This document shows positions 1 to 64,000 of a stretch of DNA of 64,000 bases, in pieces. The DNA is from Brevundimonas sp. Leaf363. GTDB taxonomy: Bacteria; Pseudomonadota; Alphaproteobacteria; Caulobacterales; Caulobacteraceae. Where the stretch lies: NCBI RefSeq assembly GCF_001424025.1, contig NZ_LMPZ01000001.1, positions 559,074 to 623,073 on the forward strand, in the 5' to 3' direction. The first letter of the stretch is position 1. Every line of letters begins with the position of its first letter. Position numbers and translations under genes: made by a program. A model generated the notes under the pieces. That model searched no databases. It was not told where the DNA came from and saw only the letters and a program-made list of their open reading frames with translations.

Positions 1-339
1 AACGTCTCGGTGCCGGGCATCGAGGCGGCGGTCGCCGCGCTGGGCGACGAGGCCCACGTCGTCGCCTCGCGCGAGCTGGTCCAGCAATGGCGCCCGCGCC
101 TGACCCAGGCCATCAAGGGTTTCGGCTTCGACGTCCTGCCCAGCGCGGGCAACTTCGTGCTGGTGAAGTTCGCAGACACCGCGCACGCCACGGCCGCCAG
201 CGACTTCCTGAACTCAAAGGGCATCATCGTGCGGCCGGTCGGCGGCTACGGCCTGCCTGATTGCCTGCGCATCACCGTGGGCACGGACGACCAGAACCGC
301 GCGGTCCTGGACGCGCTGAGCGAGTTCGCGGGGCGCTGA
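1..339 (+). CDS. hisC: Histidinol-phosphate aminotransferase, C-terminal part (5' end outside window)
   Basis: Only the last 112 codons are present; the frame is open from base 1. The sequence fits the small domain of class I/II aminotransferases of the HisC type: a GNFVLVKF strand, then R-x-V-GGYGL and CLRIT-x-GT near the end, where the conserved arginine contacts the substrate phosphate or carboxylate. The enzyme is PLP-dependent and converts imidazole-acetol phosphate to histidinol phosphate in histidine synthesis; some relatives act on aromatic amino acids. The PLP lysine is off the window, so the exact subfamily cannot be confirmed. Confidence 0.85.
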   Translation, partial: NVSVPGIEAAVAALGDEAHVVASRELVQQWRPRLTQAIKGFGFDVLPSAGNFVLVKFADTAHATAASDFLNSKGIIVRPVGGYGLPDCLRITVGTDDQNRAVLDALSEFAGR

Positions 340-349
340 GCCCCACACG

Positions 350-382
350 AAAACGCGACGGCCGGTCGATCCAGCCGTCGCG
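350..382 (-). terminator. Intrinsic terminator, minus strand
   Basis: A 9-bp stem (354-362 with 374-382) is followed on the minus strand by TTTT (350-353). It lies about 50 bases past the stop of the minus-strand hemerythrin gene and just after hisC, so it probably serves both. A similar hairpin with the same CACGAAAACG flank occurs at 5247-5272. Confidence 0.6.
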
Positions 383-430
383 CCTCATGGTCTTATCGAA
401 TGACCGTCCCCATCGAGGGGACCGCCGGCC

Positions 431-1009
431 TTATCGCGCGTCGGCTTCGACCGAGGGCTGACCGCCGTCCAGCGGCGCGTCGGCGAGGGCGCTTTCGACG
501 TCGTCGCCCTGGAAGGTGCGGGTCTCGGCGGGGATTTCCGGGTGGCCTTGCAGTTCGGCCATGGCGCTTTCCTTGCGCGCCCGCATGCGGGCGGCCAAGT
601 CGTCCATGTCCAGGCCGGCTTCGCGCGCCTGGGCGAACATGCCCTCGACGTACTGTTCCTCTTCCTCGACGTGGTGCTCGATCATCTCGGACAGCACCTT
701 GACCTTGGCGTCGTAGAAGGCCTCGTCCGGACCGCCGGCCTCGATCTCGTTGATCAGGGTCTTGGCGGCGTCGTGCTCGACGTAGGATTCGTTCAGCAGG
801 TCATCCTCGATCAGGCCGCGGCAGGCCGGATAGAAGATTTCTTCCTCGATGATGGTGTGGACCTTCAGCTCCAGGCACGCCTGCTCGGCCAGCGCCTGCT
901 TCTTGTCCGCGCTGGTCGCCTTCTCGAACTGCTCGAAGATGTCCTCCACCTTGCGGTGATCGGCCTTCAGCATCGCGATCGCGTCCATCTCTTCGTAGGT
1001 CTTGGCCAT
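431..1009 (-). CDS. Hemerythrin HHE domain protein
   Basis: A 192-residue cytoplasmic protein with a four-helix HHE domain. The expected iron ligands are visible: His18 in KADHRK, His51 and the EEE at 55-57, His79 in EHD, and His112/113 followed by glutamates. The family binds O2, NO or iron through a di-iron centre and is often linked to oxidative or nitrosative stress. The C-terminal 50 residues are acidic and probably disordered. A GGAGAG Shine-Dalgarno lies 4-9 bases before the ATG. No partner gene is adjacent, so the physiological ligand is unknown. Confidence 0.85.
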   Translation of the reverse strand: MAKTYEEMDAIAMLKADHRKVEDIFEQFEKATSADKKQALAEQACLELKVHTIIEEEIFYPACRGLIEDDLLNESYVEHDAAKTLINEIEAGGPDEAFYDAKVKVLSEMIEHHVEEEEQYVEGMFAQAREAGLDMDDLAARMRARKESAMAELQGHPEIPAETRTFQGDDVESALADAPLDGGQPSVEADAR

Positions 1010-1192
1010 GGGGTCTCTCCAGATAAAGCGGGGGGCTTCGGCGGTGGTAAGCCCCTGCTGACACGCGTGTTCCGTGCGCCCCCCAAGCTGAGAGTCGTTC
1101 GCGCGAATAACCGCCTGGGGTGTCGTGCAGCCGACTCTCCACGGGCGTTTTGAGCCCTCGTGCGTTCATCAGCCGACATTTCGGAGCATGCG

Positions 1193-1576
1193 ATGATCGA
1201 CCACATCGGCCTGGCCGTCAGCGACCTGGAACGGTCGCGAACCTTCTATGCGGCGGCGCTGAAGCCGCTCGGATACGCCCTAATCGGCGAGCCCTTCGAG
1301 AACGAGACCGGCGGCCGTGTCGTCATGTTCGGCGTCGGCGGCCAGCCGGACTTCGTCATCGCCGACGGCGAGCGGCCCGGCGAAGGCAACCACGTCGCCT
1401 TCGGCGTGGCCACGCGGCCGGAGGTGGACGCCTTCCACGCAGCCGCCCTTCAGGCCGGTGGGCGGGACAATGGCGGGCCGGGTCTGCGGCCCCGATATGG
1501 GGCGAACTACTACGCCGCCTTCGTGCTCGATCCGGACGGGTTCAACATCGAGGCGGTCTGCCACGCGGCGGAGTGA
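1193..1576 (+). CDS. VOC family (glyoxalase/dioxygenase fold) protein
   Basis: A 127-residue protein with two beta-alpha-beta-beta-beta modules. The start MIDHIGLAVSDLE carries the typical first metal ligand (His4); GNHVAFGV begins the second module and FVLDPDGFNIEAV ends with the metal-binding glutamate. Members include glyoxalase I-like enzymes, extradiol dioxygenases and resistance proteins, and the substrate cannot be deduced here. ATG 1193 is preferred over 1160 because CGGAG lies 6 bases upstream and the family pattern begins there. Confidence 0.8.
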   Translation: MIDHIGLAVSDLERSRTFYAAALKPLGYALIGEPFENETGGRVVMFGVGGQPDFVIADGERPGEGNHVAFGVATRPEVDAFHAAALQAGGRDNGGPGLRPRYGANYYAAFVLDPDGFNIEAVCHAAE

Positions 1577-1593
1577 CCGCCGCCGAACTGTTA

Positions 1594-1616
1594 CTTGACG
1601 TTGACGTAAACGTAGG
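1594..1616 (+). promoter_or_regulatory. Candidate operator/promoter with repeated ACGT, upstream of thiolase
   Basis: The sequence CTTGACGTTGACGTAAACG and the following bases repeat a (T)GACGT/AACGT unit every 6 bases and contain two TTGACG -35-like hexamers. ACGT-rich sites of this kind are known for MerR-type LiuR regulators of acyl-CoA and branched-chain degradation genes. The position, 50-70 bases before the thiolase start, fits. The regulator assignment is an inference. Confidence 0.35.
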
Positions 1617-1663
1617 CTTTGTGGCGACCAGCCTCGATTCCGTCCTTTTAGGAGACGCTCACC

Positions 1664-2869
<1,206 letters not shown>

Positions 2870-2904
2870 CGTCTTAGCCGGGCGCGTCAGCGCCTAGAAA
2901 AGGG

Positions 2905-2997
2905 TTCATCACAACGACCACAACGAATTCACGACGATCACAACGAGCGCCGAGCCCGTAGTGTCCGCTGTGCCCCCGTTGTGTCCGTTGTGACGAA
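2905..2997. repeat. Inverted repeat built of 9-nt iterated units
   Basis: Bases 2905-2925 and 2977-2997 are imperfect inverted copies (18 of 21 match). Each arm contains two 9-base units of the type (G)ACCACAAC / GTTGTGTCC. The element lies between thiolase and the FadB-type gene. A different nonamer repeat of similar design is at 22793-22825. Confidence 0.7.
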
Positions 2998-3048
2998 CTG
3001 AAATCGGTCAGCCCAGGCTGACGTTTCAGAATGAAGGGCCTTGGGCCA

Positions 3049-5238
3049 ATGGAAAACTTCAAGATCGACGTCGACGCCGACGGCATCGCCCTCGTCACCT
3101 TCGACGTGCCGAACCGGTCGATGAACACCCTGACCTCGGGCGTGATGGCCGAGATCCCGCAGGTGGTCGAGCGCATCAGGACCGACGACGCCATCAAGGG
3201 TGCGGTGCTGACCTCGGGCAAGGCGAGCGGCTTCTGCGCCGGCGCCGATCTGGGCGATATGGCCGGCGGGATGCTGGCGGGCGGGTCGCTGCAGGAGGCG
3301 TTCGACGCCGGCTGGAAGCTGAACGGCGCCCTGCGCGCGCTGGAGACCTGCGGCAAGCCGGTGGCGGCGGCGATCAACGGTCTGGCCCTGGGCGGCGGGC
3401 TGGAGCTGACGCTGGCCTGTCACTATCGCGTGGTTGGCGACAGCCCCAAGATCCAGCTGGGCCTGCCCGAGATCAAGGTCGGCCTGTTCCCCGGCGGCGG
3501 CGGCACCCAGCGGCTGACGCGACTGATCGGCGTCATGGCGGCCATGACAGCCATGAGCGAGGGCAAGTCCTTCCGCCCGGCCGAAGCCAAGGGCGCCGGC
3601 ATCGTGCACGAGGTCGTGCCGGTCGGAACCGAGGTCGAGGCCGCCAAGGCCTGGATCAAGGGCGGCGGAAAAGCCCAGCAGCCCTGGGACAGCAAGGATT
3701 TCAAACTGCCCGGCGGCGGCCCCTATCACCCGGCCGGCATTCAGAACTTCCTGGTCGGCAACGCCATGCTGCGCAAGCAGTCCTACGGCAACTATCCGGC
3801 TGTCGTGAACCTGATGAAGGCCGTCTATGAGGGCGTGCAGGTGCCGATGGACGCCGCCCTGCGCATCGAGACCCGCTACTTCATCAAGACCCTGATGACG
3901 CCGCAGGCCCAGGCGATGATCCGCTCCCTGTTCCTGTCCAAGCAGGAGCTGGACAAGGGCGCCGTGCGCCCGGCCGGCGTGCCCAAGTCGGATCCGAAGA
4001 AGGTCACCGTCATCGGCGCCGGCATGATGGGCGCCGGCATCGCCTATGTGCAGGCCCTGGCCGGCATCGAGACCGTCCTGATCGACCAGACCCAGGAAGC
4101 CGCCGACAAGGGCAAGGCCCACGTCGAGGAGCTGCTGAAGAAGCGTCTCTCGCGCGGCCAGATCGATCAGGCCAGGTATGACGCCCTGCTGGCCTCCGTC
4201 ACCGCCACCACCGACTACGACCTGATCAAGGGCTCGGACCTGGTGATCGAGGCGGTGTTCGAAAACCGCGAGATCAAGGCCGATGTCACCAAGCGCGCGG
4301 AGGCCCAGCTGGCCGAGGGCGCCGTGTTCGGATCGAACACCTCGACCCTGCCGATCACCGGCCTGGCCGAGGCCTCGGTGCGCCCGGAGGACTTCATCGG
4401 CATCCACTTCTTCTCGCCCGTCGACAAGATGATGCTGGTCGAGATCATCCTGGGCGAAAAGACCGGCGAGGCGGCGATCGCCAAGGCGCTGGACTACGTC
4501 CTGAAGATCAAGAAGACGCCGATCGTCGTCAACGACTCCAGAGGCTTCTACACCTCCCGCTGCTTCTCCACCTTCCTGATGGAAGGCATGGCGATGCTGG
4601 AGGAGGGCTATGCTCCGGCCCTGATCGACAATGTCGGCCGCATGACCGGCATGCCGCGCGGCCCCCTGGAGATGCACGACGACGTCGCGCTGGACCTCTC
4701 CTACAAGATCGCCAAACAGACCCGCGAGGATCTGGGCGACAAATATGTGCCCAACGAGGGCGAAGGAATCGTCAAGGCGATGGTCGAAGGCGGCCGCTTC
4801 GGGCGCAAGAACGGTCTGGGCTTCTACGACTACGCGTCCAAGCCCAAGACCCTATGGCCGGGCCTGGCCGAACTGGCGCCCGTCACCAAGGCCATCGACG
4901 GCCCCGAAGAGCCGGGCGCCCTGTCGCAGATCGAAGAGTTGAAGACCCGCCTGCTGTATCGTCAGGCGGTCGAGGTGGCGCGCTGCTGGGAAGAGGGCGT
5001 CATCGACGACCCGCGCGAGGCGGACCTGGGCGCCATCCTGGGCTGGGGCTTCGCGCCCTGGACCGGCGGCCCCATCAGCATGATCGATCAGATCGGCCTG
5101 AGCGCCTTCGTCGAGACCGCCGACCGTCTGGCGGCGACTTATGGCGACCGTTTCAAGGTGCCCGGCTTGCTTCGCGACATGGCGGCCAAGGGCGAGACCT
5201 TCTACGGCCGCTTCGCCCCGGAAAAGGCGGCGGCCTGA
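3049..5238 (+). CDS. FadB/FadJ-type enoyl-CoA hydratase / 3-hydroxyacyl-CoA dehydrogenase
   Basis: A 729-residue fusion enzyme for steps two and three of beta-oxidation. The N-terminal crotonase domain shows GFCAGADLGDM and ALGGGLELTLACHYRV (oxyanion hole and CoA site). A Rossmann dehydrogenase follows, with VTVIGAGMMGAGIA (NAD binding), then HFFSPVDKMMLVEII and the C-terminal dimer domain. It works with the thiolase just upstream. ATG 3049 (MENFKIDVDADG) is chosen over 3031 because the alphaproteobacterial family normally begins there; neither start has a strong Shine-Dalgarno. Confidence 0.92.
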   Translation: MENFKIDVDADGIALVTFDVPNRSMNTLTSGVMAEIPQVVERIRTDDAIKGAVLTSGKASGFCAGADLGDMAGGMLAGGSLQEAFDAGWKLNGALRALETCGKPVAAAINGLALGGGLELTLACHYRVVGDSPKIQLGLPEIKVGLFPGGGGTQRLTRLIGVMAAMTAMSEGKSFRPAEAKGAGIVHEVVPVGTEVEAAKAWIKGGGKAQQPWDSKDFKLPGGGPYHPAGIQNFLVGNAMLRKQSYGNYPAVVNLMKAVYEGVQVPMDAALRIETRYFIKTLMTPQAQAMIRSLFLSKQELDKGAVRPAGVPKSDPKKVTVIGAGMMGAGIAYVQALAGIETVLIDQTQEAADKGKAHVEELLKKRLSRGQIDQARYDALLASVTATTDYDLIKGSDLVIEAVFENREIKADVTKRAEAQLAEGAVFGSNTSTLPITGLAEASVRPEDFIGIHFFSPVDKMMLVEIILGEKTGEAAIAKALDYVLKIKKTPIVVNDSRGFYTSRCFSTFLMEGMAMLEEGYAPALIDNVGRMTGMPRGPLEMHDDVALDLSYKIAKQTREDLGDKYVPNEGEGIVKAMVEGGRFGRKNGLGFYDYASKPKTLWPGLAELAPVTKAIDGPEEPGALSQIEELKTRLLYRQAVEVARCWEEGVIDDPREADLGAILGWGFAPWTGGPISMIDQIGLSAFVETADRLAATYGDRFKVPGLLRDMAAKGETFYGRFAPEKAAA

Positions 5239-5242
5239 CACG

Positions 5243-5272
5243 AAAACGGCGGCGCTGGATCCAGCGCCGCCG
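5243..5272 (-). terminator. Intrinsic terminator (perfect palindrome)
   Basis: Bases 5247-5272 form a perfect 26-nt palindrome of GC-rich arms around GGATCC, followed on the minus strand by TTTT (5243-5246). It ends the minus-strand gene at 5296-5637 and probably also the beta-oxidation transcript. Confidence 0.65.
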
Positions 5273-5295
5273 TCCATCATCCGGGTGCGGACGGA

Positions 5296-5637
5296 TCAGT
5301 TTGTGAACTGATGCACCGTGCCGTCGATCTCGCACATGTTGACGTGGTACTCCGTGTATTCCTGACCGTCGTCGAACGTGTAGCTGAAGTCGTAGTCGCA
5401 GTCCGGCAGGTTGTCCGTGACGGTGATGTTGACCGTCTCGCCCGGCGCGATCACGCCCGAGAGGATGTCATCGCTCCAGTTTTGGCTGCTGGACGGGCCA
5501 TAGTAGATGTTGGTGATGGTCTGGTCCGAGTTGTTCTCGATCGAGAAGCCCAGAGTGACCATTTCGGCATGGGCCGCGCCGGCGAAGGCGAGCAGGCCAG
5601 CCGTCGCCATGGCGGCGATCGCTTTACGCATGAACAT
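5296..5637 (-). CDS. Small secreted protein of unknown function
   Basis: A 113-residue protein with a clear Sec signal peptide (MFMRKAIAAM, a hydrophobic core, then AGAAHA before EMV). The mature part of about 90 residues is acidic, rich in Asp, Asn, Thr and Tyr, predicted as beta-strands, with two cysteines (in LPDCDYD and NMCEIDG) that could form a disulfide. No enzymatic motif is visible. GGGGGAA lies before the ATG at 5637; a second Met two codons in is also possible. Its terminator lies at 5247-5272, so it is probably monocistronic. Confidence 0.75.
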   Translation of the reverse strand: MFMRKAIAAMATAGLLAFAGAAHAEMVTLGFSIENNSDQTITNIYYGPSSSQNWSDDILSGVIAPGETVNITVTDNLPDCDYDFSYTFDDGQEYTEYHVNMCEIDGTVHQFTN

Positions 5638-5723
5638 GGAATATTCCCCCGCGGCTCTTGATGGCCGCGCGTGAAATCTAGCACTTCCACGCCGTTCCAC
5701 CAGTGCCGCCCAAAGGTTAGCCC

Positions 5724-6689
5724 ATGATCGCTCGCACGATCCGCACCGACGGTCTGACCCAGCGGGTGCTGGAGGCCGGACCGCAGGACGGGCCGCTGGT
5801 GCTGCTGCTGCACGGCTTTCCCGAACTGGCGGTCAGCTGGCGGGCGCAGATCGAGGCGCTGGGCGCGGAGGGTTACCGGGCCGTGGCGCCCGACATGCGC
5901 GGCTATGGCGGTACGGAAAAACCGGAGGACGTGGCGGACTATTCGATCCTGCAGCTGGTCGGCGATGCGGTCGATCTGGTGCGGGCGCTGGGGCGGGACA
6001 GCGCCGTGGTCTTGGGCCACGACTGGGGCGGACCGGTCGCCTGGCACTGCGCCCTGATGCGGCCCGACATCTTCCGAGCGGTGGCCAGCCTGTCGACGCC
6101 GTTCCAGCCACGCCGCGCGGGTGGGCTGCCGCTGGCCAGCATGGCCGCCATCGCCAAGCGCTCGGGCATGGGCGACCTCTACATCAACCGCTTCCAGGCG
6201 GCGGACGCGCACCTGCCGATGGACGCCGATCCGGCCAAGGCGCTGCGCAAGATGTTCTGGAGCTATGATGGCGCGACGCCGGCGGACAAGCGCTCGACCG
6301 GCTTTCTGACGCCGGGCGTCAGTCTGCTGGACAGCATCGATGACGCCGCGATCCTGCCGCCGTGGATGACGCCCGAGCATTTCGCCGAGTACGTCGAGGC
6401 CTTCACGGCGGGCGGGTTCGACGGGCCGCTGAACTGGTACCGGGCGCTGGACTTGAACTGGTCGCTGACGGCGTGGCTGCAGGACAAGCGGATCGAGGTC
6501 CCGGCGCTGTTCATCGTTGGGGAGGACGATCCCGTGCGCTTCTACGCCGGCCGGCACGAAGCGACGCTAAAGGACTGGGCGCCGGGCCTGCGCGCCTCGC
6601 ACGTCCTGCCGGGCGCGGGGCACTGGCTGCAGCAGGAGCGGCCGGAGGAGGTGAACCGGTTGCTGCTGGGCTTTCTGGCGGGGCTTTAG
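5724..6689 (+). CDS. Alpha/beta hydrolase, epoxide-hydrolase type
   Basis: A 321-residue alpha/beta hydrolase. HGFPE (His30) gives the oxyanion-hole motif, GHDWGG places the nucleophile at Asp100, and GAGHW near residue 300 supplies the catalytic histidine. The cap region holds NWYRAL, a tyrosine motif seen in soluble epoxide hydrolases that opens the ring. An Asp nucleophile fits epoxide hydrolases or haloalkane dehalogenases and not esterases. The natural substrate is unknown, and no signal peptide is seen. Confidence 0.85.
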   Translation: MIARTIRTDGLTQRVLEAGPQDGPLVLLLHGFPELAVSWRAQIEALGAEGYRAVAPDMRGYGGTEKPEDVADYSILQLVGDAVDLVRALGRDSAVVLGHDWGGPVAWHCALMRPDIFRAVASLSTPFQPRRAGGLPLASMAAIAKRSGMGDLYINRFQAADAHLPMDADPAKALRKMFWSYDGATPADKRSTGFLTPGVSLLDSIDDAAILPPWMTPEHFAEYVEAFTAGGFDGPLNWYRALDLNWSLTAWLQDKRIEVPALFIVGEDDPVRFYAGRHEATLKDWAPGLRASHVLPGAGHWLQQERPEEVNRLLLGFLAGL

Positions 6690-6696
6690 ACCCAAG

Positions 6697-6807
6697 CTCT
6701 CCGCTCATCCCGGCGGAAGCCGGGAACCAGTTCTTTAGCCAAGGTCGCTACGGCTGAAGTGGTGCGCGGAGTTCTCACTGGATCCCGGCTTCCGCCGGGA
6801 TGAGCGG
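6697..6807. repeat. Inverted pair of REP-like hairpins, family A, without gene
   Basis: The left arm from 6697 and the right arm ending at 6807 are inverted copies. Each arm contains a 7-bp stem with a GGAA loop (TCCCGGC-GGAA-GCCGGGA). The arms match those flanking the GIY-YIG gene at 13656 and 14035, with compensatory stem changes. The centre (about 50 bases) has no gene. The pair lies between two convergent genes. Confidence 0.8.
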
Positions 6808-6817
6808 GGTAAACGGA

Positions 6818-7822
6818 TCAGGCCGCCATCGCCCGCCCCAAATCCGCCCGCACCTCGGCCGTGATTTCCAGGCTCCGCACCCGGTCCTTCAGGTCGAACA
6901 TCATCCCCGTGACCATCAGCTCATCCACGCCGGTCTGTGCGATGAACTGCGCGATCCGTTCACGGACGGTCTCCTTGGCGCCGATCGCGGAATACTTCAG
7001 GCGCGAAGCCACCGCCGCCTGTTCCGAGGGCGTCAGCACGGCGTTGACGTCGTCCACCGGCGGCGGGACCAGGCCCGGCCGGCCGCGCACGACGGCGGCG
7101 AACGACTGCATCATCGTGGTGGCGACGCGGTTGGCTTCGGCGTCCGTATCGGCCGCGAACACATTGATCGCCGCCATCGCGTAGGGCTTGGCCAATCGCG
7201 CCGAGGGCCGGAAGCGGTGGCGATAGATCTCCAGCGCCTCCATCAGCATCTCGGGCGCGAAGTGGGAGGCGAAGGCGTAGGGCAGGCCCAGATGGCCGGC
7301 CAGCTCCGCGCTGAACAGGCTGGAGCCCAGCAGCCAGACCGGCACCCGGCTGCCGTGACCCGGGACGGCGCGCACGCGCTGGTGCTCGGTAGCCGGCTCC
7401 AGGAAGGCGATCAGCTCCTGCACGTCGCGCGGGAACTGGTCGGCCGCTTCGAAATAGCGCCGCAGCGCCCGCGCCGTCTCGCCGTCCGTGCCGGGCGCGC
7501 GGCCCAGGCCGATGTCGATGCGGCCGGGGTGCAGGGCGTCCAGCGTGCCGAACTGTTCGGCCACCACCAGCGGCGCGTGGTTGGGCAGCATGACGCCGCC
7601 GGACCCGACACGAATAGTCTTCGTCCCGGCCGCGACGTGGGCCAGCACGACGGCGGTCGCAGCCGAGGCGATGCCCGGCATGTTGTGATGCTCGGCCAGC
7701 CAGAACCGCTGGTAGCCCAGCCGCTCGGCCGCCTGGGCCAGCGACAGGCTGTCGCGCAGCGCCTGGCCGGCGTCAGAGCCTTGGACGATGGGGGACAGGT
7801 CGAGAACGGAGAACGGGATCAT
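6818..7822 (-). CDS. Luciferase-like FMN-dependent monooxygenase
   Basis: A 334-residue TIM-barrel protein of the bacterial luciferase-like superfamily, closest in pattern to the YhbW type. Signatures are [12 protein letters not shown] near residue 40, [20 protein letters not shown], and [12 protein letters not shown]. The family uses FMNH2 or F420; with no F420 genes seen, FMN is more likely. No flavin reductase is adjacent and the substrate is unknown. The 3' end abuts the REP-like pair at 6697-6807. Confidence 0.85.
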
Positions 7823-7895
7823 GGGCGAGAGATCGTATCGATCGCCGCCCGTTCAAGAACCCTGACTGTTGCTTTTGCCGCCCCCACCCCCAAAC

Positions 7896-8021
7896 CGTCA
7901 TTCCGGGGCGAGCGCAGTGAAGAACCCGGAACCCAGGAGATCATGCCCGGCGGTCGATGCATCATCTGGCAAAGCTCGTCGCCCTGGGTTCCGGGTTCCA
8001 CTGCGCGGCCCCGGAATGACG
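7896..8021. repeat. Long inverted repeat, family B
   Basis: The left arm from 7896 (CGTCATTCCGGGGCG) and the right arm to 8021 (CCCCGGAATGACG) are inverted copies over about 40 bases, including CCCGGAACCCAGG against CCTGGGTTCCGGG. It fills most of the gap between the monooxygenase and pirin genes. No coding capacity is evident. Confidence 0.8.
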
Positions 8022-8029
8022 ACAAGGGT

Positions 8030-8941
8030 TTACGGATAGCTGACCACCGGCGGCGTGGGCGGTTCGTCGGGCAGGGGGATGAACTCCAGATCGTCCTCGG
8101 CCGGCAGGGACATCCGCCCGGCCTTCCAGTCCGCCTTGGCCTGGTCCATCCGCGCCTGCGACGACGAGACGAAGTTCCACCAGATCAGCCGCTCGCCTAC
8201 CGGTTCGCCGCCCAGCACCATGACCGAGGAGGGGCGCAGCGCCTTCACCGTCGGCTCGCCGGTCGCGGCCAGCACGGCCATCTGGCCCTCGCGGATCACC
8301 TGGTCGCCGACCTCGATCTCGCCCTTGGCGACATAGATGGCGCGCTCGCTCATGCCGCCCGCGCCCTTACCTGGCGGCGGCGCGGTGCGCACGCCCTCCT
8401 GCAGCTCCCAGTGCACATAGAACAACGGTGACGACACCGGCGCGGCGGCCCTGGCGCCGTAGGCCTCGCCCGCCACCAGACGCGCGAACAGGCCCTGGTT
8501 CTCATAGGCCGGCTGGGCGTCCTCGCCGAAGTGGTGGAAACTGGGGTCGATCTCCTCGGCCTCGGTCGGCAGGGCGATCCACGCCTGCATGCCGTGCATG
8601 GGGCCCCCTTGCGCCTTCTTCAGCGGATCGGTGCGCTCGGAGTGGACGATGCCGCTGCCGGCCGTCATCCAGTTGACCTCGCCCGGCCGGATGGCCTGGG
8701 TCGCACCGGTGTTGTCCCGGTGCATGATCTCGCCCTCGAACAGATAGGTCAGGGTCGACAGCCCGATGTGCGGGTGCGGCCGCACATTGATGGCGTCGGC
8801 GCCCGGCGCGAACTCCGCCGGCCCCATCTGGTCCAGGAAGATGAACGGCCCGACCATCCGCCGGCTATGAAACGGCAGGACGCGGCCGACCTCGAACCCG
8901 CCCAGATCCTTGCGCCGCGCGTCGATGATGAGTTCGATCAT
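8030..8941 (-). CDS. Pirin family protein
   Basis: A 303-residue bicupin of the pirin family. The N-terminal cupin has the typical RPHPHIGLSTLTYLFEGE motif with metal-binding histidines, and IVHSER and the MHGMQ-W stretch follow. Bacterial pirins include quercetin 2,3-dioxygenases and redox sensors; which one this is cannot be decided. A GGAGGG Shine-Dalgarno precedes the ATG at 8941. The gene is on the same strand as the Lrp-type regulator upstream, 45 bases away, and could be co-transcribed with it. Confidence 0.88.
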   Translation of the reverse strand: MIELIIDARRKDLGGFEVGRVLPFHSRRMVGPFIFLDQMGPAEFAPGADAINVRPHPHIGLSTLTYLFEGEIMHRDNTGATQAIRPGEVNWMTAGSGIVHSERTDPLKKAQGGPMHGMQAWIALPTEAEEIDPSFHHFGEDAQPAYENQGLFARLVAGEAYGARAAAPVSSPLFYVHWELQEGVRTAPPPGKGAGGMSERAIYVAKGEIEVGDQVIREGQMAVLAATGEPTVKALRPSSVMVLGGEPVGERLIWWNFVSSSQARMDQAKADWKAGRMSLPAEDDLEFIPLPDEPPTPPVVSYP

Positions 8942-8986
8942 GGTCCTGTCCCTCCGCGGCCCGGGGAGCGGCCGGCGCGAACGGGA

Positions 8987-9475
8987 TTATCCGACGTGCG
9001 GCGTCACGATGCCAAGAGGCAGGGCGGTCACATTCTTCACGCCGCGCGTGACGATGTGGCTTTCGCAGTCCGAGACGATGGCCAGGCTCAGCAGCTTGTC
9101 GCGCAGGAACTGGTCGAAGGCGTGCATGTCGGAGGTGATGATCCGCAGCACATAGTCCTCGCGCCCGGTGATGGTGGCGCACTGGACCACCTCGGGCCAG
9201 TTGGCGACGGCGGTTTCGAACAGGTCCAGGTTCTCGCGCGACGGCAGGCTCAGCTTGACGATGGCGTAGACCTCGAAGTCCAGGCCCAGCAGCGAGGCGT
9301 TGAGAAGCGTGACCCGCTTGCGGATCAGGCCCGAGTCCTCCAGTCGCTTGATCCGGCGCCAGCAGGGCGAGGCCGACAGGCCGACACGGTCGGCAACCTC
9401 CGCCACCGACAGACCGGCGTCCTGTTGCAGAATATCCAGGATGCGGGCGTCGATGGGATCCAGCTGTTCGGCCAA
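8987..9475 (-). CDS. Lrp/AsnC family regulator, probable regulator of the bkd operon
   Basis: A 162-residue regulator with an N-terminal winged helix-turn-helix (LDPIDARILDILQQDAG, then LSASPCWRRIKRLEDSG) and a C-terminal RAM domain (GREDYVLRI, then DKLLSLAIV). Start is TTG 9475 with a perfect GGAGG seven bases upstream. It is divergent from the branched-chain keto-acid dehydrogenase operon, an arrangement known for BkdR-type Lrp proteins that activate bkd genes in response to branched-chain amino acids. That role is inferred from position. Confidence 0.9.
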   Translation of the reverse strand: MAEQLDPIDARILDILQQDAGLSVAEVADRVGLSASPCWRRIKRLEDSGLIRKRVTLLNASLLGLDFEVYAIVKLSLPSRENLDLFETAVANWPEVVQCATITGREDYVLRIITSDMHAFDQFLRDKLLSLAIVSDCESHIVTRGVKNVTALPLGIVTPHVG

Positions 9476-9487
9476 GGCGTTCCTCCG

Positions 9488-9512
9488 TTTATTATTATGG
9501 CGAAATAAAATA
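9488..9512. promoter_or_regulatory. AT-rich dyad, candidate Lrp operator
   Basis: A markedly AT-rich island (TTTATTATTATGGCGAAATA and onward) in very GC-rich surroundings. TTTATT (9488-9493) and AATAAA (9504-9509) form a dyad. It lies just upstream of the Lrp gene's ribosome site, in the region divergent to bkd. AT-rich dyads are typical Lrp targets. Confidence 0.45.
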
Positions 9513-9619
9513 CCCTCGAACGCCTAAACGCAAGGTCGGAATGAGCGAGCACGACCCGAACGGCCATGCTATGCCGGTGGCTGAGGAAACGCGTACGGAT
9601 CAACCGCACGAAGGCTGAA

Positions 9620-10852
9620 ATGACGAAAAATGCTCGTCCGCTGTCCCTGAGAGTCCCCGAGCCTAAGGGCCGGCCCGGCGATGCGCCGGACTTCTCGGGT
9701 CTGATCCTGGATGCGGCCGGCGCCGTGGACCGGCCCGACACGGCGGTCGAGCCCGCCGCCATACGCGACCTGGCCTTCCGGCTTGTCCGGGTGCTGGACG
9801 AGGACGGCAAGGCCGTGGGGCCGTGGAATCCGCGTCTGGACGCCGAGACCTTGCGCCGGGGGCTGGTGGCGATGATCCTGACCCGCGCCTTCGACGACCG
9901 GATGCACCGGGCGCACCGTCAGGGCAAAACCAGCTTCTACATGAAGTGCACCGGCGAAGAGGCCATCGCGGTGGCGCAGGGCATGGTCTTGCCGCGCGAG
10001 GACATGGGCTTTCCCACCTATCGCCAGCAGGGGCTTCTGATCGCGCGCGGCTATCCGCTCGTCGACATGATGAACCAGATCTATTCGAACGCCGCCGACC
10101 CCATCAAAGGGCGGCAGCTGCCGATCATGTATTCATCGAAGGAATTCGGCTTCTTCACCATCTCGGGCAATCTGGGCACCCAGGTGCCCCAGGCGGTCGG
10201 CTGGGCCATGGCCAGCGCCTACAAGGGCGACGACAAGCTGGCGGTCGCCTGGACCGGCGACGGCGCCACGGCGGAAGGCGACTTCCACAGCGCGCTGACC
10301 TTCGCGGCGGTCTATCGGGCGCCCGTGATCCTGAACATCGTCAACAACCAGTGGGCAATCTCGTCCTTCCAGGGCATCGCCGGCGGTGACGAGACCACCT
10401 TCGCCTCCAAGGCCATCGGCTATGGCCTGCCGGCGCTGCGGGTCGACGGCAACGACTTCCTGGCCGTCTGGGCGGCGACCCAGTGGGCCGAGGAGCGTGC
10501 GCGCGCCAACCTGGGCGCCACCGTGATCGAGCTGTTCAGCTATCGCGGCGCCCCGCATTCCACCTCCGACGATCCGACCCGCTATCGCCCCGCGGACGAG
10601 GCCGACCTTTGGCCGCTGGGCGATCCGATCCAGCGCCTGCGCCAGCACCTGACCGTCATCGGCGAGTGGGATGACGCCCGGCACGAGGCCGCCCTGCGCC
10701 ACGCCGTCGAACAGGTCCGCGACGCGGGCAAGGCGTCCGAGGCCGTCGGCACCCTGGGCCAGTCGCGCCCGTCGGTGAAGACGATGTTCGAGGACGTCTA
10801 TGCGACCGAGGACTGGCGCCTGGTCGAACAACGCCGCGAAGTGGGGGTCTGA
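9620..10852 (+). CDS. bkdA1: Branched-chain 2-oxo acid dehydrogenase E1 alpha subunit
   Basis: A 410-residue E1 alpha subunit (2-oxoisovalerate dehydrogenase). The thiamine diphosphate motif runs from GDGATAEGDFHSAL to NNQWAIS; the E1alpha N-terminal FYMKCTGEEA and the phosphorylation-loop-like SYRGAPHSTSDDPTRYR are present. With E1 beta it decarboxylates the 2-oxo acids from Val, Leu and Ile and transfers the acyl group to lipoyl-E2. ATG 9620 is preferred over 9566 because AAGG lies upstream and the protein pattern begins at MTKNARPL. Two bases separate it from E1 beta. Confidence 0.93.
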   Translation: MTKNARPLSLRVPEPKGRPGDAPDFSGLILDAAGAVDRPDTAVEPAAIRDLAFRLVRVLDEDGKAVGPWNPRLDAETLRRGLVAMILTRAFDDRMHRAHRQGKTSFYMKCTGEEAIAVAQGMVLPREDMGFPTYRQQGLLIARGYPLVDMMNQIYSNAADPIKGRQLPIMYSSKEFGFFTISGNLGTQVPQAVGWAMASAYKGDDKLAVAWTGDGATAEGDFHSALTFAAVYRAPVILNIVNNQWAISSFQGIAGGDETTFASKAIGYGLPALRVDGNDFLAVWAATQWAEERARANLGATVIELFSYRGAPHSTSDDPTRYRPADEADLWPLGDPIQRLRQHLTVIGEWDDARHEAALRHAVEQVRDAGKASEAVGTLGQSRPSVKTMFEDVYATEDWRLVEQRREVGV

Positions 10853-10854
10853 TC

Positions 10855-11979
10855 ATGAGCGACGCGACCTTCACCGAAGCGGACCGCACCGACGGCATCG
10901 AGCCGGACATGGCTGACGCCAACCACGCTCCGGTCTCCGTCGCCCCGCAAGGCGCCGGAACCGCCACCATGAACATGATCCAGGCGCTGAACTCGGCGCT
11001 GGACATCAAGATGGCCGAGGACCCGAACGTGCTCTCGTTCGGCGAGGACACCGGCTATTTCGGCGGCGTATTCCGCGTCACCGACAAGCTGCAGGCCAAG
11101 CACGGCATGACCCGCAGCTTCGACGCCCCGATCAGCGAATGCGGCATCGTCGCCGCCGCCATCGGCATGGCCAGCTATGGCCTGCGTCCGGTCGTCGAGA
11201 TCCAGTTCGCCGACTACATCTATCCGGCCTACGACCAGATCGTGTCCGAGGCGGCCAAGCTGCGCTATCGCTCGGCGGGCCAGTTCACCGCCCCGATGGT
11301 GGTGCGCACCCCCTACGGCGGCGGCATCTATGGCGGCCAGACGCACAGCCAGTCGCCGGAAAGCCTGTTCACCCATATCGCCGGCCTGAAGGTGGTGATC
11401 CCGTCCAATCCCCTGGACGCCAAGGGCCTGCTGACCGCCGCCATCGAGGACGATGATCCGGTCATCTTCTTCGAGCCCAAGCGCCTCTACAACGGCCCCT
11501 TCGACGGCTGGCACCAGAACCCCGTCAGCCCTTGGAAGACGCAGGAACTGGCCCAGGTGCCGACCGGTCGCCACGTCACGCCGCTGGGCAAGGCGCGGAT
11601 CATGCGCGAGGGCAGTGACGTCACCGTCCTGGCCTACGGCTCCATGGTCTGGGTGTCGTTGGCCGGCGCCGAACACGCCGGGGTCGACGCCGAGGTGATC
11701 GACCTGCGCAGCCTGGTGCCGCTGGATATCGAGACCATCGAGGCCAGCGTGAAGAAGACCGGCCGCTGCGTCGTCGTGCACGAGGCGCCCAAGACGTCCG
11801 GGTACGGAGCGGAGCTGTCCGCCTTGGTTCAGGAACGCTGCTTCTACCACCTGGAGGCGCCCGTCGTGCGCGTCGCCGGCTGGGACACCCCCTATCCGCA
11901 CGCGTTCGAGTGGGAATATTTCGTCGGCCCGGAACGGGTCTCCGACGCCCTGAAGGCCGTCATGGCGGGAGGTCGCTGA
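10855..11979 (+). CDS. bkdA2: Branched-chain 2-oxo acid dehydrogenase E1 beta subunit
   Basis: A 374-residue E1 beta subunit of a transketolase-like heterotetramer. Recognisable parts are the ALNSALDIKMAEDPNVLSFG start of the pyrimidine-binding domain, GEDTGYFGGVFRVT, then FDAPISECGIVAAAIGMA, and the C-terminal domain with HEAPKTSGYGAEL and VAGWDTPYPHAFE. The first 40 residues are an acidic, probably flexible extension. It lies between E1 alpha (2-bp gap) and E2 (1-bp gap), so expression is tightly coupled. Confidence 0.93.
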   Translation: MSDATFTEADRTDGIEPDMADANHAPVSVAPQGAGTATMNMIQALNSALDIKMAEDPNVLSFGEDTGYFGGVFRVTDKLQAKHGMTRSFDAPISECGIVAAAIGMASYGLRPVVEIQFADYIYPAYDQIVSEAAKLRYRSAGQFTAPMVVRTPYGGGIYGGQTHSQSPESLFTHIAGLKVVIPSNPLDAKGLLTAAIEDDDPVIFFEPKRLYNGPFDGWHQNPVSPWKTQELAQVPTGRHVTPLGKARIMREGSDVTVLAYGSMVWVSLAGAEHAGVDAEVIDLRSLVPLDIETIEASVKKTGRCVVVHEAPKTSGYGAELSALVQERCFYHLEAPVVRVAGWDTPYPHAFEWEYFVGPERVSDALKAVMAGGR

Positions 11980-11980
11980 G

Positions 11981-13645
11981 ATGGGACGTTTCGTCTTCAA
12001 ACTGCCCGACGTGGGCGAAGGCACCGCTGAGGCCGAACTGGTGGCCTGGAAGGTCGCCGTGGGCGACCGCGTCGCCGAGGACCAGATCGTCGCCGAGGTC
12101 ATGACCGACAAGGCCACGGTGGAGATCACCGCCCCCGTCGACGGCGTGGTCGTCGCCCTGCACGGCGAGGCCGGCGCCATGGTCCCCGTGCGCGGCCCGC
12201 TGGTCGAGTTCGAGGTCGAGGGCGCCGGTAATGCGGAGGCCGAGACGGCCGCGCCCAAGCCCGCACCGGCCCCTGCCACCAAAGCTGAACCGGCCAAGCC
12301 CGTCCCGGCGCACGCTAAGGTCGCCGCGCCCGTGGCGGCCGGCGGCAACTACGTCTTCAAGCTCCCCGACGTCGGCGAAGGCACCGCCGAGGCCGAGCTG
12401 GTCGGCTGGCATGTCAAGGTCGGCGACCGCGTCGAGGAGGACCAGATCCTTGCCGACGTCATGACCGACAAGGCCACCGTCGAGATCACCAGCCCCGTCG
12501 CCGGCGTCGTCGTGGCCCTGCACGGCGAAGCGGGTCAGCAGTCGCCGGTCGGCGGCCCGCTGGTGACGTTCGCGGTCGAGGGTGCGGGAAATGCTCCGGC
12601 GGCTGCGTCCGTGGAAGCCCCCTCCACCGCTTCGCGGTCCCCCTCCCCCAATGGGGGAGGATCTGATGAGGCCGCAGTCGCGCCTACCAAATCTCCCCCC
12701 CTTGGGGGGAGTACCCGCGCAGCGGGGGAGGGGGGCAAGTCCACGCTCGCCCGCCCCAGCAAACCCGGCCAGCGCCCCCTCGCATCCCCCGCCGTGCGCA
12801 ACCGCGCCCGCGACCTGGGCGTGGACCTGTCCGAAGTCACCGGATCCGGCCCCGCCGGCCGCATCGAACACGCCGACCTCGACGCCCATCTGGCGCGCGG
12901 CCAGGGCCAGTCCTCCGTCCACGGAACACCCTTCTCCAAGGCCGAGGGCGCGACCGAGGTCCGCATCATCGGCCTGCGCCGCAAGATCGCGGAGAAGATG
13001 GCCGAGAGCGTGCGGCGCATCCCGCACATCACCTATGTCGAGGAGATCGACGTCACGGCGCTGGAGGAGCTGCGGGCCCACCTCAACGCCACGCGCACCA
13101 AGGATCAGCCCAAGCTGAACCTGCTGCCCTTCATCGCTCGCGCCATCGTCGTGGCCCTGCGCGACCAGCCCCAGATCAATGCGACCTATGACGACGAGGC
13201 CGGCACCCTGACCCAGCACGCCGCCGTCCACCTGGGCATCGCCGCCCAGACGCCGAACGGCCTGATGGTGCCGGTGGTCCGCCACGCCGAGGCGCTGGAC
13301 GCCTGGGCCACATCCAACGAGATCGCCCGCGTCTCCGGCGCCGCCAAGGCGGGCACGGCCAAGCGTGAGGAACTCTCGGGATCGACCATCACCATCACCT
13401 CGCTGGGCACGCTGGGCGGAGTGGTCCACACCCCCATCATCAACCACCCCGAAGTCGCCATCGTCGGCCCCAACAAGATCGCCGAACGGGTCGTGGTGCG
13501 CGACGGCCAGATGGTCATCCGCAAGATGATGAACCTGTCCTCCAGCTTCGATCACCGCATCGTCGACGGTCACGACGCGGCCGTCTTCGTCCAGCGGATC
13601 AAGGGCCTGCTGGAACAGCCGGCGACGTTGTGGATGGCGGGGTGA
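11981..13645 (+). CDS. bkdB: Branched-chain 2-oxo acid dehydrogenase E2 (dihydrolipoyl acyltransferase), two lipoyl domains
   Basis: A 554-residue E2. Two nearly identical lipoyl domains occupy residues 1-80 and 122-202, each with VMTDKATVEI; the lipoylated lysines are Lys44 and Lys164. A linker follows, then a peripheral-subunit-binding domain (about 265-302) and the catalytic domain ending in SSSFDHRIVDGHDAA with His525 and Asp529. It transfers the branched acyl group to CoA. Many E2b proteins have one lipoyl domain; the duplication is internal. Residues 212-252 of the linker are encoded by a palindromic repeat that elsewhere in this window lies between genes (see 12614-12736). Confidence 0.93.
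   Translation: MGRFVFKLPDVGEGTAEAELVAWKVAVGDRVAEDQIVAEVMTDKATVEITAPVDGVVVALHGEAGAMVPVRGPLVEFEVEGAGNAEAETAAPKPAPAPATKAEPAKPVPAHAKVAAPVAAGGNYVFKLPDVGEGTAEAELVGWHVKVGDRVEEDQILADVMTDKATVEITSPVAGVVVALHGEAGQQSPVGGPLVTFAVEGAGNAPAAASVEAPSTASRSPSPNGGGSDEAAVAPTKSPPLGGSTRAAGEGGKSTLARPSKPGQRPLASPAVRNRARDLGVDLSEVTGSGPAGRIEHADLDAHLARGQGQSSVHGTPFSKAEGATEVRIIGLRRKIAEKMAESVRRIPHITYVEEIDVTALEELRAHLNATRTKDQPKLNLLPFIARAIVVALRDQPQINATYDDEAGTLTQHAAVHLGIAAQTPNGLMVPVVRHAEALDAWATSNEIARVSGAAKAGTAKREELSGSTITITSLGTLGGVVHTPIINHPEVAIVGPNKIAERVVVRDGQMVIRKMMNLSSSFDHRIVDGHDAAVFVQRIKGLLEQPATLWMAG
12614..12736. repeat. Palindromic repeat (family D) inserted in frame in bkdB
   Basis: Bases 12614-12664 match the right half of the intergenic element at 45720-45770 almost base for base (AAGCCCCCTCCACC, then GGTCCCCCTCCCCC, then ATGGGGGAGGATC with few differences). 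Bases 12690-12736 are an inverted partner. Here the 123 bp lie inside the E2 gene, keep the frame open and encode a Ser/Pro/Gly-rich linker. Confidence 0.8.
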
Positions 13646-13655
13646 GCACTCTCTT

Positions 13656-13691
13656 CTCCGTTCATCCCCGCGGAGGCGGGGACCCAGGTTT
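13656..13691. repeat. Left REP-like arm (family A) of the GIY-YIG cassette
   Basis: A 36-base arm, CTCCGTTCATCCCC and so on, ending CCCAGGTTT, with a 7-bp stem and GGAG loop. It is the inverted copy of 14000-14035; the core of about 30 bases is identical. Confidence 0.88.
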
Positions 13692-13708
13692 TAGCCGCTG
13701 AGCCGCCG

Positions 13709-13996
13709 ATGGCCTTCTACACCTACATCGTCGCGAGCCAGCGCAACGGAACGCTGTATGTGGGTTCAACCGACGACTTGCTGCGCCGGATGCTGGAGCA
13801 CCAGACCAAGGCGCGCGGCGGCTTCACGGCGAAGCACGACGTGCACAAGCTGGTATGGTTCGAGGCGCATGACACGCGGGAGGGCGCGTTCACCCGCGAG
13901 CGGCGGATTAAGAAGTGGAACAGGCCTTGGAAACTGCGCCTGATCGAAGAAATGAACCCCGGCTGGCGCGATCTCGTCGAGACACTGAGCGCGTAG
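13709..13996 (+). CDS. GIY-YIG nuclease family protein
   Basis: A 95-residue single-domain GIY-YIG nuclease of the YhbQ/UPF0213 type. The two signature strands are YTYIVAS (GIY position) and GTLYVGSTDDLLRRMLEH (YIG position); catalytic residues fit the tyrosines, Arg in LLRR and the glutamate in TRERRIKKWNRPWKL. Such proteins nick or cut DNA; their cellular role is unclear. The gene is unrelated to the keto-acid dehydrogenase operon in which it lies, and it is bounded on both sides by inverted copies of a REP-like hairpin, so it looks like an inserted cassette. No good Shine-Dalgarno precedes the ATG. Confidence 0.88.
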   Translation: MAFYTYIVASQRNGTLYVGSTDDLLRRMLEHQTKARGGFTAKHDVHKLVWFEAHDTREGAFTRERRIKKWNRPWKLRLIEEMNPGWRDLVETLSA

Positions 13997-13999
13997 CCT

Positions 14000-14035
14000 A
14001 AACCTGGGTCCCCGCCTCCGCGGGGATGAGCGGAG
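14000..14035. repeat. Right REP-like arm (family A) of the GIY-YIG cassette
   Basis: Inverted copy of 13656-13691, beginning 3 bases after the nuclease stop codon. Its outer end (CGGAG, 14031-14035) also serves as the Shine-Dalgarno of lpdA, whose GTG is at 14043. Confidence 0.88.
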
Positions 14036-14042
14036 AGTTTGA

Positions 14043-15437
14043 GTGCAAGTCCTCAAGACCAAAGTCCTGATCATCGGCGCCGGCACCGGCGGCTATGTCG
14101 CGGGGATCCGCTGTGGGCAGCTGGGGCTGGACACGGTGCTGGTGGACGGCGGCGATGGGCTGGGCGGCACCTGCCTGAACGTCGGCTGCATTCCGTCCAA
14201 GGCCATCATCCATGCGGCGAGCAAGTTCGAGACGGTGGCCAAGGCAGCTGGCGGCGGCACGCTGGGCATCACGGCGGCCGCGCCGGCGATCGATCTGAGC
14301 CAGACCGTGGCCTGGAAGGATGGCATCGTCCGTAAGCTGAACAACGGCGTCGCGGCCCTGCTGAACAAATCCAAGGTCAAAGTCATCCGCGGCTGGGCGA
14401 CCTTCTCGGACGCCAAGACCTGTACGGTCGGCACGGACGACGGCGACATCCGCATCACCGCCGAGCACGTCATCCTAGCGACGGGGTCCGAGCCGGTCGA
14501 ACTGCCCTTCCTGCCGTTCGGCGGCGACGTCATCTCCTCGACCGAGGCCCTGTCGCTGGATGCGGTGCCGGAGCGGCTGGTGGTCGTCGGCGGCGGCTAT
14601 ATCGGGCTGGAGCTGGGCATCGCCTTCCGCAAGCTGGGCGCACGGGTGGCCATCGTCGAAATGGCCGACCGCATCTTGCCGCTCTACGATAAGGCCCTGA
14701 CAGACCCCGTCGCCAAATGGCTGGAGCGGCACGGGGTCGAGCTGCACCTCGGCGCCCGCGCAGGCGGCTTCGGGGACGGGAAGCTGTCGATCACGACGAG
14801 GGACGGCGAGCCGATGCAGCTGGAGGCCGACAAGGTGCTGGTCACCGTCGGGCGCCGGCCGCGCACCAGGGGCTGGGGCCTGGAAAACATGGGCCTGGCC
14901 ATGGACGGCCCCTTCGTGAAGGTCGACGCCCGCTGCGCCACCGCCATGAAGAACGTCTGGGCCGTCGGCGACCTGACCGGCGAACCCATGCTGGCCCACA
15001 AGGGCTCGGCTCAGGGCGAGATCGTCGCCGAGATCATTGCGGGCCGCGACCGCGTCTTCGATCCCGTCACCATCGCCGCCGTCTGCTTCACCGAGCCGGA
15101 GATCGTCTCGGCGGGCCTAGGCCCCCAGGACATCGAGGGACGCGACGACGTGATCCAGGCGGTCTTCCCCCTGGCCGCCATCGGTCGCGCCCTGGCCATC
15201 GAGGCCGGCGACGACGGCGGCTTCGTCCGCGTCATCGCCAACAAGGACGATCACCGCCTGCTGGGCGTCCAGGCCGTGGGCCAGCACGTCGCCGAGATGT
15301 CGAACAGCTTCGCCCAGATGCTGGAGATGGGTGCGGTGCTGGAAGACGTCGCCGGCGTCATCCACGTCCACCCGACGCTGGGCGAGGCCTTCCACGAAGC
15401 CAGCCTGCGCGCGCTCGGGCACGCGATACACATCTAG
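14043..15437 (+). CDS. lpdA: Dihydrolipoyl dehydrogenase (E3)
   Basis: A 464-residue FAD disulfide oxidoreductase that reoxidises the lipoamide of E2 with NAD+. It has IIGAGTGGYVA (FAD dinucleotide fold), the redox pair Cys44/Cys49 in GGTCLNVGCIPSK, VVGGGYIGLELG (NAD fold), WAVGDLTGEPMLAHKG, and HVHPTLGEAFHEA with the catalytic His-Glu. It is the last gene of the bkd operon, so it is the complex-specific E3. The start is GTG; its GGAG ribosome site is part of the right REP-like arm. Confidence 0.93.
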   Translation: MQVLKTKVLIIGAGTGGYVAGIRCGQLGLDTVLVDGGDGLGGTCLNVGCIPSKAIIHAASKFETVAKAAGGGTLGITAAAPAIDLSQTVAWKDGIVRKLNNGVAALLNKSKVKVIRGWATFSDAKTCTVGTDDGDIRITAEHVILATGSEPVELPFLPFGGDVISSTEALSLDAVPERLVVVGGGYIGLELGIAFRKLGARVAIVEMADRILPLYDKALTDPVAKWLERHGVELHLGARAGGFGDGKLSITTRDGEPMQLEADKVLVTVGRRPRTRGWGLENMGLAMDGPFVKVDARCATAMKNVWAVGDLTGEPMLAHKGSAQGEIVAEIIAGRDRVFDPVTIAAVCFTEPEIVSAGLGPQDIEGRDDVIQAVFPLAAIGRALAIEAGDDGGFVRVIANKDDHRLLGVQAVGQHVAEMSNSFAQMLEMGAVLEDVAGVIHVHPTLGEAFHEASLRALGHAIHI

Positions 15438-15440
15438 CGC

Positions 15441-15596
15441 CCTTCTCCCCTTGCGGGAGAAGGTGGCATGCGAAGCATGACGGATGAGGGGTCTCGCGAC
15501 GTCTGATGGTCGAGGCCTTGTTAGACGCGACGGTGGCCGACGGCGGCGCGGCCCCTCATCCGCCTGCCGGCGCCTTCTCCCGCAGGGGGAGAAGGA
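15441..15596. repeat. Palindromic repeat, family D
   Basis: The left end CCTTCTCCCCTTGCGGGAGAAGG and the right end CCTTCTCCCGCAGGGGGAGAAGG are hairpins in inverted order, with CCCCTCATCCG / GATGAGGGG inside. It fills the gap between convergent lpdA and lysA and ends directly at the lysA stop codon (15597-15599). Confidence 0.8.
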
Positions 15597-16856
15597 TCAG
15601 GTCTCCGCCGCCACCATCTCGTCGAAGGTCGGCCGCTTGCGCACCACGCGCCAGGCGTCTCCGTCCACCAGCACCTCGGGGACCAGCGGCCGGCTGTTGT
15701 ACTGGTTCGACATCGCCGCGCCGTAGGCGCCGGCCGTGCGGAACACGACCCGGTCTCCCGCCTGGATCGGCGGCAGGTCGCGCCCCTTGGCGAAGGTGTC
15801 GCCGCTCTCGCAGACGGGGCCGACGACGTCGTAAAGGCGCGCCGAGCCATCGCGCCACCGCACCGGTTCGATGGCGTGGAAGGCGTCATAGAGGGCCGGG
15901 CGCATTAGGTCGTTCATGGCCGCGTCCAGCACCAGGAAGCGTCGCCCGTCCGGTCGCTCGGTCACCTGGATGGCGGAGGCCAGCAGCACGCCCGCCTCGG
16001 CGGAGATCATCCGGCCCGGCTCGAACGCCGCCTCGACGTTCAGCCCCTCCACCGCCTCGGCCGCCAGGGCCGCATAGTCGGCCAGCGACGGCGGCGTCTC
16101 GCCCGGCCGGTAAGGCACGCCCAGCCCGCCGCCGAGGTCCAGCCGCTCGACCGATAGCCCCTGCGCGCGCAGCTCCATCGTCATGGCCCGCAGCACCGCC
16201 CAGGCGGCCTTCAGCGGGGTCAGGTCGGTGATCTGGCTGCCGATGTGGCAGGCCAGGCCGACAGGGGTCACGTGCGGCGAGGCGGCCGCGCGTGCGTAGA
16301 GCGCCATCACCTCGGCGACCGGCGCGCCGAACTTGTCGCCCTCGCCGCCGGTGGTGATCTTCTCATGGCCCCCGGCGCCGACCGCCGGATTGACGCGGAA
16401 GACGATGGCCGGCGACGCGCCTTCAGTCGCCGCCACGGCGATCAGCCGCTCCAGCTCGGGCGCCGATTCCACATTGATCTGGCGCACGCCTGACCGGATC
16501 GCAAAGGCCAGTTCGGCGTCCGTCTTGCCGACACCGGAGAAGACGATGCGGTCCGCAGGAATGCCCGCCGTCATCGCCCGCCGGATCTCGCCCTCCGACA
16601 CCGTGTCGGCGCCGCAGCCCTGCTGGCCCAGCACGCCCAGCACCGACAGGTTCGGGTTCGACTTCACCGCGAAGGCGACCAGCGCGCCGGCCAGCGCCGG
16701 CTGGCCCGCCAGGGAGTCCGCCAGCGCCCGATACCGCTCGCGCAGCTTGCCCGCCGAATAGACATAGACCGGCGTCCCGACCGCATCGGCCAGGGTTTCC
16801 AGGCTCACGCCCTCGGCGAACAGGGCGCCGTCATCCTTCGCCGAGAACGCGTCCAA
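15597..16856 (-). CDS. lysA: Diaminopimelate decarboxylase
   Basis: A 419-residue fold-type III PLP enzyme for the last step of lysine synthesis. Key parts are VAFAVKSNPN (PLP lysine), HIGSQI, LDLGGGLGVPY, EPGRMISAEAG, and GPVCESGDTFAKGRDLP containing the active-site cysteine, followed by AGAYGAAMSNQYNSRP. It starts with TTG at 16856, three bases after the lptM stop, in the operon argH-lptM-lysA. The stop codon sits at the edge of a palindromic repeat. Confidence 0.93.
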   Translation of the reverse strand: MDAFSAKDDGALFAEGVSLETLADAVGTPVYVYSAGKLRERYRALADSLAGQPALAGALVAFAVKSNPNLSVLGVLGQQGCGADTVSEGEIRRAMTAGIPADRIVFSGVGKTDAELAFAIRSGVRQINVESAPELERLIAVAATEGASPAIVFRVNPAVGAGGHEKITTGGEGDKFGAPVAEVMALYARAAASPHVTPVGLACHIGSQITDLTPLKAAWAVLRAMTMELRAQGLSVERLDLGGGLGVPYRPGETPPSLADYAALAAEAVEGLNVEAAFEPGRMISAEAGVLLASAIQVTERPDGRRFLVLDAAMNDLMRPALYDAFHAIEPVRWRDGSARLYDVVGPVCESGDTFAKGRDLPPIQAGDRVVFRTAGAYGAAMSNQYNSRPLVPEVLVDGDAWRVVRKRPTFDEMVAAET

Positions 16857-16859
16857 GAC

Positions 16860-17090
16860 CTATTGCGGGTCGCGCCCGGCGGCGGTGCCGCCGATGGGGT
16901 TGGACGGGCCGCCGTCGATCGGCGTCTGGCTGGACGGGCGGTTCATGGTGGCGGGCTCGGGCAGGGACGGGGCCTGGGCCGAGCGCGGGGCGCGTTGGGT
17001 CTCGCGCGCGCTGGGCGCCTCCAGGTCGGCCATCCGCCCGCAACCGGCCAGTAACAGGGCGGCGCCCGACAGGATCAAGATCGTTCTCAC
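16860..17090 (-). CDS. lptM: Small lipoprotein, LptM type (LPS translocon maturation)
   Basis: A 76-residue lipoprotein: [17 protein letters not shown] gives a short signal and the lipobox LAGC, followed by GRMADLEAP and a Pro/Ser-rich disordered tail. The position between argH and lysA is the usual place of the LptM/YifL-like lipoprotein gene in alphaproteobacteria. LptM helps LptD oxidise and assemble with LptE in Enterobacteria; the role here is by analogy. The GTG start overlaps the argH stop (GTGA), so translation is coupled. Confidence 0.75.
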
Positions 17091-18487
17091 AGGCGCAGTC
17101 TCCACTCGGCGACGCGCGCGCGGACCTGCTCCGGCGCGGTTCCCCCAAAACTCTGGCGGCTGGCGCACGAAGCCTCGGGCGACAGCACCTTGTAAACACC
17201 GTCCGTGACGCCGGGCTCCAGCGCCTGAAGATCGGCCAGCGGCAGTTGCGCCAATCCCACGCCCAGCGTCTCGGCGCGCTTCACCGCCGCGCCCGTCACA
17301 TGGTGCGCCCGGCGGAACGGCAGACCCAGTTCGCGCACCAGCCAGTCGGCCAGATCGGTGGCGGTGGAAAAGCCCGCGCCGGCCGCCTCGGCCATGCGCC
17401 CCGTGTTCGGCTGGATCGCGCGGACCATCGCCGTCATGGCCCCGACCGCCAGATCAAGCGCGTCGAACGCCTCGAACACCGGCGGCTTGTCCTCCTGCAT
17501 GTCCTTGGAATAGGCCAGCGGCAGGCCCTTCATCACCGTCGACAGGGCGACGAAGGCCCCGATGATCCGCCCCGTCTTGGCCCGCACCAGCTCTGCGGCG
17601 TCGGGATTGCGCTTCTGCGGCATGATGGAGCTGCCGGTCGTCAGGTCGTCCGGCAGGCTGGCGAAGCCGAACATCGGCGTCATCCAGACCACGATCTCCT
17701 CGGCCAGCCGCGACAGGTGCCCCGCCGTGATCGAGGCGGCGGCCAGGCTCTCCAGCGCGAAGTCGCGGTCCGAAACGGCGTCCAGGCTGTTGCCCATCGG
17801 CCGGTCGAAGCCCAGGTCCCGCGCCGTCGCATGGCGGTCGATGGGGAAGGGCGATCCGGCCAGGGCGGCGGCGCCCAGCGGGTTCTCGTTCATCCGCTTG
17901 CGGGCGTCGGCGAACCGCCCGGCGTCGCGCCCGAACATCTCGACATAGGCCATGAAGTGGTGGCCCAAAGTCACCGGCTGGGCGGTCTGCAGATGGGTGA
18001 AGCCGGGCATCAGGTCGCCCGCGTGCTGCTCGGCCCGGTCCAGCAGGGCCACTTGCAGCGCCTTCAGCCGCTCGCCCGTCTGGTCACAGGCGCCCCGCAC
18101 CCACAGGCGGAAGTCGGTCGCCACCTGGTCGTTGCGGCTGCGGGCGGTGTGCAGACGCCCGGACGGCTCGCCGATCAGCTCGGACAGGCGCGCCTCCACG
18201 TTCATGTGGATGTCTTCGTATTGGTCGCGGAACGGGAAACTGCCGTCCGTGATCTCACCCTCGATCGTGTCGAGGCCCTTCAGGATGGCGTCGGCGTCGG
18301 CCTGGCCGATGATCCCTTGCGCCGCCAGCATCCGGCAATGCGCCCGCGACCCGGCCAGATCCTGGGCCCACAGACGCCTGTCCACGCCGATGGAGACGTT
18401 GATCGCCTGCATGATCTCGGCCGGCTGGGTCGAAAAGCGTCCGCCCCACATGGCTTGACCTTGGCCGTCCCCCGAAGGCTTAGTCAC
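17087..18487 (-). CDS. argH: Argininosuccinate lyase
   Basis: A lyase of the fumarase/aspartase superfamily for the last step of arginine synthesis. It has MWGGRFS at the start, [22 protein letters not shown], the signature [20 protein letters not shown], and a C-terminal [13 protein letters not shown]. Three starts are possible: ATG 18514, GTG 18487 and ATG 18451. GTG 18487 gives [18 protein letters not shown], which fits relatives and leaves 25 bases to tlpA. ATG 18514 would share bases with the tlpA start. The 3' end overlaps lptM by 4 bases. Confidence 0.92.
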
Positions 18488-18512
18488 ATCATCAGGGGCG
18501 GGACGTTCGGAC

Positions 18513-19142
18513 ATGAGCGGCTCAAGGACAGCAGTATTGGTGATCGCGGCGGCCTTGGCCGTGGGCGCGATCGGGGGCGGGGCTTGGCTATACGCTAACC
18601 GCGACGCTGTATTCAAAGGCCCAGAAGCGGCCGCGCCCGCCAAAAGCGAGTTGGCGCGGTTCGCGCAGGGCTCCCTGACCCGTCTGGAGACCCCGGCCGA
18701 GACGCCGCTGGCGCCCGACTACGGCTTCAAGGATCGCGACGACCGGCCGACCAGCTTCGCCGCCTTCCGCGGCAAGCTGGTGGTGGTCAATCTGTGGGCC
18801 ATGTGGTGCGCGCCGTGCCGCACCGAGATGCCGACGCTGGCGCGCCTGGCCACCGCCTATGCGGATCGGCCCGACTTCGTGGTGCTGCCGATCAACGTCG
18901 ACGCCACACCGGACGGCCTGGCCGACGCCAAGAGCTTCATCGACGTGCACGAACCCCTGCCGCTCTACAGCGACATGACGTTCAAGCTGCCGTTCCTGTT
19001 TCCGGGTTCGGCCGGGGCCATGCCGAAGACGGTGATCCTGGACAAACAGGGCCGCATCCGCGCCAGTTTCACCGGCGAGGCGGACTGGTCCAGCCCCGAG
19101 GCGCGCGCCCTGATGGACGCGCTGCTGGCGGAAGCGGCTTAA
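18513..19142 (+). CDS. tlpA: TlpA-like thioredoxin, membrane anchored
   Basis: A 209-residue protein with one N-terminal membrane anchor (about residues 6-27) and a periplasmic thioredoxin fold. The redox site is [13 protein letters not shown] (CAPC), with the cis-proline region in MPKTVILD. TlpA/ResA/CcmG-type proteins reduce disulfides, for example during cytochrome c or oxidase maturation. No cytochrome biogenesis gene is next to it. It is divergent from argH, and its ATG lies only 25 bases from the preferred argH start. Confidence 0.88.
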
Positions 19143-19153
19143 ACCACACCATC

Positions 19154-19290
19154 TTTCGTCATCCCCCGACTTGATCGGGGGACCAAGCGGCGCCGAAGGC
19201 GATCGTTGCGAGGGTCGCACCCTCTACAGGTTCGCGCTCGCGCGCGCCGCCTTGTCCCCCGGTCCGCTGCGCGGCCGGAGGATGACGAAA
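19154..19290. repeat. Long inverted repeat, family C
   Basis: TTTCGTCATCC (19154-19164) pairs perfectly with GGATGACGAAA (19280-19290); inner parts CCCCCGACTTGATCGGGGG and CCCCCGGTCCGC, then GGCCGGAGG, form further stems. It lies between tlpA and the small lipoprotein gene. A relative is at 22852-22986. Confidence 0.75.
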
Positions 19291-19300
19291 GCAAGAAAGG

Positions 19301-19609
19301 CTAGTTCGCCGGCGCCGGCACGCGCTGGTCGGTCGATGGATCGATCGCGCCCGGGCGGCCTTCGGCGGCGGCTTCGGCCTGATTGGCTTCCAGCTTGTCG
19401 GCAACGGCGCCGGCGCCGCTCTCGACGGCCTGGGCGGCCTTCATCGCGCCGCTCTCGAGGACTTCACCCGCCTGTTGCGCGGCGTTTTCGGCGTGTTCGC
19501 CGGCCTCGGCGGTTTCGGACTTGGCGTCCTGCTGCTCGGCGGCCGTGCAGGCGCCCAGCGCCAGCAGGAGGGTGGCGCCAACGGCGACGGCGGCGGTGCG
19601 GATTCTCAT
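19301..19609 (-). CDS. Small Ala/Glu-rich lipoprotein of unknown function
   Basis: A 102-residue protein with a lipoprotein signal (MRIRTAAVAVG, hydrophobic core, LALGAC as lipobox). The mature part is an alanine-, glutamate- and glutamine-rich amphipathic helix region (residues 25-82) with repeated A-x-x-A spacing, then a short proline-containing tail. It resembles small entericidin- or LEA-like envelope proteins in composition only. GGAG lies before the ATG at 19609. It is transcribed after the antiporter but separated from it by a strong hairpin. Confidence 0.7.
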   Translation of the reverse strand: MRIRTAAVAVGATLLLALGACTAAEQQDAKSETAEAGEHAENAAQQAGEVLESGAMKAAQAVESGAGAVADKLEANQAEAAAEGRPGAIDPSTDQRVPAPAN

Positions 19610-19629
19610 GGCGCTTCTCCAGGCTGAAT

Positions 19630-19667
19630 GAACCGTCGCCGTAACGCAGAGGCGACGGCGACGGTTC
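19630..19667. terminator. Strong 13-bp hairpin between antiporter and lipoprotein genes
   Basis: GAACCGTCGCCGT (19630-19642) pairs perfectly with ACGGCGACGGTTC (19655-19667) across a 12-base loop. There is no T-run, so it may be a Rho-type or attenuating structure, or an mRNA end stabiliser. Confidence 0.45.
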
Positions 19668-19686
19668 ACAGCCTGCGACGAACCGT

Positions 19687-20898
19687 TCAGCCCGCTTTCT
19701 GGATCAGTCCCGCCAGCTTCTTCAGCTTGGGCGTGACCATCGGGATCGACAGCATGGTCGATCCGACCGCCATCAGCAGCAGGGCGGTGAAGGTCTCGTT
19801 GGTGATGATCTCCTTGTCCAACAGGATATTGGCGAAGATGATCATGATCAGGGCCTTGGTCTGCAGCAGCCAGCCGATGATCGAGGCCTCGCCCTTGTCC
19901 CACTTCAGGATACGGCCGGCGATGCGCACGCCGACCAGCTTGCCGACGACCGACACCACCAGCAGCACCGCCGCCGCCGCGAACACCGCCATGCCGCCGA
20001 CGTCCCACTGGGTCCGCAAGCCCGTGGACAGGAAGAAGACCGGCATGACGGCCAGCAGGATGTGGTTTCGGAACAGGTCCATCCGCTCTTCATTGAACCA
20101 CTCCTTGTCGATGACCGCGCCGGCCAGGAAGGCGCCGACCATGAAGTGCATGCCGGACCAGTCGCCGGCGAACCCGCACAGCGCCAGCCAGATCAGGGCG
20201 ACGTACCAGCGGTCCTTTTCCTCGATCCGCTTCATGATCGCCCGCACCACGACGGCGGCGACGGCGAAACCGATCAGGAAGGCGGCCTGACGGCCGACCC
20301 GTTCCCAGTCCATGATGATCAGGGCCAGCACGCCCCAGATGGCGATATCGTCCAGGCTGGCGTAGCGCAGGATGCGTTGGCCCAGCGGCTGGCGCAGGAT
20401 CTCCAGCTTCTCCAGGAACAGCACCAGGATCGGCAAGGCGGTGACCGCGCAGGCCATGCCTATGCCCAGCACCACCTGCCAGTCCTGACCCTTGGCCCCC
20501 ACCCAGCCGGGGAACTGCAGCATTCCGATGGCGGCGACAGCCCCGAACACCAGCGGCGTCGCCAGGGCGAACCCGGCCGTCACGCTCGTTTCGGTTTTCT
20601 TGGCCCAGGCCTGCTTCAGGTCCAATTCGATGCCGGCGATGAAGACGAAGATCATCACCGCCCACCAAGCGATGCCGTTCAGCGCCGTGATCACCTGAGG
20701 ATTGAAGACGAAGTCGTAATAGGCCGGGAAGGCCGCCCCCAGCACGCCGGGCCCCAGCAGGATCCCGCCGATGATCTGCACCACCACCAGCGGCGCGTAA
20801 TAGTCGGTCTTGAAGCCGCGCCAGACCAGATACGGCACGGTGAAGATGATCAGCATCGCGATCAGAAAGATCTCGGTCGTGTTCATCGCATGATGCAT
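19687..20898 (-). CDS. CPA2-type cation/proton antiporter (Kef/NapA-like)
   Basis: A 403-residue inner-membrane protein with about 12 predicted helices and no C-terminal TrkA domain. Family landmarks are GILLGPGVLG, the FIAGIELDL helix, LDDIAIWGVLALI (acidic residues of the ion site) and GAFLAGAVI. It probably exchanges Na+ or K+ for protons. ATG 20898 is chosen because GGGGG lies upstream; ATG 20886 is also possible but lacks a site. The upstream gap of about 340 bases could hold a leader. Confidence 0.85.
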   Translation of the reverse strand: MHHAMNTTEIFLIAMLIIFTVPYLVWRGFKTDYYAPLVVVQIIGGILLGPGVLGAAFPAYYDFVFNPQVITALNGIAWWAVMIFVFIAGIELDLKQAWAKKTETSVTAGFALATPLVFGAVAAIGMLQFPGWVGAKGQDWQVVLGIGMACAVTALPILVLFLEKLEILRQPLGQRILRYASLDDIAIWGVLALIIMDWERVGRQAAFLIGFAVAAVVVRAIMKRIEEKDRWYVALIWLALCGFAGDWSGMHFMVGAFLAGAVIDKEWFNEERMDLFRNHILLAVMPVFFLSTGLRTQWDVGGMAVFAAAAVLLVVSVVGKLVGVRIAGRILKWDKGEASIIGWLLQTKALIMIIFANILLDKEIITNETFTALLLMAVGSTMLSIPMVTPKLKKLAGLIQKAG

Positions 20899-21239
20899 GG
20901 ATAGCCCCCGAATGCGTTCCCCGGCCGGTGCCCCCCAGCCTCGTTCGCCGTGCAGGAGGGCGGGGCGCGGCCCTCGGCGCAAGCGGCTTCGCGGCGTTTT
21001 CCAGGGGTCGACACGCCTTTCGGCCCAGATGGCCGTCCGGCTGTTGCGGAGGCGTCACAAGGTAGAAACGTACCTACGATTCCGGCCGCAGAATCTAGCG
21101 ACGTGCCTACGGCGTTCGGCCGTCGTTCGGCCGTCAGTCGCCGTGGCCGACCGCGTCGCCGGGGCGCGTCCTGTGCTGCAAATCGAGGGGCGAAGGGCGC
21201 CGCGACCTGGCGGTCCGGCGCGAATCGCAATGCGGCGTC
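20899..21239. other. Intergenic region without recognised gene
   Basis: About 340 bases between the antiporter start and tRNA-Met. It is very GC-rich in the half next to the antiporter, with several possible stems. The half near the tRNA repeats CGGCCGT and ACGTACCTACG/ACGTGCCTACGGCG motifs. No riboswitch consensus and no credible coding region is seen. Confidence 0.5.
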
Positions 21240-21316
21240 TGGTGGCTGGAGGCGGGATCGAACCGCCGACCTGTGGGTTATGAATCCACCGCTCTAACCA
21301 TCTGAGCTACCCAGCC
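21240..21316 (-). tRNA. tRNA-Met (CAT), elongator type
   Basis: On the minus strand GGCTGGG pairs with TCCAGCC (one G-T) as acceptor stem, with the D-arm GCTCAGATGGTTAGAGC, the anticodon loop ATTCATAAC (CAT), the T-arm GGCGG-TTCGATC-CCGCC, and an encoded CCA at the 3' end (21242-21240). The 5' G1-C72 pair and D-arm fit elongator Met and not initiator. A CAT tRNA modified to read Ile AUA is the alternative. Confidence 0.93.
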
Positions 21317-21505
21317 CAGACGCTCGCATCGACGCCTCCGGCCAAGGCCGGAACGCGGAAGGAGCGTGCCTATATCGCTGTCGCCCCCGGGGTTCAAGTC
21401 GCGCCTTGAACAGCATGCCCTTCGCGCGAGGGTGCGGCCGATCAGCGCCTTGCGGAACGCGGCTCGACCGGGTCCATTCCACACTGCATCGCTGCGGAGA
21501 GTTTC

Positions 21506-22738
21506 ATGCGCCCCACCCGTCCTCTTGTCGCCGTGGCCTCGGCCGCCCTCTTCGCCCTGACCGCGTCCTGCGCCAACGGCGAGCCGCAGGCCGAGGCGAT
21601 GCCGACCGGCGCCCCGCTGGAGACCCGCCCGCCGGAAGATCCGGCCCAGCAACCCGCCTTCGCCGGCCAGACCCGCGCGCCGTCGGTGACGACCAGCGTG
21701 GCGCTGCAGCACCGCGTGGTCACCGCTGCGCTGGACAACCCGTGGGGACTGGAGCCGCTGCCGGACGGCCGCTGGCTGGTCACGGAAAAGGGCGGCGCGC
21801 TGCGCATCGTCACCGCCGCCGGCGAGATCGGCGAACCCATCACCGGCCTGCCGCCCGTGGACGCGAAGGGGCAGGGCGGCCTGCTGGACGTGGCGATCAG
21901 CCCCGCCTTCGCCCAGGACCGCCTGGTCTACTGGAGCTATTCGGAGCCGCGTCAGGGCGGCAACGCCACCTCGGTCGCGCGCGGCCGGCTGTCGTCGGAC
22001 GGTCGCGCCATCGGCGACGTTCAGGTGATATTCCGCGCCTTGCCGACCTATGACGGCGACAAGCATTTCGGCTCGCGCCTGGCCTTCGACCCGGCCGGCC
22101 ACTTGTTCATCACTCTGGGCGAGCGCTCGGATGCGCCGATGCGTCCGCAGGCGCAGGACTTGGGCTCGCACATGGGCAAGACCATCCGCATCAACGCGGA
22201 CGGGTCGGTCCCCGCCGACAACCCCTTCGTCGGCCGCGCCGGCGCCCTGCCGGAGATCTGGAGCCTGGGCCACCGCAACGTCCAGGGCGTCGCCATCGAC
22301 GATCGGGGCCGCACCTGGACGGTCGAGCACGGCACGCGCGGCGGCGACGAACTGAACCTGGACCGCGCGGGCCTGAACTACGGCTGGCCCAACGTGGCCT
22401 ACGGCATCGAATACAGCGGCCAGCCCGGCGCCTGGGTGCGCCAGCGCGAGGGCACGGAACAGCCGGTCTATTACTGGGACCCGGTGATCGCGACGGGCGG
22501 TCTGGCGTATTACGGCGCCGATCTGGTGCCCGAGTGGAAGGGCGACCTGTTCGTCGCCGGCCTGCGCGGCGAACACATCGCCCGTCTTGTGCTCAAGGAC
22601 GACAAGGTGGTGGGCGAAGAGCGCCTGCTCACCGACCTGGGCTCGCGCGTGCGCCAGGTGTCGGTCGGCAATGACGGCGCCCTGTGGGCCGTCACCGACA
22701 GCGGCGAACTGGTCCGGTTGGCGCCGACCGGGCGGTAG
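21506..22738 (+). CDS. PQQ-dependent soluble sugar dehydrogenase (Asd/YliI type)
   Basis: A 410-residue exported six-bladed beta-propeller. The N-terminus (MRPTRPLVAVASAALFALTASC) is a signal peptide, possibly a weak lipobox. Family landmarks are NPWGLEPLPDGRWLVTEK, the active-site KHFGSRLAFDP (His), WSLGHRNVQG, EHGTRGGDELN, and NYGWPNV (Tyr/Trp at the PQQ site). It oxidises aldose sugars in the periplasm with PQQ. No pqq synthesis genes are in the window, so the cofactor may be made elsewhere or taken up. Confidence 0.88.
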   Translation: MRPTRPLVAVASAALFALTASCANGEPQAEAMPTGAPLETRPPEDPAQQPAFAGQTRAPSVTTSVALQHRVVTAALDNPWGLEPLPDGRWLVTEKGGALRIVTAAGEIGEPITGLPPVDAKGQGGLLDVAISPAFAQDRLVYWSYSEPRQGGNATSVARGRLSSDGRAIGDVQVIFRALPTYDGDKHFGSRLAFDPAGHLFITLGERSDAPMRPQAQDLGSHMGKTIRINADGSVPADNPFVGRAGALPEIWSLGHRNVQGVAIDDRGRTWTVEHGTRGGDELNLDRAGLNYGWPNVAYGIEYSGQPGAWVRQREGTEQPVYYWDPVIATGGLAYYGADLVPEWKGDLFVAGLRGEHIARLVLKDDKVVGEERLLTDLGSRVRQVSVGNDGALWAVTDSGELVRLAPTGR

Positions 22739-22792
22739 GCCGCGACCGGATCGGGCGCAGCGAGGCGCTAGAACGGATCGTCGGCAGGAGAC

Positions 22793-22825
22793 GTGGACGA
22801 AGTGGACGAAGTGGACGAAGTGGAC
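22793..22825 (+). repeat. Tandem nonamer repeat GTGGACGAA x3 plus partial
   Basis: Three perfect 9-base units (22793-22819) and a partial fourth (GTGGAC). It lies after the sugar dehydrogenase stop. The design (9-nt period, GTCC core on the other strand) resembles the arms of 2905-2997. Confidence 0.85.
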
Positions 22826-22851
22826 TCGAATTCTCGCAGTCCACGCATCCT

Positions 22852-22986
22852 CCGTCATCCTCGGACTTGATCCGAGGATCAGGTTGTCCGGTGCGCCATG
22901 GAGGCAGGCTGAAGCGCCGCGCCGTCAGCCATCCGACGGTCAGCACGACCCACGCCGGATCCTCGGATCACGTCCAAGGATGGCGG
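22852..22986. repeat. Long inverted repeat, family C
   Basis: CGTCATCCTCGGACTTGATC (from 22853) with GAGGATC is inverted as GGATCCTCGGATCACGTCC and AAGGATGG at the right end. With the nonamer tract it fills the 300-base gap 22739-23038. It is related to 19154-19290. Confidence 0.7.
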
Positions 22987-23038
22987 GGCATATAAGGGAA
23001 GCGGCCCGGCCGAAGGGCACGAAGTGCACTCAAAAAAC

Positions 23039-23569
23039 TCAATCCAGCGCGCAGATGTCCGGCAGGCCGCGCCAGGCCCCCGCGTGGTCCAGGCCATAGC
23101 CCACCAGGAACCGGTTCGGGGCCTCCCAGCCGACGAAGTCCGGCTCGGGTGCGCGGGGATGGGGCCAGGGCTTGCGGGCGAAGACGGCGGTCAGCACCTC
23201 GGCCGCGCCGGCCTCCCGCGCGATCCGCACCGATTCGGCCAGCGACAGGCCGGTGTCGAACACGTCGTCCAGGATCAGCACCCGCCGCCCCGTCAGGTCG
23301 CGCTGCAACGGCGCGCGGACGTCGACCTTGCCCCGGCTCTCGGTCTCGTCGCCGTAGGACGCCAGCCACAGGGCGTCGAAGCGGACGTGGCGGCCCTCCA
23401 TCGCCAGGGCCCGCGTCATGTCGGCGGCGAACCACAGCCCGCCGGTCAGCAGAACGACGGCCACCGTCTCGTCGTCGATGACGGGCGCGATCCGGCGCGC
23501 CATGTCGCGCACGGCGGCGTGGATGTCGGCCTGGGGCAGAAGGATGGTCGGCTTGGGGAGGTCAGCCAT
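23039..23569 (-). CDS. hpt: Purine-type phosphoribosyltransferase (hypoxanthine phosphoribosyltransferase-like)
   Basis: A 176-residue type I phosphoribosyltransferase. The PRPP motif is VLILDDVFDTGLSL; VAVVLLTGGLWFAADM is the N-terminal loop, and FDALWLASYGDE and FLVGYGLDHAGAWRGLPDI match the Hpt C-terminus that stacks on the purine base. It salvages hypoxanthine and guanine to IMP and GMP. The start overlaps the end of the upstream zinc-ribbon gene by 8 bases, so the two are translated together. Confidence 0.85.
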   Translation of the reverse strand: MADLPKPTILLPQADIHAAVRDMARRIAPVIDDETVAVVLLTGGLWFAADMTRALAMEGRHVRFDALWLASYGDETESRGKVDVRAPLQRDLTGRRVLILDDVFDTGLSLAESVRIAREAGAAEVLTAVFARKPWPHPRAPEPDFVGWEAPNRFLVGYGLDHAGAWRGLPDICALD

Positions 23570-24512
23570 GATGCGAGGCCGATACAGCCTCGCCGTGATG
23601 ATTGTCGAGCGGCCGGGCGTCGACGGGCGCCGGATCGGCCCCGTGCGGCCCGCCGACGTCCAGCGCGGGCCTAAGGCCGCCTTCCTCGGCGCCGGGCGGC
23701 ACGCGCATCGGGGCGGGGGCTTGGTCCGCCGCCGCATGATCCTGGGTGGGCGCCGCTGCGTCCTGGCCGTGCGCCGGCGCGGCGTGGTCAGCGGGGGCGT
23801 CGTGGGCGGCCGCCTTGCCGGCGAGGACCGGCGCGCTGACGAAGGCCACGCCCACGTCCACGCCGTGACCGCCCGGGTCGGGAATGACGGCGGCGAAGCC
23901 CTGGACCTTGCCCGGCAGCACCGGTGCGGCGTCGATCCGCACGATCTTGAAGCCGATCTCGGCCCCATGGGCGTCCAGCAGGGCGACGCGCACCGCCGGG
24001 GCCACGATCTCGTTGTCGCGTACGTTGCGAAGGGCGCCGGAGACCAGAACCTTGCCCGGGTCGTTCGGCGCCACCTTGGCGCCCACGGCCTCGAACTCCA
24101 ACCCGACCGGGTTCACCGGCGCGCCGATCATGGCGTAGGCCGCCGCCGCGCGGGGATACAGCTCCACCACATCGACGCGCATCAGCCACGCGGCCCCCAG
24201 CAGGGCGACGAAGGCGCTGGCCATGCCGGCCCAGACGGCGCCGTGGGTGGCGGCGCGGCGCACCCGCCGCTGCTGCTCGGCGCGCGCGCGGAAGGCGCGG
24301 GGCAGGACGGGCGCCGGGGTGTCCGGGGCGATCCCGGGCGCCGGTTCGGGCGTCGCCGCGACCGGCGCCGTCGTCAGCTCCAGCGGCGTGTCGTCGGCCG
24401 AGGCCTGCCAGGTCTCGCCGCACGACTGGCAGCGCACCTTTCGGCCCATCGGACCGACGGAGCCGTCCGGCAGGGAATATTGAGTGGCGCAGGCGGGGCA
24501 GGTCAGTATCAT
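23562..24512 (-). CDS. Zinc-ribbon (MJ0042) and DUF3426 membrane protein
   Basis: A 316-residue protein. The N-terminus is an MJ0042-type zinc ribbon (MILTCPACATQYSLP, then VRCQSCGETW: CxxC...CxxC). A Pro/Ala-rich linker and a single membrane helix (about residues 90-112) follow, then a DUF3426 region (about 120-220) and a His/Ala-rich tail. The function is unknown. Its position opposite ftsE, and coupled to hpt, recurs in Caulobacterales to my knowledge. The Ala/His/Pro-rich tail is low complexity. Confidence 0.8.
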   Translation of the reverse strand: MILTCPACATQYSLPDGSVGPMGRKVRCQSCGETWQASADDTPLELTTAPVAATPEPAPGIAPDTPAPVLPRAFRARAEQQRRVRRAATHGAVWAGMASAFVALLGAAWLMRVDVVELYPRAAAAYAMIGAPVNPVGLEFEAVGAKVAPNDPGKVLVSGALRNVRDNEIVAPAVRVALLDAHGAEIGFKIVRIDAAPVLPGKVQGFAAVIPDPGGHGVDVGVAFVSAPVLAGKAAAHDAPADHAAPAHGQDAAAPTQDHAAADQAPAPMRVPPGAEEGGLRPALDVGGPHGADPAPVDARPLDNHHGEAVSASHHG

Positions 24513-24583
24513 GCTGTCTGACTGCGCGGCTTCCTTTCGGAAGCCTCTCCCCGCCGCGGCGTCTCCGCCGCCCGATTACACTG

Positions 24584-25276
24584 ATGGTCGAACCCGCCCG
24601 CCGCGCCGCCGAATCCGCTCCCGTGTCCGAAGTCGCCCGCCTCTCTGGCGTGTCGTTCGGGTATGGGGGCGCGCCCGGCGTGCTTCGGGACGTTAACCTC
24701 AGTGTGCCCGCCGGCTCTTTCCACTTCCTTACCGGACCGTCGGGTGCGGGAAAGACCAGCCTGCTGCGTCTTTTGACCCTCACCGCCCGCCCGACCCAGG
24801 GCCGCATCCGCCTGTTCGGCCAGGATGTGACCGAGGCGCCCCGGCGCGACCTGCCGGCCCTGCGCCGCCGGATGGGGGTGGTGTTCCAGGACTTTCGCCT
24901 GCTGGATCACCTGACCGCCTTCGACAACGTCGCCCTGCCGCTGCGTCTGGCGGGGCGCCAGGACTACGCCGCCGACGTGCGAGAGATGCTGGCCTGGGTC
25001 GGCCTGACGAAGCGGATGGAGGCCTATCCGCCCCAGCTGTCGGGCGGCGAACAACAGCGGCTGGCGATCGCGCGCGCCGTGGTGGTCAAGCCCGAGCTGG
25101 TGCTGGCCGACGAACCGACCGCCAGCGTCGACGCCGCCATGGCCGAGCGGCTGCTGGGCCTGTTCCAGGCGCTGAACCGGCTGGGCGTCGCCGTCGTCGT
25201 CGCCACCCACGACCGGGCCCTGGCCGATCGGTCGGGCGCGGCGGTGCTGCGGATCGAGGGAGGGCGGCTGTCGTGA
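24584..25276 (+). CDS. ftsE: Cell division ATP-binding protein FtsE
   Basis: A 230-residue ABC ATPase: Walker A GPSGAGKTS, signature LSGGEQQRLAIARA, Walker B LVLADEPT, H-loop ATHDR. With FtsX it forms an inner-membrane complex that activates peptidoglycan hydrolases at the septum. GTG 24623 (MSEVARLSG) is an alternative start closer to relatives. The stop overlaps the ftsX start (GTGA), which opens a four-gene operon with each pair overlapping by 4 bases. Confidence 0.93.
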   Translation: MVEPARRAAESAPVSEVARLSGVSFGYGGAPGVLRDVNLSVPAGSFHFLTGPSGAGKTSLLRLLTLTARPTQGRIRLFGQDVTEAPRRDLPALRRRMGVVFQDFRLLDHLTAFDNVALPLRLAGRQDYAADVREMLAWVGLTKRMEAYPPQLSGGEQQRLAIARAVVVKPELVLADEPTASVDAAMAERLLGLFQALNRLGVAVVVATHDRALADRSGAAVLRIEGGRLS

Positions 25277-26160
25277 TTCTGCTGCGTCCCGATCCGACCG
25301 GCCAGCGCTGGCTGGGCGCCGTCATCGCCGGCCTGTGCTTCATCGCCTGCCTGGCCGCCGTGGGCGCCGGCGCCGCGACGCGCGCCGCCCATGGCTGGGC
25401 CGGGCGGCTGTCGGCCGAGGCGACGGTGCAGGTTCGCCCGCGTGTCGGCGAGACCGGTCCCACCGCCGCCGCCCGCGCCGCGGAGACCCTGGCCGGGGTC
25501 GACGGCGTGGCCGAGGCGGAGGCCATGAGCCGCGCACAGGCGGAGGACCTGCTGCGCCCCTGGGTCGGCCAGGCCGCGCTGGCCGATCTGTCGATCCCCA
25601 TGCTGGTCACGGTGCGCTTGGACCGCGACGCGCCCGCCAGCGCCGTGACCCTGAGCCGCGCCCTGGCCGAGGCCGGTCTGGACGCCACGGTCGACGACCA
25701 CAGCCTGTGGCGCGGCGAGGTCTCGGCCGCCGCCGGCCGTCTGACCGCGCTGGCCCTGCTGATCTGCCTGATCACGGCCGGGGCGGCCGGCGCCGTCATC
25801 GTCTATGCGGTCGGCGCCGACCTGAAGGCCCAGCGCGACGTCGTCGTGGCCCTGTCGCTGAACGGCGCGGCGGACGGCCAGATCGCTGGCCTGTTCCAGG
25901 CGCGGGCCGCCCGTCTGGCCGCCGTCGCCTCGGCGGCCGGAACGGTTCTGGCGGCCCTGGCCGTCGCCCTGACCCGGCTGGCGGGCGGATCCGAGGGGAT
26001 CAGTCCGGCCGTGCCCGTCGACTGGGCCGACCTTCTGCTGCTCTCGCCATGTCCGCTCGTCGCGGTTACCTTGGCCTTCGCGGCCGCCAGATTCGCCACC
26101 CTGCGCGGGTTGGCCTCCGGCTTGGCGGACGCCCAAGGGGCCGATAGGAGGGGGGGATGA
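25273..26160 (+). CDS. ftsX: Cell division protein FtsX
   Basis: A 295-residue permease-like membrane protein: one helix near the N-terminus (about 18-38), a periplasmic domain, then three helices in the C-terminal half, as expected for FtsX. The GTG start overlaps ftsE by 4 bases and the stop overlaps the next gene (ATGA). FtsX carries the periplasmic loop that contacts cell-wall hydrolases or their activators. Confidence 0.9.
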   Translation: MILLRPDPTGQRWLGAVIAGLCFIACLAAVGAGAATRAAHGWAGRLSAEATVQVRPRVGETGPTAAARAAETLAGVDGVAEAEAMSRAQAEDLLRPWVGQAALADLSIPMLVTVRLDRDAPASAVTLSRALAEAGLDATVDDHSLWRGEVSAAAGRLTALALLICLITAGAAGAVIVYAVGADLKAQRDVVVALSLNGAADGQIAGLFQARAARLAAVASAAGTVLAALAVALTRLAGGSEGISPAVPVDWADLLLLSPCPLVAVTLAFAAARFATLRGLASGLADAQGADRRGG

Positions 26161-26783
26161 AGCTACTGGCCGCCATAGCCATCGTCGCCCTGATGTGGCT
26201 GGTCGGGCTGTTCGCCTTCGCCCAGCGCGTCCGGGACCTGACGCCGGCCGTCGAGCCCGAACGCGCCCAGGGCATCGTCGCCTTGACCGGTCCCTCGGCC
26301 GAACGGGTCAACGCCGCCGTCCGCCTGCTGGAGAACGGCAAGGGCCAGCGGCTGCTGATCTCGGGCGTCAACCGCGAGGTTCGCCGGCAGGAGCTGCGCG
26401 AGCTGACCCCCGGTTCGAACCGCCTGTTCAACTGCTGCGTCGATCTGGGTTTCGAAGCCGAGGACACCTCGGGCAACGCCGCCGAAATCGCGGCCTGGGC
26501 CCAGGCCAAGGGCTATCGCCGCCTGATCGTCGTGACTTCGGACTATCATATGCCTCGCTCCCTGCTGGAAATCCGCAGCGCCGCGCCGGGGCTGGAGCTG
26601 ACGCCCTACGCGGTCTCGACCCCGTCGCTGGACAACTCGCGCTGGTGGCGGGCCGCCGTCACCGCCCGGCGCATGACGCTCGAATATGTGAAGTACCTCG
26701 CGGTGCTGGGCCGCGAGGGCGTGCGGCGCCTGACCCACAGCGAGCCTGCGCTGGAGCCTGAAGAGGCGGCGCCGGCCCAATGA
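26157..26783 (+). CDS. YdcF/DUF218 (ElyC/SanA-like) membrane-anchored protein
   Basis: A 208-residue protein with an N-terminal membrane helix (residues 3-22) and a DUF218 domain: IVALTGPSAERVNAAVRLL, RLLISGVNRE, and VVTSDYHMPRSLLE. ElyC and SanA of this family affect envelope integrity and peptidoglycan; the reaction is unknown. Its location in an operon with ftsEX and plsC supports an envelope role. It overlaps both neighbours by 4 bases. Confidence 0.85.
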   Translation: MKLLAAIAIVALMWLVGLFAFAQRVRDLTPAVEPERAQGIVALTGPSAERVNAAVRLLENGKGQRLLISGVNREVRRQELRELTPGSNRLFNCCVDLGFEAEDTSGNAAEIAAWAQAKGYRRLIVVTSDYHMPRSLLEIRSAAPGLELTPYAVSTPSLDNSRWWRAAVTARRMTLEYVKYLAVLGREGVRRLTHSEPALEPEEAAPAQ

Positions 26784-27481
26784 CCACCGTGCGTTCGCTG
26801 GCCTTCGTCGTCTGGCTCTATCTGTCGATTTTCGTGTTCGCGGTCGGCATGTCGCCCGCCCTGTTGCTGTCGCGGGGCGCGGCCATGGTCGTGGTGCGCA
26901 TGTGGGCGCGCAGCGTCCTGTTCGGCCTGCGCTGGATCGCCGGGGTCAGGGTCGAGGTGCGCGGGCTTCAGCACCGTCCGACCGGCGCCGCCCTGGTGGC
27001 GTCCAAGCACCAGGGCATGCTGGACGTCATCGCGCCCTTCACCTTCCTGGACGATCCCTGTTTCGTGATGAAGAAGGAGCTGCTGCCGCTGCCCTTCTTC
27101 GGCTGGTTTGCCTGGAAGAGCGCGATGATCCCGGTCGACCGCGCCGCCCACGCCAAGGCCCTGAAGGACATGGTCCGCAACGCCCGCGACCGGCTGGCCA
27201 ACGACCGCCAGATCCTGATCTTCCCCGAAGGCACCCGCGCCGCCCTCGGCGCCGAGCCCGACTACAAGCCGGGCGTCGCCGCCCTGTATCGCGACCTCGC
27301 CGGCCCCTGCTGGCCCATGGCCACCAACTCCGGCGTCCACTGGCCCGCCCACGGCTTCAAACGCCTGCCCGGCACCGTGGTGTTCGAGTTCCTGGAACCC
27401 ATCCCCGCCGGTCTGAAACGCGCCGAGTTCATGAAGACGCTGGAAGAGCGGATCGAGACGGCGTCGAAGGCGCTGCTCTAG
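26780..27481 (+). CDS. plsC: 1-acyl-sn-glycerol-3-phosphate acyltransferase
   Basis: A 233-residue membrane-bound acyltransferase. Motif I is SKHQGMLD (H-x4-D), motif III is FPEGTRA, and an N-terminal hydrophobic stretch (8-35) anchors it. It acylates lysophosphatidic acid to phosphatidic acid in phospholipid synthesis. It is the last gene of the ftsE-ftsX-ydcF-plsC set. The sequence after its stop is repeat-derived and then the IS element. Confidence 0.92.
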   Translation: MTTVRSLAFVVWLYLSIFVFAVGMSPALLLSRGAAMVVVRMWARSVLFGLRWIAGVRVEVRGLQHRPTGAALVASKHQGMLDVIAPFTFLDDPCFVMKKELLPLPFFGWFAWKSAMIPVDRAAHAKALKDMVRNARDRLANDRQILIFPEGTRAALGAEPDYKPGVAALYRDLAGPCWPMATNSGVHWPAHGFKRLPGTVVFEFLEPIPAGLKRAEFMKTLEERIETASKALL

Positions 27482-27775
27482 CACCTCATCACCCATGGCC
27501 CCTCTCCCAAAGGGAGAGAGCTTGAGGCTCCAAGAGCGCAGCGATTGGTCAGGCCGAAAGGGTGAGGGGTTACGCCTCTTCCTGTTGGCCCTGGACCCCC
27601 CATCCTCTGATGCTTCGCCCCGCTCTTCGGGCCGCTCAAGTCCGATCGCCCGACGGCTTTCGAGCGCCCAAGCCTCTCCCTGCGGAAAGGATGGCGCCCA
27701 GGCCTTCGCGCTCAAGCAGCGAGCGGCCGCGTCGCTCGCGATAGCGCAGCGCGCAGCGCCCCCTTCCAAAAAAGA
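27482..27775. other. Intergenic remnant region with a degraded family D repeat
   Basis: Holds CCCCTCTCCCAAAGGGAGAG (27499-27518) and GGGTGAGGGG about 40 bases later, which look like half of a family D palindrome. The rest (to 27767) is open but without a plausible gene. The last 8 bases (27768-27775) are the target duplication of the IS element. Confidence 0.5.
27768..27775. repeat. Left 8-bp target site duplication
   Basis: AAAAAAGA, identical to 30051-30058 on the other side of the element. Confidence 0.9.
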
Positions 27776-27848
27776 GGCGCTATAATACTTCGCGTACCCA
27801 CTCGTCCGAGTGATCCATGATATCTCTGCATGAGTCGCGGAGAATGAA

Positions 27849-28931
27849 ATGGCTTGGGCCACCCCTCAGTATACACCGCAAGAGGTCAACGCGGCGGGCA
27901 AGGCGCTCGCGCGAACCGCGTTCCCTGTGACAACCGACGAAGGGCAGGATGCCCTCACGGTCATCAATAACTGGCGCTCGTCGCACGCATATCCTCTCAA
28001 CACTTTTCAAATCACGCTGCGCAACCGCTCCCGCCGGATCGAGCGGAAGGTGATCATCGCTCAACGCGAAAAGCGGTTGGACTCGATCCATCGCAAGCTA
28101 GTGGCGAAGGCCACCATGCGCATGACGCAAATGCAGGACATCGCCGGCTGCCGTGCCGTCTTCACCAAGCTCGCCGATGTCTACCGGCTTGTGGCCCTCT
28201 ACAAGAACCGTGAGTTCGGCCACACCTTTAGGAACGAGAAGGATTACATCGCCGATCCCAAGCCTGACGGCTATCGGTCTTATCACCTCGTCTACGAATA
28301 CGTCGGCACCGGTCCCGGCGTTCCGTACTCGGGACTCCGAGTTGAGATACAGGTCCGCACCCAGATCCAGCATGCTTGGGCAACGGCAGTCGAAGCGGTT
28401 GGCATCTTCACCAAACAAGCCCTGAAGTCGAACCAGGGGGATGCGGACTGGCTCCGGTTCTTCTCTCTGATGGGCACGGCGATATCGGCCATCGAAGGCA
28501 CCCCCTGCGTGCCGGGCACGCCGTCAACGAAGGCCCAACTTCTAGCGGAACTGCAAACCCTGACAGCCTCGCTTAGGGCGAGGGATATGCTGCGGGCCTA
28601 CAACACGACAATCGACACGCTGGGTTCGGCGAAGGACGCCAAATACTTCATCGTTGAACTCGACCCGGACCGAGGGAACGTCACGGTCTGGCGCTTCAAG
28701 GCCAAGGAGTCGGAACAAGCCAACCGCCAGTATACGACCCTCGAAAGCCTGATACCGGACGATTCCCGTCGACAAGTCGTGCTGGTGTCAGTCGCGGATA
28801 TCAACGCCCTTAAGCGAGCCTACCCGAACTACTTCCTAGATACGGCGCTGTTTGCGCGCTTGGTGGACAAGGTTCTCAAGGGAGATTTTCCTGATCCTCG
28901 TCCCCCTCAAGCCACCGCTGCCGTAGCGTAG
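27849..28931 (+). CDS. RelA/SpoT (alarmone synthetase-like) domain protein, IS cargo
   Basis: A 360-residue protein. The synthetase-like domain spans about residues 40-190: DIAGCRAVF (97-105) corresponds to the D-x-x-G-x-R motif, DYIADPKPDGYRSYH (132-146) to the G-loop with its base-stacking Tyr, and VEIQVRTQIQHAW (165-177) to the E-x-Q motif. No HD hydrolase, TGS or ACT domain is present. The C-terminal 160 residues are unassigned. It could make (p)ppGpp or pppApp or modify tRNA like ToxSAS toxins; residues alone do not decide. GGAG lies 8 bases before the ATG. The GC content looks lower than in neighbours. Confidence 0.85.
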   Translation: MAWATPQYTPQEVNAAGKALARTAFPVTTDEGQDALTVINNWRSSHAYPLNTFQITLRNRSRRIERKVIIAQREKRLDSIHRKLVAKATMRMTQMQDIAGCRAVFTKLADVYRLVALYKNREFGHTFRNEKDYIADPKPDGYRSYHLVYEYVGTGPGVPYSGLRVEIQVRTQIQHAWATAVEAVGIFTKQALKSNQGDADWLRFFSLMGTAISAIEGTPCVPGTPSTKAQLLAELQTLTASLRARDMLRAYNTTIDTLGSAKDAKYFIVELDPDRGNVTVWRFKAKESEQANRQYTTLESLIPDDSRRQVVLVSVADINALKRAYPNYFLDTALFARLVDKVLKGDFPDPRPPQATAAVA

Positions 28932-29070
28932 CGACGCCGTCCATTACACGACCTAGGGCGGTCTCAGCCTCGGTGGGGTTTAGTCCGCCATCGGCTTCGA
29001 TTTCGCGCGCCGCTTCCTCGAAGCGTTTTGATTGCTCCGGGTCGTCTCGCGGGATTGGTTTCTTGGTCAT
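28876..29070 (-). CDS. 64-residue hydrophilic protein coupled to the transposase
   Basis: A charged, helical protein of 64 residues (MTKKPIPRDDPEQSKRF, then EAAREIEADGG and a conserved-looking ALGRVMDGVA). Its ATG overlaps the transposase stop (ATGA at 29070-29067), so it is translated after the transposase. Its 3' end overlaps the 3' end of the convergent RelA/SpoT gene by 56 bases. The function is unknown; it could be a transposition accessory protein, or an antitoxin-like partner of the convergent gene. Confidence 0.7.
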   Translation of the reverse strand: MTKKPIPRDDPEQSKRFEEAAREIEADGGLNPTEAETALGRVMDGVATLRQRWLEGDEDQENLP

Positions 29071-29987
29071 GCGAGGCCGTGAGCTGGTCGATATGTGAGA
29101 CGCTTGCCAACGACGCCGGACAGCAGTTTGTCGGCGCGCAGAGCATCGTTGACGCCATTGGCTGCGCGCTCGGTGTAGCGGAAATCGAACTCTGACAAAT
29201 AGCGGTGCAGGTTCTTCTTCGCGCAGTGCTGATAGACGCCCTTCATCCCGCGCTTGAAGATGCTGAAATAGCCCTCGATGGTGTTGGTGTGGACGCCGCC
29301 CGACAGGACGTATTCGCCCTTGCCGTGACGGACGACTCCATGCTCGGAGAACTCGCGGCCGACCGCCAAATAGTGACCGGCCTCGTCGGTCATAAGGCGC
29401 GCCTCGCGGTGAAGGTTCGCAAGTACGATAGGCGCAATCGTCGCGGGGCGAATGTTGTCCACGACCATCGAACGAACGCGGCCAGTCGATCGGTCAACCA
29501 GCGAGAGCACCTTCATCTTGTGATGGAAGGCGCGCTTAATGGGCTTGCCGGGCTCCCGGCCGATGTAGGTCTCATCAACTTCGACAACGCCCCCATCCGC
29601 ACCGAACGCAGACAGGTCGCCAGACCGCATAGCCTCGCGGATGCGATGCGACATGAACCACGCCGTCTTGAGGGTGACGCCAAGAGTCCGGTGGAGTTGG
29701 TTCGATGAGAAACCCTTCTTGCTGGACGCTATCAGATAGATCGCTTGCAGCCAGAGACGCATCGAGACGTGCGACGCCTCGAAGATGGTTCCTATCTTCA
29801 CGGTGAAGGGCTTGCGGCACTGGTAGCACTTGTAGGTGCCGATCCGGGTCGACGCACCGCCCATCTTGCCGATGCGCTCAACCCCGCCACAGTGAGGGCA
29901 AACAGCGCCGTTGGGCCAGATGCGGGCCTCAACGTAGGCGTAGGCTGCCTCTTCGTTGTGAAAGTGGGGCGCTGACAGGGCGGACAC
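29067..29987 (-). CDS. IS1595-family transposase (ISXO2-like)
   Basis: A 306-residue transposase, apparently intact. The N-terminal zinc ribbon is CPHCGG...YKCYQCRKPF (CxxC-CxxC). The catalytic core has VEVDETYIG (first Asp), RLMTDEAGHY (second Asp) and HTNTIEGYFSIFKRGMKGVY (third acidic or Asn position), the DDE/DDN layout of this family. An intact frame, perfect target duplications and good inverted repeats suggest a recent insertion. The stop overlaps the start of the 64-residue gene. Confidence 0.93.
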   Translation of the reverse strand: MSALSAPHFHNEEAAYAYVEARIWPNGAVCPHCGGVERIGKMGGASTRIGTYKCYQCRKPFTVKIGTIFEASHVSMRLWLQAIYLIASSKKGFSSNQLHRTLGVTLKTAWFMSHRIREAMRSGDLSAFGADGGVVEVDETYIGREPGKPIKRAFHHKMKVLSLVDRSTGRVRSMVVDNIRPATIAPIVLANLHREARLMTDEAGHYLAVGREFSEHGVVRHGKGEYVLSGGVHTNTIEGYFSIFKRGMKGVYQHCAKKNLHRYLSEFDFRYTERAANGVNDALRADKLLSGVVGKRLTYRPAHGLA

Positions 29988-30050
29988 GGCTCATCTCCTT
30001 GATGAACCTACATTAGCCGGAAAAGTGGGTACGTCAAGTATAATGACGCC

Positions 30051-30088
30051 AAAAAAGAAAGCCGCCCGATCCGTGAGGACCGGGCGGC
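30051..30088 (-). terminator. recA intrinsic terminator, with IS inserted in its U-tract
   Basis: On the minus strand GCCGCCCG and CGGGCGGC (30088-30061) form an 8-bp stem with a 12-base loop, followed by TTTCTTTTTT (30060-30051). The last 8 of these bases are the target duplication of the IS, so the terminator tail is kept on the recA side. Confidence 0.85.
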
Positions 30089-30171
30089 TGCCCTGGCGCC
30101 GATCCCCGCGGGGTCGGTGGGCGGGTCGCGGGGACCTTCGCCAGGGTGTCCGGTGACGAGACGAGGGGGCC

Positions 30172-31254
30172 TTAGCCCTCCAGGTCCTGGCCTTCGTCCG
30201 GCTCGGGCGTGCCCAGCATCTCGTCGGCGATCTTGCCGGTGGAGGCGCGGACAGCCTTCTCGATGGCGTCCGCCACGTCCGGGTTGGCCTTCAGGAAGTT
30301 GCGCACGTTCTCGCGGCCTTGCCCGATGCGGGTCGAGTCGTAGCTGAACCAGCTGCCCGACTTCTCGATGATCCCCGCCTTGACGCCCAGGTCGATGATC
30401 TCCCCCAGCTTGGAAATGCCCTCGCCGTACATGATGTCGAAGATGACCTCGCGGAACGGCGGGGCGACCTTGTTCTTGACCACCTTCACGCGGGTCGTGT
30501 TGCCGGTGACCTCGTCGCGGTCCTTGATCGCGCCGGTGCGGCGGATGTCCAGGCGGACCGAGGCGTAGAACTTCAGCGCATTGCCGCCCGTGGTCGTCTC
30601 GGGCGAACCGTACATCACGCCGATCTTGTGACGGATCTGGTTGATGAACAGCACGATGCACTTGGACTTGGAGATGGAGGCGGTCAGCTTGCGCAGCGCC
30701 TGGCTCATCAGGCGTGCCTGCAGGCCCGGAAGGCTGTCGCCCATCTCGCCCTCGATCTCGGCGCGCGGCGTCAGGGCGGCGACCGAGTCGATCACCACGA
30801 TATCCACGGCGCCCGAGCGCACCAGGGTGTCGACGATCTCCAGCGCCTGTTCGCCGTGGTCCGGCTGGGAGACCAGCAAGTCGTCCAGATTGACGCCCAG
30901 CTTGCCGGCGTAGATCGGGTCCAGCGCGTGTTCGGCGTCGACGAAGGCGGCCACGCCGCCCCGCTTCTGGACCTCGGCCACGGTGTGCAGGGCCAGGGTC
31001 GTCTTGCCCGACGATTCGGGGCCGAACACCTCGATCACCCGCCCGACCGGCAGGCCGCCGATGCCCAGCGCCAGGTCCAGACCCAGCGAGCCGGTCGAGA
31101 CGCTCTCGATCTCGGCCACCACGCCCGCCTTGCCCAGCTTCATGACCGAGCCCTTGCCGAAGGCGCGATCGATCTGGGCGATCGCCGCCTCCAGGGCGCG
31201 CTGCTTGTCGCCGTCTTCCTTGCCCACCAACTTCAATGCCGCCTGCGAAGCCAT
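30172..31254 (-). CDS. recA: Recombinase RecA
   Basis: A 360-residue RecA, full length. Walker A is GPESSGKTT, followed by [10 protein letters not shown], Walker [11 protein letters not shown]1 [21 protein letters not shown] around the DNA-binding loop, [19 protein letters not shown], and an acidic C-terminal tail. It forms the filament for homologous recombination and the SOS response. ATG 31254 is chosen because GGGAGA lies 8 bases upstream; 31275 is an in-frame alternative. Confidence 0.95.
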
Positions 31255-31351
31255 CTTACTGCTCTCCCTTGCCATGATTCCCATCTGGTTACGGGAGAGA
31301 CCCGCCTTGGCCCGCTCCCTGTGAGACGGACTATGTGCACGGTTTGTTCCG

Positions 31352-31366
31352 GTTGCCAAGATGTTC
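31352..31366. promoter_or_regulatory. Candidate degenerate SOS box (GTTG-N7-GTTC)
   Basis: Alphaproteobacterial LexA binds GTTC-N7-GTTC. GTTGCCAAGATGTTC matches with one change and lies about 100 bases before the recA ATG, in the region divergent to the secreted-protein gene. No perfect box is found. Confidence 0.4.
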
Positions 31367-31468
31367 TCATTGGGCCGGTTCGCCAGACGTCCGAATTTGT
31401 CGCACGGCCTCCGGTTGAAGCGAGACCAGCGTTACGATACCAATGGTCGCCAAGAGGCAGAAAGTTCA

Positions 31469-32452
31469 ATGAAAACAGCAATCCTGTCGGCCACGCTCGG
31501 CGTCGCCATGGCCATGGCTTGCGGGACGGCGGCGCTGGCGGAATCGTTCAACATCCAGATGGCGGGCCAGCATCGCGGCGTCGTGCGGGGCCAGCGCTTC
31601 GCCATTCCGACCTATCATGTGAACTTCGTGACCTCGCAGCAGGCCACCTCGGTCATGTCGATCGGGTCGCGCGCGCGTCTCGCGATGGTGCTGCAGGGCG
31701 TCGATCAGGCGACCATGCGCCGGCTGACCAACGAAGCCTATGCCGACCTGCGGACCCAGATGGAGGGCGCCGGCCTGAGCCTGGTCTCGGCCGAGGAGAC
31801 GCGCGCCATGACCCAGGCGGCGGGCATTCGCGAACTGCCGGACAATCTGGAGGTCGCCGGCATCGGGCCGGGCGTCACCATCGGCTCCAGCATCCGGCGC
31901 GGCTGGGTGACCATGGGGCCGGACGCGGCGCCGGCGCTTCAACCGCTCGCCACCATGCGCGGCGCCGCCAACTCGCTGGCCCAGATCAGCGCCATCAGCG
32001 CCCTGAACGGGCTGAACCGCACGCCGGATTCGGCCGATCTGGTCTTCATCGCCCCGTCGCTCCAGCTGGACTTCGTGCGCATGGAGGCCGCGCGCGGCGG
32101 CATGTTCGGGGGCGCGGCCTCGACCAGCGGCCAGGTCGGCTTCGGCGTGCTGGCGTCATCCCGCGTGGCGGCCCAGAAGCCCGCGGGTCGCATGAACGTC
32201 GGCACCCCCGGTGGCTTCGCCCCGCGCGCGGATGCGTTCACCAGCACCCCGTTTGCGGAGATCGTCACGGGCGCCGCAGCGGTACGGGCCGGCGCCGGGC
32301 TGTCCGACACGGTGGACGAGAACTATCAGGCGGTGGCCCGGGCTCGGGGCGACGCTGTGGTGGTCAACCTGCCGGTCTGGGAAGGCCTCGTGCGCGACGC
32401 CTACCGAAGCTACAACGCCGCCATCGTCCAGGCCCTCGTCAGCCAGCAATAG
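31469..32452 (+). CDS. Exported protein of unknown function
   Basis: A 327-residue protein with a Sec signal peptide (MKTAILSATLGVAMAM, then GTAALAES). The mature part begins with a stretch of beta-type sequence (MAGQHRGVVRGQRFAIPTYHVNF). It includes a mixed segment on methylation-like Met/Thr residues, and ends with a helix. No enzymatic motif is recognised. Relatives probably exist in Caulobacterales, but I cannot name a family. It is divergent from recA and convergent to murI, which starts on the opposite strand 4 bases after its stop. Confidence 0.75.
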   Translation: MKTAILSATLGVAMAMACGTAALAESFNIQMAGQHRGVVRGQRFAIPTYHVNFVTSQQATSVMSIGSRARLAMVLQGVDQATMRRLTNEAYADLRTQMEGAGLSLVSAEETRAMTQAAGIRELPDNLEVAGIGPGVTIGSSIRRGWVTMGPDAAPALQPLATMRGAANSLAQISAISALNGLNRTPDSADLVFIAPSLQLDFVRMEAARGGMFGGAASTSGQVGFGVLASSRVAAQKPAGRMNVGTPGGFAPRADAFTSTPFAEIVTGAAAVRAGAGLSDTVDENYQAVARARGDAVVVNLPVWEGLVRDAYRSYNAAIVQALVSQQ

Positions 32453-32456
32453 GCCT

Positions 32457-33308
32457 TCAGGCCGGCTGGAACGTCAGGGGGGCGCCCCAGAACTGGGCGA
32501 CCAGGTCCGACTGCGGGCCGGGCGTCCCCGTGGTCAGGAAGTCGCGCCGGGCGGTCGAGCCCAGGTCGTATTCCGGGTGATGCTGGAAATAGCGTTCCAG
32601 GGCGTCCGCGACGGCGCTGGGCTGGTGGATCAGCTCGACGCCGGCGGGCAGGGCGGCGGCGAACAGGGGCGCGACGATCTGATAGTGGGTGCATCCCAGG
32701 ATCGCCTTGTCCGGGTGGCGGCCGATGCGGCGGCGCAGGGCGTCGACGTGCTCGTCGACCACGACCTTCAGTTCCTCGGCCGTGGCGCCCAGCTCGATCA
32801 GGCCGGCCAGGCCGGGGCAGGGTTCGGAGAAGACGGCGATGTCCTCGCGCCGCTTGTCGATCTCGATCTCGTAGACGCGGCTGATGGCGGTGGCGGCGGT
32901 GCAGAAGACGCCGGTTATGTCGATGGCCTCGACCTTGTCGCCGCGCCGCTCGGCCTCATAGCTCCAGGGCAGGCCGGTCGCCGCCTCGATGGTCGGCACG
33001 ATGATGCCCAGCACGTTGAAGGGCCGGCCCAGCGTCTTGCGCATCTCGGGCGCCCAGGTCTGCTGCAGGCGGCGCAGGGCGATGGCAGAGGCGGTGTTGC
33101 AGGCCAGAACGATGACCGACGCGCCGGCCTCGGCCAGTCGCTGGCAACCGGCGCGGGTCAGCTCGACGATGTCCTCGCCGCCGCGACCGCCGTAGGGGGC
33201 GTTGGCCTGGTCGGCCAGATAGATGAAGTCGCGCTCGGGGAACCGCTGCGTCAGTTCGCGATGGACGGTCAGGCCGCCCACGCCGCTATCGAAAACACCT
33301 ATGGCCAT
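32457..33308 (-). CDS. murI: Glutamate racemase
   Basis: A 283-residue racemase supplying D-glutamate for peptidoglycan. The two catalytic cysteines are in VLACNTASA and ILGCTHY; the start is MAIGVFDSGVGGLTV with the conserved Asp-Ser pair. ATG 33308 is chosen because the family begins at MAIGVFDSG; a TTG at 33344 would add 12 residues without a better ribosome site. Confidence 0.93.
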   Translation of the reverse strand: MAIGVFDSGVGGLTVHRELTQRFPERDFIYLADQANAPYGGRGGEDIVELTRAGCQRLAEAGASVIVLACNTASAIALRRLQQTWAPEMRKTLGRPFNVLGIIVPTIEAATGLPWSYEAERRGDKVEAIDITGVFCTAATAISRVYEIEIDKRREDIAVFSEPCPGLAGLIELGATAEELKVVVDEHVDALRRRIGRHPDKAILGCTHYQIVAPLFAAALPAGVELIHQPSAVADALERYFQHHPEYDLGSTARRDFLTTGTPGPQSDLVAQFWGAPLTFQPA

Positions 33309-33464
33309 GGCCCGGGGCTTTAGACGCCCTACATGAAGGGTCAACGGCTAATCGGCCGCGCCGGACTCGACCTTGGGGCGTTACAAGATTACGCCCGTGT
33401 CAAGTGACGCAGCCTGGCGATAGGACTAGGGTCGTCGATCAGTGATGAACAAGGATATTCCTCC

Positions 33465-35654
33465 ATGCAAAGACGCCAGCTTCTTCTCGGCGGCGCGGGC
33501 CTGTTCGTGCTCGCCGGCTGTGCCAGTGCGGGTGCGATGAGCGGCGGCGCCATGAGCGGCGACCTGTCGCCCGAAGCCCTGGCGGCCGAGGCGGCCGAGG
33601 CCCGCGCCGTCCTGCCGATGCAGACCCCGCGCGCCGAACTGCTGCAGCCCTGGACCGGGCCGTACGACGGCACGCCGCCGTGGGACAAGGTGACGCCGGC
33701 CAAGCTGCGCGAAGCCATGATGGAGGCCATCGAGCTGGCCCGTCAGGACGTCGCCGCCGTGGCCAATAACCCCGCGCCGCCGACCTTCGCCAACACCATG
33801 GCGGCGCAGGAGCTGTGGGGCCAGCCGCTGGACCGCATCGTCAACATCTACAGCGTGATGACCGGCAACATCGGCGGCGATGAATACGACGCCGTCGACA
33901 CGGAGCTGTCGCCCATCCTGTCGGGCTTCTTCGACGAAATCAGCTTCAACGACGCCCTGTTCCAGCGCGTGAAGACGGTGGCCGACAACGCCGACGCCAT
34001 GGGCCTGAACGCCCAGCAGAAGCGTCTGGCCGAGCGCGCCCGCGACAGCTTCGTGCGCTCGGGCGCCAATCTGGACGCGGCCGGCAAGGCCGAGCTGGGC
34101 CGGATCAACACCGCCCTGTCGAACGCCTTCACCCGCTTCGGCCAGAAGGTGGTCGCGGACGAAAACGCCTGGACGGTGATCCCGAACGAAGCCGGCCTGG
34201 CCGGTCTGCCGGACTCGAACAAGGCCGCCGCCGCCGCAGCCGCGCGGACCCGCAACGTCCAGGGCTGGGCGATCCTGAACACCCGTTCGGCGGTCGATCC
34301 GTTCCTGACCTTCGCCGACGATCGCGCCCTGCGTCAGCAGGTCTGGACCAAGTTCGTGAACCGTGGCGACAACGGCGACGCCAACGACACCAACGCCACC
34401 ATCGCCGAGATCGTGAAGCTGCGGGACCAGCGCGCCAAGCTGCTGGGCTACGCCAACCATGCCGAACTGCGCATGCAGGACACCATGGCCAAGACGCCGG
34501 CCAATGCGAAGTCGCTGATGGATCGCGTCTGGGCCCCGGCCAAGGCGCGGGTGGCCGAAGAGGTCGCCGACATGAAGGCGATCGCCGGCTACGACATCGA
34601 GCCGTGGGACTACCTCTACTTCGCCGAGAAGGTCCGCAAGGCCAAGTACGACCTGGATCAGAACCAGCTGAAGCCGTACTTCGAGCTGAACGCCGTGCGC
34701 GCCGGCTCCTTCGCCATGGCCGAGCGCCTCTACGGCTTCACCTTCAAGAAGCTGCCGAAGGGGACGGTTCCGGTCTTCGAACCGGACGTCGAGGTCTACG
34801 AGGTCTACGACAAGACCAAGGGCAACCGTCAGGTCGGCCTGTACTACACCGACGATTACGCCCGTCCGGGCAAGCGCTCGGGCGCCTGGATGACCACCTA
34901 CCGGTCGTTCTCCAAGCTGGACGGCTCCAAGATCATCCTGGGGTCGAACAACAACAACTTCACCAAGCCGGAGCCGGGCGAGCCCGTGCTGATCTCGCTG
35001 GACGACGCCGAAACGCTGTTCCACGAGTTCGGCCACGCCCTGCACTACTTCTCGGCCGACGTGACCTATCCGTCGTTCGGCAACACGCCGCGCGACTTCG
35101 TGGAATATCCCTCGCAGGTGCATGAGCACTGGGTGCTGAGCCGGCCGATCCTGGACGGCTATCTGAAGCACTATCAGACCGGCGAGCCGATGCCGCAGGC
35201 GCTGGTCGACAAGATCCAGGCCTCGTCCACTTTCAACCAGGGCTATGCGACGGTCAGCTATTTGTCGTCGGCCATCGTCGACATGGACCTGCATACGCAG
35301 GCTGTGCCGCCGACCGACATCGACGCCTTCGAGAAGGCGTCGCTGGCGCGCATCGGCATGCCCAGGGAGATCGTGATGCGGCACCGCCTGCCGCAGTTCA
35401 ATCACCTGTTCACCTCGGACGCCTATTCGGCCGGCTACTACAGCTACCTGTGGTCGGAAACGATGGACGCCGACACCTGGGCCTACTTCGAGGAGTCGGG
35501 CGACGTGTTCAATCCGGACATCGCCAACCGCTTCAAGACCATCATGCTGGCCCCCGGCAACACGACCGACCGGGCCGAGGCGTACCGCGCCTTCCGCGGT
35601 CGCGACCCGGACGTGGCGGCCCTGCTGCGGGTCCGGGGCTTCCCGGTCTCGTAA
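33465..35654 (+). CDS. M3 family metallopeptidase (Dcp-like peptidyl-dipeptidase), lipoprotein
   Basis: A 729-residue zinc peptidase of family M3 (oligopeptidase A/Dcp). The active site is LFHEFGHALHYF (HExxH, here HEFGH) with the third ligand Glu about 25 residues on in FVEYPSQVHEHW. MQRRQLLLGGAGLFVLAGC is a lipoprotein signal with lipobox LAGC, so it acts in the periplasm or is membrane-tethered. It trims peptides. GGATATTCCTCC lies before the ATG. A strong terminator follows. Confidence 0.9.
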   Translation: MQRRQLLLGGAGLFVLAGCASAGAMSGGAMSGDLSPEALAAEAAEARAVLPMQTPRAELLQPWTGPYDGTPPWDKVTPAKLREAMMEAIELARQDVAAVANNPAPPTFANTMAAQELWGQPLDRIVNIYSVMTGNIGGDEYDAVDTELSPILSGFFDEISFNDALFQRVKTVADNADAMGLNAQQKRLAERARDSFVRSGANLDAAGKAELGRINTALSNAFTRFGQKVVADENAWTVIPNEAGLAGLPDSNKAAAAAAARTRNVQGWAILNTRSAVDPFLTFADDRALRQQVWTKFVNRGDNGDANDTNATIAEIVKLRDQRAKLLGYANHAELRMQDTMAKTPANAKSLMDRVWAPAKARVAEEVADMKAIAGYDIEPWDYLYFAEKVRKAKYDLDQNQLKPYFELNAVRAGSFAMAERLYGFTFKKLPKGTVPVFEPDVEVYEVYDKTKGNRQVGLYYTDDYARPGKRSGAWMTTYRSFSKLDGSKIILGSNNNNFTKPEPGEPVLISLDDAETLFHEFGHALHYFSADVTYPSFGNTPRDFVEYPSQVHEHWVLSRPILDGYLKHYQTGEPMPQALVDKIQASSTFNQGYATVSYLSSAIVDMDLHTQAVPPTDIDAFEKASLARIGMPREIVMRHRLPQFNHLFTSDAYSAGYYSYLWSETMDADTWAYFEESGDVFNPDIANRFKTIMLAPGNTTDRAEAYRAFRGRDPDVAALLRVRGFPVS

Positions 35655-35679
35655 GGCGAGCCACGGTTTGAAACGACAG

Positions 35680-35716
35680 AAGCCCCGGCGGAGCGATCCG
35701 CCGGGGCTTCCTTTTT
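35680..35716 (+). terminator. Intrinsic terminator
   Basis: A 13-bp stem (AAGCCCCGGCGGA with TCCGCCGGGGCTT) with a GCGA loop, followed by CCTTTTTG. It ends the M3 peptidase gene. Confidence 0.9.
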
Positions 35717-35737
35717 GCCGCGGGAGAGCGGGTCTTC

Positions 35738-36043
35738 TTACAGCGCGGCGGTGCGGACCTGGGCGCTGAGGGCGGCGCGGGCTTCGCGGGGCAGCTGGCT
35801 GCGGATCTGGGCGCGCGTGTCGGCCTGGCAGCGGTTGGCGCGGCGGTTCAGGCGGGTGTCGGACGCGCGGCTGTTGCGGCACAGGTCGGCCGCGACGGTG
35901 TTGATGCGCTGGTCCAGCGTCTGGGCGCCGGCGGCGGTGGAAAGGTCGAGATCGCCATAGGCGACACGGGCGTCCTGCGCCGAGGCGGCGGAGGCGACGG
36001 CCAGCATGGCGGTGGCGGCGAGAGCGGCGGTGATCCTGAACAT
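35738..36043 (-). CDS. UrcA family protein
   Basis: A 101-residue secreted protein. The signal peptide is MFRITAALAATAMLAVASAASA. The mature part RVAYGDLDLSTAAGAQTLDQ, then AADLCRNS and RANRCQADT, shows the two cysteines and the Y-x-D-L-D-L-S-T-x-x-G motif of the UrcA family. In Caulobacter, urcA is strongly induced by uranium, but the protein function is unknown. AAGGGA lies 8 bases before the ATG. Upstream (36159-36206) is a four-fold TCATGA array. Confidence 0.85.
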   Translation of the reverse strand: MFRITAALAATAMLAVASAASAQDARVAYGDLDLSTAAGAQTLDQRINTVAADLCRNSRASDTRLNRRANRCQADTRAQIRSQLPREARAALSAQVRTAAL

Positions 36044-36158
36044 TGGCTTCGTCCCTTGGGGCAGCCGCTCTGATCGGCGGCGAGGGAACGATGGCCGTCG
36101 CATGGCGCCGCAAGATGCGCTTTCGCCGGCTAAAGTTAGGCCAAAGTATAAATCGAAG

Positions 36159-36206
36159 TCATGACTTTCGCGTCATGAAATGAAAGTCATGATCTAAAGT
36201 TCATGA
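36159..36206. promoter_or_regulatory. Four TCATGA palindromes at exact 14-bp spacing
   Basis: TCATGA begins at 36159, 36173, 36187 and 36201; spacings are 14, 14 and 14. The surrounding 80 bases are AT-rich compared with the genome. It lies about 115-160 bases upstream of the UrcA-family start and about 20 bases after the ppc stop. This looks like a tandem operator; the bound protein is unknown. Confidence 0.6.
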
Positions 36207-36227
36207 TGACGGATTTATTGCGGGTTG

Positions 36228-38933
36228 TCACCCGCTGTTGCGCAATCCCGCCGCGATGCCGTTGACGGCCAGCAGGATGCCCTCGCGGACCAGCGGGTCG
36301 TCGTCTCCGGCGCGGCGGCGGCGGATCAGCTCGACCTGGACGTGGTTCAGCGGCTCGACATAGGGCATGCGCAAGCGGATCAGCCGGTCCAGCTCGGGCT
36401 GGCCGTCCAGCAGCGCCGTCTGGCCCGTGATGGTCAGGACGGCGTCGCGCGTGCGCTCCCACTCCGCCTTGATCGCCCCATAGATGCGCTCGGCCAGACC
36501 GGCGTCGGGCACCAGCGAGGCGTAGCGGCGGGCGATGGTCATGTCCGACTTGGACATGATCATCTCCAGGTTCTGGATGGCGGTGCGGAAGAAGGGCCAG
36601 GACTTGGCCATCTCGGCCAGTTCGCCGGCGTCCGCGCCCTGAACGGCCGAGCCGAAGCCGAACCAGCCCGGCAGCATCACCCGGCTCTGCGACCAGCTGA
36701 ATACCCAGGGAATGGCGCGCAGGTCCTCGATGGCGGTGGAGGTGGTGCGCGAGGCCGGGCGCGAGCCGATCTTCAGCTCCGACAGTTCGGCGATCGGTGT
36801 GGCGGCGCGGAAATAGTCGACGAAGCCGGGCGTCTCATAGACCAGCGCCCGGTAGGCGTTCATCGAGGCCTGCGACAGGGTGGAGGCCGTCTGGCCGTGC
36901 AGACGGGTCAGCTCGTCGTCCGGCGGCGGGGCCAGCGAGGCGATCAGGGTCCCGGCGGTCAGGGCGTCGAGGTTGCGCCGCGCGACGTCTGGCTCGCCGT
37001 ACTTGTTGGCGATGACCTCGCCCTGTTCGGTGATGCGGATGCGGCCGGCCACCGTGCCCTTCGGCTGCGAGAGCACGCCCGCGAAGGACGAACCGCCCCC
37101 GCGCCCGACGGCGCCGCCCCGGCCGTGGAACAGTTGCAGTCGCACGCCGGCCGCCTCGGTCACTGACAGGATGGCGCGCGACGCCTGATGCAGCTCCCAG
37201 CTGGAGGTGAAGTAGGAGCCGTCCTTGTTCGAGTCCGAATAGCCGATCATCACTTCCTGGACGCCACGCGCACGGGCCACGGCCAGGGCGGCGGGTTCGC
37301 GGAACAGGCGTTCCAGGGTCGGCTTGGCGGCGCGCAGGTCGTCGATGGTCTCGAACAGGGGCGCCGCCTGGATCGGGCATTCGCCGGGCGCCTCGGGGCG
37401 GTAGAGACCCGCCTCCTTCAGCAGCAGATAGACCTCCAGCATGTCCGAGGCGGCGTCGGTCTTGGACACGATGTGGGTGCGGATGGCCTGTGGGCCGAAG
37501 GTCTTCAGGGCGCGGGCGGCGGCCTCCAGGATCGACCGCTCCTTCAACGTCTCCTCGGTGTAGGTCCCGTACGGATTGAACAGCGGGCGGCCCGAGGTCA
37601 GTTCGGCCGACAGGCGGGCGATGCGCGCCTCCTCGTCCAGCGACGCATAGTCGGCCTCGACCCCGGCGACCTTGAACAGGTCGGCCACGACGCGTTCGTG
37701 CACGTCCGAGTTCTGGCGCAGGTCCAGCGTCGCCATGTGGAAGCCGAAGATGTCCAGCGCCGTGATCAGGCCCGACAGGCTGTCGTCGGCGAAGGCCTGA
37801 CCGTGGTTGGCCACCAGGCTGTCGCGCAGCACCGCCAGCTCGCCCCGGAATTCTTCGGGGCCGTCATAGGCGGGCGCCGCGAAGCGGGCCGGGCGGGGCG
37901 CCGTCATGCCGGTCAGGGCCTGATGGGTGGCGGACAGGCGGGCGTAGATCTCGGTCAGGGCGCGGCGATAGGGCTCGTCGGTGCGGTGCGGGCTTTCGTC
38001 GTCCGACGCCTTGGACAGGGCCGCCAGCTCCGGCGACACATGGGCCAGCGAGCCGGACAGGCTGAGCTCGGCGCCCAGGGCGTGCACCTCGTCCAGATAG
38101 AAGCGCAGCACCGCCCGCGCCGCCGTCGCCATGGCCGAGGTCAGGGTCTCTCCGTTGACGTTGGGATTGCCGTCGCGGTCGCCGCCGACCCAGGCGCCGA
38201 TGCGGATGAAGGGCTTCAGGTCCGGCGCCTCCAGCCGACGACGCCAGGCGTCCAGCTGCTGCGGTGCGACGCGAAGGAAGATGCGGTCCAGGAAGGAGAC
38301 GACCGTCTCGATCTCGTCCTGCACCACCAGGCCGGTGGTCCGCACCAGGCGCGTGGCCCACAGGATGATGATCTGGCGGCGCAGGCCCTTGGTCAGGATG
38401 TCGGGCGTGCACGACAGGTCGTCGCGGTCGCAGGCGTCCAGCAGGGCCGACACCGAGGCGATGCGGTCGATCACGCTCTTGCGCCGCACCTCGGACGGGT
38501 GGGCGGTCAGGACCGGCGAGATCAGCGCGTCGTTCAGCAGGTCTCGCGCGTCGGCTTCGGTCTTGCCGGCGTCGGCCAGCCGGGCCAGGGCGCCTTCCAG
38601 CGTATCGGGCCGGGCCCCCTCGGCGGTCTGGATCTGGGCCCGGCGCTTGCCGGCGCGGTCCTCGGCGACATTGGCCAGCAGCGAGAAGCAGGCGAAACCG
38701 TGCGCCAGCCCGACCGCCTGATCCAGCGGCAGATCGGCCAGCAGGGCCTCTAGCCGCGAGGCGTCCCGCGACGCCGGATCGCGGTGATAGGCCACCGACG
38801 CCTGCCGCACCGCCTCGATCCGGTCGTAGAGCTCCTGGCCCCCCTCGTCGCGGATCACCTCGCCCAGAAGGGCGCCCAGTTGGCGCACTTCGTCGCGCAG
38901 GCGGTCGTCGGCGGCAGGGCTCATGGGCGTCAT
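36228..38933 (-). CDS. ppc: Phosphoenolpyruvate carboxylase
   Basis: A 901-residue carboxylase, full length, which makes oxaloacetate from PEP and bicarbonate for the TCA cycle. The catalytic motifs are [11 protein letters not shown] (His), [11 protein letters not shown], and [14 protein letters not shown]; a C-terminal [21 protein letters not shown] ends near the Gly-rich LRNSG terminus. The start at 38933 (MTPMSP) could also be 38924. It is convergent to nothing; its transcript heads towards the UrcA-family gene. Confidence 0.95.
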
Positions 38934-39192
38934 CTCTCAGCGGGGAGGCTGGGAATGTTACCGTAACAGGCGCGCGGCGGATGGCTACGCTGGAGTGAAC
39001 GCCGAAACGCGATGTGTGCGGCGCATCGTTTTCCGGCGCGCGGCGCTTGCCTTGACCGCCAGGGCCGGGCAGGGACGGCCGACCAGGATCCGGGCCATCG
39101 CCGCCCGGTGGCTATCCCGTCCGCCCATCCGTCGGGAAATCGCCGCGACCGGACCCCCAGGCGGGGTCGGCGGCAGACGACAAGACGATCCC

Positions 39193-40671
39193 ATGTCCCT
39201 CTATCCTTCCGAACGCCAGCAGTGGCTGGCCAATCCGCGTCGCGACCTGCTGGCCGGCACGGTTGTGGCCCTGGCCCTGATCCCCGAGGCCATCGCCTTC
39301 TCCCTGATCGCCGGCGTCGATCCCGCGGTGGGCCTCTACGCCTCCTTCGTCATCGCCGTGACGATCGCCATCGTCGGCGGCCGCCCGGCCATGATCTCGG
39401 CCGCGACCGGGGCCATGGCGCTGCTGATGGTCACCCTGGTCCGCGACCACGGCCTGGAATATCTGTTCGCCGCTTCGATCCTGTGCGGCGTGTTCCAGAT
39501 CGGCATCGGGCTGCTGAAGTTGGGGCGCTACATCCGCTTCGTGTCACGCAGCGTCATGACCGGCTTCGTCAACGCCCTGGCCATCCTGATCTTCCTGGCC
39601 CAGATGCCCGAGCTGATCGGCGCCAACTGGCAGACCTACGCCCTTGTCGCGGCGTCGCTGGTCATCATCTACGGCCTGCCCCGCATCACCAAGGTCGTGC
39701 CCTCGGCCCTGGTCGCCATCGTGGTCGTCAGCGCCTTCGTCATGATCACCGGGACGCCGGTCCGCACCGTCGGCGACATGGGCCAGATGCCGACCAGTCT
39801 GCCGCTGTTCCACCTGCCGGCCGTGCCGCTGACGTGGGAGACGCTGATCATCATCGCACCGATCTCGGCCACCCTGGCCTTCGTCGGCCTGCTGGAAAGC
39901 CTGCTGACCGCCAATCTGATCGACGACATTACCGACACGCCCTCGGACAAGGACCGCGAAACCCGCGGCCAGGGCGTCGCCAACATCCTGTCGCCCCTGT
40001 TCGGCGGCATGGCGGGCTGCGCCATGATCGGCCAGTCGATCATCAACGTGACCTCCGGGGCTCGGGGCCGCTTGTCGACCCTGTGGGCGGGGCTGTTTCT
40101 GCTGTTCCTGATCCTGGTGCTTCAGGACTGGGTGGCGCGAATCCCGATGGCGGCGCTGGTGGCGGTCATGATCATGGTTTCGGTCGGCACCTTCGACTGG
40201 AGCTCGCTGACCAGGATCCGGTCGATCCCGTTCCAGTCGTCGGTCGTCATGCTGGCCACCACCGGCACGGTGGTCGTGACCCATGACCTGTCGAAAGGGG
40301 TGGTGCTGGGCGTGATCCTGTCGGCCATCTTCTTCATGCGGAAAGTCGCCAAGACCATCGTGGTCGAGGCCGACGACGCGACCGCCCCGGACGAGCTGCG
40401 CTATCGCGTGACCGGCCAATTGTTCTTCGCCTCGGCCGACGTCTTCGCCGCCAGCTTCGAGCATCATGGTCATCCGCGCCGGGTCCGCATCGACATGACG
40501 CAGGCGCATCTGTGGGACCGCACCGGCGTCGCCGCCCTGGACAAGGTCGTCTTCCGCTACCGCCGCCAGGGCGCCGAGGTCGAGGTGATCGGCGTCAACG
40601 AAACCGGCCGCGCCCTGGTCGATCGCGTCGGCCGCCACGACAAGCCGGACGCGCCTGCGCCCGCGCACTAG
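39193..40671 (+). CDS. SulP family anion transporter with STAS domain
   Basis: A 492-residue inner-membrane transporter with 10-12 helices and a C-terminal STAS domain (about residues 400-475). Landmarks are [46 protein letters not shown], and [14 protein letters not shown]. The family moves sulfate, bicarbonate or other anions. The substrate cannot be fixed. ATG 39193 is the family start. Confidence 0.9.
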
Positions 40672-40860
40672 GGCGCCCGCCTTGTCTTCGCCGCGCTTTT
40701 CGAGCATAAGCCGCCGCTTCCGGCGCAAGTGAACCTCGCGTCTCCACCATCACGACCCCCAACAGCTTGGGACGAGGATGGCGAGAACCCTCTGCCGACG
40801 TGAGCGTCGCCAGAGGCCGCTTTCGTATGGAGATCGAACCGCTCGCCATATGAGGTGTTG

Positions 40861-42399
40861 ATGTTCGAGGCTCTGAACGAGCGGCTGACAGGCGTTTTCG
40901 ACCGGATCACCGGTCGCGGCGCCCTGTCCGAAAAGGACGTGGCGGAGGCGATGCGCGAAGTGCGCGTGGCCCTGCTGGAGGCCGACGTCGCCCTGCCGGT
41001 CGTCAAGGACTTCATCGCCTTCGCCACCGAGCGCGCCACGGGCGAAGAGGTAATCCGCTCGGTCAAGCCGGCCGATCAGGTGGTCAAGATCGTCTATGAC
41101 GGCCTGATCGAGATGCTGGGCGGCGAGGAGCCGGTCGGCATCAATCTGAACGCCACGCCGCCGGCTGTGATCCTGATGGCCGGCCTGCAGGGCTCGGGCA
41201 AGACGACGACGTCCGCCAAGCTGGCGCTGCGCCTGACCAAATTCGATCGCAAGAAGGTCATGATGGCCTCGCTGGACACGCGTCGTCCGGCGGCGATGGA
41301 GCAGCTGGAGACCCTGGGTCGCCAGATCGAGGTCGCCACTCTACCGATCGTGGCCGGCGAGAGCGCGGTTCAGATCGCCAGGCGCGCGCTGCAATCCGCA
41401 AAACTGCAGGGCTTCGACGTCCTGATCCTCGACACCGCCGGCCGCATCACGCTCGACGAAGGGCTGATGAACGAGGTGGCTGAGGTCGCTCAGGTCGCCA
41501 AGCCGGTCGAGACCCTGCTGGTCGCCGACAGCCTGACCGGTCAGGACGCGGTGCGCACCGCCAAGGCCTTCCATGAACGCCTGCCGCTGACCGGTCTGGT
41601 TCTGACCCGCGCCGACGGCGACGGGCGCGGCGGGGCCATGCTGTCGATGCGCGCCGTCACCGGCCTGCCGATCAAATATCTGGGCGCCGGCGAGAAGGTC
41701 GATGCGCTGGACGTGTTCGACGCCCGCCGCGTCGCCGGCCGCATCCTGGGTCAGGGGGACATCGTCGCCCTGGTCGAGAAGGCCAGCCAGGAACTGGACG
41801 CCTCCAAGGCCGAGGCGATGGCGCGCAAGCTGGCCAAGGGCCAGTTCGACCTGAACGACCTGATGGGCCAGCTTCAGCAGATGAAGCGGATGGGCGGCCT
41901 GCAGGGGATCATGGGCCTGCTGCCCGGCGTGGCCAAGATGAAGAACCAGATGGCCGAAAGCGGCGTCGACGATCGGATGATCGCCCGCCAGGAAGCCATC
42001 ATCTCCTCCATGACCAAGCTGGAGCGCAAGAAGCCGGACCTGCTGAACGCCAGCCGCAAGAAGCGCGTGGCCGCCGGCGCCGGCGTCGATGTCCAGGACA
42101 TCAACCGCCTGCTGAAACAGCACCGTCAGATGGCCGACATGGTCAAGGCGATGTCGCGCGGCGGTCCCAAGAAGATGCAGCAGATGGCCGCCATGCTGGG
42201 CGGTCTCGGCGGCGGCGGCGGCGGGCTGCCCGGCATGGGCGGTCCCGACCTGAACCGGTTGAAGGCGATGGGCGGCGGCAAGATGGCCGAGCCCTCGGCC
42301 GACGAATTGAAAGCCCTTCAGGACCGCATGGCGGCCCTGGGCGGCGGACAACTTCCGGGGGGCCTTCCGGGCCTGCCCGGTTTCCCTCCCAAGAAATAA
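40861..42399 (+). CDS. ffh: Signal recognition particle GTPase Ffh
   Basis: A 512-residue SRP54: NG domain with P-loop GLQGSGKTT, LDTRRPAA, VLILDTAGR and LTRADGDGRGGA, then the methionine-rich M domain (about 300-430) and a Gly/Met-rich tail. With the 4.5S RNA it targets nascent membrane proteins to FtsY. GAGG lies 5 bases before ATG 40861; GTG 40855 is less likely. It is followed by rpsP, as in many bacteria. Confidence 0.95.
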   Translation: MFEALNERLTGVFDRITGRGALSEKDVAEAMREVRVALLEADVALPVVKDFIAFATERATGEEVIRSVKPADQVVKIVYDGLIEMLGGEEPVGINLNATPPAVILMAGLQGSGKTTTSAKLALRLTKFDRKKVMMASLDTRRPAAMEQLETLGRQIEVATLPIVAGESAVQIARRALQSAKLQGFDVLILDTAGRITLDEGLMNEVAEVAQVAKPVETLLVADSLTGQDAVRTAKAFHERLPLTGLVLTRADGDGRGGAMLSMRAVTGLPIKYLGAGEKVDALDVFDARRVAGRILGQGDIVALVEKASQELDASKAEAMARKLAKGQFDLNDLMGQLQQMKRMGGLQGIMGLLPGVAKMKNQMAESGVDDRMIARQEAIISSMTKLERKKPDLLNASRKKRVAAGAGVDVQDINRLLKQHRQMADMVKAMSRGGPKKMQQMAAMLGGLGGGGGGLPGMGGPDLNRLKAMGGGKMAEPSADELKALQDRMAALGGGQLPGGLPGLPGFPPKK

Positions 42400-42424
42400 T
42401 ACGACCTAACGAAAGAGACTGAAA

Positions 42425-42994
42425 ATGCTGAAGATTCGTCTGGCCCGCGGTGGCTCCAAGAAGCGCCCGTACTACTACATCGTCGTCGCCGACTCGCACG
42501 CGCCCCGGGACGGCAAGTTCCTGGAACGCGTCGGCACTTACAACCCGATGCTACCCAAGGACGGCGAAAAGCCCCGCGTGACCCTGAAGGCCGACCGCGT
42601 CTCGGAATGGCTGGGCAAGGGCGCCCAACCGACCGACCGCGTCGCGCGCTTCATCAGCCAGAGCACGGACGAAGCCCTGGTCGGCAAGGTCAAGTGGGCC
42701 GCCGGTCAGAACCTGAAGAAGGGCGAGCCGGGCAAGAAGGCCCAGGAACGCGCCGCCGAGCGTGCGCAACGCGAAGCCGACCGTCTGGAAGCCGAAGCGG
42801 CCGCCAAGGTCGAGGCCGCTGAAGCCGCCGCCCGCGCCAAGGAAGAAGCCGCCGCCGCGGCCGCCGCTCCGGCTCCGGCCGCTGAGGAAGCCCCCGCTGA
42901 AGAGGCTCCGGCCGCTGACGCTGACGGCTCGGCCGAAGTGGCCGTCGAAGACGCCCCGGCCGAAGGCGCCGCCGAAGAAAAGACCGAAGCGTAA
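42425..42994 (+). CDS. rpsP: 30S ribosomal protein S16, with long C-terminal extension
   Basis: A 189-residue S16. The core [20 protein letters not shown] to residue about 85 is canonical. The usual protein has about 80-90 residues; here about 100 residues are added, first a basic helix ([20 protein letters not shown]), then an Ala/Glu/Pro-rich acidic tail. Similar extensions exist in related alphaproteobacteria. It sits in the ffh-rpsP-rimM operon, but a family D repeat separates it from rimM. Confidence 0.95.
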
Positions 42995-43001
42995 GCCTGA
43001 C

Positions 43002-43156
43002 ATCCTTCTCCCCCTGGGGGAAAAGGTGGGCGCCGCAGGCGCTCGGATGAGGGGTTGGTTGGACGCGGAGTGATGCGGGTGACGTCGAGCGGCAGCTGCC
43101 GTTCCCCTCATCCGTCTCGCTTCGCGAGCCACCTTCTCCCCCGAGGGGAGAAGGAT
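43002..43156. repeat. Palindromic repeat, family D
   Basis: ATCCTTCTCCCC (43002-43013) and GGGGAGAAGGAT (43145-43156) are perfect inverted ends, with further inverted blocks (GATGAGGGG / CCCCTCATC) inside. It fills the rpsP-rimM gap and its right end is the Shine-Dalgarno of rimM. Confidence 0.85.
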
Positions 43157-43158
43157 AG

Positions 43159-43683
43159 ATGACCTCCGACAAACTGATCCTCGTCGCCCAGGTCGCCGGC
43201 GGTTTCGGCGTCAAGGGCGAGGTGCGGGTCACCGCCTATACGGCCGACCCGATGGCCCTGATGGGCTACGGCCCCCTGCTGCGTGCGGACGGGTCGGTGG
43301 GCCTGACCCTGAACAGCGCGCGACCTGACAAGAACGGCGTCGTCGGCCGGGCGAAGGAGATCGCCACTAAGGAAGAGGCCGACGCCCTGCGCGGGCTGAA
43401 GCTGCACATTCCCCGCAGCCGCCTGCCCGAACCGGACGAGGACGAGGTCTATCTGTCCGACCTGATCGGCGTGGAGGCGCGCGATCCATCGGGCGCCGTG
43501 ATCGGGCGGGTGAAATCGGTCCAGAACTTCGGCGCCGACGACATGCTCGAAATCGCGCCGAGCGAGGGCGGCCCGACCTGGTACCTGCCGTTCACCAAGG
43601 ACGCCGTGCCGGAACTGCACCTGGCCGACGGCTGGGTGCTGGCCGTGCGTCCCACCGAGATCGGCGAGCGCGAGCCGGAGTAG
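43159..43683 (+). CDS. rimM: Ribosome maturation factor RimM
   Basis: A 174-residue 16S processing factor with the N-terminal RimM domain (AGGFGVKGEVRV) and a C-terminal PRC-barrel (FTKDAVPELHLADGWVLA). It binds S19 and matures the 30S head. GGGGAGAAGGA ends 3 bases before the ATG and belongs to the repeat. The next gene, trmD, normally follows; here it is absent and a minus-strand DUF1508 gene lies there instead. Confidence 0.92.
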   Translation: MTSDKLILVAQVAGGFGVKGEVRVTAYTADPMALMGYGPLLRADGSVGLTLNSARPDKNGVVGRAKEIATKEEADALRGLKLHIPRSRLPEPDEDEVYLSDLIGVEARDPSGAVIGRVKSVQNFGADDMLEIAPSEGGPTWYLPFTKDAVPELHLADGWVLAVRPTEIGEREPE

Positions 43684-43687
43684 GGCT

Positions 43688-43861
43688 CTACGCGTCTTCG
43701 ACCGGCGCGTCGGGCACGTGCTTCTTGATCGAGTCGATCGCGCGCTTGGCGCCCGACTTGTCGGAATACCCTTCGGTCGAGAAGATGACTTCCGAGTTGA
43801 ACTTGAAGCGGACGCGGTACTCGCCCGCCTTGTCCTTATAGACTTCGAACTTGTGCGCCAT
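43688..43861 (-). CDS. DUF1508 (YegP-like) small protein
   Basis: A 57-residue protein with one DUF1508 repeat: MAHKFEVYKDKAGEYRVRF, FNSEVIFSTEGY and SGAKRAIDSIKKH. E. coli YegP has two such repeats. The fold is known but the function is not. AAGGA lies 7 bases before the ATG. It is convergent to rimM, with only 4 bases between the stops. Confidence 0.88.
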   Translation of the reverse strand: MAHKFEVYKDKAGEYRVRFKFNSEVIFSTEGYSDKSGAKRAIDSIKKHVPDAPVEDA

Positions 43862-44039
43862 GACCGCGTCCTTCGAGGTTGCGACTCGTCGTCGAGCCGG
43901 TTCGAAGGGTTCATCGGGATCACCGCGACCGTCAACCGCAATGTCCGCTGGGTGACACACCGTATCAGCACCCAACCCGGTTGCGAACCTTACCCCTTCT
44001 TCCGACATAGAGCGCTCAACCGCCGCTGGAGCGCCGCCG

Positions 44040-44747
44040 ATGACCGACCTGTCCGCCTTCCCGATTGCCCAGCGCTGGCCGGCCCTGCATCCCGAGCGGC
44101 TTCAGCTCTATTCGCTGCCGACGCCGAACGGGATGAAGGTCTCCATCATGCTGGAGGAGATCGGCCTGCCCTACGAGCCGCATCTGGTCGACATCACCAA
44201 GAACGAAAGCTGGACGCCCGAGTTTCTGTCGCTGAACCCCAACGGCAAAATCCCCGCGATCATCGACCCGAACGGTCCGGGCGGACAGCCGCTGGCCCTG
44301 TTCGAATCCGGCGCCATCCTGATCTATCTGGCCGAAAAGACCGGCAAGCTGCTCTCGGCCGATCCGGCCACGCGCTACCAGACCATCCAGTGGCTGATGT
44401 TCCAGATGGGCGGCGTGGGCCCGATGTTCGGCCAGCTGGGCTTCTTCCACAAGTTCGCCGGCGCCGCCTTCGAGGACAAGCGACCGCGCGACCGCTATGC
44501 GGCGGAGAGCAAGCGGCTGCTGGGCGTACTGGAGACCCGACTGGCGGAACGCACCTGGATCATGGGCGACGACTTCAGCATCGCCGACGTCTCCATGCTG
44601 GGCTGGGTGAAGACCTTGCGCGATTTCTACGGCGCCGCTGATCTGGTCGGCTGGGACGACCTGAAGGCCGTGCCCGCCTGGCTGGGGCGCGGCTTCGCGC
44701 GCCCGGCGGTGCTGAAGGGTTCGGGCATTCCGGCGCGGCCCGCATGA
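44040..44747 (+). CDS. Glutathione S-transferase, YfcG/Ure2-like
   Basis: A 235-residue GST. The thioredoxin-like domain begins with LQLYSLPTPNGMKVSIMLEE (catalytic Asn/Thr region) and has NPNGKIPAI and FESGAILIYLAEK (glutathione gamma-Glu site); the helical domain has the ERTWIMGDDFSIADVSML motif. YfcG-type enzymes act on disulfides. GGAG lies upstream of the ATG. It may be co-transcribed with the two small genes that follow. Confidence 0.9.
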   Translation: MTDLSAFPIAQRWPALHPERLQLYSLPTPNGMKVSIMLEEIGLPYEPHLVDITKNESWTPEFLSLNPNGKIPAIIDPNGPGGQPLALFESGAILIYLAEKTGKLLSADPATRYQTIQWLMFQMGGVGPMFGQLGFFHKFAGAAFEDKRPRDRYAAESKRLLGVLETRLAERTWIMGDDFSIADVSMLGWVKTLRDFYGAADLVGWDDLKAVPAWLGRGFARPAVLKGSGIPARPA

Positions 44748-44804
44748 TGCGCTGAACCCGCTCGCGGGGCCGGCGTTACCGATGCTCACTGGAAGGAACC
44801 CACC

Positions 44805-45185
44805 ATGAGCATCTTCAGCAAGATCTGGGACAAGATCACCGGCCACAAGCCGAAGCCCGCGCCCCAGCCGTCCCCGACCACCGCCGCACCCGCCCCGGCT
44901 CCGGCCCCGCAGGCCACGCCCGCCGCGCCTGTCGATGTCGAGGCCATCCTGAGCAATCTGGCGGACAGCAAGGGCGGCGGCGGCAACTGGCGCACCTCGA
45001 TCGTCGACCTGCTGAAGCTGCTCGACCTGGATTCCAGCCTCGCGGCCCGCAAGGAGCTGGCCGAGGAGCTGAACGTCCACGCCGGCGAACATGGCTCGGC
45101 CGAGCAGAACATCGCCCTGTCGAAGGCCGTCTGGCAGAAACTGGCCCAGAACGGCGGCCAGGTGCCGGCGTCGCTGCGAGACTGA
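44805..45185 (+). CDS. DUF3597 domain protein
   Basis: A 126-residue protein. The first 15 residues are helical (MSIFSKIWDKITGHKP), followed by a Pro/Ala linker, then the DUF3597 domain (about 45-126) with NWRTSIVDLLKLLDLDSSL and a LAEELN and KAVWQKLAQNGG helix. The structure of this family is helical; the role is unknown. GGAAGG lies upstream. It is 4 bases from the PPOX gene. Confidence 0.88.
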   Translation: MSIFSKIWDKITGHKPKPAPQPSPTTAAPAPAPAPQATPAAPVDVEAILSNLADSKGGGGNWRTSIVDLLKLLDLDSSLAARKELAEELNVHAGEHGSAEQNIALSKAVWQKLAQNGGQVPASLRD

Positions 45186-45189
45186 TCGC

Positions 45190-45624
45190 ATGGCCGACCT
45201 GACCCTGAAGGACATCGCCAAGACGATGGCCGACATCGACTTCACGATGTTGTCCACCCGCGCCGAGGGCGGCCAGATCGCCGCCCGGCCGATGAGCAAT
45301 AACGGCGATGTCGAATACGACGGAGACAGCTTCTTCTTCTCGTATGAAGACACCAACACGGTGCGCGACATCCAGCGCGATGCGAACGTCGGGCTCAGCC
45401 TGCAAGGCAACAAGAGCCTGCTGGGCGCGCCTGGCATTTTCATCTCGATCGAGGCCCGGGCGGAGCTGATCCGCGACAAGGCCGAGTTCGAGAAGCACTG
45501 GAACAAGGACCTGGAGATCTGGTTCGAGCAGGGCGTCGATACGCCCGGCATCGTCCTGATCAAATGCCACGCCAGCCGCATCCACTATTGGGATGGCAAG
45601 GATGAGGGCGAACTGACGGTCTGA
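45190..45624 (+). CDS. Pyridoxamine 5'-phosphate oxidase-fold (general stress) protein
   Basis: A 144-residue split-barrel flavin-binding fold protein. MADLTLKDIAKTMADIDF, then FTMLSTRAEGGQIAARPMS and FSYEDTNTVRDIQRDANV, match the general stress protein 26-like group. The family binds FMN or F420 or heme; enzyme activity is unproven. The start at 45190 is chosen by family pattern. A family D repeat begins 3 bases after its stop. Confidence 0.85.
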   Translation: MADLTLKDIAKTMADIDFTMLSTRAEGGQIAARPMSNNGDVEYDGDSFFFSYEDTNTVRDIQRDANVGLSLQGNKSLLGAPGIFISIEARAELIRDKAEFEKHWNKDLEIWFEQGVDTPGIVLIKCHASRIHYWDGKDEGELTV

Positions 45625-45626
45625 TC

Positions 45627-45770
45627 GAGATCCTCCCCCTTGGGGGAGGGGGACCGCTTGCGGTGGAGGGGGCTAACCGCACGCGCCGCGCTCAATCCAG
45701 AATCCGCGAACCCAGCTTCAAGCCCCCTCCACCCCTTCGGGGTCCCCCTCCCCCTATGGGGGAGGATCTC
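45627..45770. repeat. Palindromic repeat, family D
   Basis: GAGATCCTCCCCC (45627-45639) and GGGGGAGGATCTC (45758-45770) are perfect inverted ends. The right half is nearly identical to the in-frame copy in bkdB (12614-12664). The right end overlaps the first two bases of the prfA stop codon on the minus strand (45769-45771). Confidence 0.88.
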
Positions 45771-46836
45771 ACGAGAACTCGGCTTCCAGGTCCGCCAACC
45801 TTGCCGCTTGGTCTTCCGCGATCAGGGCGTCCAGCAGGGGGTCGATGTCGCCCTCGAGGATCTGCGGCAGGCTGTGCAGGGTGAGGTTGATGCGGTGGTC
45901 CGACACGCGGCCCTGCGGGAAGTTGTAGGTGCGGATCCGTTCCGACCGATCGCCGGAGCCGACCTGCGACTTGCGCGCGTCGGACCGTGCGTTGTCCTTG
46001 GCCTGGCGCTGCATGTCGTAGAGGCGAACACGCAGGTTCTTCATCGCCTTGTCGCGGTTCACGTGCTGCGACTTCTCCGACGACGTCACCACGATGCCGG
46101 ACGGGAAGTGGGTGATGCGCACGGCCGAGTCGGTCTTGTTGACGTGCTGGCCGCCCGAGCCCGACGCGCGGAAGGTGTCGATGCGGATGTCCTTGTCCTG
46201 GATGTCGATCTCGACGTCCTCGACCTCGGGGAGGACCGCGACGGTGGCGGCCGAGGTGTGGATGCGCCCGCCCGCCTCGGTGGTCGGCACGCGCTGGACG
46301 CGGTGGACGCCGCTTTCGAACTTCAGCCGGCCGAAGACGCCGTCGCCGGTGACGGTGGCGATGACTTCCTTGTAGCCGCCGGCGTCCCCCTCGGTGGCGC
46401 TGTCGACCTCGACCCGCCAGCCGCGCGTGGAGGCGTAGCGCGAATACATGCGGAACAGGTCGCCGGCGAACAGGGCCGCCTCGTCGCCGCCCGTGCCGGC
46501 GCGCACTTCCAGCACGGCGCTGGCGTTCTCGTCCGCATCGCGCGGCGCCAGCAGCAGGGCGACATCGCGCTCCATGTCGGGCAGGGCGTCCTTCAGCGAC
46601 TGCAACTCGTCGGCGGCCATCTCGGCCATCTCGGGATCGGCGGCCATGGCCTCCAGATCGACCATCTCGGCCCGCACCTTCGCCAGACCCAGCACGGCGT
46701 CGGCGACCGGCTTCATTTCCGCGTGCTCCTTGGACAGGCGCACGATCTCCTGCCCGTCCGTGGCCGCGCCCATCCGCGCCTCCACCTGGTGGAAGCGGTC
46801 GAGCACCTGATCGAGCCGGGCCTGGGGCAGTCGCAA
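45769..46836 (-). CDS. prfA: Peptide chain release factor 1
   Basis: A 355-residue class I release factor that reads UAA and UAG. The GGQ loop is [17 protein letters not shown], and the RF1-type N-terminal domains are present. The TTG start gives [15 protein letters not shown], with AGAGG upstream. prmC, the methylase of the GGQ glutamine, which usually follows, is not here; a repeat lies at the stop codon. Confidence 0.93.
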
Positions 46837-47043
46837 CGCAAGGAACCTCTTGTCGGAAGGGGCGGAGGATTAGCGGTGCGCCCGCGGCGTGTCGATGCGG
46901 GGCGGCGGATTCGGCGCGACCCGTCGCGGTTGGCAGCGCATCTTATTCGTGCGGCGAGCCATTCTGCGTTGCCAAGGGCGTCGCTTTATTCCTATGGCGA
47001 CGGTGGGATTTAGCGCAGGACGTTTGCGCGAACGGGGATACGC

Positions 47044-47823
47044 ATGGAAACCTTCTTCCTCTTCCTGCTGGTCGGGTTGCTGGCCCAGGCCGTCGATGGG
47101 GCGCTGGGCATGGCCTACGGCGTGATCTCCTCGTCGGTGCTGATGGCCTTCGGCGTGCCGCCGGCCGTCGCCTCGGCCAGCGTGCACGGGGCCGAGGTCT
47201 TCACCACGGCGGCCTCGGCCGGCAGCCATGTCTGGCACAAGAACGTCGACTGGCAGCTGTTCGTGCCCCTGGCCATCGCGGGCGTGATCGGGGGCGTCGC
47301 GGGCGCCTATCTGCTCAGCGGGATCACCGGCTCGGTCATCAAGCCGTTCGTGGTGGCCTATCTGGCGCTGATGGGGGTCTACATCCTGTTCCGGGCCGTG
47401 CGCGGCGTGAAGCCCAAGGCGATCCGACCGGCGTGGATCCTGGCGCCCCTGGGACTGGTCGGCGGCTTCTTCGACGCCATCGGCGGCGGGGGGTGGGGGC
47501 CGACGGTCTCCTCCACCATGGTCGGCGCCGGCGAGGAGCCGCGCAAGGTCATCGGCACGGTCAACACGGCCGAGTTCTTCCTGACCGTCGCCATCTCCGC
47601 GACCTTCGTCTGGGCGCTTGTGACCGGCCACTGGCGCGAGGCGGAGGGTCTGCAGGACCACCTGACCGCCGTCGCCGGCCTGATCGTCGGCGGCCTGATG
47701 GCGGCGCCGTTCGCCGGCCTGATCACCAAGCGCGTGCCGCACCGCGTGCTGACCTACGCCGTCGGCGTCCTGCTGCTGATCCTGGCGCTCTTCCAGGGCC
47801 TGCAACTGGCCAAGGTGATCTGA
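47044..47823 (+). CDS. TSUP family (TauE/SafE) transporter
   Basis: A 259-residue membrane protein with about 7-8 helices. Landmarks are ALGMAYGVISSSVLMAFGV, SVHGAEVFTTAASAGSH (the first motif) and GGFFDAIGGGGWGP (the repeated second motif). The family exports sulfite, sulfoacetate or similar anions. The next gene encodes a sulfotransferase-like protein, so a link to sulfur compounds is possible. Confidence 0.88.
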   Translation: METFFLFLLVGLLAQAVDGALGMAYGVISSSVLMAFGVPPAVASASVHGAEVFTTAASAGSHVWHKNVDWQLFVPLAIAGVIGGVAGAYLLSGITGSVIKPFVVAYLALMGVYILFRAVRGVKPKAIRPAWILAPLGLVGGFFDAIGGGGWGPTVSSTMVGAGEEPRKVIGTVNTAEFFLTVAISATFVWALVTGHWREAEGLQDHLTAVAGLIVGGLMAAPFAGLITKRVPHRVLTYAVGVLLLILALFQGLQLAKVI

Positions 47824-47937
47824 CCGAACCCGACCTGGGTACCGACTACTCTGGGCGCCCGTTACGCATAGCCCGCGCGCACGCGCCCCTATCGACTGGC
47901 CATTCGTGGCGGTGGTTGGGAGATTGGGCGTGGCGGG

Positions 47938-48672
47938 ATGTGTGCCGGCGTGGGGCGCGGCGTGAGCGCGCCGTGGGACCAGTTCGGCCCGGCCTATGAT
48001 CTGGCGCCGTTCGACGGGGCGGCGCGAACCTATCTGATCGCGTCCAGCCCGCGCACGGGCAGCCACTGGCTGGGACATCTGTTCCGGGCCTGCGGGGACA
48101 TGGGCGCGCCCCTGGAATATCTGCATCCGCGGCATCTGGCGGACTGGGGCGAGCGCCTGGGGACGGCGGGCGCGGCCCAGACGGTGCGGGCGATCCAGCG
48201 GCGGCGGACGTCGCCCTCCGGCTGGTTCGGCGTCAAGGCGCACTGGGCCCAGTTCGCGGCGGCGCCCGGCGCCGCGGCGGTCGAGCGCTGGGTACGGATC
48301 GTCCGCGACGATGCGCTGGATCAGGCCATCTCGCTGGTGGTGGCCAAACAGACCCGCTCGCCCATCAGCTTTCGGCCCTCGAGCGGCGCCCTGATCTATG
48401 ATCGGGCGGCGATCACCGCGGCGCGGGTGCGGCTGGCGCAGGATGCGGCCGGCTGGGACGATTTCTTCGCGCGCGAGCGGGTCACGCCGCTGAGGATCGC
48501 CTATGAAGACCTGGTCGCGCGGCCGTTGGACGCGCTGAACGCGGCGCGGGCGCATCTGGACCTGCCGGCTCTCTCCACCCTGCCGGACGGCGACGGGATG
48601 CCCGCGCGGCAGGCGACGGCGACGAACGCCCTGTGGCGCGCGCGGTATCTGGAGGAGACGGCCGGTGACTGA
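47938..48672 (+). CDS. Stf0-like sulfotransferase
   Basis: A 244-residue PAPS-dependent sulfotransferase-like protein. ASSPRTGSHWLGHLF is the 5'-phosphosulfate loop (PRTGSxxL), GAPLEYLHP and FGVKAHWAQF are typical of Stf0 (trehalose 2-sulfotransferase) relatives, and VRDDALDQAIS is the 3'-phosphate site. GTG 47962 is an alternative start. The stop overlaps the next gene by 8 bases, so the two are co-translated. The acceptor is unknown. Confidence 0.75.
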   Translation: MCAGVGRGVSAPWDQFGPAYDLAPFDGAARTYLIASSPRTGSHWLGHLFRACGDMGAPLEYLHPRHLADWGERLGTAGAAQTVRAIQRRRTSPSGWFGVKAHWAQFAAAPGAAAVERWVRIVRDDALDQAISLVVAKQTRSPISFRPSSGALIYDRAAITAARVRLAQDAAGWDDFFARERVTPLRIAYEDLVARPLDALNAARAHLDLPALSTLPDGDGMPARQATATNALWRARYLEETAGD

Positions 48673-49690
48673 TCTGAACGTCGGACTGGTGGGCTACGGC
48701 TATGTCGGCAAGACGTTTCACGCGCCGCTGATCTCCGCCACGCCGGGGATGCGGCTGGCGGGCGTCGTCTCGAGCCGACCGGACGATGTGGCGGCGGACT
48801 GGCCGGACGCGGCGGTCCACCCGACGCTGGACGCGCTGCTGGCGTCCAGGCCGGACCTGGTGGTCATCGCCACCCCGAATGATCTGCACGAACCCCAGGC
48901 GCGCGCCGCGCTGCGGGCCGGCTGCGCCGTCGTGGTCGACAAGCCCTTCACCCTGACGGTGGCCGAGGCCGAGGGGCTGGAGCGGCTGGCCGAAGAGATG
49001 GGGCGGCTGCTGTCGGTGTTCCACAACCGGCGCTGGGACGGCGAGTTTCTGACGCTCAAGCGGCTGATCGCGGACGGGTCGCTGGGGACCATCCGCCGGT
49101 TCGAAAGCCATATCGACCGCTACAGACCGCAGGTGCGCGACCGCTGGCGCGAGAACGCCGGGCCGGGCGCCGGCCTCTGGTTCGACCTGGGTCCGCACCT
49201 TGTGGACCAGGCGCTGCAGCTGTTCGGCTGGCCGGAAGCGATCACCGCCGATCTGGCGACCCTGCGGCCCGGCGGCCAGTCGACCGACTATGTCCACGTG
49301 GTGCTGCGCTATCCGGGGGTGCGGGCCATCCTGCACGCCGACGTCACCTCGCCCGCGCCCGACCTGCGGATGGCTGTGCAGGGCGACAAGGGCGGCTGGA
49401 TCAAGACCGGCATGGACGTGCAGGAAGACCAGCTGAAGGCCGGTATGACGCCGGGCGCGCCGGGGTGGGGCGTCGATCCCCGACCGGGCGTTCTGACCGA
49501 CGGCGCGACGGGCCGGCGGCGCGAGACGCCGGGGCAGGCGGGCGGGCAACAGGCCTATTATGCGGCCGTGGCGGCGGCGCTGCGGGGCGAGGGGCCCAAC
49601 CCGGTCACCGCCGCAGAGGCGATCCAGGTCATGCGCGTCATCGAGGCGGGCGAACGCAGCGCCCGCGAGCGCCGCGACGTCGCGCTCTAG
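48665..49690 (+). CDS. Gfo/Idh/MocA family oxidoreductase
   Basis: A 341-residue NAD(P)-dependent dehydrogenase. GLVGYGYVGKTFHAPLI is the Rossmann start, DKPFTLTVAEAE includes the conserved EKP-like motif, and FDLGPHLVDQAL marks the C-terminal substrate domain (His). The substrate is a sugar or cyclitol of unknown identity. GTG start inside the sulfotransferase 3' end. Its stop overlaps that of the convergent gene (CTAG). Confidence 0.88.
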   Translation: MTDLNVGLVGYGYVGKTFHAPLISATPGMRLAGVVSSRPDDVAADWPDAAVHPTLDALLASRPDLVVIATPNDLHEPQARAALRAGCAVVVDKPFTLTVAEAEGLERLAEEMGRLLSVFHNRRWDGEFLTLKRLIADGSLGTIRRFESHIDRYRPQVRDRWRENAGPGAGLWFDLGPHLVDQALQLFGWPEAITADLATLRPGGQSTDYVHVVLRYPGVRAILHADVTSPAPDLRMAVQGDKGGWIKTGMDVQEDQLKAGMTPGAPGWGVDPRPGVLTDGATGRRRETPGQAGGQQAYYAAVAAALRGEGPNPVTAAEAIQVMRVIEAGERSARERRDVAL

Positions 49691-50169
49691 TAGGCCTCGC
49701 CCGGCTGCAGGCAGGCGGCGCGGACGCCGGCGTTGCAGTCGCGCACGCGCTGCTCCCAGCGCGCCTTGTCGGCCTCGTACTGACGCTGGGCGGCCTCCGA
49801 GGCGCGCACGCCCTCTTCGTAGTTCAGGCGCTCGGCGCGGCCGCGCTCGACGCTGGCCTCGTACTCGGCCTGGGCCTGGGCATAGGCGGCCTGATCGGCC
49901 GATTCCTGCTTCGCCGCCGCGTCGTTGCGGGCGGTGATCTCGGCGTTCAGCCGCATGGTGGCCTGCAGCTCTTCGGGCGTCTGAGCCGCGTCCGGGGCGC
50001 GGTGATAGGTCTCGCCCAGCGCCTGCAGGCGCGCCTGCTCCTCGGGCGACTGCGCCCGGGCGGTCGCCGGCTGGACCGCGTCGGTGGCGGACGGCGCGGT
50101 GGTCTGGGCGACAGCCGGAAGGGCCAGCGCGGCGACGGCGGTGAAGGCGAGAAGGGTGCGGGCGATCAT
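49687..50169 (-). CDS. Exported coiled-coil protein of unknown function
   Basis: A 160-residue protein with a signal peptide (MIARTLLAFTAVAALALPAVAQ). The mature part is rich in Ala, Gln, Glu and Arg and predicted to be a helical coiled coil (about residues 40-140), with two cysteines near the end (RDCNAG, AACLQPG). No catalytic motif is seen. ATG 50169 is chosen over 50199 because the signal peptide begins there. Confidence 0.75.
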   Translation of the reverse strand: MIARTLLAFTAVAALALPAVAQTTAPSATDAVQPATARAQSPEEQARLQALGETYHRAPDAAQTPEELQATMRLNAEITARNDAAAKQESADQAAYAQAQAEYEASVERGRAERLNYEEGVRASEAAQRQYEADKARWEQRVRDCNAGVRAACLQPGEAY

Positions 50170-50283
50170 GGGTCCAGCGTCTCCGGCGAAGGCGGGCATA
50201 AGGCCAAGCTAAATAGGCCGCATCGTGGCGTCACGGCCTAACGTGCAAGACGCGAAACGGCTGCGCCCGACGCGGCCCGAGTC

Positions 50284-51723
50284 TCAGGCCGGCAGGCGCA
50301 ACTCGAACGTCGCCCCGTCGCCGCCGGTGTCCACCAGCCGCAGGTCGCCGCCGTGGTTGGCCGCCAGTTCGCGCGAGATGGTCAGGCCCAGGCCGGCCCC
50401 GTCGGTCGACTTGCCCGACACGAAGGGCTCGAACAGCCGTTCGGCCAGACGCGCCGGAATGCCCGGCCCGTCGTCGGTCAGGCGCAACACGGCGTAACCG
50501 TCCTCAAGCGCCCCCGTCACCCGCACCACGCCCTTGCCGCGCCTCGACGGCGAGCGATAGCCGTCGGTCTCGATCGCCTGGCGTGCGTTGCGCATCAGGT
50601 TGACCAGGATGCGGTGCAGCTGGTCCGGGTCGGCCATGACGGCGAAGCGGGCGGGCATCTTGCGCTCCACGCGCACTCCGCCGGGCTCCAGGCCCGCATC
50701 CTCGGCGGCGGCGGCGACGGCGCCGGCCAGGCCGATGCGCCGCTTGTCGGGCGCCGGCTCCTCGGACTTGCCGTAGTCCAGCACGTTGCGCGACAGGGCG
50801 GCGGCGCGGGTCAGGGCGCGCTCAAGCCGGGGCAGGGCCTTGGCGACCATCGGATCGGCGCTGCCGGACAGCCGCTCGAACGCCATCTCGGCCGAAGTCA
50901 GCATGTTGCGCAGGTCGTGATTGATCTTGGCCACCGCCTCGCCCAGCGCCACCAGACGCGCGCGCGAGCGCAGCGACTGGCGCACCTCTTCCTGCATCCG
51001 GGCCAGTTCGCGCTCGACCCGGCCGATCTCGTCGTTGCGCTCGCTGGGGGGCTCGCCCTCGACGTCCGGCGCGGCGGCGAACCGTTCGATCGAGCGGGTC
51101 ACGCGCCGCAGCGGCTGCAGCACCAGCAGCGACAGGCCGGCGTACAGCAGGGCGCCCGCCACCAGCGAGATCACCAGCGACACCAGCAGACTGTTCAGCA
51201 AAAACGCCCGCAGCTCCAGCTTCAGCGGCTGCGCGGGGGCCAGCACCTCGATGAAGTCACCCGAGCGATAACGTGGCCGCGCCTGGATGCGGATCGACCG
51301 GTCCGGGTGGCCGAACAGGGTCTTCCACGGGTCGATCAGGCGCGCGACGGTGTCGGTGCGGCGCAGGTCGATGACATCGGGCGCGCGGGGCAGGTTGGGC
51401 GCCTGGAGCAACAGGCGGCGCACGCCCTGATCGCCCACCACCACCGCCTGAACCCCGCCGATTCGCAGCAGCTCGGCGGCGGTGTCGTCCTCGACGGCGC
51501 TATAGGGCAGGGCCTCGACCCCGACGGAGGCCAGTTCCGCCGCCTGCAGCCGGTCCAGCAGCCAGCGCTCGTGGAAGGAGGCGGCGCTGGGCGCAACGAT
51601 CAGCACCTCGACCGCGATGGTGAAGGCGGCGGTCAGCAGCAGCAGCTGGCGCGACAGGCCGTCCGGCGCGTGCGGCGTCAGGCGTTGCCGCCAACCGGAC
51701 GGCAGGCGGTCCAGCGCGCTCAT
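50284..51723 (-). CDS. Sensor histidine kinase, orphan
   Basis: A 479-residue kinase: TM1 (about 25-45), a periplasmic sensor (about 50-175), TM2 (about 180-205), HAMP, then HisKA with KINHDLRN (phospho-His) and HATPase_c with NLMRNARQAI (N box), DDGPGIP (G1) and GAGLGLTI (G2). The start overlaps the stop of the VTT gene (ATGA), so they are co-translated. No response regulator is adjacent. The signal is unknown. Confidence 0.9.
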   Translation of the reverse strand: MSALDRLPSGWRQRLTPHAPDGLSRQLLLLTAAFTIAVEVLIVAPSAASFHERWLLDRLQAAELASVGVEALPYSAVEDDTAAELLRIGGVQAVVVGDQGVRRLLLQAPNLPRAPDVIDLRRTDTVARLIDPWKTLFGHPDRSIRIQARPRYRSGDFIEVLAPAQPLKLELRAFLLNSLLVSLVISLVAGALLYAGLSLLVLQPLRRVTRSIERFAAAPDVEGEPPSERNDEIGRVERELARMQEEVRQSLRSRARLVALGEAVAKINHDLRNMLTSAEMAFERLSGSADPMVAKALPRLERALTRAAALSRNVLDYGKSEEPAPDKRRIGLAGAVAAAAEDAGLEPGGVRVERKMPARFAVMADPDQLHRILVNLMRNARQAIETDGYRSPSRRGKGVVRVTGALEDGYAVLRLTDDGPGIPARLAERLFEPFVSGKSTDGAGLGLTISRELAANHGGDLRLVDTGGDGATFELRLPA

Positions 51724-52481
51724 GCCGCCGCCTTGCGTCGTTGGGCCAGCCACTGGCCGCCCTTGATCAGGGCCGGCAGCAGCAGGGACAGGAAGGCCAC
51801 GCCCATCAGCGGCCAGAAGAACTGGCGCACCAGCATGGGCAGGTCCGGCTGCACGCCCGCTTTCAGCAGGTCGCCCAGGCCCGACCCGATCCAGGTGTAG
51901 ATGAAGGTCGACGGCAGCAGGCCCAGGAAGGTGGCCAGGATGTAGGGCCGCAGGGGAACGGCGACCATGCCGGCCGTGGCGTTGATCAGCACGAACGGCA
52001 CGCTGGGGATCAGGCGCAGGGTCAGCAGGGTGACGAAGGCGTTCTTGTCCAGACCTTTGGCCAGGCGGTCCATCAGGCCGGCGTCGGCCTCGAACTTCTT
52101 GCGCAGCCAGGCGCCGATGGCGGTGCGGTACACGTAATAGATGACGACCGAGCCGATCGTGGCTCCCGTCGATTGCGCCAGGGCGCCGACCCAGGGGCCG
52201 AACATCATGCCGCCCAGCAGGGTCAGGAAGACCGGCCCGGGCACCGTCGAGGCCGTGGCCAGGGCGTAGACCAGGATGAAGGCGGCCAGGGCGAGCCAGT
52301 AGTGCGCCTGGGCGTAGGCCTGAAGCCGCAGGCCGTGGTCGCGGATCAGGTCCATCGACAGATAGCGATTCCAGCCCATGGCGAAGAACAGCACCACGAA
52401 GCCGGCCAGAAGCACGACCGGCAAAAGCCGGACCGCCCATTCCCCCGCCTTGCGCTGGGTTGCTGCCGTACGCGTCGCCAT
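51720..52481 (-). CDS. TVP38/TMEM64 (VTT domain) membrane protein
   Basis: A 253-residue inner-membrane protein with the VTT/SNARE-associated domain: GGMMFGPWVGALAQSTGATIGS, LRLIPSVPFVLINATAGM and GLLPSTFIYTWIGS. This DedA-related superfamily is linked to lipid scrambling and membrane homeostasis; the transported lipid is not known here. ATG 52481 is preferred over 52520. It is coupled to the histidine kinase that follows. Confidence 0.88.
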   Translation of the reverse strand: MATRTAATQRKAGEWAVRLLPVVLLAGFVVLFFAMGWNRYLSMDLIRDHGLRLQAYAQAHYWLALAAFILVYALATASTVPGPVFLTLLGGMMFGPWVGALAQSTGATIGSVVIYYVYRTAIGAWLRKKFEADAGLMDRLAKGLDKNAFVTLLTLRLIPSVPFVLINATAGMVAVPLRPYILATFLGLLPSTFIYTWIGSGLGDLLKAGVQPDLPMLVRQFFWPLMGVAFLSLLLPALIKGGQWLAQRRKAAA

Positions 52482-52611
52482 GGACGAATGAGCCTCTCGT
52501 TGGTCGGACGGCGTTGACACCCAGGCCGTCCCGCCCTTATAAGCCCGCCCTTCCTGCGACGGACGCCTTCGGCATCCGCTCGCTACGTTTTATTTGAAAC
52601 TGGAGCCGACC

Positions 52612-52746
52612 GTGAAGCGGACCTATCAGCCGTCGCGACTCGTGCGCAAGCGCCGTCACGGCTTCCGCTCGCGGATGGCCACCAAGAACGGCGCCAAGAT
52701 CGTTGCGCGTCGTCGCGCCAAGGGCCGCAAGCGCCTGACGGCCTAA
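52612..52746 (+). CDS. rpmH: 50S ribosomal protein L34
   Basis: A 44-residue basic protein, canonical L34: [19 protein letters not shown], then [11 protein letters not shown] and [15 protein letters not shown] start with GGAG 6 bases upstream. It opens the widely conserved rpmH-rnpA-yidC-engB block. Confidence 0.95.
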
Positions 52747-52775
52747 GCGCCTCGCTTCCTCCTCTGAGGAGGAGG

Positions 52776-53180
52776 ATGATGACCGACGTCCTCAAAATCG
52801 AGCGACTGACCCGGCGGCCCCAGTTCCTGGCGGCCGCCAAGGGTCGTTCCGAGGCCAGGGGCGGCGTGGTGATCCAGGCGCTGGAACGCGGCGACGACAG
52901 CCCGGTCGTCCGGGTCGGCTTCACCGCCACCCGCAAGATCGGCGGCGCCGTCGTCCGAAACCGCGCCAAGCGCCGCCTGCGCCAGGCCGCGCGCGCCATC
53001 CTTCCCGACAACGCCAAGCCCGGTTTCGACTATGTGCTGATCGCCCGCATGGGTACGGCCGAGCGCCCGTGGGACCGTTTGCTTGACGATGTGAAATCGG
53101 CGCTTACAAGGCTCGCGACCGCGCGGCCGGCCCCCGATCGCCCCGTACCGCCCCGCGACGCCCGCCAGGATTCCCGATGA
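52776..53180 (+). CDS. rnpA: Ribonuclease P protein component
   Basis: A 134-residue RnpA: IERLTRRPQFLAAAKG, then VGFTATRKIGGAVVRNRAKRRLRQAAR, the RNR signature that binds precursor tRNA and the M1 RNA. GAGGAGG lies just before the tandem ATGATG; the second ATG (52779) is an alternative. The stop overlaps the yidC start (ATGA). Confidence 0.93.
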   Translation: MMTDVLKIERLTRRPQFLAAAKGRSEARGGVVIQALERGDDSPVVRVGFTATRKIGGAVVRNRAKRRLRQAARAILPDNAKPGFDYVLIARMGTAERPWDRLLDDVKSALTRLATARPAPDRPVPPRDARQDSR

Positions 53181-54991
53181 AGAACGATAGCACCCGCAAC
53201 ACGATCATCTTCATCGCGTGTTCGGCCCTGATCCTGCTGGTCTACTGGGTGGCCGTGCTGCGGCCCCAGGCCGATCAGCGCCGTGCCGCCCAGGTGGCCG
53301 AGGCTTCGCAGCAGGCCAGCCCGGCCGCCGCCGACGCCGCCAACACGGCCCTGCGCCCGGACAGCGCCATCTTCGTCTCCGACCGCACCCAGGCGCTGGG
53401 GACCGCCGCGCGCGTGCCGATCGAGACCCCGACGCTGAAGGGCTCGCTGTCGCTGCAGGGCGGCCGCATCGACGACCTGTTCCTGATCCGCTACCGCGAA
53501 ACCATCGACGCCGATTCCGACCCGGTCGAGCTGTTCCGCCCGCAGGGCATGGAGCACGCCTATTTCGCCCAGTTCGGCTGGACCGGACCCAATGTCGCCG
53601 GCGGCGTGCCGGGGCCGAACACGGTTTGGAGCCTGACGCAGGGCTCGGTCCTGACGCCCAACAGCCCCGTCACCCTGACGTGGGACAACGGCCAGGGTCT
53701 GCGCTTCACGCGCGTCGTGGCCATTGACGCCCAGTATCTGTTCACCGTCACGGACACGGTCGCCAACCTGGGGACCCAGGCCATCACCATCGCCCCCTAT
53801 GGATCGGTCCAGCGCCAGGGCGTGCCGACCGACCTGGGCAAGCAGATGATCCTGCACGAGGGCGCCATCGGCACCTTCAAGACCGGCAAGGGCGGCTACG
53901 TCACCGAGCTGCTGAAGTACAAGGACTGGGCCAAGAAGCCGCGCGAGACGTTCGAATCGACCGGCGGCTGGCTCGGCATCACCGACAAATACTGGCTGGC
54001 CGCGATGGTCCCTCCGCAGGGCGAGCGCATCCAGGCCGAGTTCCGTGTCCACGGCGGCGAGGCGCTTAACATCCACGAGGCCAACCTGCTGGGCGCCACG
54101 CGCACCATCCAGCCGGGCCAGACCTCGGTCGAGACCCAGCGCCTGTTCGCCGGCGCCAAGCGCAACGAAATCCTCAAGAGCTACGAGGAAAGCCTCAAGC
54201 TGCCGCGCTTCATCTACGCGATCGACTGGGGCCACCTGTTCTTCCTGACGCGCCCCATCTTCATGGTGGTGGAGTTCTTCTTCGGCCTGTTCGGCAACTT
54301 CGGCCTGGCCATCCTGGCCCTGACCGTCGTGGTCAAGCTGATCATGTTCCCGCTGGCCAACAAGGCTTACGAGAGCCTGTCCAAGATGCGGACCCTCCAG
54401 CCCAAGATGGAGGAGATCAAGAAGCGGAACCCCGACGATCCGCAGAAGCAGCAGCAGGAGACGATGGCGCTGTACCAGAAGGAGAAGATCAATCCTCTGG
54501 CCGGCTGCATCCCCATCATCATCCAGATCCCGGTCTTCTACGCCCTGTACAAGGTGCTGTTCGTCACCATCGAGATGCGGCACGCGCCCTTCTTCGGCTG
54601 GATCCACGACCTCAGCGCGCGTGACCCGTCGTCGATCTGGACCCTGTTCGGCCTGATCCCCTGGGATCCGGCGACCCTGCCGATGCTGGGGGGTCTGCTG
54701 GGCGGTCCGCTGCACCTGGGCGTGCTGCCGATCTTCTACGGCCTGACCATGTGGCTGCAGCAGTCGATGAACCCGCCGGCGCCCGATCCGGTGCAGCGCC
54801 AGATCTTCGCCTTCATGCCCCTGGTCTTCACCTTCATCATGGCGCCGTTCGCGGCGGGCCTGCTGATCTACTGGGCGTGGAACAACATCCTGTCGGTGCT
54901 GCAGCAGTACGTCATCATGCATCGCTTCAAGGCCCCGAACCCGATCGACGGCTTCATCGCCAAGGTGCGGGCGCGGCTGCAGAAGGCGTGA
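53177..54991 (+). CDS. yidC: Membrane protein insertase YidC
   Basis: A 604-residue insertase of the Gram-negative type: TM1 (about 10-28), a large periplasmic P1 domain, and five conserved helices in the C-terminal part, including [40 protein letters not shown] and [18 protein letters not shown]. It inserts and folds inner-membrane proteins. The start overlaps rnpA and the stop overlaps engB by 4 bases each. Confidence 0.95.
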
Positions 54992-55641
54992 CGCCGGAAG
55001 AGCTCCAGGCCCACGAGGAAGCGCTGGAGCAGGCCCGCGTCCTGTTCTCGCGCCAGGCGACCTTCGTCATGGGGGCCGCCAAGATCGAGCAGCTGCCCGC
55101 GCCGGACCTGCCTGAGGTGGCCTTCGCCGGCCGCTCGAATGTGGGCAAGTCCAGCCTGATCAACGGCCTGGTCGGAATGCACAAGCTGGCCCGCGCCTCG
55201 ACCGAGCCGGGGCGCACGCGCGAGGTCAACTTCTTTGACCTGGACGGCCAGATGCGTCTGGTCGACCTGCCCGGCTACGGCTGGGCCAAGGCGTCCAAGA
55301 CGACGGTGAAGAAGTTCCAGGACCTGGGCCGCGACTATCTGCGCGGCCGCGTGACGCTGAAGCGGGTCTACCTGCTGATCGACAGCCGGCACGGGTTGAA
55401 GGACGTGGACAAGGAGGCGCTGGACGCGCTGGACCTCGCGGCCGTCAGCTATCAGATCGTCCTGACCAAGGCCGACAAGCTGAAGAAGGGCGAGGCCGAA
55501 GTGGTCCAGGCGGCCACGCTGAAGGCGGTCTCCAAACGCCCCGCCGCCTATCCGGCGGTCGCCGTCACCTCGGCGGAAAAGGGTCTGGGCATGCCCGAAC
55601 TGCGCCTGGCCATCATGCAGGCCACCGGAACCGCGCCTTAA
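54988..55641 (+). CDS. engB: Ribosome biogenesis GTPase EngB (YsxC/YihA)
   Basis: A 217-residue GTPase: G1 [11 protein letters not shown]3 [11 protein letters not shown]4 VLTKADKL. It acts in 50S assembly and division-related processes. The GTG start at 54988 overlaps the yidC stop (GTGA), giving [17 protein letters not shown], which fits relatives. The 3' neighbour is convergent. Confidence 0.93.
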
Positions 55642-55651
55642 TTCTTTTCCC

Positions 55652-56602
55652 TCAGCTCCCGATCAGTCGGGGCCGCCCGAAGGTCACCCGGCTCCTGGCG
55701 AAGTCCACCGTCACCCGGTCCATGCGGCCCAGGGTGTCGGCGCCCAGCAGCAGGGCGGGGGTCTGCCCCAGTCCCAGGTAGTCGAAGATGTGCAGGTCCG
55801 AAAAGACCAGCGCCGTGCGCCGCAGGCTGAACCCGCCCAGCTTCAGCGACCGCACCATCGCCACCTCGCCCGTGCGCCTCTGGCCCGTCACCCCGACGAT
55901 CGGCACGGTGTAGCGGGTCGCCAGGTCCTCGGGCCGCGTGGTCTGGACCGCGCGCATCAGGGCTCGATTGCCGATGGTGTACTGAGAGCCGCTGTCGATG
56001 AAGGCCACGACCGGCACGCGGTCGACCTCGACATTGGCGAACAGCAACTGGCCGCCGTGGCGCAGGGCTTCGATCTGGGTGTCGCGCGGCAGGCGCGTCG
56101 CCTCCTGACTGCCACGCACCTCGCGCGCCGAGCGGCCCAGCAGCAGCCGCCGATGGATCAGGTCGAACACCAGCCGGAACTGGGTCAGGGCGTCGAGCCC
56201 CAGCAAGCCGTCCGCCGCCAGCCTCGAGCGGGGGAAGACCGGCATGTCGACGTTGCGCAGCTTCACGCCCGCGATCTCGACCTCGGCGGCGCGCACGGTC
56301 GCGGTCGGCTCGGCCGAGTTGACGCCGTTGACCACCACGCGCGGGCCGGGCGGCAGGTTCAGCTGTCGCGCCAGCGTGTCGGAGATGGTGGTGCGGCTAG
56401 CCCCCGTATCGACCACGAACTCGAACCGGCCAAAGCGTTCGATGCCGACGGAGACAGCCAGACGGGTGGAGATGTTGGGCAGCAGCGCCAGAACCTCGGG
56501 CGCCAGCGGCGGATCGTCCTCGTCCGGCTGGGCCAACTGGGCGTGCGCGGAGCCGGCCAGCGCCCATGCGCCGCCTGCCGCCAGCAGGGTCCGCCGATCC
56601 AT
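55652..56602 (-). CDS. Retropepsin-like aspartic protease with two DTG/DSG domains
   Basis: A 316-residue exported protein. The signal peptide is MDRRTLLAAGGAWALAGSAHAQ. Two Asp_protease_2 modules are seen: VVDTGASRTTISD (about residue 73) and FIDSGSQYTIGNR (about residue 220). Each module has the hydrophobic-GLDAL or GADTL segment that completes a retropepsin fold. The chain therefore could form a pepsin-like active site by itself. Protease targets are unknown. ATG 56602 is chosen for the signal peptide. Confidence 0.8.
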   Translation of the reverse strand: MDRRTLLAAGGAWALAGSAHAQLAQPDEDDPPLAPEVLALLPNISTRLAVSVGIERFGRFEFVVDTGASRTTISDTLARQLNLPPGPRVVVNGVNSAEPTATVRAAEVEIAGVKLRNVDMPVFPRSRLAADGLLGLDALTQFRLVFDLIHRRLLLGRSAREVRGSQEATRLPRDTQIEALRHGGQLLFANVEVDRVPVVAFIDSGSQYTIGNRALMRAVQTTRPEDLATRYTVPIVGVTGQRRTGEVAMVRSLKLGGFSLRRTALVFSDLHIFDYLGLGQTPALLLGADTLGRMDRVTVDFARSRVTFGRPRLIGS

Positions 56603-56667
56603 CCCTGGAACCCTCCCCGGTCCTTTTGGAGAGAGCGTCGCGCCGCACGCGGCCTCTGGCAAGTCTG

Positions 56668-57624
56668 TCAGTCGGCGGGGGCTTTGCGCGGGTGGGCGGC
56701 GGTGTAGGCGCTCATCAGCCGGGCGGCGTCCACGGCGGTGTATTTCTGGGTCGTCGACAGGCTGGCGTGGCCCAGCAGTTCCTGGACCGAGCGCAGGTCG
56801 GCGCCGGCCCCCAGCAGGTGGGTCGCGAAACTGTGGCGCAGGGCGTGCGGCGTCGTCCGCTCCGGCAGGCCCAGACGCCCGCGCAAACGCTGCACCGCCG
56901 CTTGCACCTGGCGCGGCCCCAGCGCCCCGCCGCGCCGGGCGCGGAACAGGGCGTCCTGCGGACCCGACACATGGGGCAGTTGGGCCAGATAGGCGTCCAC
57001 GGCCTGCCGCACGGCCGGCAGCACCGGCGCCATCCGCGTCTTGCCGCCCTTGCCGGTGATCCGAAGCTGGTCAGGCAGGGGCGCGTCCGACCGTTTCAGC
57101 GACAGAGCCTCGGAAATCCGCAGACCGCAGCCATACAGCAGCGTCAGCACCGCATGGTCGCGCGCGGCCTCCCATGGCTCAGCGTCCGGGTCCTTCGCCG
57201 GTTCGTCCAGAAGGGCGCGGGCCTGGGCAGGGGTGACGGGGCGGGGCAGGGACGGCGTCACGCGCGGCCCGCGCACCAGGGCCAACTGCGGCGACGGCGC
57301 ATCGAAGCGTCGATCGAGGAAATCGTGCAGGCCCCGGATGGCGCTCAGCGTCTGGCTGATCGAGCGGGCGCTCAAGGGGCGCTCGCCGCTGCGCCGGTCG
57401 GCCAAGTGGGCGCGCACCTCGGCGGGCGTCGTGGCGGCCAGGGTCGCGACCGTCAGGCCCTCGCCGCGATGCCGCTCTAGGAAGGCCAGATACAGTCGCC
57501 CGATGTGGCCATAGGCCTCCAGCGTTCGAGGCGACAGCCGCCGCTCATGCGCCAGATGGTCCAGCCAGGCGCCCAGGGCGTCGTCGGCGCCCAGCTGAGA
57601 ATGTTTCAGCTCAGGACCGGCCAT
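56668..57624 (-). CDS. xerC: Tyrosine recombinase XerC
   Basis: A 318-residue recombinase. The N-terminal SAM-like domain (HERRLSPRTLEAYGHIGRLY) and the catalytic domain are complete: GLRISEAL (Arg), HALRHSFATHLL (His-x-x-Arg), LGHASLSTTQKYT (His and nucleophilic Tyr). With XerD it resolves chromosome dimers at dif. Its start overlaps the DUF484 gene by 19 bases, as in many Proteobacteria. Confidence 0.92.
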   Translation of the reverse strand: MAGPELKHSQLGADDALGAWLDHLAHERRLSPRTLEAYGHIGRLYLAFLERHRGEGLTVATLAATTPAEVRAHLADRRSGERPLSARSISQTLSAIRGLHDFLDRRFDAPSPQLALVRGPRVTPSLPRPVTPAQARALLDEPAKDPDAEPWEAARDHAVLTLLYGCGLRISEALSLKRSDAPLPDQLRITGKGGKTRMAPVLPAVRQAVDAYLAQLPHVSGPQDALFRARRGGALGPRQVQAAVQRLRGRLGLPERTTPHALRHSFATHLLGAGADLRSVQELLGHASLSTTQKYTAVDAARLMSAYTAAHPRKAPAD

Positions 57625-58304
57625 CGCTCAGCCACCCGTTCGGTAACTCGGGTGATGAAGGCGGCCAGTTCGCAGCCCATTTGGGGCGTAAAGCCGTCCT
57701 CCTCGGGCGATCCGAAGGCGCACAGGGCGTGGCGCGCCGGGCTGCCAGCGAACTGAGGCGCCATGCGGATCAGGGCGACGGACTTCACTTCGGCGCCGGC
57801 GGGGCCGAACAGGTCCAGCCCCTCGAACACCGGACCCAGCCAGGCCAGGCCGTTCTCACCGACGAGGCTGTCCACCCCGCCGGCCTCCAGCGCCTTCCAA
57901 CCGAAGGGGATGCCGCCGGGCTTTTCTAGCGCGATGGCGGCGCCGCTGAGGCCGAAGCGGGCCTGGGCGGCCGCGTCCAGGCGGCGCGCCAGATCGGACT
58001 GGTTGCGGGCCTCCATCAGGTCCAGCGCCGCGACGTGCGTCTGGGTTTGCGCGGCGAAGTTCGCGCGGGCGATGGCCTCGATCTGCTTGCGCGCATCGGC
58101 CTCGCGGCTGGCGGCGGCCTCGAGACGGCCCAGGGCGGCGCGGCCGAAATCGACCACGTTCGGCCCCATCGGCTTCAGGCCGATCTCTTCCAGCAGGGTG
58201 CGATCCTCGACCAAAGTCTGGGCGTGCGCCTGGATCCAGGCGCGCACCTGCGGCCACGAGGGGCCGTGGTCGTGTTCGGCGAAGAGGTCAGGCGTACCGC
58301 TCAA
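57606..58304 (-). CDS. DUF484 family protein
   Basis: A 232-residue GAF-like DUF484 protein, usually found just before xerC. VRAWIQAHAQTLVED and a coiled-coil segment (about 45-90), then the GAF-like part with GPNVVDFGRAALGRLE. Start is TTG 58304, with GGAGAGG 5 bases upstream, which also explains the poly-T between. The function is unknown. Confidence 0.82.
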   Translation of the reverse strand: MSGTPDLFAEHDHGPSWPQVRAWIQAHAQTLVEDRTLLEEIGLKPMGPNVVDFGRAALGRLEAAASREADARKQIEAIARANFAAQTQTHVAALDLMEARNQSDLARRLDAAAQARFGLSGAAIALEKPGGIPFGWKALEAGGVDSLVGENGLAWLGPVFEGLDLFGPAGAEVKSVALIRMAPQFAGSPARHALCAFGSPEEDGFTPQMGCELAAFITRVTERVAERWPVLS

Positions 58305-58326
58305 AAAACCTCTCCAAGGTCGAACG

Positions 58327-58980
58327 CTAGAGGATGGACTGACCCGTCTTGGCCCAGTCCGCCATAAAGGCATCCAACCCCTTGTCGGTTAAGGGGTGTT
58401 TGACGAGCGCCTTGAAAGTGTCGACCGGCAGGGTCGCGGCGTCCGCGCCGGCCAGGGCCGCGGCCGAGACATGCGGCGGGTTGCGCAGCGAAGCGGCCAG
58501 GATTTCGGTCTCGAAGCCGTGGATGTCGTAGAGGGTGCGGATCTCTTCCAGCAGGGCCACGCCGTCGGCGCCGTGGTCTTCCAGACGGCCCACGAAGGGC
58601 GAGATGAAGGTCGCGCCCGCCTTGGCCGCCAGCATCGCCTGGGCGGCCGAGAAGCACAGGGTGACGTTGGTCTTGATGCCCTTGTCCGAGAAGATGCGCG
58701 CGGCGCGCAGCCCGTCCCAGGTCAGCGGCAGCTTCACCACCACGTTCGGCGCGATGGCGGCCAGCTTGTCGCCCTCCTTGACCATGGTCTCGTAATCCAT
58801 CGCCACGGCCTCGGCGGAGATCGGCCCCTCGACGAGGGCGCAAATCTCGGCGATGACCTCGGCGATGTTACGACCGGATTTGGCGATCAGCGTAGGATTG
58901 GTGGTGACCCCGTCCACCATCCCGGTGGGCAGCATCTCACGGATCAGGGCGACGTCGGCGGTGTCGAGGAACAGTTTCAT
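58327..58980 (-). CDS. fsa: Fructose-6-phosphate aldolase / transaldolase-like
   Basis: A 217-residue TalC/FSA-type transaldolase, [36 protein letters not shown] (Schiff-base lysine), [26 protein letters not shown]. It belongs to the short subfamily; it may act as transaldolase or as fructose-6-phosphate aldolase. ATG 58980 is the family start. It is on the same strand as DUF484 and xerC. Confidence 0.9.
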
Positions 58981-59026
58981 GGCGCGGGCTAATAGCCAAA
59001 GAGCGCCGAAAGCGCGAGCCTCTTTC

Positions 59027-59146
59027 TCCTCCCCATCGGAGATGGGGAGGTGGCGCGCGCAGCGTGACGGAGGGGCGATCACACGCGCGGCGCTCGGGGC
59101 GCCCCTCCACCACTTCGTGGTCCCCCTCCCCATTTCATGGGGAGGA
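59027..59146. repeat. Palindromic repeat, family D
   Basis: TCCTCCCCAT (59027-59036) and ATGGGGAGGA (59137-59146) are inverted ends; the right half (GCCCCTCCACCACTTCG and on) matches 45720-45770 and bkdB 12614-12664. It fills the fsa-priA gap and ends 3 bases before the priA ATG. Confidence 0.85.
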
Positions 59147-59148
59147 AA

Positions 59149-61317
59149 ATGAAGGTCGCGTCCATTCTTCTGCCGCTGCCGGTGCCTGAGGCCTTCGACT
59201 ACGAGATGCCGGACGGCGTCGAACTGGTGCGGGGCGACCAGGCCGCCGTGCCGCTGGGCCCCCGGCTGGTGCGCGGGCTGGTCACCGAGGTGCGCGAGAC
59301 CACCGGCAGCAACCGCCAGCTCAAGGCCGTCGAGAGTCGGATCGACGCCCCGACCCTGCCCGAGGGCACGCTGGCGTTCGTCGAATGGGCGGCGCGGTGG
59401 ACCCTGTCGCCGCCGGGCGAGATGGCGGCGACGGCGCTGAAGGGCCTGCGGTCCGATCCGCCCAGCCCGCTGCGGCGGCTCCAGCGCGTACCGGGCGCCG
59501 AGCCCGCCCGCCCGACGGCGGCGCGGACGGCTGTTCTCGCCGCTTTGGGCGACGCTCAGATGGCCAATGCTCAAATGTCAGGCGTCGATCTGGCCCGCGC
59601 GGCGGGGGTCTCCTCCGGCGTGGTCAAGGGACTAGTGGACGAGGGCGTGCTTCAGGTCATCGAGATCCCGGCCAGCGCCGGCTTCGGCCCGCTCGACCCG
59701 GACCACGCGCCCGCCACGCTCAACCCCGACCAGGCCGCGGCGGCCGAGGCCATCGCCGATGCGCGGGGTTTCACCGCCTTCCTGCTGGACGGCATCACCG
59801 GGTCCGGCAAGACCGAGGTCTATCTGGAGGCCGTAGCGCGCCGCCTGAAGGCCAACCCTCAGGCGCAGATCCTGATCCTGCTGCCCGAGATCGCCCTGAC
59901 CCAGGCGCTGATCCAGCGCATCACCGACCGCTTCGGTGCGGCCCCGGCCGAATGGCATTCCGGCGTCGCCCCGCCGCGCCGTCGCCAGGTCTGGGACGCG
60001 GTGATCTCCGGAGCGGTCAATATCGTCGTCGGCGCCCGCTCGGCCCTGTTCCTGCCGTTCAAGGCGCTGGACCTGATCGTCGTCGACGAAGAGCACGACA
60101 GTTCGTTCAAGCAGGAGGACGGCCTGGTCTATCACGGTCGCGACCTGGCGGTGGCGCGGGCGCGGATCGAGGGGGCGGGCGTCGTTCTGGCCTCGGCCAC
60201 GCCCTCGCTGGAGACGCTGTGGAACGCCCAGAGCGGCCGGTACCACTGGCTGAAGCTGGCGGCGCGGCATGGGGCGGCGCGGCTGCCGTCGATCGACCTG
60301 ATCGACCTGCGCGAATGCCCGCCGGACCCCCAGACCTGGCTGTCCCAACCCTTGCGGGAGGCCATCGGCGAGACGCTGCTGCGGGGCGAGCAGGTCATGC
60401 TGTTCCTCAACCGGCGCGGCTATGCGCCCGTCGTCCTGTGCCGGGTCTGCGGCCACCGGCTGACGGCGCCCGACACCGACAGCTGGCTGGTCGAGCATCG
60501 CTATACCGGACGTCTGGTCTGCCACCTGACCGGCTTCTCGATGGCCCGGCCGCGCCTGTGTCCGTCGTGCGGGGCGGAGGATTCGCTGGTCTCTGTCGGA
60601 CCGGGCGTGGAGCGGGTGGAGGAGGAGGCGCGCAATCTGTTCCCCCAGGCGCGCACCGCCGTCTTCTCGTCCGACACCATCCCGGACCCGCGCGCCATGC
60701 GGGCGATGATCCAGCGGATGACGGACGGCGAGATCGACATCCTGGTCGCCACCCAGGCGGCGGCCAAGGGCCACAACTTCCCCAATCTGACGCTGGTGGG
60801 GGTGGTCGACGCGGACCTGGGTCTGCGCGGCGGGGACCTGCGCGCGGCCGAACGCACCTTCCAGCTACTCAGCCAGGCGACGGGCCGGGCGGGACGGGCG
60901 GACCGGCCGGGGCGCGCCTTGCTTCAGACCTGGACGCCCGAGCATCCGGTGTTGATGGCCCTGGCCGCCGGCGACCGCGACGCCTTCGTCGAGGCCGAGA
61001 TGGCCGAGCGCGAGGCCGCGTCCCTGCCGCCGCATGGCCGGCTGGCCGCGATCATCCTGTCCAGCGAGAAGCCCGAGGCGGTCGAGAAGGTCGCCGCCGA
61101 TCTCGCGGCCGCCATCCCCAACGCCGAGCGGCTGGAGGTCTACGGCCCGGCCGATGCGCCCCTGGCGCTGGTGCGCGGCAGGCGGCGCAAGCGCCTGCTG
61201 GTCCGCGCCGACCGCGACGTGGACCTGCAGGGCTTCCTGCGCGCCTGGCTAGCGCGGGTGAAGGTGCCGGGCGCGGTCCGCCTGACGGTGGACGTGGACC
61301 CGTACAGCTTCTTGTGA
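59149..61317 (+). CDS. priA: Primosomal protein N' (replication restart helicase PriA)
   Basis: A 722-residue helicase: N-terminal 3'BD and WH domains, Walker [25 protein letters not shown], motif [12 protein letters not shown], and the C-terminal domains. In the zinc region (60430-60590) the first pair CRVC and last pair CPSC are present, but the inner two pairs have lost their cysteines (TAPDTDSW and CHLTGF). That leaves one of the usual two zinc sites. GGGGAGGA before the ATG belongs to the repeat. Confidence 0.92.
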
Positions 61318-61329
61318 CCAGGCTGCTGC

Positions 61330-61536
61330 CTAGAAGGGACCAAAGACCCGTCTGAACATAGGGAACTGTTGCACCTCGTCTTTAGACAGTTCGCGCAAAA
61401 CGGCGATCCAAGCGTCCCTGCGAGCGCCCAACTGCTTCCGAACGAGTTCCTCGGCGTGGCTTGGGCTGGCCGTTTTGACCTTGAAAATGAGAGCGCCGTC
61501 AGGGTGCTCCGCTTCCACTAACCAACCCTGCGTCAT
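61330..61536 (-). CDS. Small protein of unknown function
   Basis: A 68-residue protein (MTQGWLVEAEHPDGALIFKV, then VRKQLGARRDAW). It looks like a short alpha/beta fold; no family is recognised. The base composition is less GC-rich than its neighbours, and the codon use is ordinary. It lies in the 240-base gap between priA and ald on the ald strand. Support is moderate. Confidence 0.5.
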   Translation of the reverse strand: MTQGWLVEAEHPDGALIFKVKTASPSHAEELVRKQLGARRDAWIAVLRELSKDEVQQFPMFRRVFGPF

Positions 61537-61566
61537 CTAGAGAAGTCCCTCTGTTGCGGTATATTC

Positions 61567-62685
<1,119 letters not shown>

Positions 62686-62746
62686 GGTGTCCGTCCTCTG
62701 TTCACCCTCTTGGTCGGGGCTGGAACGCACATACGACAGCATGGGC

Positions 62747-62815
62747 TGCGCAACCAGTGCGCAAACGGCCACTGACGCGCAAGATCAGGCCTCTGGCCCC
62801 GGCGGACCTGCGCAA
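62747..62815. promoter_or_regulatory. Repeated TGCGCAA motif upstream of ald
   Basis: TGCGCAA occurs at 62747, 62758 and 62809, with a CGCGCAA variant at 62776; the first two are 11 bases apart. It lies 60-130 bases upstream of the ald start. Lrp-type AldR proteins bind upstream of ald in other bacteria; a link is only suggested. Confidence 0.3.
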
Positions 62816-62830
62816 AACGATGCCCCAGCT

Positions 62831-64000
62831 CTACTTCAGCGCCAGCGTCACCGTCTTGATGTCCACATACTCGTCGATGCCGTGGATCGAGCCCTCGCGG
62901 CCATAGCCGGACGACTTGACCCCGCCGAAGGGCGCCACGGCGGTGGAGATCAGGCCGGTGTTGACCCCGCACATCCCCGCCTCGATCCGGCGACTGACCC
63001 GCATGGCGCGGTCCAGGTCGCGGGTGAACAGGTATGACGCCAGGCCGAACTCGGACCCGTTGGCCTTGTTCAGAACCTCGTCCTCGGTGTCGAAGGCGAA
63101 GACGGGGATCATAGGGCCGAAGGTCTCTTCCCGCCGGAACAGGGCGTCGTCCCCGCCCAGCGTCACCGTCGGCTGGAAGAAGCGGCCGCCCAGGGCGTGA
63201 CGCGCCCCGCCGGTCAGGACGCGGCCACCGGCGGCCTTCACCGCCGCCAGATGCTTCTCGACCTTGTCCAGCGCCTTGTCCTCGATCAGCGGCCCGACCT
63301 CGACGCCCGGCTGGAACGCCGGGCCGACGGGGATCTTCGCCACCTCGGCGGCCAGTTTTTCGGCATAGGCTTCGGCCACCGACCGCTCGACATAGACGCG
63401 GTTGGGACAGACGCAGGTCTGCCCCGAGTTGCGGAACTTGCCCTTGATGGTCTCGGCCACCGCCAGGTCCAGATCGGCGTCGGCGAAGACGATCAGCGGC
63501 GCCGCGCCGCCCAGCTCCATCGACACGCGCTTCAGCGTGGGGGCGCAGTCCGCCGCCAGCTTGCGCCCCACCGGCGTCGAGCCGGTGAAGCTGAGTTTGC
63601 GGATCAGGGGCGAGGCGGTCAGCACCCCGCCGATGGTCGCCGCATCGCCGGTCACGATCGACAGCGCGCCTTTGGGCAGGCCCGCCTGATAGGCCAGTTC
63701 GGCCAGGGCGATGGCCGTAAATGGGGTCTGTGACGCCGGCTTGACCACGGCGGTGCAGCCCGCCGCGAAGGCCGGGCCAAGCTTCCTCGTCAGCATGGCC
63801 GCCGGGAAGTTCCACGGCGTGATCAGGGCGCACGGTCCGACGGCCTCGCGGAAGGTCAGCAGCAGGTGGCCCAGCGGGCTGTCCTGCGTTTCCCCGATCA
63901 GCCGCTCGGCCTGGCCCGCGAACCATTTCAGGAAGCCGTTGGCGTACGCGACCTCGCCCTTGGCCTCCTCGAACGGCTTGCCGTTCTCGATGGCCATCAG
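62831..64000 (-). CDS. gabD: NAD(P)-dependent succinate-semialdehyde dehydrogenase-type enzyme, 5' end outside window
   Basis: The last 389 codons of an aldehyde dehydrogenase; about 90-100 N-terminal residues lie beyond the window. It has LMAIENGKPFEEAKGE, FREAVGPCALITPWNFP, TAVVKPASQTPFTA, SFTGSTPVGRKL, ELGGAAPLIVF, and the catalytic cysteine in NSGQTCVCPNRVYV. The pattern fits GabD, which oxidises succinate semialdehyde in GABA breakdown, but related semialdehydes are possible. Confidence 0.88.
   Translation of the reverse strand: MMAIENGKPFEEAKGEVAYANGFLKWFAGQAERLIGETQDSPLGHLLLTFREAVGPCALITPWNFPAAMLTRKLGPAFAAGCTAVVKPASQTPFTAIALAELAYQAGLPKGALSIVTGDAATIGGVLTASPLIRKLSFTGSTPVGRKLAADCAPTLKRVSMELGGAAPLIVFADADLDLAVAETIKGKFRNSGQTCVCPNRVYVERSVAEAYAEKLAAEVAKIPVGPAFQPGVEVGPLIEDKALDKVEKHLAAVKAAGGRVLTGGARHALGGRFFQPTVTLGGDDALFRREETFGPMIPVFAFDTEDEVLNKANGSEFGLASYLFTRDLDRAMRVSRRIEAGMCGVNTGLISTAVAPFGGVKSSGYGREGSIHGIDEYVDIKTVTLALK

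Follow-up and report, generated by a model that had tools for sequence, protein, structure and literature searches.

The window, the 64-kb stretch of Brevundimonas DNA analysed here, carries a 376-bp element that separates E2 from E3 in a 2-oxoacid dehydrogenase operon. The element consists of a small GIY-YIG nuclease gene and a pair of inverted REP-like hairpins, one on each side of it. The features considered below are:

6701..6807, no strand assigned: gene-less REP dimer with the stem/loop CCCGGC-GGAA, between two convergent genes
11981..13645, + strand: E2 gene, upstream of the cassette
13658..14033, no strand assigned: whole element, two head-to-head REPs around the GIY-YIG gene, from CCGT to GCGG
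13658..13687, + strand: 5′ REP; tag CCGTTC, stem ATCCCCGC / loop GGAG / GCGGGGAC, tail CCAG
13709..13996, + strand: GIY-YIG nuclease gene; 95 aa, residue 69 is K
14004..14033, - strand: 3′ REP, inverted; ends 9 nt ahead of the GTG taken as the E3 start
14043..15437, + strand: E3 (dihydrolipoyl dehydrogenase) gene, downstream of the cassette; TIGR01350, 440 bits vs a cut-off of 409

The edges of the element were set from dimers read in the genus Brevundimonas. Its arms (13655-13691 and 14000-14036) are 37 nt each and 97% complementary, in agreement with the earlier note, which had described near-identical inverted arms around a small GIY-YIG gene. The note had also claimed that the cassette splits E2 from E3 in an otherwise tight operon, and this is borne out by the E1a-E1b-E2 gaps of 2 and 1 bp. 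Its name for the operon, bkd, is plausible at most: E3 scores above the cut-off of the lipoamide dehydrogenase model, but E1 and E2 match pyruvate or 2-oxoglutarate dehydrogenase-type models, all below those models' cut-offs, and the label is therefore not firm. Folded as single-strand DNA, the 5′ REP reaches -9.2 kcal/mol (z -2.66). As RNA, the 397-nt cassette stretch folds far more strongly than its shuffles (z -7.8) because the arms pair. A search of Rfam reveals no known structured RNA above the gathering score at the cassette; in the window as a whole, the only matches above that score are a tRNA at 21243-21316 and a sul1 RNA riboswitch-type match at 39083-39141.

With up to three mismatches allowed, the hairpin pattern is found four times in the window and never in 100 dinucleotide shuffles. 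Two of the four hairpins flank the GIY-YIG gene, while the other two make up the gene-less dimer at 6701-6807. The earlier note had taken the latter (there 6697-6807) for the same arms without a gene. A related pair is indeed present, but it is of another type, CCCGGC-GGAA as opposed to CCCCGC-GGAG in the cassette. Throughout the genus 75 distinct dimers were read. Of these, 32 are short (86-127 bp) and 43 long (363-529 bp), most of the long ones enclosing the GIY-YIG gene. In the short dimers the CCGC at positions -4 to -1 is conserved at 98-100%, and all positions outside the element at ≤56%. Comparison of the ends of the 32 short and 43 long elements for direct repeats (n=1-9) revealed no clear target-site duplication: identity is at or near the permuted level, the top excess being 2 SD in one of 18 comparisons. 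The elements thus bear no signature of a known integration reaction and lack the duplication that characterizes an IS or MITE moved by a DDE transposase.

In stem, loop, tail and dimer layout the cassette hairpins appear to belong to the CGTC superfamily of REPs (Di Nocera et al. 2013, PMC3733652). According to that paper, its members possess an 8-9 bp stem starting with A-T, a 4-5 nt loop, a CCA-type tail and a terminal tag of CGTC, or TGTC/CCTC; they are found chiefly in alphaproteobacteria, mostly paired head to head across a spacer some tens of bases long, and dRS3 of Neisseria is named as a CGTC-1 member. The Brevundimonas REPs share the 8-bp stem from A-T, a 4-nt loop, a CCA-like tail and the head-to-head arrangement, but their tag is GCTC or GTTC, CGTC itself being found at homologous genes of other taxa. 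A further difference is that the Brevundimonas REPs are accompanied by a GIY-YIG gene; for CGTC REPs the 2013 paper reports no dedicated enzyme and regards the associations with transposase genes as fortuitous.

The ORF at 13709-13996 matches Pfam PF01541 with an E-value of 3.9e-17 (62.7 bits vs a curated cut-off of 22.6). An alignment of 39 rows reveals that Y17, R27, H31 and E64 are invariant and Y6 is conserved in more than 90%; we take the conserved Tyr, Arg and Glu to be the catalytic ones. This match and these residues place the protein in the GIY-YIG nuclease superfamily. Its predicted structure (pLDDT 93, pTM 0.84) places residue 69 at the end of helix 57-69, which bears E64. The nearest solved folds to this model are Slx1 (Z 7.6, 2.7 A over 93 residues) and UPF0213 1zg2 (Foldseek E 9.6e-5). 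The VIA-align rows with Z ≥5 are all GIY-YIG proteins (Slx1, At-HIGLE, UPF0213, I-TevI, UvrC and a 5hmC restriction enzyme), a Z under 8 by itself being little proof. Slx1 is a nuclease of branched DNA; in contrast to Slx1 and UPF0213, the cassette protein comprises 95 aa, without Slx1's extra domains, and is encoded with cognate repeats. The gene is under purifying selection as judged from dN/dS, which was 0.03-0.24 in 17 hand-picked pairs, including 0.17-0.20 in the two that contain the cassette gene. Two other identities were considered and rejected: a gene for defence against phages, for which PADLOC gave no match at E 0.01, and phage cargo, for which the phage collection had a single record (E 4e-6).

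A related GIY-YIG protein is encoded by at least 87 of the 101 Brevundimonas genomes in the genus set, and REP hairpins occur in 89 of them (reversed control, 0). Apart from the window genome's second GIY-YIG gene, 110 loci were read among the matches listed, 108 of which were usable; two genus loci, and two named ones, were dropped at contig edges. A hairpin stands beside the gene on both sides at 51/108 loci and on at least one side at 76/108. Counted by flank, 127 of 216 carry a hairpin vs 28 of 344 shifted control windows (200 bp, 600-900 bp away from the loci), both read with the same detector, which is permissive here and in the wider sample, some of its matches clearly not being REPs. 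The earlier note had proposed a REP family tied to a GIY-YIG nuclease, and had named in advance a lack of enrichment near such genes as the point on which the proposal would fall; the arms are enriched there. The association is tightest near the cassette protein, a hairpin being present at 28/30 loci with at least 65% identity; among relatives at 45-50% identity none of 15 has such a hairpin on both sides, and many have other palindromes. A motif-free inverted-repeat score of at least 20 was reached by all 31 loci of the window genome and genus and by 26 of 54 named loci (some of which duplicate genus loci, one having been dropped), shifted controls scoring ≤12. The wider sample, drawn from the order and phylum as the best matches of two queries, gave hairpins on both sides at 28 of 57 loci and on either side at 43, vs 21 of 220 controls.

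The layout resembles that of REPIN/RAYT systems (REPtron) in its repeat-flanked gene, in the dispersed head-to-head dimers and in the match of gene type to repeat type. It differs in having a GIY-YIG nuclease, no Y1 domain and no GTAG tag; the Y1 HUH transposase gene that the repeats of a REPIN/RAYT system flank is not present. The transposase search, which covered the Y1_Tnp family only, detected RAYT-type transposases in 3/101 Brevundimonas genomes and none in the window genome. RAYTs therefore do not explain these REPs and were rejected as their dispersers in the genus. With Y1 transposases absent from 98 of 101 genomes, the suggestion in the note that a GIY-YIG nuclease takes the place of the Y1 transposase in a RAYT-REP layout has held up.

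Within the window genome (3.13 Mb) the hairpin pattern occurs 43 times at ≤2 mismatches, and not at all in the reversed control. Most copies are of the CCCGGC-GGAA type, as around the second GIY-YIG gene (G000:C1:386056-386328), while exact type A (CCCCGCGGAGGCGGGG) is limited to two copies, the cassette's own arms. Dispersed head-to-head dimers that match the gene flanks occur in most genomes tested, the cassette's own type in the window genome being the exception. Further copies of type A were found in 5/6 genomes with a type A-flanked gene vs 10/95 others, of type B (CCCGGCGGACGCCGGG) in 11/11 vs 5/90, and of type C (CCCGGCGAAAGCCGGG) in 9/11 vs 36/90; since both genomes and genes share descent, these counts are not independent tests and p-values overstate them. 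The median REP number is 27 in the 45 genomes with a flanked gene vs 6 in the 56 without. Mapped onto the protein tree (106 rows, 61 of them labelled by REP), the type requires 14 changes, the minimum being 10 and the shuffled mean 41.4, and none of 200 shuffles was as low. Some REP-rich genomes have no matching gene among the 110 loci read (e.g. G089 with 22 type A copies and G098 with 46 of type C), though in some of these matching genes may have been missed.

The type of hairpin is closely paralleled by a single residue of the protein. From 212 distinct proteins (identical ones dropped), 126 had one strict stem label. Where the stem core, six bases long, has a pyrimidine at its fourth position, residue 69 is K or R in 82/84 rows, and where this base is G, residue 69 is E or D in 38/41. 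In full, the C-stem rows (n=80) have K 77, R 1, A 1 and N 1; the T-stem rows K in 4/4; the G-stem rows (n=41) E 36, D 2, F 1, A 1 and N 1; and the one A-stem row S. The exceptions number 5/125 (L354 A, L380 N, L105 F, L331 A and L379 N), the rule being followed by 63/63 proteins in the genus set and 57/62 outside it. Among 121 C/G rows, residue 69 is the best column (leave-one-out accuracy 0.959, baseline 0.661), followed by residue 71 (0.901). In the column comparison for the genus, residue 69 is K in 36/36 proteins with CCCCGC, and E in 23 and D in 1 of the 24 with CCCGGC. The second gene of the window genome, which lies outside that comparison set, has E69 and CCCGGC flanks, as the rule predicts; the dimer at 6701..6807, also with the stem CCCGGC, would by the same rule belong to this second gene. 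Genes of both stem types occur together in 12 genomes, and all 28 genes conform. That residue 69 tracks a base of the hairpin suggests, with good support, that the enzyme directly recognises its REP. Descent limits what may be drawn from this covariation, as the best tree has 13 stem switches and no more than four have branch support; across these four the residue follows the stem in 3.3 on average, is unchanged in 0.7 and never goes the opposite way, and the sign test is not significant.

The E2-E3 junction was examined in 90 of the 101 genomes. Omitted were G006, G018, G023, G038, G040, G042, G073, G099 and G100, which had no E2 match or paralogous or partial matches only, as well as G025 and G059. 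The cassette with REPs is present at the junction in 10 genomes, and REPs alone, as a gene-less dimer, in 4; in 9 the junction is closed (≤8 bp). In the remaining 67 the genes are 97-1377 bp apart, the gap containing other ORFs, a different palindrome or sequence that was left unclassified. For one of the 10 cassettes (L195) the detector accepted the 3′ REP only, and at two of the four gene-less dimers (L131 and L144) the gap contains another ORF as well. The empty sites that the earlier note had proposed to look for at the E2-lpdA junction therefore exist: the cassette is absent from 80 of 90 genomes, and its presence at 10/90 junctions disposes of fixation in all relatives, which had been set beforehand as a refuting point. 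For the 6701-6807 site 30 loci were compared and five dropped for a missing right-hand gene. Among the 25 with both neighbours, the window genome counted, 22 have gene ends within 15 bp or overlapping, two have another palindrome, and the dimer is found in the window genome only. Given the empty sites at both places, the cassette and the dimer look like insertions.

On the protein tree the window genome's E2-E3 copy groups with others at SH-aLRT 92, unstarred and on a long branch. A single origin of all E2-E3 cassettes is doubtful, as they include a type A clade (G001, G005, G007, G026 and G051) and a GAAA/GAAC/GAAT clade (G013, G014, G030 and G084). The GIY-YIG gene seems to be mostly inherited in place, and the E2-E3 cassette to be so in at least one clade. 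RAYT genes are mostly inherited in place too.

A homologue in Neisseria gonorrhoeae with 55-57% identity has CGTCATTCCCGCG hairpins on both sides, which by their form we take to be dRS3. A 2025 study of Ssn reportedly describes a group of GIY-YIG nucleases with thousands of homologues, which in Neisseria cleave ssDNA at repeats. The gonococcal homologue may belong to this family of site-specific single-strand nucleases, a lead rather than an assignment. Ssn is reportedly likewise a small single-domain GIY-YIG protein, and because the homologue sits among dRS3-type repeats, the cassette gene probably encodes an ssDNA nuclease of the Ssn family. A literature search found no paper on GIY-YIG proteins with dRS3, and among the matches listed none joins GIY-YIG to REPs or REPINs or contains the residue-69 rule, the cognate dispersal, the empty sites or the link between GIY-YIG proteins and CGTC REPs.

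We consider it likely, with a probability of roughly 0.7, that the CGTC-type REPs flanking the gene have in its GIY-YIG product a sequence-specific nuclease dedicated to them, and that gene and repeats form a REPIN/RAYT-like pair that spreads copies. The protein would recognise the tagged hairpin that the REP forms in DNA that is single-stranded or extruded, and would cut there or immediately beside it. Residue 69, which ends the helix bearing the catalytic glutamate, would read base four of the stem core, K going with C or T, and E or D with G. With the two REPs head to head, each strand of the dimer would be cut at its outer end, and host repair synthesis of the nicked dimers would be the likely source of new copies. 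Such a pair would work like REPIN/RAYT, but the nuclease cannot rejoin DNA. Binding, cutting of ssDNA and dispersal by the cuts are what we infer from the sequences, and the enzyme perhaps spreads the repeat family. Mobility driven by the nuclease is likewise a matter of inference: the gene seems mostly inherited in place, no event has been observed, and the dispersed REPs of the window genome match its other GIY-YIG gene.

The main rival is a role in genome maintenance or DNA uptake, in which a cognate nuclease cuts REP hairpins, or REP-bearing incoming ssDNA, and does not spread them, the repeats arising by other recombination. Ssn reportedly acts in this way in Neisseria. The Slx1-like fold, the dRS3-type repeats that flank the N. 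gonorrhoeae homologue, the low dN/dS and the lack of a clear integration signature would all suit it, as would the general fact that a nuclease alone does not rejoin DNA. We nevertheless regard it as unlikely, as genomes with a flanked gene have more REPs than those without (medians of 27 and 6), REP types change with gene type, and Y1_Tnp, the sole transposase family searched, is nearly absent. Much less probable still is that the main function of the arms is to insulate a small gene in an operon, as RNA or terminator hairpins, their likeness to dispersed REPs being incidental; the RNA fold of the 397-nt stretch is what such a role would lead one to expect, but the sharp element edges, the gene-less dimers, the empty sites and the cognate matching across genomes all argue against it. 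That a Y1 (RAYT) or other transposase disperses the REPs in trans, with the GIY-YIG gene a passenger between two of them, recalls the layout and head-to-head dimers of GTAG REPs with RAYTs (PMC3733652), but is scarcely credible with Y1_Tnp in 3 and REPs in 89 of 101 genomes, more than 100 related genes with such flanks in many taxa, and the residue-base covariation.

Returning to the dedicated nuclease, its broadest form is tentative and, in our estimate, falls somewhat short of an even chance: CGTC REPs would be selfish dimers replicated by cognate GIY-YIG nucleases through cut and repair instead of by a transposase, with specificity lying largely in residue 69 (K for C/T, E/D for G) and aided by residue 71, and other GIY-YIG clades of the genus would run parallel systems with GTCAT-tagged palindromes. 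The cassette protein offers a candidate enzyme for one of the two large superfamilies of bacterial REPs, which was reported in 2013 as apparently enzyme-less (PMC3733652), and a one-residue, one-base prediction that is open to a simple cleavage assay. If the nuclease spreads the repeats, it would represent a second, chemically different route to REPIN-like elements. The residue-base covariation could also be of use in engineering ssDNA nucleases of altered specificity as laboratory tools.

Several further observations were made in the course of the comparison. In G001 (L145 / L046) the E2-E3 cassette copy has two in-frame stops, and the genome contains 43 further type A REPs, possibly an orphaned REP population. 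The frame of the window genome's second GIY-YIG gene (L002, G000:C1:384619-387825) is open through its REP into an ORF that by eye resembles RecF, giving 505 aa. Other small GIY-YIG clades in the genus (loci L252-L298) have their own long GTCAT-tagged inverted palindromes, such as CTTGTCATCCCGG..CCGGGATGACAAG and GGGTCCCCCGGT..CCGGAGGATGACG. A variable ORF of ~150 aa, which begins like a signal peptide and has an AC motif, occurs in the E2-E3 gap of many relatives (e.g. L122, L180 and L207). A second palindromic family (CTTCTCCC..GGGAGAAGG ... CCCTCTCCC..GGGAGAGGG) is found in the E2-E3 gap at L123, L125, L134, L183, L209 and L215 and at the 6701-6807 site at L309 and L310; its occurrence at both junctions in other species points to shared insertion-prone sites.
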